Shown here piece by piece: positions 1-48,838 of a stretch of DNA of 48,838 nt. A model generated the notes under the pieces. The model was given only the letters and a program-made list of their open reading frames with translations, had not been told where the DNA came from and ran no database searches. Each line of letters starts with the position of its first letter. Position 1 is the first letter of the stretch. The position numbers were made by a program, and so were the translations under genes. The stretch is from Bacteroidota bacterium (GTDB taxonomy: Bacteria; Bacteroidota; Bacteroidia; Bacteroidales; BM520): the NCBI GenBank assembly GCA_002748065.1, contig PDRJ01000022.1, positions 1-48,838 on the forward strand. The letters are read 5' to 3'.

Positions 1-1
1 A

Positions 2-874
2 ATAGAATTTAAACAAATAGTAGGTCGTGGAACCCGACTTTTTGATGGCAAAGAGTTTTTTACAATCTACGATTTTGTCAACGCTTATCAACGTTTTTCT
101 GACCCTGAATGGGATGGAGAGCCTCAACCCGAAGAACCTTGTGCCATTTGTGGTGAAATCCCTTGTGTTTGCAAAAAGCCATCACTACAACCTTGCCCTG
201 TTTGCGGACAAAGACCTTGCATTTGTGGGAAAGAACCGCCCGAACCATGTGCTGTTTGTGGTCAACGCCCTTGTATTTGTCCTAAGAAAGCAAAAGTCAA
301 ATTGAAAGATGGCGAAGCAAGAGAAATACAACATATAATTGGCACTTCGTTCTGGAATGCGGACGGAAAACTAATTTCAGCACAGGAATTCTTAGAAAAT
401 TTGTTTGGAGAATTGCCAAACTTTTTCAAAAGCGAAGAAGAATTACGACAAATTTGGAGCAATCCGATTACAAGAAAATCCTTACTTGAAAAATTGGACG
501 AAGCAGGTTTTGGCAAAGACGAATTAAAAACACTTCAAAAGTTAATAAACGCAGAAAAGAGTGATTTGTTTGATGTGTTGGAATATGTTTTTAATAGCGA
601 CTTTGAACCGATAACACGAGAAGAAAGAGCCACAAGAGCGAAAGCAACAATATTTGCATTACTAAATGACAAGCAGAAAGAATTTATTGAATTTGTATTA
701 ACTAAATATGTTGAAGCAGGAGTTTCGGAGCTTGATCAAGAAAAATTACCAATTTTATTGCAGACAAAATATCAATCATTGGAAGATGCAATGGGAATTT
801 TAGGAGACGTTCAGAATATAAGTTCGTTATTTATCGAATTTCAGAAGCACTTGTATGAAACAAAAGTAGCCTAA
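2..874 (+). CDS. hsdR: Type I restriction enzyme R subunit, C-terminal part (5' end outside window)
   Basis: The frame is open from the window edge to a TAA at 874, so only the last 290 residues are visible. HsdR is the ATP-dependent translocase and nuclease subunit of type I restriction systems. The visible part begins with the superfamily 2 helicase motif VI (QIVGRGTRL, residues 5-13). Then follow three modules of the form C-x2-C-x4-C-x-C with an 18-residue period (Cys 47/50/55/57, 65/68/73/75, 83/86/91/93). The rest is a helical C-terminal domain like that of the EcoEI R family (FIEFVL...GVSELDQEKLP...LLQTKYQS...FQKHLYE). The gene is much AT-richer than what follows, which suggests horizontal acquisition. 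hsdM and hsdS would be expected upstream. The family call is firm; a zinc-binding role for the cysteines is inferred. Confidence 0.85.
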   Translation: MEFKQIVGRGTRLFDGKEFFTIYDFVNAYQRFSDPEWDGEPQPEEPCAICGEIPCVCKKPSLQPCPVCGQRPCICGKEPPEPCAVCGQRPCICPKKAKVKLKDGEAREIQHIIGTSFWNADGKLISAQEFLENLFGELPNFFKSEEELRQIWSNPITRKSLLEKLDEAGFGKDELKTLQKLINAEKSDLFDVLEYVFNSDFEPITREERATRAKATIFALLNDKQKEFIEFVLTKYVEAGVSELDQEKLPILLQTKYQSLEDAMGILGDVQNISSLFIEFQKHLYETKVA

Positions 875-1027
875 CCAAATGCCAACCCCATACACATTTG
901 CGATTATTTACAAAGTGTTAATTTATTTTGGATCCCTTCTACCAACCCCTCATCGGAAGTCTGCCAAGGCGGCCTGATTTTGCTTATGCCTGAGGGATGT
1001 TCTTTGGGGGGCTTACTTTAAGATCCC

Positions 1028-3013
1028 CTATCCCCGTTCATCCGCCTTGTAGGCGCCTCGGTGGTGGAGGATCCATTGGCTTCGGTGCAGCGGGTTGACG
1101 CCTTTGTAAGGACGCTCTTTCCCTTCCCCCTCCGGGCATTCGCGGTATCCCGCAAATTGAAACCGGAGTATTCCCTTCCCCTTGGTGAGGGAGTTGAAGG
1201 GGATGCTGTACTCATGGCTTGTGGCTACTGGAACCCAACCACTTACGCGCACCATGCCCTCCTCAAAAACGGGAGTTTCAATGCTGCCCCGCATCTTGTT
1301 CATATCCCCGGCAATGCTCCCCAGGGTCTCTTCCGGCGCAAGGATATGGTAACGATAAATCGGCTCCAGCAGCCGGGTGCCGGCACGGCGTAGCCCCTCC
1401 ATAATACCCATGGGGGTGGCCAGGATAAAGTCCCCCGGACGGCTGTGCATCTCATGGTCCTCCCCCCCCACAAGGGTAATCTTAATATCGGTGACCTCCC
1501 ACCCCTTGATGCCCTGCCGCAACGCCTGGGGGATGGTGCGCTCAATCTCGTTCTGGTATTTCCGGTGGATCCGGTTAACGCCCACTTCTGAGCGGTATAC
1601 GACGCCGCTGCCTCTCGCTCCCGGTTCAATGCGAAAGGCCATAACTGCCCAGCAGGGCTTGGGCATGGTGTACTCCACAAATCCCGTCGAAGAGCTTATG
1701 GGGGTCTCCTTATAGATAATGGAGGGGGTGTCAAAGCGTACGGCTATGCCAAACCGCTCTTCCAACTCCGCCGCTAAGATCTGCATGCGAATGATCCCCG
1801 TAAGGGTGAGGTGCATCTCCCGCTCCTCTTTGTGCCATTGAAACCCGAGGTTCGGATCCTCCGCATCGATATGCCTCAGCGCTTCGCCCAACTTACCGTA
1901 GTCTGCCTCCTGCTCGGGATGGATCCGTATGGTGAGTACGGGAGGGATCAGCTTCATCTTTTGGCGTACCCCTGCCGGATTTCCCAGGATGTCCCCGGGG
2001 CGAATGTCCGGGATGCCCGATAAAATACCAACGTCGCCGGGGGCAATGGTGCCCATATCCACCTGCTTGGCGGTGAAGTTCTTTTTGATGGTGGCAATCT
2101 TGATCTCTTTCTGTTGAGTGTGGTTTAGGATCAAGTCCTTGGTGGTGAGGCTTCCGCTAAAAAGCCGCACATGCGCAAGCCGCCCAAAGGTGGGGTCGTG
2201 CTCCACTTTGAAAACGATGGCGGCGAGCTCGTCGGCGGAGAGGGTGGGACTCGCCGGCGGGAAGAGCGTCGTAACGGTGTCTAAAAGTTCCGTGGTTCCA
2301 ATTTCGTTTTTGGCTATGGAGGCTACCACGGGAACCACCCGCCTCTCTCGGGTCTGACGGAGGGTGTGTTCGATGATCTCTTCGTAGGAGAAGAGATCCC
2401 CCTCCAGGTACTTGGCCAGAAAGGCATCGTCACCGATGGCTAACGACTCCAGAGAGAGGGTTCGCAACTCCGGGTCGGCAGCCTCATGGCACCAAAGGTT
2501 GGTGATGTTGGCGGAGGATAAGCCCTCTGCCACGGGAGAGTAGAGAACCACCGGGGCGATGGCTAACTCCTTGGAGAGCTGCATAACTACCCGGCGAAAA
2601 TCCGCACCCTGTCGATCCACCTTGTTGATGACCATGAGGGTGGGGATGCCCATTTTGCGCAACGCCTCCCATAGGAGGTAGGTGTGCGACTGTACGCCCT
2701 CCACCGCCGATAGTACAAGGATCGCACTGTCAACGATATAGAGCGATCGTTCCACCTCGGAGACAAAGTCGGCGTGTCCGGGAGTATCCATAAGGTTGAG
2801 GGTGTAGTCTTTCCATTGAAAAGATACAGGGGCGGTGCGGATGGAAATGCCCCGTTTCTTCTCCAGGGCCATGCGGTCAGTGGTGGTGGTTCCGGCATCC
2901 ACGTTACCCTTGGTGCGTATGGCACCACTGGTGTAAAGCATATTCTCGGTCAACGTAGTTTTTCCGGCATCCACATGGGCCAAGATTCCGACATTTAGTA
3001 TTCCTTTGTTCAT
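1028..3013 (-). CDS. TetM/EF-G-like translational GTPase (ribosomal-protection family paralogue)
   Basis: 661-residue translation-factor GTPase of the EF-G/TetM class. G1 AHVDAGKTT is at residues 12-20, then DTPGH (G3) and NKVD (G4). The EF-G-like domains II-V follow, with the domain V stretch GTRLLEPIYRYHILAPEE aligning with TetM. The tip of domain IV, where TetM-type proteins carry the SPVST motif that displaces tetracycline, reads EDHEMHSRPGDF and resembles EF-G instead. It is therefore more likely a housekeeping ribosome-acting GTPase than a resistance determinant. The start at 3013 (MNKGILNVGILAHVD) is preferred over an in-frame ATG at 3037 because a TAnnTTTG promoter box occupies 3026-3033. 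The transcript would be almost leaderless. It is divergent from the tRNA gene. Family 0.9; function uncertain. Confidence 0.88.
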   Translation of the reverse strand: MNKGILNVGILAHVDAGKTTLTENMLYTSGAIRTKGNVDAGTTTTDRMALEKKRGISIRTAPVSFQWKDYTLNLMDTPGHADFVSEVERSLYIVDSAILVLSAVEGVQSHTYLLWEALRKMGIPTLMVINKVDRQGADFRRVVMQLSKELAIAPVVLYSPVAEGLSSANITNLWCHEAADPELRTLSLESLAIGDDAFLAKYLEGDLFSYEEIIEHTLRQTRERRVVPVVASIAKNEIGTTELLDTVTTLFPPASPTLSADELAAIVFKVEHDPTFGRLAHVRLFSGSLTTKDLILNHTQQKEIKIATIKKNFTAKQVDMGTIAPGDVGILSGIPDIRPGDILGNPAGVRQKMKLIPPVLTIRIHPEQEADYGKLGEALRHIDAEDPNLGFQWHKEEREMHLTLTGIIRMQILAAELEERFGIAVRFDTPSIIYKETPISSSTGFVEYTMPKPCWAVMAFRIEPGARGSGVVYRSEVGVNRIHRKYQNEIERTIPQALRQGIKGWEVTDIKITLVGGEDHEMHSRPGDFILATPMGIMEGLRRAGTRLLEPIYRYHILAPEETLGSIAGDMNKMRGSIETPVFEEGMVRVSGWVPVATSHEYSIPFNSLTKGKGILRFQFAGYRECPEGEGKERPYKGVNPLHRSQWILHHRGAYKADERG

Positions 3014-3025
3014 AAGAAGAGGATA

Positions 3026-3033
3026 CAAAGATA
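3026..3033 (-). promoter_or_regulatory. Bacteroidota -7 promoter box (TATCTTTG) of the TetM-like GTPase gene
   Basis: The minus strand reads TATCTTTG, a full match to the TAnnTTTG consensus of the Bacteroidota primary sigma factor. It lies 13 nt upstream of the ATG at 3013. It overlaps the in-frame codons of a longer start, which decides in favour of the shorter one. Confidence 0.65.
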
Positions 3034-3062
3034 GCATCCATTTTCAGATGGAAAAAAAATAC

Positions 3063-3070
3063 TACCTTTG
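3063..3070 (+). promoter_or_regulatory. Bacteroidota -7 promoter box (TACCTTTG) of tRNA-Arg
   Basis: TACCTTTG matches TAnnTTTG and sits 48 nt before the mature 5' end of the tRNA. It faces away from the divergent GTPase promoter at 3026-3033. Confidence 0.65.
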
Positions 3071-3117
3071 CACCCTCGTTGGCGGTGTATGAGGGGGTGC
3101 CCTTGCCGTCCAAAGTT

Positions 3118-3189
3118 GGCCCCATAGTTCAAGGGATAGAACGGAAGTTTCCTAAACTTCAGATTCTGGTTCGAGTCCAGGTGGGGCTA
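3118..3189 (+). tRNA. tRNA-Arg, anticodon CCT
   Basis: A complete cloverleaf can be folded. The acceptor stem is GGCCCCA (3118-3124) with TGGGGCT (3182-3188), a G-T wobble at the first pair. The D-stem is GTTC/GAAC (3127-3130, 3139-3142). The anticodon stem GAAGT/ACTTC (3144-3148, 3156-3160) closes loop TTCCTAA with anticodon CCT at 3151-3153. The T-arm has TTCGAGT in its loop, and the discriminator is A3189. CCA is not encoded. It reads AGG codons. Confidence 0.93.
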
Positions 3190-3258
3190 CACCTAAGAGT
3201 TGCGCAAAGCCGGAGGCTCCCCGGTGTTGCAGAGAAGGATCTCAAGCCCTCGGGATGC

Positions 3259-5160
3259 TTAGTAGGCGCGCTCGTTTTTCCCTTCAATGTAGTTGATAAA
3301 GGATTTGTTAACCACCTTGTTCCCTCCGGGAGTGGGGTAGTCACCCGTAAAATACCAGTCGCCGGTGTGTTCGGGACAACACAGGTGCAGGTCGTCAGTT
3401 TTCTGATAGATGATCTTTACCGTGGATCGGATGCCCTTGGGGGTGAGAAGCTCCGATATTTTCCGGTTCATCTCCGCCAGCGACAGGGGTTGGTAGATCT
3501 CTTTTACATAGTTTACTATCTGCTCCTTGGGCAGGTGCTCCTGGGCTTTGCATTTTTGGTAAACCTGGTTAATCACCTTCCCCATTTTTTTCTCCTTTAG
3601 TAGGGCAATGGCCGCATTAAAGGCGATGAAATCTCCCATCTTGGCCATGTCGATACCATAGCAGTCGGGATAACGTATCTGAGGAGCCGAGGAGACAATG
3701 ATGATCTGTTTGGGGTTCAATCGATCCAGGATGCGGAGAATACTCTTCTTCAAGGTGGTTCCCCGTACGATGGAGTCGTCCAATACCACCAGGTTATCCA
3801 GCCCCGGCCGTACCGACCCGTAGGTGATATCGTAAACGTGGGCAACCAGGTCGTCACGGGCGTTATCTTCGGTGATAAAGGTGCGAAGCTTGATATCCTT
3901 AACAGCTACTTTTTCAGCCCGGGGGCGGAATTTGAGGATCTCAGAAACCTTTTCCGGTGTTAAGGAGCCGTTGAGGGCCACAATCCTCTCCGTATTCACC
4001 TTATCACAGTGGTTGCGTAACCCTTCCACCAAGCCATAAAATGCTACGGAAGCGGTGTTGGGGATGTAGCTAAACACCGTGTTCTGAATATCGTGGTCAA
4101 TGGCTTCCAATACTGCGGGCGTAAGCTGAATGCCCAGCTGTTTCCGCTCTTTGTAAATCTCTTCATCGGTGCCTCGGGAGAAGTAGATGCGTTCAAAAGA
4201 GCAGGCCTTTCTCGGTTGGGGCGTGGTGTAAGGGACAAGGGTAACCTCCCCACTCTTCCTCATCAGCAATGCGTGTCCCGGATCAATCTCTTTCACCTGT
4301 GCACTGGTGAGGTTAAAGGTGGTCTGAATCACCGGTCGTTCCGAAGCGGCCACAATCACCTCCTCATCCATATAGTAGTAGGCGGGCCTGATTCCGGCAG
4401 GATCTCGCATCACAAAGGCATCACCATGGCCCAGGATCCCGGCGATGGCATACCCCCCATCCCAATACCTGGAGGATTTCTCCAGGATGTCTCTCAGGTC
4501 GATGTGTTCAATGATCTTATCGGTGATCTCGGGTTTTTTGAACCCTTGCTCTTTAAACTTGAGATAGAGCGTTTCGTTCTCCTGATCCAGAAAGTGACCG
4601 ATCTTCTCCAACATGGTGACCGTGTCGGAAGTCTCCACGGGATATTGCCCAAAGGAGACCAGGCGGTCAAAGAGTTCATTCACGTTGGTAAGGTTAAAGT
4701 TCCCCGCAAGAATAAGGTTTCGGGTTTTCCAGTTGTTGACCCGCATAACCGGGTGCAGGTTGCGGATGTCATTTTTGCCGAAAGTGCCATAGCGGAGGTG
4801 CCCCAAAAAGAGCTCACCGGTAAAGGGCGCATGGTTTTTCATCCACCTCACATCCCTTAGCCTGCTGGGGTATTTCTCTCGGATCGCTTCGTACTCCTTG
4901 TAGGTCTTGCTGAAAAGGCTGTTGATGGGTGTCGAAGCATTGGAGCGCTCTCGATCAATATAGCGCTTTCCCGGGGGCATGTCAAACTTCACACAAGCCA
5001 TCCCCGCACCATCTTGACCGCGGTTGTGCTGCTTCTCCATTAACAGTTGTAATTTATGGATCCCGTAGAGGGTGGTACCGTATTTGGTGACGTAGTATTG
5101 TAGTGGCTTGCGCAGACGAATCATGGCAATTCCACACTCATGCTTTATAGCTTCGCTCAT
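3259..5160 (-). CDS. Amidophosphoribosyltransferase-like protein (long PurF paralogue)
   Basis: 633-residue protein with the two PurF modules: an N-terminal class II glutamine amidotransferase (Ntn) domain and a C-terminal type I phosphoribosyltransferase domain. The canonical reaction makes 5-phosphoribosylamine from PRPP and glutamine, the first step of purine synthesis. The nucleophile is Cys9 in MSEAIKHECGIA, behind a short propeptide as in Bacillus PurF. RGQDGAG and GHLRYGTFG are glutaminase motifs, and VVLDDSIVRGTT is the PRPP-binding loop. It is longer than usual PurF (about 470-510 residues), with an insertion after the first strand and a C-terminal tail containing HLCCPEHTGDWY. The start at 5160 is chosen because GGAGG lies just upstream, whereas the longer reading frame would run into the promoter at 5186-5193. 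It may be a second PurF form; the genome should be checked for a canonical one. Confidence 0.85.
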   Translation of the reverse strand: MSEAIKHECGIAMIRLRKPLQYYVTKYGTTLYGIHKLQLLMEKQHNRGQDGAGMACVKFDMPPGKRYIDRERSNASTPINSLFSKTYKEYEAIREKYPSRLRDVRWMKNHAPFTGELFLGHLRYGTFGKNDIRNLHPVMRVNNWKTRNLILAGNFNLTNVNELFDRLVSFGQYPVETSDTVTMLEKIGHFLDQENETLYLKFKEQGFKKPEITDKIIEHIDLRDILEKSSRYWDGGYAIAGILGHGDAFVMRDPAGIRPAYYYMDEEVIVAASERPVIQTTFNLTSAQVKEIDPGHALLMRKSGEVTLVPYTTPQPRKACSFERIYFSRGTDEEIYKERKQLGIQLTPAVLEAIDHDIQNTVFSYIPNTASVAFYGLVEGLRNHCDKVNTERIVALNGSLTPEKVSEILKFRPRAEKVAVKDIKLRTFITEDNARDDLVAHVYDITYGSVRPGLDNLVVLDDSIVRGTTLKKSILRILDRLNPKQIIIVSSAPQIRYPDCYGIDMAKMGDFIAFNAAIALLKEKKMGKVINQVYQKCKAQEHLPKEQIVNYVKEIYQPLSLAEMNRKISELLTPKGIRSTVKIIYQKTDDLHLCCPEHTGDWYFTGDYPTPGGNKVVNKSFINYIEGKNERAY

Positions 5161-5185
5161 TGAATAGCCTCCGGTATGTAAAAGA

Positions 5186-5193
5186 CAAAAGTA
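5186..5193 (-). promoter_or_regulatory. Bacteroidota -7 promoter box (TACTTTTG) of the purF-like gene
   Basis: The minus strand reads TACTTTTG, matching TAnnTTTG, 26 nt upstream of the ATG at 5160. A GGAGG ribosome-binding site lies between the two. Confidence 0.6.
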
Positions 5194-5244
5194 CAAAATT
5201 CCCCTTATCCCCCTAACGGTATCGTCAGGTTAGGGGTAAATTTA

Positions 5245-5252
5245 TAACTTTG
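5245..5252 (+). promoter_or_regulatory. Bacteroidota -7 promoter box (TAACTTTG) of the C69 peptidase operon
   Basis: TAACTTTG matches TAnnTTTG and lies 95 nt before the ATG at 5348. It is back to back with the purF-like promoter. The leader is moderately long; I see no known regulatory element in it. Confidence 0.55.
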
Positions 5253-5347
5253 TGAAGCAATATGAATAACGGTGGCGCTGTAGGTATGAGGAATTACCTT
5301 CGTGTGGATCTTCTGCATATGGTACTGCTACCCTGAAATGTTTCGTT

Positions 5348-6943
5348 ATGAGAAGAGTTCTTTTTTTGGTAATCCTTCTGGGCATGCAATGGCTTGTCCT
5401 TGGTCAGGTGGATAAGAGTGATTGGCAAGGAGGTGTCCCCGAAGGGTGTACGTCGGTGACCGTTGGCCGCTTGGCCTCCTTTGATGGTTCCGTGATAACC
5501 AGCCATACCGATGATTCCCATCGTACCCGTTCGTGGATGGATATCCAACCTCCGCGGAAATACCCTGCCGGAGCTACAGTAAAGATGTATAAGCGGGAGA
5601 AGGATAATAGCCAAGCTATGCCCGCCTATGGCCATCGTGAGATTGGTACAATTCCTCAGGTGGAGGAGACTTTCGGTTATATTAACACGGCTTATCCCTG
5701 TATGAATACCCGTCAGCTGGGGATTGGGGAGTCCACCTTTGGCGGACGGGAAGAGTTACAATCCGATGCGGGGCTTGTGGATTGTCAACGCCTGTGCAAA
5801 CTGATGCTAGAGCGTTGCGAAACTGCGCGGGAAGCCATTAAGATGGCTGATGCCCTTACAAAAGAGTATGGCTGGAATGATGCCGGTGAGTGTTTGACCA
5901 TTGCCGACACCAAGGAGGTGTGGCACTTCGAAATTGTGGGACCGGGCAAAGGAGAGGTCGGCGCTGTATGGGTAGCACAACGGGTACCGGATGACCATAT
6001 CTCCGTCAATGCCAACGCCAGCACCATTCGGCAGATTGACTTAGAGAATCCCGACTATTTCATGGCTTCCGATAATGTCTTTGAGGTGGCTCAAGCCAAA
6101 GGATACTGGGATCCGGCACAAGGGCCCTTCTCCTTCTGTGAGGCCTATGCTCCCCATAGCCGCGCTTCGGTGGCCGCATGGCGTCGCGAGTGGCGGGTGT
6201 TTGATTTGCTGGCACCGTCGTTGAAGTTGAACCCCATGGCCGGCAACTACCCCTTCTCGGTAAAACCGGATAAGAAGGTGACGTTGCAACAACTGGTGGA
6301 CCTCTTTAAAGACTACTACGAGGATACACCCTACGATATGACCAAAGATCTGTTGGTGGCCGACAAGGAGGGCAAAGCGGTGATCTCCCCTCTGGGTAAT
6401 CCGTTTATGCCCTATGATATGTTGGAGATGCTTCGCATCAATGGTGGATGGGGTGCCCTGGGTGAGCGGACCATCGCCCGGTGGTACACCATGTATGCCA
6501 CCATTATCCAATGCCGCGACTGGCTTCCGGATCCCATTGGCGGCGTGGTGTGGCTGGCTCAAGACAACGTAGCCACTTCCCTCTATGTGCCCGTTTATTG
6601 CGGGGTTACCGATGTGGCGAAACCCTATAAAACGCCGGGGCGTGTCAATGGATTTACCCGCGAGTCCGCCTGGTGGGCCTTTAACCGTTTAGGCACGTTG
6701 GCTGCTCAACGTTGGGGCGATATGCGACACGATGTGGATGCGGTTTGGAATCCCCTTCAAGCCAAACTCTTCGTGGAGCAAAAAACCGTGGAAGCGGAAG
6801 CACAACGCATTTATGAGACCCAAGGAACCCAAGAGGTGGTAAAGTTTCTTACCGACTACTCCACGAGGTGGGAAGAGAAGGTGGTTAAACGCGCCTGGAG
6901 ACTGGGCGACGAGCTGTGGACAAAATACGACGAGAAGTTTTAG
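5348..6943 (+). CDS. Secreted dipeptidase, peptidase family C69
   Basis: 531-residue Ntn-hydrolase of family C69 (PepD type), which releases amino acids from dipeptides. An N-terminal signal peptide (hydrophobic residues 4-18) targets it to the periplasm or surface. The probable nucleophile is Cys34 in EGCTSVTVG, which would become N-terminal after propeptide removal. FDGSVITSHTDDSH follows in the usual position, and the length fits the family. It is followed after 9 nt by a YfcC-type carrier and then a DUF4268 gene. This looks like one transcript in which dipeptides are cleaved outside the cytoplasm and products are imported. The specific substrate cannot be told. Confidence 0.9.
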   Translation: MRRVLFLVILLGMQWLVLGQVDKSDWQGGVPEGCTSVTVGRLASFDGSVITSHTDDSHRTRSWMDIQPPRKYPAGATVKMYKREKDNSQAMPAYGHREIGTIPQVEETFGYINTAYPCMNTRQLGIGESTFGGREELQSDAGLVDCQRLCKLMLERCETAREAIKMADALTKEYGWNDAGECLTIADTKEVWHFEIVGPGKGEVGAVWVAQRVPDDHISVNANASTIRQIDLENPDYFMASDNVFEVAQAKGYWDPAQGPFSFCEAYAPHSRASVAAWRREWRVFDLLAPSLKLNPMAGNYPFSVKPDKKVTLQQLVDLFKDYYEDTPYDMTKDLLVADKEGKAVISPLGNPFMPYDMLEMLRINGGWGALGERTIARWYTMYATIIQCRDWLPDPIGGVVWLAQDNVATSLYVPVYCGVTDVAKPYKTPGRVNGFTRESAWWAFNRLGTLAAQRWGDMRHDVDAVWNPLQAKLFVEQKTVEAEAQRIYETQGTQEVVKFLTDYSTRWEEKVVKRAWRLGDELWTKYDEKF

Positions 6944-6952
6944 GGCCTACTT

Positions 6953-8560
6953 ATGAATGAAATAAAACGTAAAAAACGACAGATCCCGCACACCTACGTG
7001 GTCGTATTTGGGGTCATTCTGCTGAGTGCCCTTCTCACCTGGTTTGTGCCTGGAGGGGAGTATGTGGTAAAATCCGTGCAGAATGCAGAGGGCGTGGAAG
7101 TGGAACAGGCCGTATTTCAGTATGTGGATGCTCAACCGCAAACCTGGCAGGTCTTTGGAGCCATGTTCAAGGGGTTCGAAAAACAGGCAGGGATCATCAT
7201 CTTTATCTTTATCATCGGGGGTGCCTTTGGCATACTGAATGCCAGCAAAGCCATCGATGTGGGGATCATGAGTTTCCTGAGGTGGACACGTAAGTTAGAG
7301 CGTTTCCGGGTGATCCGGTTTATAGGGGTGGACAATATCATTCTAACGTTGGTCTATGCGCTCTTTTCTACCTTTGGTGCGGTTTTTGGCATGAGCGAAG
7401 AGACCATCGCCTTTATCATTATCATCATACCGTTGGCGATCTCCATGGGGTACGATAGTATTGTAGGGGTAAATATGGTCTTTGTGGCAGCCGGCTTGGG
7501 CTTTGCTGGTGCCATCTTAAATCCCTTTACCATTGGGATTGCTCAGGGCCTTGCCGGCCTACCCCTTTTCTCCGGCATTGAATACCGTCTGTTTATGTGG
7601 ATTGTCCTTACGGTGGTGGGGCTTTTATGGCTCCTTGTCTATGCCCGGAAAGTTAAGAGAAATCCGCGCCGTTCTCTGGTCTATGAAGACGATGCCTATT
7701 GGCGCGCCCGCGGCGAGGCTCAAGGTCAGGAGACGGCTTATTATACGCCCCGTGCAGCTTGGATCACCTACTTTTTTATCCTGGTGTGCCTGCTTCTCTT
7801 TTCATACTATTACACCATCACGGTGATGAAAATCGGAAACAGTGAGTGGTCAGGGCCGATCATTCCTATAGCTACCGGGCTTTTCGCCATATTGGGCTTT
7901 GTTGCCCTGCGTAAGTCTGTTCATTTTTATATCCTAACACTGCTCGCCATGACCATCCTCTTTTTGGTGGTAGGTGTGATGGGATACGGTTGGTATATCA
8001 TGAAGATTGCGGCTCTCTTCTTGGCGCTGGGGATCTTTAGTGGAATGGCCAAAGGGGAATCGGCAAACATGATCACCAAGCTCTTTTTGGAAGGCTCCAA
8101 AGATATCCTTTCAGCGGCCCTTATTGTCGGGCTTGCCGGTGGTATTGTGGTGATTTTGGAAGATGGCCGGGTGATCGACACCCTGCTTCACGGCATGGCG
8201 CAATCCATGCAGAATGTGGGTCAAATAGGGGCCGTGGGCGTGATGTATGTGATACAGACCGTGATCAATATTGCTATCCCCAGCGGTTCGGCCAAGGCGG
8301 CTATTACCATGCCGGTGATGGCGCCGTTTAGTGATCTGATTGGCCTCTCCCGGCAGGCTACGGTGGTGGCCTTTCAACTGGGAGATGGATTTACCAATAT
8401 GATTACGCCTACCTCCGGCGTGCTTATGGGCGTGCTGGGCGTGGCTAAAATTCCCTATGAGAAGTGGGTGCGGTGGATCGGCCCCTTTATGGTGCTGCTC
8501 ATCGTGCTGGGTTTCCTTCTTTTGATCCCCACTGTAACTATGCATCTTAACGGTTTTTAG
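6953..8560 (+). CDS. YfcC-family (C4-dicarboxylate anaerobic carrier-like) membrane transporter
   Basis: 535-residue polytopic inner-membrane protein with about 12 hydrophobic segments. It begins with a basic stretch (KRKKRQIPHTYVVVFGVILLSALLTW) typical of the YfcC/DcuC-like family. Re-entrant-type motifs such as NPFTIGIAQGLAGLPLFSG and IPSGSAKAAITMP are present in both halves. Family members are proposed to carry amino acids, peptides or C4-dicarboxylates, and the substrate is not established. Its position 9 nt after a C69 dipeptidase suggests uptake of peptide hydrolysis products; this is inference from context. Confidence 0.85.
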   Translation: MNEIKRKKRQIPHTYVVVFGVILLSALLTWFVPGGEYVVKSVQNAEGVEVEQAVFQYVDAQPQTWQVFGAMFKGFEKQAGIIIFIFIIGGAFGILNASKAIDVGIMSFLRWTRKLERFRVIRFIGVDNIILTLVYALFSTFGAVFGMSEETIAFIIIIIPLAISMGYDSIVGVNMVFVAAGLGFAGAILNPFTIGIAQGLAGLPLFSGIEYRLFMWIVLTVVGLLWLLVYARKVKRNPRRSLVYEDDAYWRARGEAQGQETAYYTPRAAWITYFFILVCLLLFSYYYTITVMKIGNSEWSGPIIPIATGLFAILGFVALRKSVHFYILTLLAMTILFLVVGVMGYGWYIMKIAALFLALGIFSGMAKGESANMITKLFLEGSKDILSAALIVGLAGGIVVILEDGRVIDTLLHGMAQSMQNVGQIGAVGVMYVIQTVINIAIPSGSAKAAITMPVMAPFSDLIGLSRQATVVAFQLGDGFTNMITPTSGVLMGVLGVAKIPYEKWVRWIGPFMVLLIVLGFLLLIPTVTMHLNGF

Positions 8561-8561
8561 T

Positions 8562-8978
8562 ATGTTTACCAGAGAAGAAGAAAAAGCGTTACGATTGGCC
8601 TTCTGGCACCAGTTTGAGGCCTTTAGCCGCGCAAAAGGGCGAAGAAAAAAATGGCTTATGCAGAATACCGGGATCACTCCTGTGAACTTAAAATTCGACT
8701 TGGATAGGGAGCGGGCCTTGGTGGGCGTGGATATTATGAGCCGAAGCTTAGAGCGGCGTATTTACTATTATGAGAAGTTCGAAAGCCTAAAAACCCTGCT
8801 CCGGGAGGCTATGGGGCAAGAGGTGATATGGGACCTGGAGTATCCTGTCGCCCCGGGAAAAGAGATCGCCCGGATCTATGTGGTGCTGCCCGGAGTGGAC
8901 ATCTATAACCAAAAGACCTGGGAAAAAACCTGGGCCTTTTTCTATGAAAAAATGACCGCTTATTCGCTTTGCCGCTGA
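8562..8978 (+). CDS. DUF4268 domain protein
   Basis: 138-residue cytoplasmic protein starting 1 nt after the carrier stop codon, so probably translationally coupled. The sequence FTREEEKALRLAFWHQFE near the start and IYNQKTWEKTWAFFYEKM near the end resemble the DUF4268 family, which occurs widely in Bacteroidota and is remotely nuclease-like. No signal peptide or membrane segment. Function unknown. The link with the two upstream genes is positional only. Confidence 0.75.
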   Translation: MFTREEEKALRLAFWHQFEAFSRAKGRRKKWLMQNTGITPVNLKFDLDRERALVGVDIMSRSLERRIYYYEKFESLKTLLREAMGQEVIWDLEYPVAPGKEIARIYVVLPGVDIYNQKTWEKTWAFFYEKMTAYSLCR

Positions 8979-9257
8979 TTATGGAACCAACTAAGCGCCG
9001 TTTTTTCTTCTTTTCTCCTGTTTAGGAAGCTTGTTCAGGGTAAGAATGTGATAGCGTTAAAATTTTATTTTTCAATATCTTTCAGGATTTCCGCACGGTA
9101 TAAAGGGAAACTTTCTTGCGGAGTTGTCCCATAAGCGGAAAATTTTACTAATTTCATCCGCCGTAAAAATAAAAATGGGGAACCATTTTAGGATCTCTGC
9201 GGATTAATGGTTTTTTCGTAGAAACGGTAAATAACAAACACTAAAACAAATTAAACG

Positions 9258-9815
9258 ATGGAATTCTTGATGATTGCTGCGGTTGTATTGGTGATAGTCA
9301 TTCTTGTGGTGGTTATGTACAACGGCTTGGTACGAAAACGTAACGAAGTGGATAATGCCTTTGGAGGCATGGATGTGCAACTGAAAAAACGGTATGACCT
9401 GATCCCTAACCTTGTGAGTACGGTGAAACAGTATGCGACCCACGAACGTGAACTGTTGACTCAGGTAACGGAGATGCGTGCGAAAGCTGTAAATGGAGAG
9501 CTCTCCAATGACCAAAAAGTAGCGTTGGATAACCAAATATCCGCCCATATGCGAAATATTATGGTCGCGGTAGAAAACTATCCCGATTTGAAAGCCAATG
9601 ATAACTTCTTGAACCTGCAACGTACATTGAATGAGGTGGAGTCGCAGATATCCGCCGCCAGACGTACCTATAACGCAGTGGTGACCGATTTTAACAATGG
9701 TATCCAAACCTTCCCCAATAGTATTATTGCCGGGATGATGAAACTGGAGCCTAAGGAGGTCTTTGTAATTCAAGAGGCTGAAAGACAAAATGTGGACGTA
9801 AGCAGCCTCTTCTAA
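9258..9815 (+). CDS. lemA: LemA family protein
   Basis: 185-residue LemA protein: one N-terminal membrane helix (residues 4-21, rich in Ile/Val), then a helical bundle with the family signature YNGLVRKRNEVDNAFGGMDVQLKKRYDLIPNLV. Family members are membrane-anchored proteins of unclear biochemical role. LemA genes are often next to DUF3137 genes, as here, where two DUF3137 paralogues follow. The 279-nt region upstream shows no clear TAnnTTTG box. Confidence 0.92.
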   Translation: MEFLMIAAVVLVIVILVVVMYNGLVRKRNEVDNAFGGMDVQLKKRYDLIPNLVSTVKQYATHERELLTQVTEMRAKAVNGELSNDQKVALDNQISAHMRNIMVAVENYPDLKANDNFLNLQRTLNEVESQISAARRTYNAVVTDFNNGIQTFPNSIIAGMMKLEPKEVFVIQEAERQNVDVSSLF

Positions 9816-9935
9816 GGGTATGATGCAGGGGGAGAGAGAATGCCATAGATATTGGGATTCCCTCTTCGCCATGGCCTAAGGAAGGTATTAATGGTTAGGA
9901 TGAAACATCCATGATCGGTTTTTAGACACATAACA

Positions 9936-10034
9936 GAATGATTATGGGGACGGAAGTCGGAAGACCGAAGACAATTTTTTGTGAACGTTGCAATTAACCC
10001 AAGCCCAAGGCTAACAGCTAAAAGCCTAAGGCTA
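9936..10034 (+). repeat. Dispersed repeat family B, copy 1
   Basis: About 100 bp that starts GAATGATTAT, runs through GGACGGAAGTCGGAAGACCG and TTTTTTGTGAACGTT, and ends in ATTAACCCAAGCC followed by short direct repeats of AAAGGCTAACAGC type. Closely similar copies lie at 32338-32462, 35086-35189 and, inverted, 36171-36250. It occupies the gap between lemA and the first DUF3137 gene. Confidence 0.7.
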
Positions 10035-10048
10035 CAACAGATAAACAG

Positions 10049-11008
10049 ATGAAAGAAATGACATCATCAAATAAACTAAAGGACTTGTATGAAAGCGATC
10101 TTAAACCTCAATTGGAGGGGATGGAGAAGGATCGTAAAGAGGTAAAAAAATGGAGAAACTTGGCCATTACAGCTTTGGTATTGGCCTTTTTGAGTTATCA
10201 GCTTGCTCAAAACAACTATTACCTTATTTTAGTGGGACTCTTTATTATTGCTGCTATCTACCTGGGAATTAGGTTTAAGGCAGCGAATAGCAGTTATAAA
10301 GAGAAATTTAAATCACAGATTGTCCAAAAAATTGTAGCTTTTATCAATCCGGATTATACGTATAACCCAAGAGGTTACGTTCCGGCGACGGAATACCATA
10401 GCTCAGGTATTTTTCCTCCCCAAGCGGATCGCTATAGGGGAGATGATCTGGTCAAAGGAGTGATCGAAAAGACCCCCTTTAGTTTTTCGGAAATTAAGAG
10501 TGAAGAAAAAAGGGAGACAACGGATGATGATGGTCATAAAAAGACGGAGTGGAGAACTATTTTTAAAGGACTATTTTTCGTCGCTGAGTTTAATAAACAT
10601 TTGACTGAACGCACCTTTGTGGTTCCGGAGAAGGCTCATACTAACCTCTTGGGTAAGGAAAAAAAGGGGGTCAGCCGTTATGGTAAACTGGTTAAACTTG
10701 AGAATCCCGAGTTTGAGAAGATCTTTTCTGTTTACGGAAGTAGTCAACAGGAGGCACGCTATATTCTTACTCCGGTCATGATGGAGGCCATGAGCCATGT
10801 GCAACAAACCTATAAGCTGAAAATGTCGTTCTCTTTTGTTGGCGATAAGGTCTATTGTGCTATCCCTTTCAGTAGGGATATGTTTGAGCCGAGAATAGGA
10901 AAGGGCGTTGATTACCGGGATATAGAAGAGATGTACATGCTCTTTAGCTTAATTGAAACCATTGTTAAAGAGATGAATTTGAATACGAGAATTTGGACGA
11001 AAGCGTAA
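10049..11008 (+). CDS. DUF3137 membrane protein, paralogue 1
   Basis: 319-residue protein of the DUF3137 family. The N-terminus is a charged helix (LYESDLKPQLEGMEKDRKEVKKW), then two membrane helices (about residues 37-53 and 58-76), then a soluble domain. That domain contains FKGLFFVAEFNKHLTERTFVVPEKAH and the well-conserved KLVKLENPEFEKIFSVYGSSQQEARYIL stretch. It ends with the NLNTRIWTKA tail shared with the downstream paralogue. Function unknown. DUF3137 proteins often accompany LemA, so the two may act at the same membrane site. The start is taken at 10049 (MKEM); the in-frame ATG at 10058 is an alternative. Confidence 0.85.
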   Translation: MKEMTSSNKLKDLYESDLKPQLEGMEKDRKEVKKWRNLAITALVLAFLSYQLAQNNYYLILVGLFIIAAIYLGIRFKAANSSYKEKFKSQIVQKIVAFINPDYTYNPRGYVPATEYHSSGIFPPQADRYRGDDLVKGVIEKTPFSFSEIKSEEKRETTDDDGHKKTEWRTIFKGLFFVAEFNKHLTERTFVVPEKAHTNLLGKEKKGVSRYGKLVKLENPEFEKIFSVYGSSQQEARYILTPVMMEAMSHVQQTYKLKMSFSFVGDKVYCAIPFSRDMFEPRIGKGVDYRDIEEMYMLFSLIETIVKEMNLNTRIWTKA

Positions 11009-11046
11009 CGTGGTGAAAGGAGTGTGTTTTTGAAGTGCTCCCTCCA

Positions 11047-11181
11047 ATGCTTATTTCATGGAAATTTGATGATGCCTATAAGAGGGGTGGCTCTTTGTTG
11101 ATGGGTTCTTTTGTGGGAGGTAAAGGAGAAGATGGCGTTTTTTCCCATGAGTCGTATGTTGAGGAGATCCTTGAAAAATAG
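11047..11181 (+). CDS. Possible small protein (44 aa) between the DUF3137 genes
   Basis: An ATG frame from 11047 to a TAG at 11181 encodes 44 residues (MLISWKFDDAYKRGG..., ending SYVEEILEK). Its composition looks protein-like, and it fills most of the gap between the paralogues, ending 5 nt before the second one. I see no strong ribosome-binding site and recognise no family. It may be a real small protein or a degraded remnant. Confidence 0.3.
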   Translation: MLISWKFDDAYKRGGSLLMGSFVGGKGEDGVFSHESYVEEILEK

Positions 11182-11186
11182 AGCAG

Positions 11187-12188
11187 ATGATTGCTTATCA
11201 AGAGTTAAAAAAGGTTTATGAGGATCAACTCCAGCCTCAACTTTCAGGGATGGAGGCCGATCGCAAAACGGTAAAAAAATGGCGGGGACGTGCCCTCGTC
11301 TTGTTGGCCGTATCGCTTCTTTTTCTGGGAGTACTGCTGGTGAGTTTATTGGCTGCTACAAAGTATTCGATAATCTCCGGGATGTTTGGGGTAACGTTTT
11401 CTCTGGTTGTTATCATTCTTAGCCTTATGCTGGCGTCTATCTTTGCCTTAATCGCTCTCTTACGGTATAATAAAATGAAGGAGGTGTTTAAAAAAGAGGT
11501 GATTACCCGAATTGTGGCACTCCTGAACCCTGAATTTGAATACCAAGCAAAAGGGTTTGTCCCGGAAGCGCATTATCTCGCCGCTGGCTTTTTTCCTGAC
11601 ACGCACGATCGTTATGGTGGTGATGACCTTATTACCGGTGTCATTGATAAAACTCCGTTTCTCTTTTCCGACCTGAAAGTAGAGGAGAAAAAGAATAAAA
11701 AGCAAATGGATGAGCGTAAGGTGATGGTGTGGAAATCCCTCTTTAAGGGACTATTTTTTGTGGCGGAGTTTAACAAATCACTTAATGAGAATACCTTTGT
11801 GGTTCCGGAAAAGGCTCATACCGATTTCTTGGGTAAGGAGAAAAAAGGGGTTAATCGTTACGGTAAGTTGGTTAAACTTGAGAATCCCGAGTTTGAAAAG
11901 ATCTTTTCTGTTTACGGAAGTAGTCAACAGGAGGCACGTTATATTCTTACCCCGGCCATGATGGAGGCTATTGTTAATGTGCATAAAATGGGGGGATTTC
12001 AGATGATGTTCTCCTTTGTGGGCTCTAACGTGTATTGTGCTATTCCCAGAAAGAGAGACACCTTTGAGCCCAAAGTAAGCCGGAGTGTTGAGTACAAGGA
12101 TGTGGAAGAGATGTATATGCTCCTTCATCTGATCGAAACCATCATCAAAGAGATGAACCTGAACACCCGAATCTGGACGAAAGAGTAG
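11187..12188 (+). CDS. DUF3137 membrane protein, paralogue 2
   Basis: 333-residue tandem paralogue of the preceding DUF3137 gene with the same layout: charged N-terminal helix (YEDQLQPQLSGMEADRKTVKKW), two membrane helices (about residues 31-54 and 60-90), and a soluble domain ending NLNTRIWTKE. The central part is almost identical in DNA to paralogue 1 (about 11870-11965 against 10690-10785), while the membrane region is divergent. This suggests gene conversion after duplication. Function unknown. Confidence 0.85.
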   Translation: MIAYQELKKVYEDQLQPQLSGMEADRKTVKKWRGRALVLLAVSLLFLGVLLVSLLAATKYSIISGMFGVTFSLVVIILSLMLASIFALIALLRYNKMKEVFKKEVITRIVALLNPEFEYQAKGFVPEAHYLAAGFFPDTHDRYGGDDLITGVIDKTPFLFSDLKVEEKKNKKQMDERKVMVWKSLFKGLFFVAEFNKSLNENTFVVPEKAHTDFLGKEKKGVNRYGKLVKLENPEFEKIFSVYGSSQQEARYILTPAMMEAIVNVHKMGGFQMMFSFVGSNVYCAIPRKRDTFEPKVSRSVEYKDVEEMYMLLHLIETIIKEMNLNTRIWTKE

Positions 12189-12234
12189 CAGGGTATGGGG
12201 GGGCGTAGTGCCCTTGTATTATCGTTGAATTTTC

Positions 12235-13146
12235 TTATTGTTTTAGGACTTTGTGGCTGACCCTATGCGTGTCGGAATATAGGGTAACGTTGTACACTCC
12301 CTGATCCCAGTCCGATGCATCAATGGCGTAGTGACGGGACCCCACGGGTTCTGAGAAGAGGATTCTTCCCAGCATATCACAAACGGTGATACGCGTAAGA
12401 ACGTGTGCGGACTCTATTTCTAGAAGATCCTTTACCGGATTGGGGTAGAGGTCTATATTCGCCATTTCCGGTGCCTCTTGTAGGCCGATGAGTGGTGCTA
12501 TGAGGATCTGCTCCTTCACGATTTGACCGTCGAGGATAACATCATGGGAGATCTCATCAAAGAAAGCTCCTTCTGGGAAAAGGATCGAACAATGAATAAG
12601 AGTGAAACTCTCCAGGTCTGCGATAGATCCGTCCCTTCCGCCGGTTGCTTCCACATCGGAATTCCTGATGATTAAATGTTCACCCGATTCGCCGTTAAGT
12701 CCGGTAATTCCCCAGTTGACCCCTGTGGCCTTTATGCCGCACTCTTTGATCTGGAGTTGTGCCTTTAAGTAAATGGCAATCAGGTCATCTTCCGATCCCC
12801 CAATGGCGAGGTATCCGGGCCCCACAATGTCGGTATCTGCCTCCATCTCAAAGGATGAAATGGCATTGTCCCCTCCTATTTTTATGGTTAATCCTTCAAC
12901 TCCCGGGTTATAAATGGCTAAAAGTTGGTCATCTTGTATGGTGGCATTTTCAAGGGTGAGCGTTTGGGTCTCGGGAGTATAAAATACCGTTCCGCTCACT
13001 CCCTCTATCACGGTTAAGTCAGCGGCGTTATCGGCAGTGACTTGTACGCCGATGAGGTATAAATCATAGGCCTGTGCCAATGCCGTATTGCCAATGAACA
13101 AGCCAATGATAAGCAGTAAACTGATGGGTCGAAGATAGGCTTTCAT
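12235..13146 (-). CDS. Secreted protein with C-terminal type IX secretion (T9SS) sorting domain
   Basis: 303-residue exported protein. It has an N-terminal signal peptide (MKAYLRPISLLLIIGLFIGNTALAQ). The middle is repetitive and beta-rich; it starts with YDLYLIGVQVTADNAADLTV...GTVFYTPETQTLTLENATI, a pattern seen in Bacteroidota carbohydrate-binding-like cell-surface proteins. A C-terminal type A sorting domain follows (NIDLYPNPVKDLLEIES...VCDMLGR...GVYNVTLYSDTHRVSHKVLKQ). It should cross the outer membrane by the T9SS and be attached or released there. The start at 13146 is preferred over the upstream frame because TATCTTTG at 13183-13190 is the promoter. It converges with the DUF3137 gene. 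Ligand unknown. Confidence 0.85.
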   Translation of the reverse strand: MKAYLRPISLLLIIGLFIGNTALAQAYDLYLIGVQVTADNAADLTVIEGVSGTVFYTPETQTLTLENATIQDDQLLAIYNPGVEGLTIKIGGDNAISSFEMEADTDIVGPGYLAIGGSEDDLIAIYLKAQLQIKECGIKATGVNWGITGLNGESGEHLIIRNSDVEATGGRDGSIADLESFTLIHCSILFPEGAFFDEISHDVILDGQIVKEQILIAPLIGLQEAPEMANIDLYPNPVKDLLEIESAHVLTRITVCDMLGRILFSEPVGSRHYAIDASDWDQGVYNVTLYSDTHRVSHKVLKQ

Positions 13147-13182
13147 GGTGATCTGTGTTTGATGATAAATACGCTCTGTAAG

Positions 13183-13190
13183 CAAAGATA
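13183..13190 (-). promoter_or_regulatory. Bacteroidota -7 promoter box (TATCTTTG) of the T9SS cargo gene
   Basis: The minus strand reads TATCTTTG, matching TAnnTTTG, 37 nt upstream of the ATG at 13146. It overlaps the first codons of a longer reading frame, which rules that longer start out. Confidence 0.6.
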
Positions 13191-13255
13191 CGCTTTCTCG
13201 TGCAATCTGTGGGGGGCGTTTCCCTTTTTTTCAGAGCCCCATCGTGTAAAAAATG

Positions 13256-13269
13256 GACACTCGAGTGTC
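13256..13269. promoter_or_regulatory. 14-bp perfect palindrome in intergenic region
   Basis: GACACTC followed directly by GAGTGTC, a perfect inverted repeat between the divergent T9SS-cargo and lipoprotein genes. The size and symmetry suit a dimeric regulator site, but no regulator is encoded nearby and it could be chance. Confidence 0.3.
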
Positions 13270-13369
13270 TAATCCTTTTATGGTGTTACTTTTTTAATAT
13301 CGTTGTTTAATAGAGAATTATAGTTATGGCATGATAATGGCTTGTGAATCCATAAGAAGAAGTACCGAG

Positions 13370-13400
13370 TCACTGGGATAACCAGGTTATCACAAAGTGA
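13370..13400. promoter_or_regulatory. Nested inverted repeat upstream of the lipoprotein/FtsX module
   Basis: GATAACC (13377-13383), one A, GGTTATC (13385-13391), enclosed by TCACT (13370-13374) and AGTGA (13396-13400). It lies about 90 nt before the ATG at 13492 and could be an operator or an RNA hairpin. No other copy was noticed in the window. Confidence 0.35.
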
Positions 13401-13491
13401 GGAAAATAAGCTAACTTGCGAGAGTGGAGTTAATCAACGGAGGTATGAAGGGCCTTTGTGATTGTCCGCGAGACCCATAGCGAGAAGAGTA

Positions 13492-15018
13492 ATGATGAAA
13501 TGGAGAACCCCCTTTCCCTCCCTAATGGCCTTAATTTGGTTGATTGCTGTTGCTTCGTGCAGTCATAACAAGATGAGACAAAACGAGGAGGTGGTAAGGG
13601 ATGCTTTGCTGGCACAAGAGGCGGTTATCATGGAACAAAAGCGATTGGAGGCGGAAAGGGCTAAGGCCTTTGCCGATTCGATTGCCCAATTGCCTCAAGG
13701 TCTATATGTGCAGGCCGATAGAAGCGTAGAGCCCTTGCACCCTCCCTTGGTGTTTGATGTTGAGGAGGCGCGCACAAGAATAAAGCCCGTCCGCTACTCG
13801 CAACTGGGGAGCACGGTGCGCTATATAAAGTTGTCTCATAACCTAAAGCCGGCGTTCTTCCACGGGGCAGAGGCCTTGTTAACCGATGATGGAGTGGTGA
13901 TTTCCGCTTCCGGAGGAGTAGCCTGTTTTGATGAGATGGGACTCTTTAAAGAGGTTGTCTGTGCCAATAGTCCCTCCTCCGCAAGGAGGGGGTTAGTTTG
14001 GGTTGGGCAAGGGAAAAAATCGATGGATTACAGAGGTGTGTATGGAGCGCCTTTTGTCATAGGACATAAGATCTATTACCGATACCTGGATGAACCCAAT
14101 GATCAGGCCTGGATTATGGAGTATGACCTGTTGCACCCCCCCTCAATAGCCGTGCAACAAGGGGTAGAGCAGTGGCGGGGCGTAACCCCCAAGGGAAAAC
14201 GTAAAACCCGACTTCATACAAAGATCAATTGGCTGGAAAGGGAGATGATCCCCCTGGATGAGTATCATTGGGTGTCCCACAAAACAAAGTGGAACTCCAG
14301 CAAAGTGGGCTATTTCCTCTCGGTACATAACTTCTCGGGCGATACCGTTTGTCGCTTAAAGGATTTTGACCCTGTTAAAAACCATACGGGTTCTACCTAT
14401 CGGGGCGTTGAGGGGGGGGAGGGGGACCTATACCGCTTGAAAGGGCAGCTGCATGTTCGTCAAAATCTTAACGATACCATTTATCGGTTTGAATCGGTAA
14501 ACAGGGTAAGGCCGCTCTATGTGGTGGATTTTGGCAAAAGAAAGATCGGTTCTTCAACCATGGGCCTCTCTCCCCGGTTCGAACTCAAAGAGAAGTTTGT
14601 ACATTATAGCCTGTTGGAAACTAATCGGTTTGTTTTTGTTTTCTACACCCAGGATTATGCGTGTCCCATGACGGCAAAGAGGGGCACCCTTCTATTCAAT
14701 AGTTTTGTGTATGATAAAATCACCAACGAACAGTTTCACACCTATATCGACGAAAAGCCCGACTATACGCCCGGATCAAGTTTTTCTTTTCCCCGGCCGC
14801 CTCGAAAGGGAATCATAAACGACCTGGATTACGGCATTACCACATGGGATTTTAAACAAACCGAAGGGGGAAAACTGTACAAATTGCTGAAGGGAGAAGA
14901 GCTCAAAGCGCATATACAATCGGTGCCGGGAAACCCTTCTTCCACGCACAAGAACTTACTCAAGAAGATTGCAGAAACCTCAGCAGATGACGACCTTTTT
15001 TTAATGATAATTGAATAG
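13492..15018 (+). CDS. Lipoprotein partner of FtsX-like permease (possibly DUF4933)
   Basis: 508-residue lipoprotein counted from the ATG at 13492; GAGAAGAG lies just upstream. The lipobox is VASC with Cys23. A predicted coiled coil follows (EEVVRDALLAQEAVIMEQKRLEAERAKAF), then a long region of beta-strand character. The layout reminds me of the Bacteroidota DUF4933 and beta-propeller lipoprotein families, but this is from memory and unverified. It ends 2 nt before an FtsX-like permease, so the two are translationally coupled and probably work together at the cell envelope. The runs of G near 14410 were checked: the frame stays open. Confidence 0.65.
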   Translation: MMKWRTPFPSLMALIWLIAVASCSHNKMRQNEEVVRDALLAQEAVIMEQKRLEAERAKAFADSIAQLPQGLYVQADRSVEPLHPPLVFDVEEARTRIKPVRYSQLGSTVRYIKLSHNLKPAFFHGAEALLTDDGVVISASGGVACFDEMGLFKEVVCANSPSSARRGLVWVGQGKKSMDYRGVYGAPFVIGHKIYYRYLDEPNDQAWIMEYDLLHPPSIAVQQGVEQWRGVTPKGKRKTRLHTKINWLEREMIPLDEYHWVSHKTKWNSSKVGYFLSVHNFSGDTVCRLKDFDPVKNHTGSTYRGVEGGEGDLYRLKGQLHVRQNLNDTIYRFESVNRVRPLYVVDFGKRKIGSSTMGLSPRFELKEKFVHYSLLETNRFVFVFYTQDYACPMTAKRGTLLFNSFVYDKITNEQFHTYIDEKPDYTPGSSFSFPRPPRKGIINDLDYGITTWDFKQTEGGKLYKLLKGEELKAHIQSVPGNPSSTHKNLLKKIAETSADDDLFLMIIE

Positions 15019-15020
15019 CC

Positions 15021-17402
15021 ATGCAGAATACGTTTCGGTTTTTATCTTTTGGAAAAAGGGGCAAGCACCCCATTTATGATTTCATCGTCATATGCGGGTT
15101 TACTGTGGGGATCGCAGCTACATTGCTTATCTACCTATGGGTGGATAGCGAAACCCACTATGAGGCTTGTCATACCGATAGTCAACGTACATACAGGGTG
15201 TTATCGTTATCAAAAAATGGAACGTCCATTCAAAAGAGCGCGGCAAGTTATCCCGCTTTGGCTGAAAATCTAAAAAAGGATTATGCCCGGATAGTGCAAG
15301 CCGCCTCATTGGCATACAGCTCTGAAGACTCACCGTTGTACGAGGAGGGAGGGCAGCGAAAGATAGAAGCCCGCAGTCTGCGGGTGAACGACGATTTTTT
15401 TGCCATCTTTGATGGGTTCCCCTTTCTGGAGGGCAACGTGCAGACGGCGTTAAATACTCCCAACAGTGTGGTGCTGAGCGAGCATACCGCAAAAAAGTTA
15501 TTTGGCGATAATCCGGCACTGGGAAAGACGTTGATTAGCGATAAATACGTTAAAGAGACCTATACGGTAACCGGGGTGTTGCATATTCCCCATGATACGC
15601 ATATCCATTTTGGATATATTCTACCCGGGAGGCACGAAGGCCCTTGGGCTTATGCCAACGATTTTCGGTTGACGAGCCATGTGCATACCTATATCAAATT
15701 GGCAGAAAATGCCTCCATTGATGAGGCTTTTGTGGAGAGCATCCGCGATTATATCACCGCTCATACCGGAAAATCCGATAAGTTGCTCTTTCAACCGCTG
15801 GGCAATATCCACCTTTACAGCGATTACGAACCCTCTCTTTACGATCGGAATATCAGCCACTATAAGTATGTATGGATCTTCTCCCTATTGGCTTTTTTAA
15901 TCATCTTTATGGCCTCTTTCAACTTTGCTGCACTTGAAACTGCTCGCTCCACCGAGAAATACAAGGAGATGGGGGTACGAAAGGTGAATGGCGCCACACG
16001 GGGGCAGTTGATAGGGTACGGCCTGCGACAATCGTTGTGGCAAGCCTTGCTTTCAGGGGTGTTGGCATACGGTGTGGTCTTGCTCTGTTTACCCCTTGTG
16101 AACCAACATCTCTATACCGATCTGCATCCGCCTTTTTCTATTGGATTTTGGCTTAAATTCTTGTTGTTTCTCTTCGCAGTGGGGGGGATTGCCGGCCTCT
16201 ATCCGGCTATATATGCCGCTTCTTTTCAACCTACCTCCCTTTTTCAAGGCCGTACGGCTACAAGCCCTCGGAAATACTTAATTGAAGCCTTGGTATTGGT
16301 GCAATTTGTCATCGCCCTCGGTTTTATGATGGGTACTACAATGGTGGTGCGCCAACTAAACTATATGCAAAACAAAGATTTGGGCTTTAATCATGCCGAT
16401 GTATTGGTGGTGCCTACCGGCTTGTGGTACGACAACCGGGATTTTAAAAACGAACTGCTCAAGCATCCTTATATCTTGTCGGTGACGGCCAGTACCTACG
16501 CCCCGCTGGATTACCATTGGCAAACAGCCTACGCAATTCGCCACAAAGGGGAGTGCGATAGCATAAGCGTTACCAGGGTGTGTGTGGATGAAGATTTCGC
16601 TAAGACCTATGGCCTTGAGGTGGTGAAGGGTGAGTTTTTAAATATCACCTATGCTGATTATTGGAAAGAAGTCTCCAAAGAGGATGATGAATTGCTCTCC
16701 ATCCCCATGGTGATCAACGAAACGGCAGAAAAGTTAATGGGATTTGAGAATCCTATTGGTCAGCGTGTGGGGCATAACGTGATTGTGGGGGTGGTGAAGG
16801 ATTTTCACTTTAGGCCGCTGCATCATGTCATTGGCCCCATGATACTGGTGAATGACCCGGAGAACATCATGACCGTTAATATAAAAATGGTTTCAAAGGA
16901 TAGAGCCGGGACGCTTGCTTATATCAGGGAAATTTATGCAAAGTACCGGGATCAACGGGCCTTTACCTACGCCTTTTTTGATGAGATGCTAAAGGCAGAA
17001 TACCGGGATGAAATACGCCTAAGAAACCTTATGTTCCTTTTCTCTCTGATGGCTGTCTTTATGGCCTTTCTTGGCATTATGGGGATGTCGCTCTTTTTTA
17101 TCCGACGCCGTACCAAAGAGATTGGTATTCGAAAAATCAATGGAGCCGGCGTTATGGAAGTGATGCTACTGCTCAATAAGGAGTTTGTGTGGACGGTACT
17201 TATTGCCTTTATCATTGCCTCTCCCATCGCCTACTATGCCATGAGCAAATGGCTGGAGAACTTCGCCTATAAAACAGCTTTAAGCTGGTGGATCTTTGTG
17301 CTGGCGGGCGTGTTGGCATTAGCCATCGCCCTGTTTACGGTGAGCTGGCAGTCGTGGCGAGCCGCAACCCGTAACCCGGTGGAAGCGCTGCGCTATGAGT
17401 GA
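15021..17402 (+). CDS. FtsX/MacB-like ABC transporter permease
   Basis: 793-residue permease of the large Bacteroidota FtsX-like class. One membrane helix near the N-terminus (about residues 20-41), a periplasmic MacB-type domain, three helices in the middle, a second periplasmic domain and three helices at the C-terminus. The cytoplasmic signature RRRTKEIGIRKINGA precedes the last block, and the protein ends TRNPVEALRYE, as its paralogue at 19893-22319 does. Such permeases need an ABC ATPase, which is not next to either copy here. They are mechanotransmitter or envelope-stress type transporters rather than nutrient importers. It is coupled to the lipoprotein directly upstream. Confidence 0.9.
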   Translation: MQNTFRFLSFGKRGKHPIYDFIVICGFTVGIAATLLIYLWVDSETHYEACHTDSQRTYRVLSLSKNGTSIQKSAASYPALAENLKKDYARIVQAASLAYSSEDSPLYEEGGQRKIEARSLRVNDDFFAIFDGFPFLEGNVQTALNTPNSVVLSEHTAKKLFGDNPALGKTLISDKYVKETYTVTGVLHIPHDTHIHFGYILPGRHEGPWAYANDFRLTSHVHTYIKLAENASIDEAFVESIRDYITAHTGKSDKLLFQPLGNIHLYSDYEPSLYDRNISHYKYVWIFSLLAFLIIFMASFNFAALETARSTEKYKEMGVRKVNGATRGQLIGYGLRQSLWQALLSGVLAYGVVLLCLPLVNQHLYTDLHPPFSIGFWLKFLLFLFAVGGIAGLYPAIYAASFQPTSLFQGRTATSPRKYLIEALVLVQFVIALGFMMGTTMVVRQLNYMQNKDLGFNHADVLVVPTGLWYDNRDFKNELLKHPYILSVTASTYAPLDYHWQTAYAIRHKGECDSISVTRVCVDEDFAKTYGLEVVKGEFLNITYADYWKEVSKEDDELLSIPMVINETAEKLMGFENPIGQRVGHNVIVGVVKDFHFRPLHHVIGPMILVNDPENIMTVNIKMVSKDRAGTLAYIREIYAKYRDQRAFTYAFFDEMLKAEYRDEIRLRNLMFLFSLMAVFMAFLGIMGMSLFFIRRRTKEIGIRKINGAGVMEVMLLLNKEFVWTVLIAFIIASPIAYYAMSKWLENFAYKTALSWWIFVLAGVLALAIALFTVSWQSWRAATRNPVEALRYE

Positions 17403-17425
17403 TCTCGTTACCTCCGAATCTGTTC

Positions 17426-17442
17426 GTTATAGACAGACACTC
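17426..17442 (+). repeat. Remnant end of the dispersed MITE-like repeat
   Basis: GTTATAGACAGACACTC matches the right terminal sequence of the MITE-like family (compare 47788-47802). No left end or interior is present, so this is a solo end or a degraded copy. Confidence 0.5.
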
Positions 17443-17679
17443 TTTATGGGATAGCTTCATGAAAACAGATTATTGTGAATAAAAGAGTCGTAAGATGTGC
17501 CATTATTTGATACTATTGCGTTTGTGGAGGTGGTAGGGAGGTGTTTAATCTTTTGTTGATTAGTTGGTTAGTGGTTGTGTTTGATAAACAGTGAATATTT
17601 AGATGTAAAAATCCTTGTGAAATAAAAGAAATAATCATTAATTGCTTCACTGTAACTGGATGATTAAAAAAGAGAAAAA

Positions 17680-18465
17680 ATGAAGCGAAACAGATTCTTT
17701 CCATTGTGGGTAATGGTGTTTTTAGGGATTCTTTGTGCTTGTTCAAAAACGCCTCCAAGAGTAGCTTATGAGGTTCCTCAAGAGCTAAAAGCGGATGAAG
17801 AAGCCGTGGACCTGATAGAGGAGATGGCAGCTACTGTCTATGAAATTAATGAAGGGATGGCAGAGTCTATGAAGACTGCCATTGAATTTAAAAGAAAATT
17901 TGGGAATGGGGAGGACGTTTCCTCTATAGGAAAATGGGGTGGTATCTTTGGTATGATCAAGAGTATGTTTAAGGTTAACAGGATCGCCGAAGCACAAGAG
18001 AACCTCGAAACACTTAAAGTAAAGGCCAATGTGCTTAAAGAGTCTCTGGCTTTTAGTCAAATAAGTGCTCTGGATACAGCGATGGCGCATATCGAGGGAC
18101 AGATTGGACAGATTGATGTTGAGGCTTTGGGCTTGACGGAAGAGGAGATAAAAGAGTTTGGAGGGGAGGACGGTAGATTGAGGATCGGGATGGGTGATGA
18201 GGAGGAAATAACGGAAGAGGAGTTGGCGGAAATGAGTCCGGAAGCGCGAGAACGGATCCTTATGGATGAGGAGATGTACAGGGAGAGAGAAGCCTATCTT
18301 GAGAGTCAGGGTATTGAAGAAGAAGCTGATACCTCATCGAATGAACTCGATTGGCCCCCATGGTTGAGCATTGCGATTCCCATTCTGACGTTGGGGATTA
18401 TCATTATGATTCCTCTGGTAAAGGGTATAAAAGTGATCAAGTCGTTGGTGAAAAGAGCAAAATAG
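17680..18465 (+). CDS. Lipoprotein with coiled coil and C-terminal membrane helix, function unknown
   Basis: 261-residue protein not assigned to a family. The N-terminus is a lipoprotein signal (FLGILCACS; lipidated Cys21). The middle is strongly helical, with a heptad-like stretch (IAEAQENLETLKVKANVLKESLAF), then a very acidic segment (GDEEEITEEELAEMSPEARERILMDEEMYRER). The end has a membrane helix (PWLSIAIPILTLGIIIMIPLV) and a basic tail. A lipid anchor plus a membrane helix is unusual and would tether both ends, possibly to the two membranes. It sits between two FtsX-type modules. Confidence 0.6.
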   Translation: MKRNRFFPLWVMVFLGILCACSKTPPRVAYEVPQELKADEEAVDLIEEMAATVYEINEGMAESMKTAIEFKRKFGNGEDVSSIGKWGGIFGMIKSMFKVNRIAEAQENLETLKVKANVLKESLAFSQISALDTAMAHIEGQIGQIDVEALGLTEEEIKEFGGEDGRLRIGMGDEEEITEEELAEMSPEARERILMDEEMYREREAYLESQGIEEEADTSSNELDWPPWLSIAIPILTLGIIIMIPLVKGIKVIKSLVKRAK

Positions 18466-18598
18466 GGAATAGGTGAAAAACGCTCGGGATTGGCCGGTGT
18501 TCCATGGCGAGAAAGACCGTTATAAAATCGCCTCCTCCTTAAAATACAACATTTCCCAAAATGTAGTATTACGCTGCTGTTGCGTAAAAAAATAATTA

Positions 18599-18750
18599 GC
18601 GTCCGTCTATAAAGTCCGACTTCTTCGTTACGTTTGTCTTCCCAATGCTCATTTACTTTAGTAAATTCCCCTATTTCAGCCTTTGCTAGCCTCGAATTCG
18701 GACGTTCTATACAGCCTCTTCTCAAAACGTTGACTTTATGGACAGACACT
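18599..18750 (-). repeat. MITE-like dispersed repeat, copy 1 (short form)
   Basis: About 152 bp bounded by imperfect inverted ends: GTCCGTCTATAAAGTCCGAC at the left and ACTTTATGGACAGACAC at the right. The internal core CTTTGCTAGCCTCGAATTCG is in inverse orientation compared with copies at 30739, 36290 and 47626. It lacks the about 30-bp internal segment present in the longer copies. It fills much of the 493-bp gap between two genes; I see no gene in the rest. Confidence 0.75.
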
Positions 18751-18958
18751 ATTTAGGCATTAACAGATTTACAAAAGCTAAGAGCCAAAGGCTAAAAGCT
18801 AATATGCTGTAAATAAATACTAATGAGGAATGCTAAATAACTAAGCTATCCTTTATTGCAAAAACTTTCGGACGGTAAAAAAATAATTGCTCCCTTTGAG
18901 AAGAATCTTGATCCCTTGGATATTTGGCACTTTTCTTGCAAGGACTACCTATAAATAA

Positions 18959-19858
18959 ATGGAAATGATGGTTAGAATTTATGTTGTGATATTGGCCTCT
19001 CTTTTGGCCTTTTCAGCCAGTGCTGGCGAAAAAAAGAGGGTATTAATCATCGGAATAGACGGATGTCGCCCCGATGCCTTAGTGAAAGCTTATACCCCCA
19101 ATCTTGATGCCTTAATGAGTAATGCAACCTATTCGTTGGATGCGCTGACCAAACCTCCCACCGTTAGTGCAACGGGCTGGTCCTCCGTACTAACAGGCGT
19201 TTGGGGCGATAAGCACGGGGCCACCGACCACAACAACTTTGGCCATACGCATTACGATCAGTATCCTGATATATTTAAGTTTATAGAGGATTCCAATCCT
19301 GCGTTACATACGGCATCTTTAGTGGTGTGGAACCCGATCAATGACAAGATTGTACGCTATGCCGATTTTGAAGAGAATTTCGAAGCCGATAGCACCATGG
19401 CTGACGCAGTGGCCAAACGTATGGAAAATGGTGACGACGATGTGCTCTTTATTCATTTTGATGCCGTTGACCACTCCGGCCATTATCATGGTTTCGACCC
19501 CGCCATAAAACCGTATATAGAGACCATAGAGGCCACGGATGTGCTCATTGGACAGATACTGGACAGTATGCGTAAGCGTCCGGACTTTAAGGATGAAGAG
19601 TGGTTGATCTTGGTTACCCCCGACCATGGCGGTACCCAAAAGGGTTCCCATGGAGGGGAATCCTTCGAAGAGCGAAATATTTTCTTTATCGCAAGTGGAA
19701 ATACCATTGCAAACAAGAAGATAGAGAAAACTTATAACGAATCTACTCACGCGTACGATTTTTCCCGAACACCAAGGATTGTGGATGTCCCGGCTACCGT
19801 GTTGGCCTATCTGGGGATCCCTATTCCTGCCCATTTCGACGGGAAATCAAGGTTGTAG
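18959..19858 (+). CDS. Exported type I phosphodiesterase / alkaline phosphatase superfamily protein
   Basis: 299-residue enzyme of the alkaline phosphatase superfamily (type I phosphodiesterase/nucleotide pyrophosphatase type), exported by a signal peptide (IYVVILASLLAFSASA). Metal ligands are visible: Asp in IIGIDGCRPDAL, Asp and His in HFDAVDHSGHYHG, and Asp-His in TPDHGG with the later GSHGG. The nucleophile should be a Thr or Ser in the PPTVSATGWSSVLTG segment. It would hydrolyse phosphodiester or phosphate esters outside the cytoplasm; the substrate is unknown. It is followed after 34 nt by an FtsX-like permease, mirroring the module at 13492-17402. The start could be any of three close ATGs (18959, 18965, 18968). 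Confidence 0.85.
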   Translation: MEMMVRIYVVILASLLAFSASAGEKKRVLIIGIDGCRPDALVKAYTPNLDALMSNATYSLDALTKPPTVSATGWSSVLTGVWGDKHGATDHNNFGHTHYDQYPDIFKFIEDSNPALHTASLVVWNPINDKIVRYADFEENFEADSTMADAVAKRMENGDDDVLFIHFDAVDHSGHYHGFDPAIKPYIETIEATDVLIGQILDSMRKRPDFKDEEWLILVTPDHGGTQKGSHGGESFEERNIFFIASGNTIANKKIEKTYNESTHAYDFSRTPRIVDVPATVLAYLGIPIPAHFDGKSRL

Positions 19859-19892
19859 CAAAGAGGATACGAGTCAATACTGGAAGAAGATA

Positions 19893-22319
19893 ATGAAATT
19901 AGGGTATTATTTTCGGGGGAATAAATTCCATCGTCTTATAAACGCTGTGGGGTTAGGGGTCGCATTGGCTTCTCTTTTGGTGGTTCTGCTTTATGTGCAA
20001 CGGGAGTTTAGTTATGACGCATTTCATTCCAAAGCGGATAGGATTTTTCGATTGACCCTCAATACCAATACCGGTGCCAGTGCCATGCATGCCGCGAGGG
20101 TTTACGGTGCATGGCCCTTCGAGATGGCAGCAACCTATCCCTCGGTGGAAAAGATAACGCGCTTGGTGCCCTATAGACGCTGTGCGGTGGCCATCGATGA
20201 GGAACTCTTCTATTCAGAAAATGCCTTTGCTACAGATAGTACCTTTTTTGAGGTCTTTGATTTCGAGGTGCTGTTGGGAAAAAAAGAGGGGAGCTTTTCT
20301 GCTCCCGGAGAGGCCTATATTACTGAAAGCCTGGCCAAAAAATATTTCGGATCCGTGGATGTGCTGGGGAGAACCATAACCCTTACCGGTCGGCAGGATT
20401 CGGAGGCCTATGCCTGCACAGTACAAGGGGTATTGGCGGATTTTCCCCGCAACTCGCACTTTCATGCAGAGATCTTGACTTCGCTCCCCCGTGCGGGCAA
20501 CATGGAGCGATGGGCTTATACCTATCTCCTTTTGAAGGATCCCCAGGATGCGGCAGCCATTGTTGCTGCAGAACAAGCGGAGTGGGACCGAGAGGCAACG
20601 GATAAAACCGCCCCAACGATCCATCTGCAAAACATACAGGATATTCATTTGAGAAGCCATAAAACCAGGGAGTTGGAGAAAAACAGGGATATCCGCTCCA
20701 TCTATATGCTTGTGAGTGGCGTGGTGATTATTCTGTTAATTACATTGGTGAATTTTGTCAACCTGAAGCGAGTGGCTTTTCTCTCTTCCCTGTCGGCTTT
20801 TAAGATAAAAATTATTAATGGGGCCAAGGTCTCCACCCTTATCAAAGAGCAGTTGTTGCAGATGATCCCCTTGGTGATGGCCTTCTTATCGCTGGCTCTG
20901 TCTCTTCTGTATGTGGTGAATGACGCTCTCCACCTCGGATTGGTGATGCGGGAGGTCTGGTGGAGTGCCCTCTGGATCATTCTTTTCTTTGTCTTGGGGG
21001 TGCTGTTGTTATCGGTGTATCCCTTTTTCTTCAATCGTATTGAGAAGCGTATCGGCTACACACCCCGGCAGGGGCGCGTCTATCTCTTCCCGTTGGTGGT
21101 TCAGTTTACTCTGGCTATGGTGGCTCTCACGGCAACAATTGTCCTTGATAAACAGTTGCACTTCTTGCAGCATCAGCACCCGGAGGCAGATAATGAAGAT
21201 ATGATTGTGATCCCCTATAATCAAATGGCGGTGCATCAACGCTATGAGGTGTTGAAGACTAAGTTGCTGGAAAGTCCCGGCATCGAAATGGTGAGTTGTG
21301 CCATGGAGGAGCCCGGAGGTGATATCAATGATGGATTTCCGTTTATTCTTGAGGGGATGGAGCAGACGGATCCTCCTCTTCATATCAATGTATTGACCAC
21401 CGACGATAACTTCTTCCAACTGCTGGATATTGATGCTCTTGCCGGTTCTTTGGAGGTGAAGGGAATCCCCGGTTTAGCGTGGGAGAAGAAGGCTTGGGAT
21501 TTGAGCTATCTTGAAGCGTATCAGCCTGAAAAGAAGGCGTTGATTGCGAAGCTGAGAGAAGAGGTGGAGGGATATAAGGGGCGCTATATCGTCAATGAGA
21601 GTGCTCTTAAGATGTGGGGCATTGCCGACCCTCAAGAGGCTATTGGTCGGATGTTCCGACTCGACTACCACATGCCGCACGTCTTCCCCGAAGGGGAGAT
21701 CATTGGTGTGGTGCCCGATTTTCACTATACGAACCTGCACCGCAAAGAGCGGCCGTTGGTGGTGATCCCCCAACTTAATTTTAGCACGAACTACCTGGTC
21801 CGATTTCGTCCCGGCTTGAGGGAGCAGGCGCTGGCAGACCTTCGGCGGGTGTGGCAAGAGGTCAACCCCGATATGCCATTGAACTACCGCTATGTCTCTG
21901 ATACCTATCAGCGTGTCTATGAGGAGGAGTACAGCCAGGCAAGATTGTTGGGTTGGTTTAGTCTGATGGCGCTCTTTCTGGTGGCCCTGGGGATCTATGC
22001 CATTGCAAGTTTTAACATTCAACGGGTGACCAAGGAGATTGGTATTCGGAAGGTAAACGGCGCAACGGTAAAGAGTATCCTGGTGATGCTTAATAGAGGC
22101 TTTGTAAAGTGGGGAGTAATGGCCTTTCTCGTGGCAACGCCTATCTCCTATTATGCCATGAATAAATGGTTGGGCAATTTTGCCTATAAAATGACGCTTA
22201 GCTGGTGGATCTTTGCTTTGGCAGGGCTTTTGACACTCTCTATCGCCCTGCTCACCGTGAGTTGGAAGTCGTGGCGTGCCGCAAGAAGGAACCCGGTGGA
22301 GGCGTTGCGGTATGAGTAG
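19893..22319 (+). CDS. FtsX/MacB-like ABC transporter permease, second copy
   Basis: 808-residue paralogue of the permease at 15021-17402. The start at 19893 (MKLGYYFRGNKFHRLINAVGLG) is chosen because GGAAGAAG lies upstream, and the 38 extra codons of the longer frame overlap the phosphodiesterase gene in another frame. It has the N-terminal helix (about residues 20-35), two periplasmic MacB-type domains and two three-helix blocks. The signature TKEIGIRKVNGA is present, and the protein ends RRNPVEALRYE. The last 60 residues are close to those of the first copy. No ATPase gene is adjacent. Function as part of an envelope complex is inferred. Confidence 0.88.
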   Translation: MKLGYYFRGNKFHRLINAVGLGVALASLLVVLLYVQREFSYDAFHSKADRIFRLTLNTNTGASAMHAARVYGAWPFEMAATYPSVEKITRLVPYRRCAVAIDEELFYSENAFATDSTFFEVFDFEVLLGKKEGSFSAPGEAYITESLAKKYFGSVDVLGRTITLTGRQDSEAYACTVQGVLADFPRNSHFHAEILTSLPRAGNMERWAYTYLLLKDPQDAAAIVAAEQAEWDREATDKTAPTIHLQNIQDIHLRSHKTRELEKNRDIRSIYMLVSGVVIILLITLVNFVNLKRVAFLSSLSAFKIKIINGAKVSTLIKEQLLQMIPLVMAFLSLALSLLYVVNDALHLGLVMREVWWSALWIILFFVLGVLLLSVYPFFFNRIEKRIGYTPRQGRVYLFPLVVQFTLAMVALTATIVLDKQLHFLQHQHPEADNEDMIVIPYNQMAVHQRYEVLKTKLLESPGIEMVSCAMEEPGGDINDGFPFILEGMEQTDPPLHINVLTTDDNFFQLLDIDALAGSLEVKGIPGLAWEKKAWDLSYLEAYQPEKKALIAKLREEVEGYKGRYIVNESALKMWGIADPQEAIGRMFRLDYHMPHVFPEGEIIGVVPDFHYTNLHRKERPLVVIPQLNFSTNYLVRFRPGLREQALADLRRVWQEVNPDMPLNYRYVSDTYQRVYEEEYSQARLLGWFSLMALFLVALGIYAIASFNIQRVTKEIGIRKVNGATVKSILVMLNRGFVKWGVMAFLVATPISYYAMNKWLGNFAYKMTLSWWIFALAGLLTLSIALLTVSWKSWRAARRNPVEALRYE

Positions 22320-22411
22320 CTTCGGCACATTTGTGGGTTGCTTTGGGGTAACCCTTTGGATATCAAATGTACATCTGTAGCGGGTTATTTTCTTGTAATT
22401 TCTTTGTTTTG

Positions 22412-22419
22412 TACCTTTG
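22412..22419 (+). promoter_or_regulatory. Bacteroidota -7 promoter box (TACCTTTG) of the queDEF operon
   Basis: TACCTTTG matches TAnnTTTG and is preceded by a T-rich stretch. It leaves a leader of about 100 nt before the queD ATG at 22523. Confidence 0.65.
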
Positions 22420-22463
22420 CCCCGTTGAACTCATTGGATGTTTCGCACTTGGTGAAGAGGCTT

Positions 22464-22518
22464 TCCCTGTTGGGATAACGCGTTTGGCTCCTTGTGTGGA
22501 TTGAAGATACGAACAAGG
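22464..22518 (+). promoter_or_regulatory. Possible structured leader before queD
   Basis: The leader contains a small hairpin (TCCC-TGTT-GGGA, 22464-22475). A second one, CCTTGT (22490-22495) with ACAAGG (22513-22518), would hide the purine-rich AAGG just before the ATG. I do not recognise a preQ1-I aptamer (no A-rich tail after a GGTTC-type stem). It may still be a cis-regulatory RNA. Confidence 0.3.
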
Positions 22519-22522
22519 TTTT

Positions 22523-23098
22523 ATGAGAATTAGAAAAGCATTTCGTTTTGAGGGTGCCCACGTGGTGCGCAACTGCTCCTCTCAACGCTGTAAATATAAC
22601 ATCCACGGTCACTCTTATGGCGTAGAGGTTACCATTCACTCCAATAAGCTGGATAACGGATATATGGTCATGGACTTTATGCTGTTGGACAAGGTGAAAC
22701 TCTTGATAGATAGTTTTGACCACTCCTATAGCCTATGGGAGAAGGAGCGCACTGATTTTAAATCCTGGATCTATCAAAACACGGAGCGTGTTGCCGAAAT
22801 TCCGGTCTCGCCCTCGGCAGAGGGATATGCCCTTATGTTTTTCTTTATTATTGATAAAATATTGAAAAACACGGTCTTCCGGAATAATGAAGGGGCCATA
22901 AAACTTTATTCTGTAAAGGTTCACGAGACTAGTACCGGGTTTGCAGAGGCCTTTGAAGAGGATCTTTCGCTGGTGGATTTCTCCCTCCAGGAGATTCGTT
23001 TCTCCGATGCCATTGAGAAGGAGTGGAGTGAAGAGTGGTGGAATGCGTTGAAACAGGGGATACCCTATAACAATCCTGAAGTTATTCAGAATCTATAG
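22523..23098 (+). CDS. queD: 6-carboxy-5,6,7,8-tetrahydropterin synthase-like protein
   Basis: 191-residue member of the 6-pyruvoyl-tetrahydropterin synthase/QueD family, second step of preQ1 synthesis: 7,8-dihydroneopterin triphosphate to 6-carboxytetrahydropterin. Zinc ligands are His13 in FEGAHVVRNC and His28/His30 in NIHGHSYG. The catalytic Cys is probably Cys23, though its distance to HGH (x4) is one more than in E. coli QueD (x3). FDHSY and the ETSTGFAEAFEED segment fit the active site. The C-terminus is extended by about 60 residues compared with E. coli QueD. It is followed directly by queE and queF. Confidence 0.88.
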   Translation: MRIRKAFRFEGAHVVRNCSSQRCKYNIHGHSYGVEVTIHSNKLDNGYMVMDFMLLDKVKLLIDSFDHSYSLWEKERTDFKSWIYQNTERVAEIPVSPSAEGYALMFFFIIDKILKNTVFRNNEGAIKLYSVKVHETSTGFAEAFEEDLSLVDFSLQEIRFSDAIEKEWSEEWWNALKQGIPYNNPEVIQNL

Positions 23099-23100
23099 CC

Positions 23101-23907
23101 TTGAAAAAGAAGGGTGAAATATTACGATTGGCCAGGGAGGGGCTTTTCCCCCTTTATGGGAAAGAAGGAGAGGCTCCTACCGGGATGAGGATTACCGGAA
23201 CGGTACAGGGGGAGGGGAAGTTGACGGGAATGCCTTCGCTTTTCCTGCGGCTGTTCGGTTGTAATTTGGATTGCGTTTGGCAACTGCCTTCGGGGGAGCT
23301 TTGTGCTTGCGATACGCCTTCGGCTTTCAAGGAGGGTATGCCGGTGAAGAGCGTCTCGGTGAACGAACTGGCTACTCAGATTCTAATGGCCATGCCGCAC
23401 CTAAACCATCTGGTAGTTACCGGAGGAGAGCCCTTTTTGCAGGCCGATAGCCTTTTCCTCCTTGTTCAAGCCCTCAAGGAGCGTAGAGGCGACCTTCATG
23501 TGACCATTGAGACCAATGGGACCCTCTTTCATGAGGCCCTTGCTTCCGTGGTGGATTTAGTGAGTATTAGTCCCAAGTTAGCCTCTTCTTTTGCCGGAAA
23601 AACACAACTCAAAGAGGTCGATATCCGCGTGATTCAGGCCTTCCTATCCCTAAGGGTAGAACGGAAAGGGATGGACCTACAGTTAAAGTTTGTAGTCTCT
23701 TCGCCTCGCGACGAAGCGGAGATCCACCGCATACTGGCTCAACTTGTATCTTATGAAAAGGAGGATATTCTGCTTATGCCGTTGGGGAATACGCCTCAAA
23801 TTATAGCGGCCAATACTCCCATGGTATTGGAGATGGCCATACGGAATAACTGGCGCTATGCACAGCGGCTGCATGTGGCCCTTTTTGGTGCCAGGGAAGG
23901 AGTATGA
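23101..23907 (+). CDS. queE: 7-carboxy-7-deazaguanine synthase (radical SAM)
   Basis: 268-residue radical SAM enzyme making 7-carboxy-7-deazaguanine from 6-carboxytetrahydropterin. TTG start at 23101, 2 nt after the queD stop. GTVQGEGKLTGMPSLFLRLFGCNLDC is the family N-terminus, and VVTGGEPFLQ is the SAM-binding GGEP motif. The cluster motif is unusual: Cys54-x3-Cys58, then an 11-residue interval to Cys70 in CACDTP, with an extra Cys68. Typical Bacteroidota enzymes read CNLKCDFCDT. An insertion of nine residues (VWQLPSGEL plus CA) separates the cysteines. It also has about 30 residues before the usual start. It overlaps queF by 4 nt. Confidence 0.85.
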   Translation: MKKKGEILRLAREGLFPLYGKEGEAPTGMRITGTVQGEGKLTGMPSLFLRLFGCNLDCVWQLPSGELCACDTPSAFKEGMPVKSVSVNELATQILMAMPHLNHLVVTGGEPFLQADSLFLLVQALKERRGDLHVTIETNGTLFHEALASVVDLVSISPKLASSFAGKTQLKEVDIRVIQAFLSLRVERKGMDLQLKFVVSSPRDEAEIHRILAQLVSYEKEDILLMPLGNTPQIIAANTPMVLEMAIRNNWRYAQRLHVALFGAREGV

Positions 23908-24791
23908 CGATGACAACAACACAACCACCATTGAAACATTTGGGAAGAAAGTCGGGATCCCCCGTCCAATACGATGCTGCTATATTGGAGGCTATTCCGC
24001 GGAGCTTAAACCGGGAGACATACCATATTACCTCCGCAGACCCCGGATTTACAGGATTTGACGTATGGCATGCATGGGAGGTGAGCTTTTTGATGGGTAA
24101 TGGCCTGCCTGTGGTGGGGGTGTTGAAGATCATTATCCCCCAGGATAGCCCTTCTATTGTGGAGAGTAAGTCCCTTAAACTTTACCTCAACGCCCTGAAC
24201 ATGACTTTGTGGGAGGGGGCAACCCGGGAGGAGAGCATTCAGAAGGTTGTGCACACCGTTGAAGAGGACCTCTCAAAGCTGCTTAAGACCAACCTTACAG
24301 TCTCCTTCTTTACACACGCTGAGATGAGGGACAATGACTATGCGGCATGGGACTTGCTGGAAGAGCAATATGACTTCTCCTCCCTGACCTTTGACGCATA
24401 TCGTGAGTCTCCTGACCTGCTGCACCGGGGAGAGGGAATGAAGCAGTTTCGTCTTGGAACCCATCTGTTACGGAGCAATTGCCGGGTAACGTTCCAGCCC
24501 GACTGGGGCTCGGTATTCATTCATTTTAAGGGTGATCGTGGTCCCTCTCCGGAGGGATTGATGCGTTACCTGGTGAGTTTTCGGAATGAGAATCATTTCC
24601 ACGAAGAGGTTTGTGAGATGATTTATAAACGGTTATGGGATGCTTTTCTCCCCGAGGAGTTGATGGTTTGTTGCGTTTATACCCGTCGTGGAGGCATTGA
24701 TATCACACCCGTGCGTGCCCACAACAGCTCTCTTCTTCCTTCGGTGTTGCTTAACCCCTCTGTTATTGGGTCCAAATTGCTGAGGGGTTAA
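23904..24791 (+). CDS. queF: NADPH-dependent 7-cyano-7-deazaguanine reductase, long form
   Basis: 295-residue QueF of the E. coli (YqcD) type. It reduces preQ0 to preQ1, the base later inserted into tRNA as queuosine precursor. Conserved segments: IPRSLNRE, ESKSLKLYLN, catalytic Cys in LLRSNCRVTFQPDWGSV, LMRYLVSFRNENHFHEE and YTRRGGIDITP. Its ATG overlaps the queE stop (ATGA); an ATG at 23910 is an alternative. queC, the nitrile-forming step, is not in the window and must be elsewhere. Confidence 0.93.
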   Translation: MTMTTTQPPLKHLGRKSGSPVQYDAAILEAIPRSLNRETYHITSADPGFTGFDVWHAWEVSFLMGNGLPVVGVLKIIIPQDSPSIVESKSLKLYLNALNMTLWEGATREESIQKVVHTVEEDLSKLLKTNLTVSFFTHAEMRDNDYAAWDLLEEQYDFSSLTFDAYRESPDLLHRGEGMKQFRLGTHLLRSNCRVTFQPDWGSVFIHFKGDRGPSPEGLMRYLVSFRNENHFHEEVCEMIYKRLWDAFLPEELMVCCVYTRRGGIDITPVRAHNSSLLPSVLLNPSVIGSKLLRG

Positions 24792-24833
24792 TAAAACGGG
24801 ATGCTTTTCGCTAAAGGGAACCCCATTCTTTTT

Positions 24834-24841
24834 TACCTTTG
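24834..24841 (+). promoter_or_regulatory. Bacteroidota -7 promoter box (TACCTTTG) of the S46 peptidase gene
   Basis: TACCTTTG matches TAnnTTTG, 25 nt before the ATG at 24867. It supports that start over the TTG at 24858. Confidence 0.65.
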
Positions 24842-24866
24842 CCCTTGAACCTCAAATTTGAATGTT

Positions 24867-27035
24867 ATGAAGCGACTTACAACGTTATTGATCTCTCTTT
24901 TCTTGATGTTCCACGGTATTGTATCGTTTGCCGGGGAAGGAATGTGGATCCCCCTGTTTTTGAAGGCTCTCAATGAGAAGGAGATGCAGGATATGGGAAT
25001 GCGAATCTCTGCAGAGGAGATCTATAGTATCAACCAGGCATGCCTGAAGGATGCCATCGTCCTCTTTGGGAGAGGTTGTACCGGTGAACTTGTCTCGGAG
25101 GAGGGGTTGCTGTTGACCAACCACCATTGCGGTTATGGTGCAATCCAACGACATAGCTCCATTGAACATGACTACCTCACGGACGGCTTTTGGGCCATGA
25201 ACCGTAAGGAGGAGCTACCGAATCCGGGATTGAGTGTTTCCTTCCTTATTCGGATGGAGGATGTAACGGCGCGTGTGCTGGAAAAGGTAACGGATAAGAT
25301 GACGGAGAAGGAGCGCAATGAGGTGGTGGCACAACAGGTAAAGGCCATTACCGAGGAGGCTGTAAAGGATACGCACTATAAGGCGATTATTAAGCCCTTT
25401 TATTACGGAAATGAGTATTATATGTTTGTTTATGAAGAGTTTACAGATGTTCGCCTTGTGGGTGCTCCTCCCAGTAATATCGGTAAATTTGGAGGCGATA
25501 CCGACAACTGGATGTGGCCCCGCCACACCGGTGATTTCTCCGTCTTTAGGGTTTATGCCGATAAAAATAACCAACCCGCCGAATACTCGGAAGAGAATGT
25601 CCCTTATAAGCCTAAAAAACATCTCACCATCTCGTTGAAGGGAGTGAAAAAGGATGATTTTAGCTTTGTTTTTGGTTACCCCGGCACAACCATGGAGTAT
25701 GTTCCCGGACTGGAAGTGGAGTCAAAAGTGAGGTACGAAAATCCGGTGGCCATCAATCTGAGGACAAAACGGTTGGACATTATGAAGGCTGCCATGGAAC
25801 GGGATCCGGAGGTTCGTATTCAGTATTCCGCAAAGGTGGCCCGCATTGCCAATGGTTGGAAAAAGATGCAAGGGGAGAATAGGGGCATTAAACGCCTCCA
25901 CGGAATCGCCCGGAAACAAGCTTTTGAAAAGGAATTTGAGGCGTGGGTAAAGGCCTCTCCCCAACGGAGCGCACAGTATGGTGAACTGATGCCGGCATTT
26001 GAAGAGCTCTACAAAGAGATTACCCCGCTGCGTGAGTCGTTTAATTACCTGGTTAATGCGGGACTGGGCGTTGAAGCTGTTCGCTTTGCCTACTCTTTCA
26101 ATCGACTTATGCGCATGTGTGAGAATAAGGAGGCCACCGATGAAGCCGTGGCGGAGATGGTGGAAAAACTTAAAGCCTCTACCAACTCCTTCTTCAAAGA
26201 TTATCAAGAAAGTATCGATAGAAAGTTGTTTAGTACGTTGTTGAAGATCTACTACGAAGAGGGTAGCCCGGCGTTTCGCCCCTCCTTCTTCTTGGATATG
26301 AAGGAGAAAGAGGTAGCGGATTTTGAAGCGTATGCGGAGAAGGTCTATGCAAAAACCATGTTTGCCCATAAGGAGCGTGTATTGGATTATCTGACGCATT
26401 TTAAGCGGCGAAAGGCCCGGAAAATAGGTAAAGACCCCTTGTTTAAGATTGCTACCTCTATCTATGATCTCTATTTTAATGAGATTGACCCCCGGATGTC
26501 CGTGTTGGAGGTGGAAATGGATAGTCTGATGCGTATCTATATGAGGGCACAACGGGAGATGCAGCCGGAGCATCGCTTCTATCCGGATGCCAACCTGACC
26601 CTTCGGGTAACCTATGGGAAAGTGGATGACTATAGCCCTCGTGACGCCGTATTTTACCACCATTATACCACCCTTGAGGGTATCATGGAGAAAGAGGATC
26701 CCGCAATCTACGACTATGTGGTGGAGGATAAGTTGAAGGCGTTGTATCAGGGTAAGGATTATGGCCGTTACGGCGATGCCGATGGTTCCATGCATGTCTG
26801 CTTTATTGCCTCTAACCATACTACCGGAGGAAATAGCGGTAGTCCGGTTCTTAATGCCGATGGCCACCTTATTGGCTTGAACTTCGACCGAAACTGGGAG
26901 GGAACCATGAGCGACCTGATGTATGATCCTGATCAGTGTCGTAACATAACCCTTGATATTCGTTACTGCCTCTTTATCATTGATAAGTTTGCCGGTGCGG
27001 GGCACCTGGTGGAGGAGATGACGCTGGTTGATTAG
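24867..27035 (+). CDS. S46 family dipeptidyl-peptidase (DPP7/DPP11-like)
   Basis: 722-residue exported serine peptidase that cuts dipeptides from oligopeptide N-termini in the periplasm, feeding peptide-based nutrition. Signal peptide MKRLTTLLISLFLMFHGIVSFAGEG. The catalytic triad is visible: His in LLTNHHCGYG (about residue 87), Asp in GGDTDNWMWPRHTGD, and Ser in TGGNSGSPV (about residue 657). The C-terminal segment EGTMSDLMYDPDQCRNITLDIRY...FAGAGHLVEEM looks more like DPP7 (hydrophobic P1) than DPP11 (acidic P1), which would have an Arg in the specificity pocket. That distinction is from memory. The length fits the family (about 710). It is convergent with the GSCFA gene. Confidence 0.92.
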   Translation: MKRLTTLLISLFLMFHGIVSFAGEGMWIPLFLKALNEKEMQDMGMRISAEEIYSINQACLKDAIVLFGRGCTGELVSEEGLLLTNHHCGYGAIQRHSSIEHDYLTDGFWAMNRKEELPNPGLSVSFLIRMEDVTARVLEKVTDKMTEKERNEVVAQQVKAITEEAVKDTHYKAIIKPFYYGNEYYMFVYEEFTDVRLVGAPPSNIGKFGGDTDNWMWPRHTGDFSVFRVYADKNNQPAEYSEENVPYKPKKHLTISLKGVKKDDFSFVFGYPGTTMEYVPGLEVESKVRYENPVAINLRTKRLDIMKAAMERDPEVRIQYSAKVARIANGWKKMQGENRGIKRLHGIARKQAFEKEFEAWVKASPQRSAQYGELMPAFEELYKEITPLRESFNYLVNAGLGVEAVRFAYSFNRLMRMCENKEATDEAVAEMVEKLKASTNSFFKDYQESIDRKLFSTLLKIYYEEGSPAFRPSFFLDMKEKEVADFEAYAEKVYAKTMFAHKERVLDYLTHFKRRKARKIGKDPLFKIATSIYDLYFNEIDPRMSVLEVEMDSLMRIYMRAQREMQPEHRFYPDANLTLRVTYGKVDDYSPRDAVFYHHYTTLEGIMEKEDPAIYDYVVEDKLKALYQGKDYGRYGDADGSMHVCFIASNHTTGGNSGSPVLNADGHLIGLNFDRNWEGTMSDLMYDPDQCRNITLDIRYCLFIIDKFAGAGHLVEEMTLVD

Positions 27036-27036
27036 C

Positions 27037-27066
27037 GCCTGTCCATAAAGAAGTCGGACTTTTACG
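27037..27066 (+). repeat. Collapsed remnant of the MITE-like repeat
   Basis: CCTGTCCATAAAG is joined directly to AAGTCGGACTTTTA, that is, the left and right ends of the repeat without its interior. It lies immediately after the S46 stop codon, between convergent genes. Confidence 0.5.
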
Positions 27067-27082
27067 CCTGTGAAAGGGGAGG

Positions 27083-28096
27083 CTATCCTTTGTAGTGTTT
27101 TCTGAAAAGTGTTTCCAGGTGGAGGGTAGATGGTGGCGAAGGGAGCGATTGGAGTGACGTGAGGGTGTGCAGTTGAGTGGATAGAAACTTCTGGGTTTCC
27201 GGGGCATCGGGGTTCTCAATACGATGTTGGGAGGCGTTTACCAGTTGAACCATCTTCTGAAAGGTGGAGCGTTCGTTTTTTTCGAAAAAAGCCTCCATAA
27301 AGTGCTCCCTGATGTAGGAGATGGCCACCTTGGAGGGGTGGATCATATCCTCTTTGTAAAAGCGGTAGTCCCGTAAATCATCCATCATAATTTCGTAGGC
27401 CGGGAAATATTGGCTCTGGGGGAAGCGCTCTGTAAGTGAGTGAGCTAAGGTGATGAGCGACGCCTTGGAGCGTTGATTCTCAACGGCTCCGTCGCGCTGG
27501 TGCCGTATGGGGCTTATCGTAAAAACCACATTGAGTGTGGGAGGCATGGCCTGCATCAAGGTGTTCCATCTCGATTCCATCTCCTCCAAGGGTAACAAAA
27601 TTCGTTCAAACTCTGTGCCCGGTAGTTTATGGCAGTTGGCGACTACCTGTTGGCTCTTTTTCCACTTGAAAGCCCAGGCGGAGCCAAAGGTGATAAAGAG
27701 CCAGCGGGCTTTTTGTAGCATTTGGTGGGCCTCCGTGATGGCTTGGTTGATCCGTTCCACCACCTCTATGGGATCATTTCCGGTGTACCTTCCGTGGTGG
27801 TCAAAGCTGATGTACCGCCCTCGGTAGAGATGCAACTCCTCCGGAGAGTAAAACGCTTGACGGAGGATCCGCTCCAAAGCTATGGCCATGGAGAGAGGGT
27901 TATAAAGGATCCCAAAGGGGTTAACCGTGGATCGGATACCGTGGTTCTGGAGCCAATATCCCAGGTTCTCCGTGAAGCAGGAACCAATCCATACGGTATG
28001 GTCTCCATAACCCATGCGTGGGATGGAGGGAGTGGGAGTAAGGGGTGTACGAAAAAGAGGAGAAGTGATCATTGGGTGATGGTTTTTAAGGAGCAT
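27083..28096 (-). CDS. GSCFA domain protein
   Basis: 337-residue cytoplasmic protein of the GSCFA family (named after its motif), here IGSCFTENLGYWL at about residue 37. The family is related to SGNH-type hydrolases and is common in Bacteroidota; substrate unknown. Other conserved parts are GILYNPLSMA, FITFGSAWAF, FTISPIRHQRDG and YFPAYEIMMDDLRDYRFYKEDMIHPS. The start could be 28096 (MLLKNHHPM) or 28072 (MITSPLF); neither has a strong ribosome-binding site. It is the last gene of the panC-panD-flippase run. Confidence 0.85.
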   Translation of the reverse strand: MLLKNHHPMITSPLFRTPLTPTPSIPRMGYGDHTVWIGSCFTENLGYWLQNHGIRSTVNPFGILYNPLSMAIALERILRQAFYSPEELHLYRGRYISFDHHGRYTGNDPIEVVERINQAITEAHQMLQKARWLFITFGSAWAFKWKKSQQVVANCHKLPGTEFERILLPLEEMESRWNTLMQAMPPTLNVVFTISPIRHQRDGAVENQRSKASLITLAHSLTERFPQSQYFPAYEIMMDDLRDYRFYKEDMIHPSKVAISYIREHFMEAFFEKNERSTFQKMVQLVNASQHRIENPDAPETQKFLSTQLHTLTSLQSLPSPPSTLHLETLFRKHYKG

Positions 28097-28131
28097 AACT
28101 AGCTGTGGGGGAGGCTTTGGGTCATGCTCGT

Positions 28132-29178
28132 TTATTGCGCAACTTCCGGGGGAATCTCTGTTTTTGCGTCATGGTCTTTATTGAGTAACGGCAATAGAAT
28201 TAAGGAGATGACTCCGGCAATAATAATCATAACCGTCTGTCCGGACCAGAGCAACCATCCCATGGCGTAGCCGGTGGTTGATACGATCCCGTAGAGTGTA
28301 AGTGCTTCGGCTACAATGGTCTGATAAAGACCAATCCCCCCTTGTACTAACATGATCCCAATGGCACCGAGCATAAGGACGCTCATTCCGGCTCCGGGGC
28401 CCAGATGAGCGGTCTCCGGAAGAGAACGAAACACAATCTGTGTCATAAGGAAATACATAAACCAGATGTTCAGCGTGTGCAGGATAAAAAGGATGGGCTT
28501 TTTGATGTAAATGATGGACTTTAACCCATCAGCAAAGCCGGTGACCATCGCCCGTATCTTGGCAATGAAGGCGCTGTTTTTGTTTCTCATGATGAAGAGA
28601 AGCCCTCCCGCTCCTGCGGCAATAACTAAAAGGAGGATAAGGATATTCATCCCCGTTCCCAATTGCGTAAACTTCTCCGTAAGGGGAATGAAAACTTTCT
28701 CCTGAAGGTATCCCCAGAGTTTGTTAAATTGGATGATTACGTTGATAACAAATATAATAAAGAAGACAAGCAGGTCAAAAGCACGCTCTGTAACCACCGT
28801 TCCAAAGGATTTTTCAAAAGGGATCTTTTCATATTTCGCCAAGGGCAGACAACGGCTTACTTCGCCCAAACGTGGGATGGCCAGGTTGGCAAAGTAAGCA
28901 ATAAACACCGATAGGATCACATTACCGTATCGGGGGTTGTGCCCCATGGTGCGTAATAAGATTTTCCAACGGGAAGAACGACTGAGGTTGCTAATGAAGC
29001 CGAAGAGAATAGAGAGGATAATCCAAAAGTAGTTGGCCTCTTTTAAGTGAGTAACCACCTGTTGTTTCTCTTCCGGGGTGAGGTTCCGTAAAAAGAGCCA
29101 AATGAAAAAGAATCCCAGTCCAAGAAAGAAGATGAGGCGGAGACCTTGAAGAATTCGTTTTTTGCTCGATTTAGCCAA
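28132..29178 (-). CDS. Flippase-like (lysylphosphatidylglycerol synthase TM region, UPF0104) membrane protein
   Basis: 348-residue polytopic membrane protein with about eight hydrophobic segments, of the family containing the flippase part of MprF. Family signatures [12 protein letters not shown] and [15 protein letters not shown] near the N-terminus and [18 protein letters not shown] near the C-terminus. Probable role: moving a lipid or lipid-linked molecule across the inner membrane; the substrate is unknown. It overlaps panD by 8 nt, so it is translationally coupled. Confidence 0.88.
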
Positions 29179-29521
29179 TGATCTTGTTTTCTTCGTTTGT
29201 AATGATCACCTTGGGATGATGTGTTTTGACCTCCTCTTGTGTCATGGAGGCGTAGGATACGATGATAATAAGATCTCCCTCTGAGGCCTTATGTGCAGCG
29301 GCACCATTGGTGCAGATTACCCCACTTCCCCGCGCTCCTTTGATCACATATGTCTCAAAACGCTCTCCATTGGTAATGTTGTAGACGTGTATACGCTCGT
29401 ATTCGATAAGGCCTACCGCATCCATTAACGTTTCATCAATGGTCAAACTTCCCACATAATGAAGGTTTGACTCTGTTACCGTTACGCGATGTATTTTCGA
29501 TTTTAATACCTCTATTTGCAT
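29171..29521 (-). CDS. panD: Aspartate 1-decarboxylase
   Basis: 116-residue proenzyme that makes beta-alanine from aspartate for pantothenate. It self-cleaves between Gly24 and Ser25 in HYVGSLTID to form the pyruvoyl cofactor. [24 protein letters not shown] and [20 protein letters not shown] are family motifs. It is 12 nt downstream of panC and overlaps the flippase gene by 8 nt. Confidence 0.97.
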
Positions 29522-29533
29522 GACCCTGCAAAA

Positions 29534-30379
29534 TTAGAAAATTATCTGGACATTATCGATCAGTCGCACATTCCCCAACCATGCAGCCACGAGAATTCTG
29601 GCTGCTTTATCTCCCTCTTTGGTATGTAACGGTTGGAGGGCCACAGAATCGGCGATCTGAAAATATTCAAGGCGAAATGAGGGATGCGCTTGAAATTGCA
29701 TTTCTCCCCATTGCACAATTGTTTCAATGCTCTCCTCTTTACCCTTCTCGGCGGCTTCGCACAAGGTTTGGTATAAAAAGGGGGCAATCTTGCGCTCTTC
29801 AGGAGTTAACAGCAGGTTTCGGCTGCTCATGGCCAGTCCATCAGCTTCTCGTATAATGGGGCAGGGCACGATCTCCACCGGGCAGGCGGTTTGCTTGACT
29901 AACGCATTGATGATTAGCAATTGTTGGTAGTCCTTCTCGCCAAAAAAGGCCTTGTGGGGGGTGATGATATCAAAGAGCCTTTTTACCACGACTGCTACTC
30001 CGTTGAAATGTCCGGGACGATGTTCGCCCTCCAGCACCTGTTCCAACTTTCCAAAGTCATATTGTTCGGTAATTGCTTGGGGATACATCTCTTGGGCGTC
30101 CGGTGTGAATACCAGGTCGCAGCCGGCTGCCTCCAACTTCTCCAAATCAGCCGTAATTGTTCGGGGATAGTGCTCCAGGTCGGAAGGGTTATTGAACTGG
30201 ATAGGGTTGACAAAGATGGAGGCTACCACCATGTCACACGTTTGGCAGGCTTTTTCGATTAGGGAGAGATGCCCCTGGTGTAGGGCGCCCATGGTTGGGA
30301 CAAAGCCAATAACTGCCCCCCTGTTTTTACGCGCTAAGACCTGCGCTGAAGTATCGTCACGTCGCTTGGTGATTTGCAT
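29534..30379 (-). CDS. panC: Pantothenate synthetase
   Basis: 281-residue pantoate-beta-alanine ligase, joining pantoate and beta-alanine with ATP. Motifs: GFVPTMGALHQGHLSLI (ATP-binding HxGH), SIFVNPIQFNNPSDLEHYPRT, GEHRPGHFNGVAVVVKRLF, FFGEKDYQQL and MSSRN. The start at 30379 (MQITKRRDD) is preferred because the longer frame runs into the promoter box at 30395-30402. First gene of the panC-panD operon; panB is not present here. Confidence 0.96.
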   Translation of the reverse strand: MQITKRRDDTSAQVLARKNRGAVIGFVPTMGALHQGHLSLIEKACQTCDMVVASIFVNPIQFNNPSDLEHYPRTITADLEKLEAAGCDLVFTPDAQEMYPQAITEQYDFGKLEQVLEGEHRPGHFNGVAVVVKRLFDIITPHKAFFGEKDYQQLLIINALVKQTACPVEIVPCPIIREADGLAMSSRNLLLTPEERKIAPFLYQTLCEAAEKGKEESIETIVQWGEMQFQAHPSFRLEYFQIADSVALQPLHTKEGDKAARILVAAWLGNVRLIDNVQIIF

Positions 30380-30394
30380 ACACAGAAATTTGTG

Positions 30395-30402
30395 CAAAGA
30401 TA
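30395..30402 (-). promoter_or_regulatory. Bacteroidota -7 promoter box (TATCTTTG) of panCD
   Basis: The minus strand reads TATCTTTG, matching TAnnTTTG, 16 nt before the ATG at 30379. This gives a very short leader. Confidence 0.65.
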
Positions 30403-30429
30403 AGTGCTCTATGGGAGAAAATAAAAAAA

Positions 30430-30450
30430 GCCCGTCTTCTCAAGGCGGGC
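30430..30450 (-). terminator. Rho-independent terminator after the ferredoxin gene
   Basis: GCCCGTCTT pairs with AAGGCGGGC (9 bp, one G-T) around the loop CTC. The stem is flanked by A7 on one side and T6 on the other, so it could work in both directions. It separates the ferredoxin gene from panC. Confidence 0.85.
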
Positions 30451-30474
30451 TTTTTTCCTAAGTGTGTGTTGAGC

Positions 30475-30642
30475 CTACTCCGGACTGATTGCTTCAACCG
30501 GGCATACCTCCGCACATGAGCCACAATCTGTGCATGTATCAGGGTCTATCTTATAGATATCTCCCTCGGAGATCGCTTCAACGGGACACTCATCGATGCA
30601 TGTACCGCAAGCAGTACAATCTTCACTAATAATGTAAGCCAT
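30475..30642 (-). CDS. 2[4Fe-4S] ferredoxin
   Basis: 55-residue clostridial-type ferredoxin, starting MAYIISEDC. Two cluster motifs C-x2-C-x2-C-x3-C-P are present: CTACGTCIDECP (residues 9-20) and CTDCGSCAEVCP (residues 37-48), with the internal repeat VEAIS after each. It is a low-potential electron carrier for anaerobic metabolism. It has its own promoter (30674-30681) and terminator (30430-30450), so it is a single-gene transcript. Confidence 0.96.
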   Translation of the reverse strand: MAYIISEDCTACGTCIDECPVEAISEGDIYKIDPDTCTDCGSCAEVCPVEAISPE

Positions 30643-30673
30643 AACGTTGTATTTTTAATGTTTAACGATGATG

Positions 30674-30681
30674 CAAAAATA
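30674..30681 (-). promoter_or_regulatory. Bacteroidota -7 promoter box (TATTTTTG) of the ferredoxin gene
   Basis: The minus strand reads TATTTTTG, matching TAnnTTTG, with TATTGCC upstream at roughly the -33 position. It is 32 nt before the ATG at 30642. Confidence 0.55.
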
Positions 30682-30738
30682 TATAAAAAAAATGGCAATA
30701 TCGCTAGTTGAATGCAATTTTAATATGGTCTAAATAAG

Positions 30739-30863
30739 TGTTTGTCCATAAAGTCAGGGTTTTGAAGAGGCTGTATAGAAAGTTCGAATTCGAGGCTTGC
30801 GAAGGCTGAAAAATGTGAGTTTACTGGGGTAAATGACCATTTTGAAGACAAGCATAACGAAGA
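30739..30863 (+). repeat. MITE-like dispersed repeat, copy 2 (right end lost)
   Basis: Begins TGTTTGTCCATAAAGTCAGG, contains the core GAGGCTTGCGAAGGCTGAAA and continues to AGACAAGCATAACGAAGA, after which similarity to other copies stops. It is the short form without the about 30-bp internal segment. The rest of the 30643-31210 gap holds fragments of repeat families B and C and no gene that I can see. Confidence 0.7.
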
Positions 30864-31109
30864 TTGGCCATACGAAAACGATCATTTTTTAGCTCTTTGA
30901 GAAAATACCTAATCCTCTTTTACGCTTATGTTGTAGACTGTTTCAGTGGCCAGTCCCTAGCGGTAATGTTACCGGCTGTTGGCTTTTAGCTTGTTGGCCT
31001 TTGGCTGTTAGCGCTTCCCCGCTGCGTTACAGATCCCTTTCAAAACTCTATAATCCTCTAAATTTCAGATAATTGTTAATTGTAATTACCAAAGGCTAAC
31101 AGTAGGTAA

Positions 31110-31146
31110 GCCCCATAGGGGCGATACCTTTGTAACAGTCATGCCA
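31110..31146 (+). repeat. Repeat family C, copy upstream of first FISUMP gene
   Basis: A small palindrome GCCCCATAGGGGC followed by GATACCTTTGTAACAG and TCATGCC. It contains TACCTTTG (31125-31132), a perfect -7 promoter match, 78 nt before the ATG at 31211. The same arrangement precedes the second FISUMP gene. Confidence 0.6.
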
Positions 31147-31210
31147 TAATCCCTTGTTTTTAAGGATAAAAATACTGAATTCTGTTGGAACTAATTTAAA
31201 CACGTATATC

Positions 31211-32221
31211 ATGAAAAATCAACAGATGCCCCTATGGCTTATCATTATCACTTTGTTGGTAGTGACATTATTCACCACCTGTAGAGAAGAGCCGGAGGAT
31301 GAAAATCCACTGGTAGCCGGTTTTTCTGCAACACCGCTGCATGGTGATGCTCCATTGGAAGTGCATTTTACCAATGAATCAAAGTATGATCCTGAGAGCT
31401 GGATCTGGAATTTTGGGGATGGAGCGACCTCTCTTGAGGAGAATCCCGTGCACACCTATACGGATGCCGGAGAGTATACTGTAACGTTAACGGTTGTGAA
31501 AGGCAAAGACTCCGATAGTGAAATAAAGCCTCATTACATAACCGTTACGGAAGGTGGTGGCGGAACCAATGGAGCACCTTGTCCGGGGATGCCCACAGTG
31601 ACCGATATCGACGGGAATCGCTATAATACGGTTTTGATCGGCGAGCAGTGTTGGATGAAAGAAAACCTTAAAGTAACCCATTATCCCAATGGGGATGCCA
31701 TCCCCCATATCGTTGATGATGATGCTTGGGCAGCCTTGGGGGATAATAATACGGATGATGCGTATTGTTATTATGAGAATGATCCCTCAAGTGAGTATGG
31801 TGCCTTATATAGCTATGTGGCGGCTATTGGGGATAATTGGGAGCGGGATAATGCCGAGGGACAGGGAATCTGCCCCGAGGGTTGGCATCTGCCCACGGAC
31901 GAGGAGTGGACTGTGTTGGTGGATTATTTGGGAGGTTGGGATGTTGCCGGCGGAAAGATGAAGGAGGTCGGTACGGCACATTGGCAGAGTCCCAACACAG
32001 GGGCTACCAATGAGAGTGGTTTTACTGCCCTTCCGGGCGGCCACCGTGACTACAACGGCACGTTCCACAGTGTCGGTTACGACGGCGACTGGTGGTCGGC
32101 CACGGAGTGCCGCAGTAGCTACGCGTGGCACCGAGGCCTGCGCTATAGCGCTGCCAATGTGTACCGCGGCGACTATTACGAGTCCATCGGCTTCTCCGTG
32201 CGGTGCGTTCGGGATAATTAG
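31211..32221 (+). CDS. Surface lipoprotein with PKD and FISUMP domains, probable DGR target 1
   Basis: 336-residue lipoprotein counted from the ATG at 31211. Signal peptide ending LFTTC (Cys24), then acidic residues (REEPEDE) like the Bacteroidota lipoprotein export signal, so probably surface exposed. PKD-type Ig-like domain at about residues 36-112 (WNFGDGATS...HTYTDAGEYTVTLTV). A FISUMP domain (TIGR02145 type) fills residues 127-335: VTDIDGNRYNTVLIGEQCWM, ICPEGWHLPTDEEW, ESGFTALPGG, WWSATE and GFSVRCV. Residues 278-326 form a hypervariable segment whose codons are mostly NNC (variable region VR1). The next gene is a tandem duplicate. Likely role: surface ligand binding through a diversified C-type-lectin-like face; the ligand is unknown. 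Confidence 0.85.
   Translation: MKNQQMPLWLIIITLLVVTLFTTCREEPEDENPLVAGFSATPLHGDAPLEVHFTNESKYDPESWIWNFGDGATSLEENPVHTYTDAGEYTVTLTVVKGKDSDSEIKPHYITVTEGGGGTNGAPCPGMPTVTDIDGNRYNTVLIGEQCWMKENLKVTHYPNGDAIPHIVDDDAWAALGDNNTDDAYCYYENDPSSEYGALYSYVAAIGDNWERDNAEGQGICPEGWHLPTDEEWTVLVDYLGGWDVAGGKMKEVGTAHWQSPNTGATNESGFTALPGGHRDYNGTFHSVGYDGDWWSATECRSSYAWHRGLRYSAANVYRGDYYESIGFSVRCVRDN
32042..32188 (+). other. Probable DGR variable region VR1
   Basis: 49 codons at the 3' end of the first FISUMP gene, same length and frame as VR2 and VR3. The three differ in 27 amino-acid positions, and at 21 of these every copy ends in C (NNC codons). Differences concentrate on bases 1 and 2, as expected from random replacement of adenines in AAC codons of a template. 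The following GGCTTCTCCGTGCGGTG is conserved in all three and may be the homing initiation site. Confidence 0.85.
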
Positions 32222-32285
32222 CAATTAGGAATTAATAATTAGTAATTGTTTGTAAATTAAAGGGTTAATTTTGTTTTAAATGTGA

Positions 32286-32337
32286 TAATGTGATAATGTG
32301 GTAATGTGGTGATATGATAATGTGGTGATATGGTAAT
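32286..32337 (+). repeat. Short block of the 8-bp tandem repeat
   Basis: About six units of the type GATAATGT / GGTAATGT, related to the long array at 34691-35085. It is directly followed by a copy of repeat family B, as the long array is. Confidence 0.75.
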
Positions 32338-32462
32338 GGAATGATTATAGGGACGGAAGACGGAAGACGGAAGACCGAAGATGGAAGACGGAAGTTGGAA
32401 AACAATTTTTTGTGAACGTTGTCATTAACCCAAGCTAAAGGCTAACAGCCAAAAGCCAATAG
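32338..32462 (+). repeat. Dispersed repeat family B, copy 2
   Basis: Begins GGAATGATTATAGGGACGG, with extra GGAAGAC units compared with copy 1, then TTTTTTGTGAACGTT and ATTAACCCAAGC plus AAAGGCTAACAGCC. It lies between the two FISUMP genes. Confidence 0.7.
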
Positions 32463-32468
32463 CTGCTG

Positions 32469-32560
32469 AGCTCCGTAGGAGCGACACCTTTGTAATAGCG
32501 ATGCCCTTTCCTCCTCCCAAAGCCCCGTAGGGGCAATACCTTTTTGACCGTCATGCCATA
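32469..32560 (+). repeat. Repeat family C, two units upstream of second FISUMP gene
   Basis: GAGCTCCGTAGGAGCGACACCTTTGTAATAG, then after about 20 nt GCCCCGTAGGGGCAATACCTTT. The second unit is followed by the same 60-nt leader that precedes the first FISUMP gene, showing that repeat and gene were duplicated together. Confidence 0.6.
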
Positions 32561-32622
32561 ACCCCTTGTTTTTAAGGATAAAAATACTGAATTTTGTTGG
32601 AGCTACTTTAAACACGTACCTC

Positions 32623-34530
32623 ATGAAAAATCAACAGATGCCCCTATGGCTTATCATTATCATTTTGTTGGTAGTGACATTATTTACCACTTGTACGGAA
32701 GAACCGGAGGTTGAAAACCCTCCGGTAGCCGATTTCTCTGCGACACCGCTGCATGGTGATGCTCCATTGGAAGTGCATTTTACCAATGAATCACAGTACG
32801 ATCCTGAGAGTTGGAGCTGGAATTTTGGGGATGGAGCGACCTCTCTTGAGGAGAATCCCGTGCACACCTATATGGATGCCGGAGAGTATACCGTAACGTT
32901 AACGGTTGTGAAAGGCAAAGACTCCGATAGTGAAATAAAGCCTCATTACATAACCGTTACGGAAGGTGGTGGCGGGATCAATGGAGTACCTTGTCCTGGA
33001 ATGCCCACAGTGACCGATATCGACGGGAATCGCTATAACACGGTTTTGATCGGCGAGCAGTGTTGGATGCGAGAGAATCTGAAGGTAACCCTCTATCCCA
33101 ATGGGGATGCGATCCCCTATATTACCGATAAAGATGCTTGGGCAGCTTTGGGGGATAATAATACGGATGATGCGTATTGTTATTATGAGAATGATCCCTC
33201 AAGTGAGTATGGTGCCTTATATAGCTATGCGGCGGCTATTGGGGATAATTGGGCGCGGGATAATGTCGAGGGACAGGGGATCTGCCCCGAGGGTTGGCAT
33301 CTGCCCACAGATGTGGAGTGGACAACGCTTATTGATTATTTGGGGGGAGAAGATGTTGCCGGCGGAAAGATGAAGGAGGTCGGTACTGGGCATTGGCAGG
33401 GTCCCAATACGGGAGCTACTAATGAGAGTGGTTTCACCGCCCTTCCGGGTGGCTTCCGTCACAGCTACGGCACGTTCTACTCTGTCGGTAGCCACGGCTT
33501 CTGGTGGTCGGCCACGGAGGACGGCAGTAGCCGCGCGTGGTACCGCTACCTGTACTTTGACTACGCCAATGTGTACCGCTACAGCCTCGACAAGTCCTTC
33601 GGCTTCTCTGTGCGGTGTGTTTGGGGTATCATGGTGTCGGCACCGGAGGCCTCCTTTACAGCCACCCCTCTTGAAGGGAATCCTCCACTCACTGTAACCT
33701 TCACGGATCAGAGCAGCAATGCCCCTACTTCCTGGCAGTGGGATTTTGGGGATGGGGCTACTTCTACGGAGCAGCATCCGGTGCATGAATATATGGCTGT
33801 TGGGGATTATACGGTGACCCTCACGGTGGGTAATTCGTATGGTACGGGTACGGAAACCAAGGAGGCGTATATCCATGTGGAGACTCCCGGCGGTTGCCCT
33901 GCCACGGTCACCGATATCGACGGGAACCGCTATAACACGCTTTTGATCGGCGAGCAGTGTTGGATGCGTGAGAACTTGAGGGTAACCCATTATCCCAATG
34001 GGGATGCCATTCCCCATGTTACCGACTGGGGTGTTTGGGCAGCTTTGGGGGATAATAATACGGATGATGCGTATTGTTATTATGAGAATGATCCCTCAAG
34101 TGTATATGGCGGATTATATACCTATGCGGCGGCTATTGGGGATAATTGGGCGCGTGATAATGCTGAGGGACAGGGGATCTGCCCTGAGGGTTGGCATCTG
34201 CCCACAGACGGGGAGTGGTCTGTGTTGGTGGATTATTTGGGGGGAAAGTGGAGTGCCGGCGGAAAGATGAAGGAGGTCGGTACGGCGCATTGGCGTAGTC
34301 CCAACACAGGGGCCACCAATGAGAGTGGTTTTACCGCCCTTCCGGGCGGCTGCCGTAACACATACGGCACGTTCAACAGTGTCGGCTACCTCGGCTACTG
34401 GTGGTCGGCCACGGAGGACGGCAGTAGTCACGCGTGGTACCGAGACCTGATCTATGACTACGCCGGTGTGCGCGACTACTACAACAGCAAGGCCGACGGT
34501 TTTTCCGTGCGGTGTGTTCGGGGTAATTGA
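32623..34530 (+). CDS. Surface lipoprotein with PKD-FISUMP-PKD-FISUMP, probable DGR target 2 with two variable regions
   Basis: 635-residue lipoprotein, tandem duplicate of the upstream gene and itself internally duplicated. Signal peptide and Cys24 in LFTTC followed by TEEPEVE (surface-export-like). PKD1 about 36-112, FISUMP1 about 127-333, PKD2 about 340-420 (SWQWDFGDGATSTEQHPVHEYMAVGDYTVTLTV), FISUMP2 about 427-634. Each FISUMP has the motifs DIDGNRYNT, GEQCWMREN, ICPEGWHLPTD and GFSVRCV. Residues 278-326 (VR2) and 577-625 (VR3) are hypervariable with NNC-type codons; outside them the three FISUMP copies are close to identical in DNA. A protein with two diversified domains in a row would display two independent binding faces. 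Terminator-like hairpins follow the stop. Confidence 0.85.
   Translation: MKNQQMPLWLIIIILLVVTLFTTCTEEPEVENPPVADFSATPLHGDAPLEVHFTNESQYDPESWSWNFGDGATSLEENPVHTYMDAGEYTVTLTVVKGKDSDSEIKPHYITVTEGGGGINGVPCPGMPTVTDIDGNRYNTVLIGEQCWMRENLKVTLYPNGDAIPYITDKDAWAALGDNNTDDAYCYYENDPSSEYGALYSYAAAIGDNWARDNVEGQGICPEGWHLPTDVEWTTLIDYLGGEDVAGGKMKEVGTGHWQGPNTGATNESGFTALPGGFRHSYGTFYSVGSHGFWWSATEDGSSRAWYRYLYFDYANVYRYSLDKSFGFSVRCVWGIMVSAPEASFTATPLEGNPPLTVTFTDQSSNAPTSWQWDFGDGATSTEQHPVHEYMAVGDYTVTLTVGNSYGTGTETKEAYIHVETPGGCPATVTDIDGNRYNTLLIGEQCWMRENLRVTHYPNGDAIPHVTDWGVWAALGDNNTDDAYCYYENDPSSVYGGLYTYAAAIGDNWARDNAEGQGICPEGWHLPTDGEWSVLVDYLGGKWSAGGKMKEVGTAHWRSPNTGATNESGFTALPGGCRNTYGTFNSVGYLGYWWSATEDGSSHAWYRDLIYDYAGVRDYYNSKADGFSVRCVRGN
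33454..33600 (+). other. Probable DGR variable region VR2 (internal to the gene)
   Basis: 49 codons, aligned without gaps to VR1 and VR3. The reading frame goes on into a second PKD-FISUMP unit, so this variable region is not at the gene's 3' end. Examples of three-way differences (VR1/VR2/VR3): CAC/TTC/TGC, GAC/TTC/TAC, CGC/TAC/ATC, ATC/TTC/GAC. Confidence 0.83.
34351..34497 (+). other. Probable DGR variable region VR3
   Basis: 49 codons at the 3' end of the second FISUMP gene. Invariant codons shared with VR1 and VR2 are mostly adenine-free (GGC, TTC, GTC, TGG, TCG, GCC, GCG, CTG, GTG), as expected if only template adenines are mutable. The only differences not explained by a template A are a few T/C changes in third positions. 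Confidence 0.85.
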
Positions 34531-34543
34531 TTATTTGATTATT

Positions 34544-34569
34544 TTCACCCTGAGTGTGCGAAGGGTGAA
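34544..34569 (+). terminator. Hairpin after the second FISUMP gene
   Basis: TTCACCCT pairs with AGGGTGAA around a 10-nt loop, 14 nt after the TGA stop. No long T-run follows directly; a second, better terminator lies at 34592. Confidence 0.45.
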
Positions 34570-34591
34570 TTCATTTGATTATTTAAACAGA

Positions 34592-34618
34592 ACCGCCTTT
34601 GGCGGTCGAAATTTTTTT
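34592..34618 (+). terminator. Rho-independent terminator-like hairpin
   Basis: ACCGCC-TTT-GGCGGT stem-loop followed by CGAAA and a run of seven T. It probably ends the FISUMP transcript. Confidence 0.6.
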
Positions 34619-34690
34619 CATGGTTAACGTAACCGACATTTTTTCAGTTAAAGATTAAAGAGTCGATGCTCATAAGGTTGGTTGCTTCTG

Positions 34691-35085
34691 ATGTGATAAT
34701 GTGCTAATGCGGTAATGTGGTAATGTGCTAATGCGGTAATGTGGTAATGTGCTAATGCGGTAATGTGGTAATGTGCTAATGCGGTAATGTGGTAATGTGC
34801 TAATGTGGTAATGTGGTAATGTGGTAATGCGATAATGTGGTGATGTGGTAATGTGGTAATGTGATAATGTGGTAATGTGGTAATGTGATAATGTGATAAT
34901 GTGGTAATGTGATAATGTGATAATGCGGTAATGTGGTAATATGGTAATGTGGTAATGTGGTAATGGGATAATGCGGTAATGTGATAATGTGGTAATGTGA
35001 CAATGCGATAATGTGGTGATGTGGTAATGTGATAATGTGGTAATGTGATAATGTGGTAATGGGATAATGTGGTAATGTGGTAATG
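34691..35085 (+). repeat. 8-bp minisatellite array, about 49 units
   Basis: Nearly pure array of an 8-bp unit (variants of GGTAATGT, GCTAATGC, GATAATGT) over about 395 bp. The first 100 bp show a 24-bp higher-order period (ATGTGCTA-ATGCGGTA-ATGTGGTA). Because 8 is not a multiple of 3, every frame gives an 8-residue protein repeat; the long frames on the minus strand (HYHITTLP-like) are a by-product and not a gene. The 34531-35759 gap otherwise holds terminators, repeat B and repeat C. Confidence 0.95.
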
Positions 35086-35189
35086 GAATGATTATAGGGA
35101 CGGAAGTTGGAAGACGGAAGATGGAAGACGGGGAGCAACTTTTTGTGAACGTTGCCATTAACCCAGGCTAAAGGCTAACATCCAACAGT
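35086..35189 (+). repeat. Dispersed repeat family B, copy 3
   Basis: Begins GAATGATTATAGGGACGGAA directly after the minisatellite, then GGAAGACGGAAGATGGAAGA, TTTTTGTGAACGTT and ATTAACCCAGGCTAAAGGCTAACA. Confidence 0.7.
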
Positions 35190-35295
35190 CAGTAGGCCCA
35201 GAGGGAGAGATAAGTCTGTGACCATACCAAGCAAAGCACCCTTCCCCGTGGCAACGCGTTTGTAACAGCACCGTACCAAGCAAAGCACTCCCAAA

Positions 35296-35375
35296 GAGCT
35301 CCGTAGGAGCGATACCTTTGTAATAGCGATGCCCTTTCCTCCCCCCAAAGCCCCAGAGGGGCGACACCTTTTTTA
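35296..35375 (+). repeat. Repeat family C, two units
   Basis: GAGCTCCGTAGGAGCGATACCTTTGTAATAGC, then about 20 nt later GCCCCAGAGGGGCGACACCTTTTTTA. A degenerate related unit lies just before, at about 35200-35275. The order is the same as at 32469-32560. Confidence 0.6.
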
Positions 35376-35537
35376 CAATTAGTAATTAGGAATTAATAAT
35401 TAGTAATTGCTTGTAAATCATATGGTTACTGGTTTGCACCGCCGATGACAACCGCTGGCTGAGCGAAGCCGAAGTTAGAAGTCGGTGTTGATTTTGGCTC
35501 CGCTCAATCAATGGGCTTTGGGGAGAGGAGGGGGTAC

Positions 35538-35710
35538 CACTGTTATGAAGGTGTCGCTCCTACGGAGCTTTTTTGGGGTGCGTGGTATGCTGCTGTTACA
35601 AAGGTGTCGCCCCTCCGGGGCTCTTTGGGGGTGCGTGGTATGGTGCTGTTTACAAAGGTTTCGCCCCTACGGGGCTGTAAGGGTGCTTTGCTTGGTGTTG
35701 TGACAAACCT
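35538..35710 (-). repeat. Repeat family C, three inverted units
   Basis: Three units of about 55 bp on the minus strand. Each has a GC palindrome (CTCCTACGGAG, CCCCTCCGGGG, CCCCTACGGGG) next to TTACAAAGGT-type sequence and a spacer GGGTGCGTGGTATG. A weaker fourth trace follows up to 35735. Confidence 0.6.
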
Positions 35711-35759
35711 ATCTCTTTTCTCCGGGGCTTACCGGCTTTTACCTTTTACTTTTTACCTT

Positions 35760-36155
35760 TTATCTTTTGAAAATTAAATTCATCTCAGATAATTCTTGTC
35801 CGATTTGATGAATACCGGTCAATATTTTCTCGGTTTGGTTCTCTGATGGTTTTTTATGTCCTTGAATATATTGAGATAACAAAGTTGGATTCATTCCAAT
35901 TTTTTCAGCAAGGAATCTTGAGTTTAGCACTTTGTAGTACTGAAAGAATTGTGAAAAGTCAATTTCAAATGTTAGGTTCTCATGTGTTATTTCATATTGA
36001 CCTTCAAAATATAATTGGGTCGCTTCATAAGAATTATTTATTAATTCGGGAATCGTTCTACTTGTTGTAAAAATTGCGTATTTATCTGAGTATGCAGAAA
36101 ATCCAGTGTCTGTTTTTTCAACGATAATTTTTATTTTTTTCTTTAATGTTTTCAT
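35760..36155 (-). CDS. HicB-like antitoxin with C-terminal helix-turn-helix
   Basis: 131-residue protein. The N-terminal half (KIIVEKTDTGFSAYSDKY...TSRTIPELINNSYEATQLYFEG) has the HicB/UPF0150 fold signature. The C-terminal half (LNSRFLAEKIGMNPTLLSQYIQGHKKPSENQTEKILTGI) is a Xre-type DNA-binding helix-turn-helix. HicB normally neutralises the small RNA-cleaving toxin HicA and represses the operon. No HicA frame is found on either side, so this is an orphan antitoxin or a stand-alone regulator. AT-rich relative to neighbours and set within repeats, which suggests transfer. Confidence 0.75.
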   Translation of the reverse strand: MKTLKKKIKIIVEKTDTGFSAYSDKYAIFTTSRTIPELINNSYEATQLYFEGQYEITHENLTFEIDFSQFFQYYKVLNSRFLAEKIGMNPTLLSQYIQGHKKPSENQTEKILTGIHQIGQELSEMNLIFKR

Positions 36156-36170
36156 CGGTTTATATTTTGT

Positions 36171-36250
36171 AGCCTTTGGCTTGGGTTAATGGCAACATTC
36201 GCAAAAAATTGTCTTCGGTCTTCCATCCCCCCCCCTATAATCATTCCATT
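36171..36250 (-). repeat. Dispersed repeat family B, copy 4 (inverted)
   Basis: Reverse-complement match to copies 1-3: from the plus strand AGCCTTTGGCTTGGGTTAAT, GTTGCCATTAACCC-type core, CGGTCTTCC and CCTATAATCATTCC. It lies upstream of the HicB-like gene. Confidence 0.7.
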
Positions 36251-36289
36251 GTGTGTCCCTTAACAGTCATGGAGGCTTCATCTATTTAG

Positions 36290-36464
36290 TGTTTGTCCAT
36301 AAAGTCAAGGCTTTGTGCAGCGTCTGTATAGAAAGTTCGAAATCGAGACTTGCGAAGGCTGAAATAGGGGGGGTACTGGGGTAAATGCGATGTGTTGAGC
36401 AAAGCCGAAAGAACCATTTGGAAGACAAGCATCACAAAGAAGTTGGATTTTATAGACGAACGCT
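36290..36464 (+). repeat. MITE-like dispersed repeat, copy 3 (long form)
   Basis: Bounded by TGTTTGTCCATAAAGTC and GGATTTTATAGACGAACGCT. It contains the core GACTTGCGAAGGCTGAAATA and the extra internal segment GCGATGTGTTGAGCAAAGCC that copies 1 and 2 lack. Confidence 0.75.
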
Positions 36465-36542
36465 ACCTGTGTAGTATCACCATTGGTGAAGAGCGGGTGA
36501 TAAAGGGGATTGTCGTAAACTAACAGGATCCCGTTAATGCGA

Positions 36543-36598
36543 CCATAGCCGCAATTGTAGCAGCAGGGCATGCCCTGCTGCTACAATTGCGGCTATGG
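36543..36598. repeat. Perfect 56-bp palindrome
   Basis: Two 28-bp arms (CCATAGCCGCAATTGTAGCA... and its exact complement) meet at GCATGC with no spacer. It lies 22 nt downstream of the end of the TlpA-like gene and could act as its terminator in RNA, but lacks a T-run. Perfect long palindromes are unstable in most hosts, so it is either recent or maintained. Confidence 0.9.
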
Positions 36599-36619
36599 CT
36601 GTATTACCCGAAAAGGGTA

Positions 36620-37876
36620 TTACAAATTCTCGTCGATGAGTGTTCGGATTGCCTTGCCCGAAGAGGGACGTGGGGCATCGTTGCTGATTACCTTACCATC
36701 CTTAGAGAAGAGCAAGAAGTGGGGAATTCCCAGAATTGCGTAGTCGTGGGAAATGCCTGTCATTTGGCCATCTTTCCACTCTCTGCCGGCATGAAGTTGG
36801 ATGCCGCCCATATTTTTCTCTTCAATCATTTTTAGCCAGGCATCACGGTCTCCATCGGTGGAGATGCTCACAAATACAATCTCTTTGCCATGGTACTCCT
36901 TCTCCAGTTTTTGGAGGTAGGGAATCTCTCCTTTACAAGGTCCGCACCAAGTGGCCCAAACATCTACATAGACCAGTTTTCCTCTGAAGGATTCCAGAGA
37001 AAACTCTTTCCCTGTTTTGTCGGGATAGGTAAAACCAATGGCCTTTTCCCCTTTTTTGGGTACGGCTTCAATCATTTTTTTCCGGTCATCCCAACTTTTG
37101 ATATTTTTATCAATGGCTTTCTTCTGTTTTTTGACATACGCCTTATCGGAAACCTCTTTAAGGTAAGCCAACAGGGTCTCTTTATAGTTATCAAGTTCCT
37201 CTTTGAAGGCATTGTAATCCATGCTTTTAAGCTTGTTATAAAGGCCTTTTTCCCGATCCAACTTTACGCGTTTCATGTAAAATACCTTTACATCTTCGCC
37301 ATATTCGGCAAGTTTTTGGGCTTGTTGCTCTTGTCGTTTAAGGTAGTAGGAGAGCATCTGTTCAACCTTCTCCTTTTCTTTACGGATGAAGGAGGTATCG
37401 GTGACGGCAGAGAATTTCTCGAAAATTTCCTCTTTGTAGTTGTTGACATGGGCGGCATACTCCTCCTGGCTGCCAAGGTAGAAGAGGTCATCCATGAAAT
37501 CAAACGATTCCGAAAGAAGATATTTTTCGGCGAGGAAAGAAGAGGCCGGGCTTCCGGTGTAGGAGATAGTCTCGTCAAACATTTCAGGATCAATGGTTAA
37601 CTCGATGGTCTCCCCGGGAAGGATATACATGGCTGTGGTTTCAATACCGTGCTTGAAGGAGAAATAGGCGGCACTGTCTAACGAGAATGTCACCGTAAAG
37701 GTGCCATCAGGAGCGGTGGTGGCCGTGTAGGTGGTGTCGCTGCCAATAAATGCAACATTCTCATCTACAGGGTTGGTGATTTTTCCGGTAATGGTTACAA
37801 GGTTGGGGTCTTTAGGCGTACAGGAGAAAAGCACAACGCCGATGACCATTACAAGAAGTAAAAGCTGTTTTTTCAT
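36620..37876 (-). CDS. Thioredoxin-like (TlpA/ResA-type) lipoprotein with N-terminal DUF4369-like domain
   Basis: 418-residue lipoprotein from the ATG at 37876; the 58 extra codons of the longer frame cross the promoter region. Lipobox LFSC with Cys19. The N-terminal domain (VTITGKITNPVDENVAF...GTFTVTFSLDSAAYFSF) resembles DUF4369. A long charged helical linker follows. The C-terminal AhpC/TSA-thioredoxin domain has the redox motif WATWCGPC at about residue 308 and the cis-Pro segment LGIPHFLLF. It would reduce disulfides in the periplasm, as in cytochrome maturation or oxidative repair. It is divergent from the S41 protease gene. Confidence 0.9.
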   Translation of the reverse strand: MKKQLLLLVMVIGVVLFSCTPKDPNLVTITGKITNPVDENVAFIGSDTTYTATTAPDGTFTVTFSLDSAAYFSFKHGIETTAMYILPGETIELTIDPEMFDETISYTGSPASSFLAEKYLLSESFDFMDDLFYLGSQEEYAAHVNNYKEEIFEKFSAVTDTSFIRKEKEKVEQMLSYYLKRQEQQAQKLAEYGEDVKVFYMKRVKLDREKGLYNKLKSMDYNAFKEELDNYKETLLAYLKEVSDKAYVKKQKKAIDKNIKSWDDRKKMIEAVPKKGEKAIGFTYPDKTGKEFSLESFRGKLVYVDVWATWCGPCKGEIPYLQKLEKEYHGKEIVFVSISTDGDRDAWLKMIEEKNMGGIQLHAGREWKDGQMTGISHDYAILGIPHFLLFSKDGKVISNDAPRPSSGKAIRTLIDENL

Positions 37877-37893
37877 GGTTTTTATCTTTTTTG

Positions 37894-37901
37894 CGAAGGT
37901 A
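37894..37901 (-). promoter_or_regulatory. Probable -7 promoter box (TACCTTCG) of the TlpA-like gene
   Basis: The minus strand reads TACCTTCG, one mismatch from TAnnTTTG, 18 nt before the ATG at 37876. The same TTCG variant appears at 37987 and 45892. Confidence 0.5.
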
Positions 37902-37986
37902 CGTTTTTTTCGTGATATGCTCGTTTCCTCTTGTGAATAGGGGCGGAGATGACGCAAAATATGCCTCGGTGCTATGAAAAAGTTTG

Positions 37987-37994
37987 TACTTTCG
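37987..37994 (+). promoter_or_regulatory. Probable -7 promoter box (TACTTTCG) of the S41 protease gene
   Basis: TACTTTCG, one mismatch from TAnnTTTG, 5 nt before an in-frame GTG (37999) and 23 nt before the ATG at 38017. It favours the ATG. Confidence 0.5.
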
Positions 37995-38016
37995 TCGCGT
38001 GAAAATTCATAAGGCA

Positions 38017-39627
38017 ATGCGTAGAGAGAGAGTTCCGGCCTATCTTCCACTGTTCCTTTCCCTGGCGGTGATCTTGGGCATCTTGATAGGGTTTGCCCTT
38101 CGTTCGGGAGGAGAGCGGGGTGAAATGCCCCTTTTTACCCTTTCTGAGGAGGGAATGAGTAAACATAAAGTGCTGGAGGTGTTGAATTATATCGAACAGG
38201 ATTATGTGGATACCGTCGATATGGAAAAAATGGAAGAGGTGGCTATTGTTCGAATGTTAGAGGAGCTGGATCCTCATTCCGTTTATATTCCTAAAGAAGA
38301 TTTTGAGGATGTTAATGAGTCGTTGCAAGGTAATTTTGAGGGGATTGGGGTTCAGTTTCGTATGGAGGAGGATACCATTACGGTGGTTAAAACTCTTCCC
38401 AAGGGTCCCTCTGAGAAGGTGGGAATCCTGGCCGGGGATCGCATTGTAACAGTGGATGATAGCTTGGTAGCCGGAAAGGGGTTGCAGAATTCCGATGTGG
38501 TAAAACTTCTTAAAGGTCCCAAAGGTACCAAGGTGATGGTGGGAGTCTATCGTCGTGGATTTGAATCCCTTCTGCCCTTCTCTATTACTCGTGATGTGAT
38601 CCCTACGGAGAGTGTGGATATTGCCTATAAACCCAATGATAGTGTGGGGTATATTAAGGTGAATACCTTTGCAGTAAATACGGGTAGGGAATTTTCCCGC
38701 GCCCTGGCCTCCCTGATGGATCCTCCCTTATCGTACCTTATCCTTGACCTTCGGGGGAATACCGGTGGGTATCTTCAATCGGCCATCGCCATGGCGGATG
38801 AATTTTTGGTCGATGGGAAGATGATTGTCTATACGGAGGGGCTGAACCGTCCTAAAAGGTATGCCCATGCCACAAGAAATGGCCTCTATGAGAAGGGAGA
38901 ATTGGTGATTCTTGTGGACGAGGGATCCGCTTCGGCGAGTGAAATTGTGGCTGGAGCTATTCAAGATAATGACCGGGGAACCATTGTGGGGCGTCGCTCC
39001 TTTGGAAAGGGGCTTGTGCAGGAGCAACACCCGCTGAATGATGGGGCGGCTGTGCGGATCACGGTCTCTCGCTATTACACCCCCACCGGTCGCTCTATCC
39101 AAAAACCCTATGGGGAGGATAATGAGGCGTACTATATGGAATATTATGAGCGCTTTACCAATGGAGAGTTGGAATCTATCGATAGTGTTCATTTTGCCGA
39201 TTCGCTCAAATACTATACCCCTGCCGGAAAAGTGGTGTATGGTGGCGGCGGCATTATGCCCGACGTCTTTGTCCCTCTTGAACGCATTGATCATAACCGC
39301 TTCTACTACGAGATGATTAATAAAGGGGTGATCTATGCCTGGGCATTCCATTATACGGATACGCATCGTGCGGATCTGGAGCGATTTGAAAATAGTCGTT
39401 GTTTTATAGAAGATTTTCAGGTCTCTCCTGCAATGCTTTCCCAATTCTATACCTTCTGTCAGGAGAAGGGGGTGAAAGAGGCGGTGGATGTGGATAAAGA
39501 GACAGAAGCGCGTATCCGACTATTGATGAAAGCATATGTGGGCAGAAACCTTTTTGATGATGAAGGTTTTTATCCGCTTTATCATCAAATGGATCAGGAG
39601 TTTCAACGGGCATTGAGTCTCTTTTAG
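38017..39627 (+). CDS. C-terminal processing peptidase, family S41
   Basis: 536-residue membrane-anchored protease counted from the ATG at 38017. One N-terminal membrane helix (LPLFLSLAVILGILIGFAL). A PDZ domain at about residues 90-175 (GVQFRMEEDTITVVKTLPKGPSEKVGILAGDRIVTVDD) is followed by the S41 catalytic core: nucleophile Ser in VDEGSASASEIVAGA and Lys in RRSFGKGLVQ. It probably trims or degrades envelope proteins from their C-termini. The length is typical of Bacteroidota CTPs. Confidence 0.93.
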   Translation: MRRERVPAYLPLFLSLAVILGILIGFALRSGGERGEMPLFTLSEEGMSKHKVLEVLNYIEQDYVDTVDMEKMEEVAIVRMLEELDPHSVYIPKEDFEDVNESLQGNFEGIGVQFRMEEDTITVVKTLPKGPSEKVGILAGDRIVTVDDSLVAGKGLQNSDVVKLLKGPKGTKVMVGVYRRGFESLLPFSITRDVIPTESVDIAYKPNDSVGYIKVNTFAVNTGREFSRALASLMDPPLSYLILDLRGNTGGYLQSAIAMADEFLVDGKMIVYTEGLNRPKRYAHATRNGLYEKGELVILVDEGSASASEIVAGAIQDNDRGTIVGRRSFGKGLVQEQHPLNDGAAVRITVSRYYTPTGRSIQKPYGEDNEAYYMEYYERFTNGELESIDSVHFADSLKYYTPAGKVVYGGGGIMPDVFVPLERIDHNRFYYEMINKGVIYAWAFHYTDTHRADLERFENSRCFIEDFQVSPAMLSQFYTFCQEKGVKEAVDVDKETEARIRLLMKAYVGRNLFDDEGFYPLYHQMDQEFQRALSLF

Positions 39628-39768
39628 TATTGGGAAATGATACGAGATATAATTGAACAACAATCCCCCTTTGGTGTTAGGTGATTGTAGTGAACGATAT
39701 GGAGGAACCGACCATGGTGTAGGATTCTCCGCAATAAGCTAAATACTAATTTTAATAATAGACAAATT

Positions 39769-40344
39769 ATGGCATTTGAATTACCCGCGTTGCCCTATGC
39801 GATGGATGCACTGGAGCCGCATATCTCGAAGAGAACTCTCGAGTTTCATTATGGAAAACATCACCAGGCCTATGTGAATAACCTTAATAACCTCGTGCCG
39901 GGAACCCCCTTTGAGGAGGCAACCCTGGAGGAGATAGTGAAGAGTGCGGATGGTGGCATCTTTAATAATGGAGCCCAAGTATGGAACCATACATTTTATT
40001 GGAATTGCTTGGGTCCCAATGGGGGAGGAGAACCCGAAGGAGCCCTTGCTGAGGCGATTACCAAAAAATTCGGTTCGTTTGAGGCCTTCAAAGAGGCGTT
40101 TACCAAAGCCTCGTTAACCCTTTTTGGCTCGGGGTGGTCCTGGCTTGTGAAAAATGAAGAGGGTGAGCTTGAAATTGTGAAGGCAAGTAATGCCTCTAAC
40201 CCCCTGCGCGATGGCAAGACCCCCTTGCTCACTTGCGATGTGTGGGAGCATGCCTACTATCTTGACCGCCAGAATGCCCGTCCGGCATACCTGACAGCCT
40301 ATTGGGAGTTGGTCGACTGGAAAGCAGTGGGTGAGCGGTTCTAA
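39769..40344 (+). CDS. sodB: Superoxide dismutase, Fe/Mn family
   Basis: 191-residue enzyme that dismutates superoxide. Metal ligands His27 (EFHYGKHHQAY), His in VWNHTFYW, and Asp and His in CDVWEHAYYLD. Gln in NNGAQVWNHTF is at the position typical for iron-type enzymes, so iron or cambialistic use is likely. GSGWSWLVKNEEGELEI is a family motif. Monocistronic, with a terminator just downstream. Confidence 0.97.
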   Translation: MAFELPALPYAMDALEPHISKRTLEFHYGKHHQAYVNNLNNLVPGTPFEEATLEEIVKSADGGIFNNGAQVWNHTFYWNCLGPNGGGEPEGALAEAITKKFGSFEAFKEAFTKASLTLFGSGWSWLVKNEEGELEIVKASNASNPLRDGKTPLLTCDVWEHAYYLDRQNARPAYLTAYWELVDWKAVGERF

Positions 40345-40362
40345 AAGAGTGGAAAAAGAGAG

Positions 40363-40386
40363 AAAGCAGTCTTAACGGGCTGCTTT
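40363..40386 (+). terminator. Rho-independent terminator of the superoxide dismutase gene
   Basis: AAAGCAGTC pairs with GGCTGCTTT (one G-T) around the loop TTAACG and continues into a T-run, 18 nt after the stop codon. Confidence 0.85.
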
Positions 40387-40398
40387 TTTTGTATGAAC

Positions 40399-40582
40399 GA
40401 TGTCTGTCCATAAAGTCCGACTTCTTCGTGATGCTTGTCTTTCAAATGGTTATTTCGGCCTTGCTCAATACAACTGTATTTATCCCAGTAAATTCATATC
40501 TTTCAGCCTTCGCAAGCCTCAAATTCAAATTTTCTATACAAACGGCTGCTTAAAATAATCTCGATTTTATAGACGAAGGCTA
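40399..40582 (-). repeat. MITE-like dispersed repeat, copy 4 (long form, inverse orientation)
   Basis: Bounded by TGTCTGTCCATAAAGTCCGA and ATTTTATAGACGAAGGCT. The core CAGCCTTCGCAAGCCTCAAA is inverse to copies 2, 3 and 5. It lies between the convergent sodB and glmS genes. Confidence 0.75.
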
Positions 40583-40598
40583 AACAGGGACAATATCC

Positions 40599-42443
40599 CT
40601 ACTCTACGGTTACGGACTTGGCTAAGTTTCGTGGTTGGTCTACGTTGGTACCTCGCATTACGGCAATATGGTACGCTAAGAGTTGCAGTGGAATGGTGGC
40701 CACGATGGGAGAGAAGATTTCATCGGTATCCGGGATCTCAAGCACATAGTCTGCAATGCGTTTTACGTCAGTGTCCCCTTCTGTGACGATGGCGATAATT
40801 TTTCCGTTTCTGGCCTTGATCTCCTGCATATTGCTGAGAATCTTCTCATAGATTCCCCCGCGCTTTGTGGCAATAATCACCACAGGCATTTCATGATCGA
40901 TAAGGGCAATGGGCCCGTGTTTCATCTCTGCCGCAGGGTATCCCTCTGCATGGATATAGGAGATCTCTTTGAGTTTTAAAGCTCCTTCAAGTGCTACAGG
41001 GTAGTTATATCCGCGACCCAGGTAGAGGAAATTCCGGGCGTAGGTATAGATTTTAGCCAACTCCTTGACCATGGTGTTGGCTTTCAGTGCATGAGTGATC
41101 TTCTCCGGTAGCAATTCCATCTCGTTGATGAGGTGGTGAAACCGTGAGGTGGGGAGGGATCCCTTCAGTTGTGCAAGCCGGAGCGCCAAGAGGGTGAGGA
41201 TGGTGACCTGTGCCGTAAATGCTTTGGTAGAGGCTACTCCAATCTCCGGCCCTGCATGGGTGTAAGAGCCGGCATCGGTAACTCTGGCAATGCTGGAACC
41301 CACCACATTGCAGATGCCGATGATGGTGGCTCCTTTTGCCTTGGCAAGTTCGATGGCCGCTAACGTGTCGGCTGTTTCTCCCGATTGTGAGATGGCAATG
41401 ACCACATCCTTTTCGTGAATTACCGGATTGCGGTAACGAAACTCTGAGGCATACTCTACCTCCACCGGAATGCGGGCTAAATCCTCAATGAGATACTCTC
41501 CCACGAGGCCTGCATGCCACGAGGTGCCACATCCAATCATAAGGATGCGGTCAGCGTTCACAAGTTTTTGCTCGTATTCACGAATGCCTCCCAGAGAGAC
41601 AATTCCTCGTTGTGTCTTTAGCCGTCCCCGCATACTGTCCATCACCGACTTGGGCTGCTCAAAGATCTCCTTAAGCATGAAATGTTCAAACCCCTCTTTC
41701 TCAAGGGAGGAAAGACTTAACTCCAAGGTTTGGATGTAAGGCGATTTCACCATGTTGTCGATGGTGCGAATGCGTAGCTTTTCTCCGCTCTTTATCAAGG
41801 CAACCTCTTCATCGTTGAGGTAAACTACCTCCGAGGTATATTCAATAAGTGGGGTGGCATCCGAAGCCACAAACATTTCGTTGTCGCCAAGCCCAATGAC
41901 CAAAGGACTGCTTTTTCTGGCAGCGATCAGCTGATCTGGATGGTCTTTGCTGATAACCACAATGGCGTATGCCCCAATTACCTGGCTTAATGCCTGTTGT
42001 ATTGCTTCGAAGAGAGAGAACTCCTGGTTTTTGTAGATATCCTCAATGAGATAGAGGAGCACTTCCGTATCCGTTTGACTAATAAATTTATAGCCTCGCT
42101 CCTCTAAGGTGGTTTTGAGGGTGAGGTAGTTCTCAATGATGCCGTTGTGGATGAGTGCTAAATTTCCCGATTCAGAGTAGTGTGGGTGAGCGTTAGCTTC
42201 GTTAGGTTCACCGTGGGTAGCCCAACGGGTGTGGGCAATGCCGGTGTTTCCTGAGACCTCTTTCCCTTGAGTATAACGATCAAGGTCGCTGACCTTGCCC
42301 GGGGTCTTGTAAAGATTGAGTTGTTGCCTGTTCAAGAGTGCAATGCCTGCACTGTCATATCCTCGGTACTCTAGCCGGCGTAGTCCGTTTATTAAGATGG
42401 GGTAAGCTTCTCGATGACCGGTATAAGCAACAATGCCACACAT
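40599..42443 (-). CDS. glmS: Glutamine-fructose-6-phosphate aminotransferase (isomerizing)
   Basis: 614-residue GlmS, which makes glucosamine-6-phosphate for cell-wall and outer-membrane sugars. Cys2 in MCGIVAYTGHREA is the glutaminase nucleophile, with RGYDSAG and HTRWATHGEPNEANAHPH. Two SIS isomerase domains follow (GCGTSWHAGLVGEY; SQSGETADTLAAIELAKAKGA; LGRGYNYPVALEGALKLKEISYIHAEGYPAAEMKHGPIALI), and the end is PRNLAKSVTVE. Third gene of the run glycogen-synthase-like, DUF4270, glmS; 11 nt after the DUF4270 stop. No glmS ribozyme is seen, as expected outside Firmicutes. Confidence 0.97.
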   Translation of the reverse strand: MCGIVAYTGHREAYPILINGLRRLEYRGYDSAGIALLNRQQLNLYKTPGKVSDLDRYTQGKEVSGNTGIAHTRWATHGEPNEANAHPHYSESGNLALIHNGIIENYLTLKTTLEERGYKFISQTDTEVLLYLIEDIYKNQEFSLFEAIQQALSQVIGAYAIVVISKDHPDQLIAARKSSPLVIGLGDNEMFVASDATPLIEYTSEVVYLNDEEVALIKSGEKLRIRTIDNMVKSPYIQTLELSLSSLEKEGFEHFMLKEIFEQPKSVMDSMRGRLKTQRGIVSLGGIREYEQKLVNADRILMIGCGTSWHAGLVGEYLIEDLARIPVEVEYASEFRYRNPVIHEKDVVIAISQSGETADTLAAIELAKAKGATIIGICNVVGSSIARVTDAGSYTHAGPEIGVASTKAFTAQVTILTLLALRLAQLKGSLPTSRFHHLINEMELLPEKITHALKANTMVKELAKIYTYARNFLYLGRGYNYPVALEGALKLKEISYIHAEGYPAAEMKHGPIALIDHEMPVVIIATKRGGIYEKILSNMQEIKARNGKIIAIVTEGDTDVKRIADYVLEIPDTDEIFSPIVATIPLQLLAYHIAVMRGTNVDQPRNLAKSVTVE

Positions 42444-42454
42444 AAGCGTTGGTA

Positions 42455-43789
42455 TCAGTTTTTGATGGATGTAAATATAATGTTTGTACGGAAGCGTGAA
42501 TGAGCAGAGGCTGTATCTTGAGGCTGTGTGCCATGGAACATAAGTCGTTCCGCATTGATGGCACCTCCGGAGATTACCAATTCAAGCCCTTTGTTATTGC
42601 CATTCCCATCAACAAGATCTTGTAGATATTTTGTGATCCTAAAGGTATAGCTTGTACTTGGTTTATGGTAGCTGCCCCCATAGTGGAAGGCGCCCTCCCT
42701 GTAGTCGGGGATCAATATCGCTTCATCCTCTTCGTTATACATGAGCACTTCCAATTGCGATGGCGGAGCGTAGGAGGTATCAGCGTCAAACAGTTCGATA
42801 ATGAGTTTTGCTTCGTTGATGGCCGTCCAGCTATCGGGTTTCTCTTTGGGAATAGGGGGGACTCGGAAGAGGGTCTTCACTCCACCCAACCCTTGGAGAT
42901 AGAGTTTTTCTTCTCCCAGGGTGGTATCACCCTCCAGTTGTTGTACAAAGAGGGGATCTCCCGTGCTGAAGTCGTGGTCGACCTCCAAATAGCGAGGAGT
43001 GAAAGTGCTACATCGCATGGTAAAGGTCGTGGTATCCTCGCTATTGTGGTAGTAAAGGACCACTTCTGATCGTAAACTTACCATGTTCATATCTAACAAT
43101 GCCCCCTCTCCCGGTGTGGTGATAGGATGAAAGCGAAAGAGAAGTCCTTTCATAAACTCCGTGAAGGTGATATTATCTTTGAGATCGGAGGTATCTGCAT
43201 CAAGGATCATCTGGCCGAATCCTGTGTTTAGCGGGATTCTTAGTCGTGCCCTTCCAAGCGTGGAGTCCGGATTTAACACACTGTCAGTGGGCATGGGGGT
43301 AAATGCTACGGAACCGACCGGGTTTGGCTTATGCTGACAGCGGCGGTTGGAGTAGTAGGTGCTGTCGAAGATGATCTTTTCATCCAACTCAAATACCTCC
43401 ACCTGCTGGGTAGTGGCTATGTTTCCATAGTAGGTGCCGTAGTAATCCAGATAGGCAACGATACTGTCCGCTGTGGGAAAAATCCCAAAGTTGGGGTTGT
43501 TTCTTGTCATCCAGAGTGTGGCTACAAGATTGGAGGTAGTGGTTCCAAAAGTGGGATCACAAAACGATCCCATAACACTTACCGACCCCTCATCGGTTCG
43601 TATGGAATCAATGGGAACGGCATAAGCGATTAAGGGGAGTGTATCGGTATGGGCTACGTCGAGGTCGTTTTCGCCCATTAACTCAAGTCCGATTTTGCCG
43701 GGATCCTTTTTACAGGAAAACATAAAAACCATGAAGGCTATGGTCAAAAGAAGAAGAGCCCGTCGTTGTAATAGTGTGCTTTGAGTCAT
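42455..43789 (-). CDS. DUF4270 lipoprotein
   Basis: 444-residue lipoprotein: signal helix LLLLTIAFMVFMFSC (Cys26) and then KKDPGKIGLELMGENDLDVAHTDT, the typical DUF4270 N-terminus. The rest is beta-rich (DPTFGTTTSNLVATLWM, GRARLRIPL, GLELVISGG). The family is Bacteroidota-specific, and its genes often lie beside a glycogen-synthase-like gene and glmS, as here. The function is unknown; an outer-membrane role in polysaccharide or envelope assembly is plausible. Confidence 0.88.
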   Translation of the reverse strand: MTQSTLLQRRALLLLTIAFMVFMFSCKKDPGKIGLELMGENDLDVAHTDTLPLIAYAVPIDSIRTDEGSVSVMGSFCDPTFGTTTSNLVATLWMTRNNPNFGIFPTADSIVAYLDYYGTYYGNIATTQQVEVFELDEKIIFDSTYYSNRRCQHKPNPVGSVAFTPMPTDSVLNPDSTLGRARLRIPLNTGFGQMILDADTSDLKDNITFTEFMKGLLFRFHPITTPGEGALLDMNMVSLRSEVVLYYHNSEDTTTFTMRCSTFTPRYLEVDHDFSTGDPLFVQQLEGDTTLGEEKLYLQGLGGVKTLFRVPPIPKEKPDSWTAINEAKLIIELFDADTSYAPPSQLEVLMYNEEDEAILIPDYREGAFHYGGSYHKPSTSYTFRITKYLQDLVDGNGNNKGLELVISGGAINAERLMFHGTQPQDTASAHSRFRTNIIFTSIKN

Positions 43790-43831
43790 CGTTAAAATGT
43801 ATCGTTTTCAATGCAAAGATAAAACTCCACA

Positions 43832-44644
43832 TTAATCCTCCGCTGTTATGGACTCATAAAAAGCGTTAATAGCTTCAATATAGTTCTCTTCTTCTTGATA
43901 ATCAAGGGTCTGTTTTTTGCTCTCTTTGGCAAAACCTGCTAGCTCTTCATTGATTTTTTCGGAGCCCATAATCAGCGCATCGGAGTAGGAGATGGCTCCC
44001 TTCATAAGGTTTATATAGTTGGGCTCCTGATAGAAGGCAAGATCCTTCTTTTTAATTCCGTCAAAGGCTAACTTCTCAGGTAACTTGAGGCTGAGCGTTT
44101 CTGTAAAATCATCATCGTATAGGGACGTGATGATACGGGTGTCCTGATAAAGTGGGTTTTCCCCATAAGCTGTTTTTAAGTAAAGCGGTGCCAGTGCTGC
44201 CATCCAACCGTGGCAATGCACAATGTCCGGTGGCCAACCCAGTTTCTTGACCGTTTCAAGTACGCCACGTGCAAAAAAGAGCATTCGTTCGTCATTGTCT
44301 TCAAAGAATTTGCCATCCTTTCCTTTGATGGTAGCCTTTCGGTGGAAGTACTCTTCGTTGTCGATGAAGTAGATTTGCATGCGCGCCGACTGAATGGAAG
44401 CCACCTTGATGATCAGGGGGTGGTCGTTGTCGTCGATGATGAGGTTCATGCCTGAAAGGCGAATCACCTCGTGGAGTTGGTTCCTCCGCTCGTTAATATT
44501 GCCAAAACGAGGCATAAAAGTACGGATCTCTTTTCCCCGTTCCTGTATGCCTTGTGGTAAAAATCTTCCAATTTTACTAATTTGTGTTTCAGGAAGATAA
44601 GGTGTTATCTCCTGGGATATAAAAAGAACTTTCTTTTTATTCAT
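43832..44644 (-). CDS. Glycogen synthase-like protein, N-terminal (GT5) half only
   Basis: 270 residues, covering only the N-terminal Rossmann domain of ADP-glucose-type glycogen synthase (about 480 residues in GlgA). VLFISQEITPYLPETQISKIGRFLPQGIQERGKEIRTFMPRFG aligns with the GlgA start, but the ADP-glucose-binding KxGG reads KIGR (residues 24-27). WPPDIVHCHGWMAALAPLYLKT matches the GlgA HxHDW-type segment. The C-terminal glycosyltransferase domain is missing, and the protein ends with an acidic helix. It is probably not a normal synthase; short versions are found in other Bacteroidota. First gene of the operon with DUF4270 and glmS. Confidence 0.8.
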   Translation of the reverse strand: MNKKKVLFISQEITPYLPETQISKIGRFLPQGIQERGKEIRTFMPRFGNINERRNQLHEVIRLSGMNLIIDDNDHPLIIKVASIQSARMQIYFIDNEEYFHRKATIKGKDGKFFEDNDERMLFFARGVLETVKKLGWPPDIVHCHGWMAALAPLYLKTAYGENPLYQDTRIITSLYDDDFTETLSLKLPEKLAFDGIKKKDLAFYQEPNYINLMKGAISYSDALIMGSEKINEELAGFAKESKKQTLDYQEEENYIEAINAFYESITAED

Positions 44645-44679
44645 AATGGGACTGTTTGTAATTTATTGATACCGAACCG

Positions 44680-44687
44680 CAAAGATA
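44680..44687 (-). promoter_or_regulatory. Bacteroidota -7 promoter box (TATCTTTG) of the glycogen-synthase-like operon
   Basis: The minus strand reads TATCTTTG, matching TAnnTTTG, 36 nt before the ATG at 44644. Between this promoter and the one at 44927 (about 240 nt) I see nothing recognisable. Confidence 0.6.
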
Positions 44688-44926
44688 ATAAAAAAAAATC
44701 AATTCAATTCCAATCTCTTTTAAGAAAAAGTTTTCATTGGAGGATTTACCGAGGGGTAATCGCGGAAGAATAGGAGATAAGAATGGCGTGTTGATGGCGA
44801 GTCTATTTTAGCGTAGTATGCTTATAATTGATTGTTTGTTAGTTTGTTGTGATTATCCCGGAGATGTGATCCCCCTGTTTGCGATTAGCCAAACAGCTTT
44901 TCTTGTAAAGAGTAATGTGCTTCTGA

Positions 44927-44958
44927 TTTGGTTTTAAGGAAAATAGCGTTTACCTTTG
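44927..44958 (+). promoter_or_regulatory. Bacteroidota promoter (TTTG-N20-TACCTTTG) of DUF177-rpmF
   Basis: TTTG at 44927-44930 and TACCTTTG at 44951-44958 are spaced by 20 nt, close to the ideal 19. The GTG start of the DUF177 gene is 28 nt downstream. Confidence 0.7.
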
Positions 44959-44985
44959 CACCCCTTTTTGTAAAATGTACATAGA

Positions 44986-45513
44986 GTGAATGTTCTAAGT
45001 AAATTTGAGATTCCTTTTAAGGGGTTGTCGGAAGGTACTCACCGTTATGAGTATGAGATTTCCGATTCGTTCTTTGATGCGATTGATGATTCGTATGTGG
45101 AAAGAGGGCAATTGACCGCCTTGGTGACGTTGGAGAAGCAGCACAACATGATGCAGATACAGTTTGCAATTCATGGTACTCTTCTGCTCACCTGCGATCG
45201 ATGTCTTGACCCTTTTGAATTTCCTGTTGATATTCAGGAGACGCTTATTGTGAAGGTTGGAGAGCAGCGGGAAGAGGAGAGTGAAAATGTGCTTGTGATT
45301 GCTAATACGGAGTACAAACTGATTCTTTGGCATCACATCTACGAATACATCAGCTTGCAGGTGCCTTACCGAAAGGTACATCCTCTGGATGAGCGTGGGG
45401 AGAGTACTTGCAATGTGGCGCAGTTGAATCTTTTGCAAAAACTGAATGAGGAAAAACAAGCAGACCCCCGATGGGAAGCGCTGAAGAAGTTGAAATTTGA
45501 TGACAAACAATAA
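44986..45513 (+). CDS. DUF177 (YceD-family) protein
   Basis: 175-residue protein with a GTG start (VNVLSKFEIPFKGLSEGTHRYEYE). CDRCLDPFEFPV carries the family's CxxC. The YceD/DUF177 family is linked to 23S rRNA accumulation and is almost always next to rpmF, as here (26-nt gap). The start codon overlaps the stop of a five-codon frame (ATGTACATAGAGTGA, 44975-44989), which might couple translation. Confidence 0.88.
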   Translation: MNVLSKFEIPFKGLSEGTHRYEYEISDSFFDAIDDSYVERGQLTALVTLEKQHNMMQIQFAIHGTLLLTCDRCLDPFEFPVDIQETLIVKVGEQREEESENVLVIANTEYKLILWHHIYEYISLQVPYRKVHPLDERGESTCNVAQLNLLQKLNEEKQADPRWEALKKLKFDDKQ

Positions 45514-45539
45514 ATATTAACAGATAAAATAGACTTACC

Positions 45540-45734
45540 ATGGCACATCCAAAACGTAAGATCTCAAAAACACGCAGAGACAAAAGAAGGACGCACTATA
45601 AGGCGGAAGTTCCTCAATTGGCCAAATGCCCTGTAACGGGTTTGGTTCATGAATATCATAGAGCTTATTGGGATGATGATGGCAATATGTTCTACAAAGG
45701 ACAATTGGTAATTGAGGGGTCGGAAGCTCTTTAG
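45540..45734 (+). CDS. rpmF: 50S ribosomal protein L32
   Basis: 64-residue L32: [21 protein letters not shown] is the conserved basic N-terminus, then [26 protein letters not shown]. Only the first Cys of the zinc-type motif is clear, so it is the cysteine-poor form. It is co-transcribed with DUF177 and ends at a terminator-like hairpin. Confidence 0.97.
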
Positions 45735-45751
45735 TAGGCCTTCCGTTTTTT
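45721..45751 (+). terminator. Terminator-like hairpin at the rpmF stop codon
   Basis: CGGAAG (45721-45726) pairs with CTTCCG (45740-45745), followed by six T. The stem includes the last codons of rpmF. fabH has its own promoter downstream, consistent with termination here. Confidence 0.6.
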
Positions 45752-45891
45752 GAAAAATCTTCTCTCCCTCTTTGGCATAAAAGGGGTGGGGTGTGATGAC
45801 CGTGATAGCCTTATAAGGGTTGTCGCGGTTTTCTTGTGTGTGGTCTTCGCGTTTTTCTTCGGAGAAAAGTGTTTTTTCTCACCATAAATTG

Positions 45892-45899
45892 TATTTTCG
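45892..45899 (+). promoter_or_regulatory. Probable -7 promoter box (TATTTTCG) of fabH
   Basis: TATTTTCG differs by one base from TAnnTTTG and lies 19 nt before the fabH ATG at 45918, with TTTTTTCTC upstream. The TTCG variant is shared with the promoters at 37894 and 37987. Confidence 0.45.
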
Positions 45900-45917
45900 C
45901 GGACAAATATTGGATTT

Positions 45918-46916
45918 ATGACACGTATTAGGGCTGCTATAACAGGTGTAGGTGGGTTTCTTCCTGAATATAAATTGACAAATGCTGAGCTCTCTACCAT
46001 GGTGGATACCACCGATGAGTGGATTATGTCGCGAATAGGCATTAAGGAGCGACACATTATCAAGGAGGAGGGAGAGGGAGCCTCTTTTGTGGGTGAAAAA
46101 GCCGTTCGACAATTGCTTGAAAAGACTAATACCGCCCCCGATGAGGTAGAACTATTGATTTGTGCCACGGTTACCCCTGATATGCCTTTTCCCGCTACAG
46201 CCAATATTATTAGTGATAAATTGGGCATAAAAAATGCGTTTAGTTATGACCTTAATGCGGGCTGTTCCGGGTTTCTATATGCGTTGACTACCGCTTCCCA
46301 GTTCGTGGAGTCGGGTCGTTATAAGAAGGTTGTAGTCGTAGGTGCGGAGAAGATGTCCTCTATTGTGGACTATACGGATCGCGCCACTTGCTGTATCTTT
46401 GGTGATGGGGCAGGTGCTGTTTTGCTTGAACCTACTACGGAGGAGTTTGGAATTATTGATCATAAACTCCAGAGTGACGGGATGGGTCGTGTTCACCTGC
46501 ATCAGGTGGCTGGGGGGTCTGTGAAACCCGCTTCTCATGAGACCGTGGATGCTCGTGAACATTTTATCTATCAAGAAGGACAACCTGTCTTTAAATGGGC
46601 TGTCTCCAAAATGGCCGATGTCTCCCTTGAAATTATGGAGCGAAATCATATTGCGCCAGAGGCCCTCAATTGGTTAGTACCCCACCAGGCAAATATGCGC
46701 ATTATTGAGGCTGTGGCACGTCGTATGGGGATCAAAAAAGAACAGGTAATGATTAACATCGAGAAGTATGGAAATACTACCGCTGCTACGCTTCCCCTCT
46801 GCCTTTGGGATTGGGAAAAACAGCTGCATAAGGGGGATAATCTTATCCTCGCCACTTTCGGTGCCGGATTTACTTGGGGGGCTCTCCACTTGAAATGGGC
46901 CTACGATGCAGAATAA
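45918..46916 (+). CDS. fabH: 3-oxoacyl-[acyl-carrier-protein] synthase III
   Basis: 332-residue FabH, which starts fatty-acid synthesis by condensing an acyl-CoA with malonyl-ACP. Catalytic triad Cys116 ([12 protein letters not shown]), His256 ([10 protein letters not shown]) and Asn286 (KYGNTTAA). [16 protein letters not shown] and [12 protein letters not shown] are family motifs. plsX, often between rpmF and fabH elsewhere, is absent. Confidence 0.96.
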
Positions 46917-47141
46917 GTGCCCGTAAGGAATCACGTTATCTTCCCTTGTGTGTGGTTGCCGTCTGATTGAACGCTCTCCATGCATCATTTCGTTTTGGCC
47001 TGTGGTTGCAAAACAAAAAACTTCCCTTGAACATAAACTCGTGGTAACGAGTATCTGTTGTTTTTAATGGTTTGACTCTCTTCTTTTTGTCAAAGTCTTT
47101 TTTGTATCATTTATAGGAGTAGTTTGTTTTTTCTTCTTTTC

Positions 47142-47172
47142 TTTGTTTTTATTTAGAATGGTTCTAAATTTG
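47142..47172 (+). promoter_or_regulatory. Bacteroidota promoter with perfect spacing (TTTG-N19-TAAATTTG)
   Basis: TTTG (47142-47145) and TAAATTTG (47165-47172) are separated by exactly 19 nt. This is the best promoter match in the window, 10 nt before the ATG at 47182. Confidence 0.75.
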
Positions 47173-47181
47173 CAGCATCTT

Positions 47182-47547
47182 ATGAAGAAGAGAATAGGTG
47201 TGCGTTTTGTGCAGATATTTGCTTTGGTGCAGATGATGCTGGTGATTTCAATAGCATTGGTTAATGCGTTGTATGTTCATCGGCATATTCTTCCCTCTGG
47301 TGAGGTGATTATCCATGCGCATCCGTTTAATCAGGGTGATAAGAGTGAACCCTTTGAGAATCATACCCATTCTCGGAGCGAATATGTACTCTTTATGAGT
47401 ATCTTCTATCTAACTTTTGTGGCCAGTTTCTTGCTCCTTTTTTTGCTCCTTTTATTTTGTACCAGGATTTTTGAGGAGTCCTTTCAATGGCCGGATTTTC
47501 TTCTCTCCTTTTTGAAGCATGGGCGAGCTCCTCCCATGGCTTTTTAG
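47182..47547 (+). CDS. Small His-rich membrane protein, function unknown
   Basis: 121-residue protein from the ATG at 47182 (MKKRIGVRFVQIFALVQMM). Two membrane helices (about residues 8-28 and 70-93) flank an outward loop rich in histidine: YVHRHILPSGEVIIHAHPFNQGD...FENHTHSRSEY, with seven His in about 35 residues. Such a loop could bind a transition metal. It lies upstream of a TonB-dependent receptor, so a role in metal or cofactor uptake or sensing is possible, but I recognise no named family. The longer frame from 47143 is rejected because the promoter lies inside it. Confidence 0.7.
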   Translation: MKKRIGVRFVQIFALVQMMLVISIALVNALYVHRHILPSGEVIIHAHPFNQGDKSEPFENHTHSRSEYVLFMSIFYLTFVASFLLLFLLLLFCTRIFEESFQWPDFLLSFLKHGRAPPMAF

Positions 47548-47625
47548 TTCTCGCAGGAAAAGGGCCAAGGTGCGGATGAGATCGAGAGCTAATGTTTAGT
47601 GGTTTTCAAGAGTAAGTGCTATCTC

Positions 47626-47802
47626 GTGTTTGTCCATAAAGTTAGCGTTTTGAGAAGAGGCTGTATGGAACGTTCGAATTGGAGGCTTGCGAAGGCTGAA
47701 ATAGGTGAGTTTTCTGGGGTAAATGCGATGTGTTGAGCAAAGTCGAAAGAACCCTTTGGAAGAGAAGCATCACAAAGAAGTCGGACGTTATAGACAGACC
47801 CT
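47626..47802 (+). repeat. MITE-like dispersed repeat, copy 5 (long form, best preserved)
   Basis: Bounded by GTGTTTGTCCATAAAGTTAG and CGTTATAGACAGACCC; the inverse complement of the right end (GGGTCTGTCTATAACG) resembles the left end. Core GGAGGCTTGCGAAGGCTGAA and the extra internal segment are present. It fills most of the 388-nt gap between the His-rich protein and the receptor gene. Confidence 0.78.
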
Positions 47803-47935
47803 ATCTGAGATATTGATAATTAATGGGACTGTGGTATAGTAGAGGGCGCTTTCCTGCGGAAGCTATGTAACCCCTACGGGGTAAATCTTTTATCAGCAGA
47901 AATTTTTTAGTCATAAATTTAAAAAAAACGATTGT

Positions 47936-48775
47936 ATGAAACATGTTTTTATTACGCTGGCAATGGTTCTGTTATCATTGTTTGCTGTAGCTCAGAAACA
48001 GAAAGATTCCGATGCGAACATCGTGGGTCATGTTATTCATAAAGGGGAACATCTCCCTTTTGCCAATGTCTATTTGAAGAATACGGCCATTGGAACAACG
48101 ACCGATGCTACCGGTCATTTTCAACTTATTCACATGCCTGTTGGAGAGCAAGTTATCTGTGCTCGAATGATGGGGTATAAAGTGGCTGAGAAGCGTGTTG
48201 TTTTAACCTACGGTGAGACGCTGGAGGTTGTGTTTGAACTGGAGGAGGATGCTCTTGGCCTGGATGCCATTGTCGTGACCGGTGATCGTAATGAACGAAA
48301 CCGTAGAGCCTCATCCGTGATTGTTAATACATTGACACCAAAGCTTTTTACGGCCACACAGGCGGTGTCGCTTAGCGACGGGTTAAATTTCTCTCCGGGA
48401 CTGCGTATGGAGTCCAACTGCCAGAACTGTGGCTTTTCCCAGGTTCGTATGAATGGAATGGAGGGTCCCTATTCCCAGATTCTTATCAATAGTCGTCCCA
48501 TTTTTAGTGGCTTAGCAGGGGTGTATGGCTTGGAGTTGATTCCTTCCAATATGATTGAACGTATTGAGGTGGTTCGTGGTGGTGGATCAGCCCTTTATGG
48601 GAGCAACGCCATTGCCGGAACCATCAACTTGATCTTGAAAGATCCCATTAATAACTCTTGGTCTGCCGGATTCAATTATGGTCTTTCTGGTGTTGGAATA
48701 GAGGATTCTGGGACTCCTGCCGGAGATATGAATGTAAACTTTAGGTTCAAGATAACTTTAGAGGGTTATTTCTAA
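47936..48775 (+). pseudogene. TonB-dependent receptor, N-terminal part only (interrupted)
   Basis: 279 residues: signal peptide (MKHVFITLAMVLLSLFAVAQ), a CarboxypepD-reg-like domain (about 28-110: IVGHVIHKGEHLPFANVYLKNT...GTTTDATGHFQL), then the plug domain (about 120-235: AIVVTGDRNERNRRASSVIVNTLTPKLF..., MIERIEVVRGGGSALYGSNAIAGTINLI). The barrel should follow for 400 or more residues. Instead, the frame shifts into AT-rich DNA at about 48741 (after GDMNVNF) and stops at 48775. A full receptor would import a metal complex or cofactor across the outer membrane. It is either broken by an insertion or the sequence is chimeric at this end. Confidence 0.8.
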
Positions 48776-48838
48776 AACTTTTAAGCAAAAGTAGGTATAA
48801 GTTTTTATTTCTACAATTATATCTAAATTCACATTCTT
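48742..48838. mobile_element. Possible end of an insertion element
   Basis: The last 97 bp are strikingly AT-rich and unrelated to receptor coding sequence. They begin exactly where the receptor homology ends. An insertion-sequence end is the simplest explanation, but no transposase or inverted repeat can be seen before the window closes. An assembly junction is the alternative. Confidence 0.35.

Follow-up and report, generated by a model that had tools for sequence, protein, structure and literature searches.

Three FISUMP variable regions in a Bacteroidota draft genome as candidate products of a diversity-generating retroelement, probably since lost

Results

Two neighbouring PKD-FISUMP genes carry three hypervariable blocks, VR1 to VR3, and on balance we favour, with somewhat better than even confidence, the reading that these were written by a FISUMP-targeting diversity-generating retroelement (DGR) from an AAC-rich template and that the DGR was later lost, leaving an orphan, frozen repertoire. 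The original prediction had named them DGR variable regions whose template reads mostly AAC at the variable codons. The DGR-written appearance and the mostly-AAC template held up, on the adenine codons, the base-2 spectrum and a hairpin described below, while the template itself and a DGR-type reverse transcriptase (RT) were not found.

The window, meaning the whole 48,838-nucleotide stretch that was analysed, contains both genes on the forward strand. Gene 1 (31,211–32,221) encodes one PKD domain and one FISUMP head (domain 31,631–32,212), and its N-terminus has a hydrophobic segment with a cysteine that, judged by eye, is putatively lipoprotein-like. Gene 2 (32,623–34,530) encodes two PKD-FISUMP units (FISUMP domains 33,043–33,621 and 33,946–34,521). 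The Pfam (PF09603, PKD) and NCBIfam (TIGR02145) assignments exceed their cut-offs, with 139.5 and 273.1 bits for PF09603 (cut-off 33.9) and 120.2 and 234.4 bits for TIGR02145 (cut-off 41.65). VR1 (32,042–32,188) lies in gene 1, VR2 (33,454–33,600) in the middle of gene 2, with neither a stop codon nor a hairpin 3′ of it, and VR3 (34,351–34,497) at the 3′ end of gene 2; all three are on the forward strand, and their position is the C-terminal end of a C-type-lectin-like domain, as in DGR variable proteins. FISUMP domains above the cut-off occur in 217 of 295 genomes of the same order. Comparison of a predicted full-length model with the PDB matched mainly the PKD part, as did a PDB sequence search, and Rfam returned a single tRNA and nothing else.

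Codon-position pattern of the variable regions

VR1 to VR3 align without gaps over 49 codons, the encoded amino acid differs at 27 of these, and 21 of the 27 end in C in all three copies, reproducing the counts of the original prediction. The 49-codon FISUMP frame with the highest variation at bases 1 and 2 begins exactly where VR1 to VR3 had been placed, and the claim that bases 1 and 2 vary while base 3 is kept was borne out by pairwise differences of 61/45/12 at the three codon positions in the VRs (codons 148–196; a separate block count used codons 150–198) versus 32/41/87 upstream. The heads of the two genes differ in one sharp 49-codon block, mainly at bases 1 and 2, and in the six codons 3′ of the VR the differences are 0/0/8. 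The accompanying claim of nearly identical flanks was wrong, as the upstream FISUMP part is 87–89% identical and the VRs 71–77%.

The third base varies at 6 of 49 VR codons versus 43 of 148 upstream codons (p = 0.02) and, among amino-acid-variable codons, at 3 of 27 in the VR versus 15 of 26 upstream (p = 0.0004), with the frameshifted head on contig C17 and the C29, C19a, C19b and C42 heads excluded. In the trio, pS is 0.10–0.16 in the VR and 0.27–0.30 upstream, while pN is 0.26–0.33 in the VR and 0.06–0.08 upstream. Against the favoured reading, the low pS is confined to the trio, as among distant paralogues pS is about equal in the VR (mean 0.31 over all pairs) and upstream (0.35; frameshifted C17, C29, C19b and C42 excluded). 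Gene conversion or recombination that shuffles the block between paralogues would suit a genome with several paralogues of common architecture, and the first 387 bases of gene 2 match gene 1 at 93.8% identity. Such shuffling expects all three codon positions to behave alike, whereas here most variable codons have a common third base but unlike bases 1 and 2, and we reject it as highly improbable.

Comparison with templates and targets of other genomes

An idealised all-AAC template used as a query retrieved, from other Bacteroidota genomes, genuine templates whose adenines occupy the same codons. In these genomes, FISUMP targets adjoin AAC templates and RTs with IGNLTSQ/YVDD motifs, and the RT motif is present in 24 of 34 stretches. 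Across 17 of 18 template-target pairs (L116, with 68% non-A identity, was excluded), 459 of 1081 A sites differ compared to 12 of 1817 non-A sites, so that targets depart from their templates nearly always at adenines. Mapped on templates of other genomes, the trio varied at 45 of 63 A sites and, of the 108 remaining sites, at 14, among them 11 third bases (8 of 10 fetched template regions parsed; C29, C19b and C42 excluded). At base 2 the spectrum of the trio cannot be told from that of active targets (p = 0.77), and a purine stands at the third base of the 22 template codons in 1 of 66 cases in the trio and 1 of 310 in active targets. At base 1, C is over-represented in the trio (11 of 52 changed bases versus 14 of 202 in active targets, p = 0.007), which speaks against the favoured reading; in four other paralogues base-1 C amounts to 13 of 64, and base 2 also departs from active targets (p = 0.03; L116 and unequal-length pairs were excluded from both spectra). 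Erosion may account for the base-1 excess, although this is an ad hoc conjecture. A scan of viral contigs recovered the template pattern on one of them, which is unrelated to this genome.

As controls, we used five genomes hand-picked for many FISUMP genes and no DGR-type RT match, in which 158 FISUMP domains were matched, 30 fetched and 29 parsed. At the third base of the 22 template codons, C is found in 60 of 66 cases in the trio versus 287 of 630 in the controls, where purines make up 129 of 630 (20%; frameshifted C17 excluded from these counts). The C share of two-fold NNY codons is 137 of 209 in the VR versus 61 of 377 upstream, an odds ratio of 9.9 (C17 excluded), compared to 1.2–2.0 for the same contrast in the controls, though a weak C excess is also seen in three of the five (p = 0.006–0.018). 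Plain codon bias was rejected as an explanation, as the third base is position-specific and the VR/upstream contrast is far above that of the control genomes.

The control heads also vary at the same sites as the trio, indicating that the fold itself accounts in part for the match with foreign templates. This similarity and the base-1 C excess are what favour an origin without any DGR, in which ordinary mutation, with strong diversifying selection acting at the binding residues, drove duplicated FISUMP heads apart. Such an origin, however, expects third bases to drift at least as much as upstream, whereas those of the trio are more conserved, and the purine share in the controls contrasts with the single purine here; we consider it improbable. 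Rewriting of the 49-codon block by a FISUMP-targeting DGR is suggested by the agreement in variable codons, in base-2 spectrum and in the third bases that the copies have in common.

A hairpin and a tandem array behind gene 2

A hairpin, ACCGCC-TTT-GGCGGT followed by CGAAATTTTTTT (34,592–34,618, forward strand), lies 61 bases 3′ of the gene 2 stop codon and is likely a former DGR target-site structure. The motif was found 3′ of 13 of 23 DGR target genes, and missing from the other 10, versus 0 of 16 FISUMP genes in the five control genomes (one gene end, on C42, was unparsed, and the fetched loci overlap, so that their 787 kb are not all distinct). It did not occur in 400 kb of background from the same genome, a hand-picked 17% of it. 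Against the favoured reading, the inverted repeat accompanies gene 2 only, with none behind VR1 or VR2. A GC-rich inverted repeat shortly 3′ of the VR likewise belongs to the BPP-1 DGR target site, where PMC3240598 gives BPP-1 and its phage relatives a stem of 7–10, a GRNA loop and a distance of 4–34 bases from the VR; the hairpin here has a stem of 6 and a loop of 3, and by this analogy its function is putative.

Behind the hairpin, a tandem array (34,691–35,085, forward strand) of 24/32-base units composed of 8-mers stands at the site expected for avd, template and RT. The array was considered as a deletion scar, and a general link of this kind was rejected: an array of similar composition stands 3′ of the RT at L130 and another one at L103, but most of the listed RT loci lack any. 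A 9-base repeat 3′ of VR genes was also weighed as a candidate and dropped.

Search for the DGR machinery and state of the paralogues

The original prediction could be refuted by the lack of both an AAC-rich template and a DGR-type RT in a closed genome; neither was found in this draft of 55 contigs (97.95% complete), in which absence means absence from the assembly. VR1 DNA, a degenerate pattern and the idealised template all failed to recover the genome's own template across the draft, the eight matches obtained in the genome all being FISUMP genes (best 82–83% to the idealised template). The draft likewise yielded no DGR-type RT, the sole RT match being a Cas6-RT-Cas1 fusion gene, the only one hit by the DGR-RT profile (32 bits). 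By tblastn, no avd relic was found in the window and the genome's own FISUMP loci (best E value 0.026, at an unrelated place) and no RT relic behind gene 2, where the contig continues beyond the hairpin without a cassette; strong tblastn matches were RT reading frames crossing a template, which match the VRs, and the Cas RT.

In a draft assembly, a cassette that is merely missing looks the same as one that has been lost. In a tentative second reading, which we hold clearly less probable than loss, an intact avd-template-RT cassette sits in a gap of the assembly, or else on a plasmid or prophage that was not binned, and still writes these genes in trans. This reading is favoured by the contig count and completeness and by a FISUMP gene near the end of contig C17, which suggests that FISUMP repeats may break the assembly; remote targets, moreover, are described in PMC8144416 as overlooked by surveys. 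Against it, a DGR-type RT was found in none of eight family genomes and no template match in these was better than VR-like genes, no cassette follows the hairpin although the contig runs on, and the copies on C41, C19, C39 and C29 already have mixed third bases.

Seven FISUMP heads share the VR length, namely the three here, one each on C41, C19 and C39 and the frameshifted one on C17, while C29 carries an additional head of slightly different VR length. All seven have T as the third base of VR codons 10 and 35, the other third bases being mostly C, and in the paralogues outside the trio third bases are more eroded. An allele of the C39 gene on a second contig has an extra PKD repeat and an identical VR, which we count for the favoured reading.

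Discussion

Writing followed by loss would have proceeded in several steps. A DGR would have rewritten the 49-codon block, the hairpin 3′ of gene 2 being probably its target-site structure; the written genes would then have been duplicated, with third bases at former template codons eroding from C to T; and avd, template and RT would have been deleted, perhaps between the hairpin and the tandem array. We give about even chances to the fuller account in which the cassette was deleted behind the hairpin, the written genes were kept and duplicated, and C-to-T erosion of third bases dates each orphan VR. The protein is predicted to be surface-anchored and lectin-like, with the variable residues as its binding face and a specificity fixed for each copy.

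FISUMP-targeting DGRs of Bacteroidota and Fibrobacterota (L092, L093, L118, L130, L132) share the target domain, the variable codons and the AAC-type codon pattern with the trio, have PKD or Ig-like stalks (L092, L093) as here, and in part carry the hairpin motif. They differ in having the template, and mostly the RT too, beside the target. DGRs with several or remote targets in trans include that of Treponema TvpA. PMC4159848 and PMC8934634 name Fib_succ_major (FISUMP) among the target domains of DGRs, and trans-acting DGRs (PMC10907252, PMC10743442) have several targets per genome or element, as here, but keep template and RT in the genome, where none was found in ours. A search of open-licence PMC turned up no report of the hairpin motif or of DGR variable regions that have been orphaned.

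DGR surveys usually begin from the RT. If VRs can persist after their mutator is gone, some of the bacterial lectin-like repertoire would be DGR-made and yet missed by such surveys, and the hairpin motif, together with the fingerprint at codon position 3, would offer two RT-independent routes to orphan or remote targets and to dating when writing stopped. A DGR origin of some FISUMP domains would also suggest ligand binding as their function.

Codon pattern of the variable segments

Two PKD-FISUMP genes, at 31211-32221 and 32623-34530 on the forward strand, house the three variable segments in their FISUMP heads, VR1 (32042-32188) in the first gene and VR2 (33454-33600) and VR3 (34351-34497) in the second. 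The original prediction that 27 of the 49 codons differ in amino acid, 21 of them ending in C in all three copies, agreed with our recount. Pairwise differences at codon positions 1, 2 and 3 numbered 61, 45 and 12 in the 49 VR codons, 32, 41 and 87 in 148 upstream FISUMP codons, and 0, 0 and 8 in the six codons 3′ of the VR, a comparison that marks a sharp-edged variable block. Identity among the trio was 71-77% in the VR versus 87-89% upstream. VR pS was lowered only within the trio (0.10-0.16 versus 0.27-0.30 upstream) and not among distant paralogues. This is consistent with a trio that was written recently and remaining copies that were written earlier or from other templates.

Seven same-length heads are present in the genome, one of them (contig C17) frameshifted and close to the contig end, with further FISUMP heads on C29, C42 and C19. 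The C17 paralogue occupies two reading frames (L019/L020, G000:C17:26996-27557) and represents a decayed gene or an assembly error. Across the seven heads the third base is position-specific, with VR codons 10 and 35 all T, codon 39 mostly T and the other variable codons mostly C; AAT at template codon 10 would also account for the synonymous AGT/TCT pair.

Ordinary chromosomal genes flank the FISUMP pair, with GSCFA, LPG synthase-like and pantoate ligase genes on the upstream side and those for a thioredoxin-like protein, an S41 peptidase and superoxide dismutase on the downstream side. A repeat of 53 bases, which includes the palindrome GCCCCTACGGGGC, occurs in 2.6 copies at 35540-35676 and singly between other genes of the window. 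Elsewhere in the genome, G000:C30:205-1014 carries four matches to the coding pattern N/D-S-x-W-W/R-C, spaced by 264 bases and differing by single codons. One protein encoded by a same-genus genome (G001) is identical to protein P0016, filed under Marinilabiliales bacterium, which makes kinship of the source organism with this group probable.

FISUMP retroelements of other genomes

Fib_succ_major has already been published as a DGR target domain (PMC4159848, PMC8934634). An idealised all-AAC template found matches in 27 of the order's 295 genomes, and at least nine of these matches were true AAC templates on translation (for example GGNRNNNGNFNNVGNNGNWW). A reverse transcriptase (RT) with IGNLTSQ and YVDD was present in 7 of 10 fetched template regions, and Pfam confirmed FISUMP targets whose stalks are PKD or Ig-like (loci L092, L093) as well as bAvd in three of three cases tested. 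A degenerate template pattern retrieved 34 stretches from the GTDB r220 collection, with a template parsed in 31 and an RT motif within 24. A FISUMP target, an AAC template and an IGNLTSQ RT also occur together on a contig filed as viral (L149, IMGVR_UViG_2509601030_000011), where they closely resemble those of Fibrimonadaceae genomes such as L131. Of 18 template-target pairs, one was omitted for poor alignment; in the other 17, mismatches fell at 459 of 1081 template adenines and 12 of 1817 other bases.

Measured against eight foreign templates, the trio was variable at 45/63 A sites and 14/108 other sites (p = 9e-15), or at 45/59 and 3/55 for codon positions 1 and 2 alone, a match that partly reflects the fold, since the same sites vary in FISUMP heads of genomes that have no DGR-RT match. 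The third base at template codons is the sharper test. At 22 such codons a purine third base occurred in 1/310 cases in active targets, 1/66 in the trio and 129/630 in five control genomes of the order, none with a DGR-RT match, and C ended 60/66 trio codons versus 287/630 in the controls. Among two-fold NNY codons of the own genome, the C share was 137/209 in the VR versus 61/377 upstream (odds ratio 9.9); the five control genomes gave odds ratios of 1.2-2.0, with p below 0.02 in three, and 12 heads from DGR loci gave 189/284 versus 68/202. The base-2 spectrum of the trio at the 22 codons equalled that of active targets (p = 0.77). Its base 1 had an excess of C over active targets (11/52 changed bases versus 14/202, p = 0.007), which speaks against fresh copying by the same kind of RT. 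All versions of the reading together, it is highly probable that the VRs were written by a DGR.

Search for the retroelement machinery

The draft genome comprises 2.33 Mb in 55 contigs and is 97.95% complete, and the window is one entire contig (C25). A PF00078 search of it returned one RT match (L009, G000:C27:18740-19372, minus strand), part of a 1023-residue Cas6-RT-Cas1 fusion. Fusions of this sort serve in CRISPR adaptation, and this one may take its spacers from RNA. A profile built from seven FISUMP-DGR RTs matched this gene alone in the own genome, at 32 bits, and had no match in any of the seven remaining family genomes. VR1 DNA and the idealised template each gave eight own-genome matches, all in FISUMP genes, the best at 82-83% identity to the template. 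Since template matches were confined to FISUMP genes and the sole RT was the Cas6-RT-Cas1 fusion, the AAC-rich template and neighbouring DGR-type RT that had been predicted were both absent from this 55-contig assembly. That the assembly missed the cassette, or that it acts in trans, seems to us rather unlikely; loss of the cassette after writing is somewhat favoured, and within DGR writing is the preferred version.

Hairpin and tandem array behind the second gene

A hairpin, ACCGCC-TTT-GGCGGT-CGAAATTTTTTT, lies 61 bases 3′ of the second gene. A motif of this type was found within 150 bases behind 13/23 DGR target genes, 0/16 control-genome FISUMP genes and one of eight parsed FISUMP gene ends of the own genome. 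Across 787 kb of fetched loci, some of which overlap, a strict form of it occurred 21 times. Of these occurrences, 19 lay in stretches retrieved for their DGR template or RT, another was next to the VR-like gene of L062, from a genome with DGR-RT-like fragments, and the last is the window's own copy. None occurred in 400 kb of own-genome background or in 200 simulated windows. In L105, an identical CCGCCTTTGGCGGTCGAA precedes by 30 bases a reading frame judged by eye to be Avd-like. The consensus (A)CCGC(C)NNN(G)GCGGTCGA[AT] is conserved behind many Bacteroidota DGR target genes (L100, L101, L104-L107, L115, L117, L120, L123, L126, L130, L132, L136, L141-L143, L147, L069, L062 and window position 34593). 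Its loop has three bases, whereas phage DGRs have a GRNA loop. Efficient retrohoming in BPP-1 requires an inverted repeat located behind the VR (PMC3240598). The hairpin of the window was probably a target-site structure. Against a simple target-site picture, the motif is missing behind VR1 and VR2, as it is from 10/23 DGR targets.

Neither avd, template and RT nor any relic of them was found behind this hairpin in the window; a 395-base tandem array (34691-35085) stands in their place. Arrays of 8-base units (GTAATGTG-like) follow both FISUMP genes (34691-35085 and 32279-32338), and comparable short repeat stretches lie behind the C41, C19 and C17 copies.

Third-base gradient among the copies

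Third bases at the 22 template codons were 21C/1T in VR2, 20C/1T/1A in VR3, 19C/3T in VR1, 16C/5T/1A in C41, 15C/7T in both C19a and C39, 11C/9T/2 purines in C29, 9C/10T/3A in C42 and 9C/8T/5 purines in C19b. As codons upstream of the VR in these genes are T-rich, the falling C order from VR2 to C19b can be read as growing age since writing, and the mix in C42 and C19b may equally mean that these two were never written. Because the defining RT and template were searched for and not found, the set is not classed as a complete DGR; we file the VRs as orphan targets, written formerly or still in DGR fashion.
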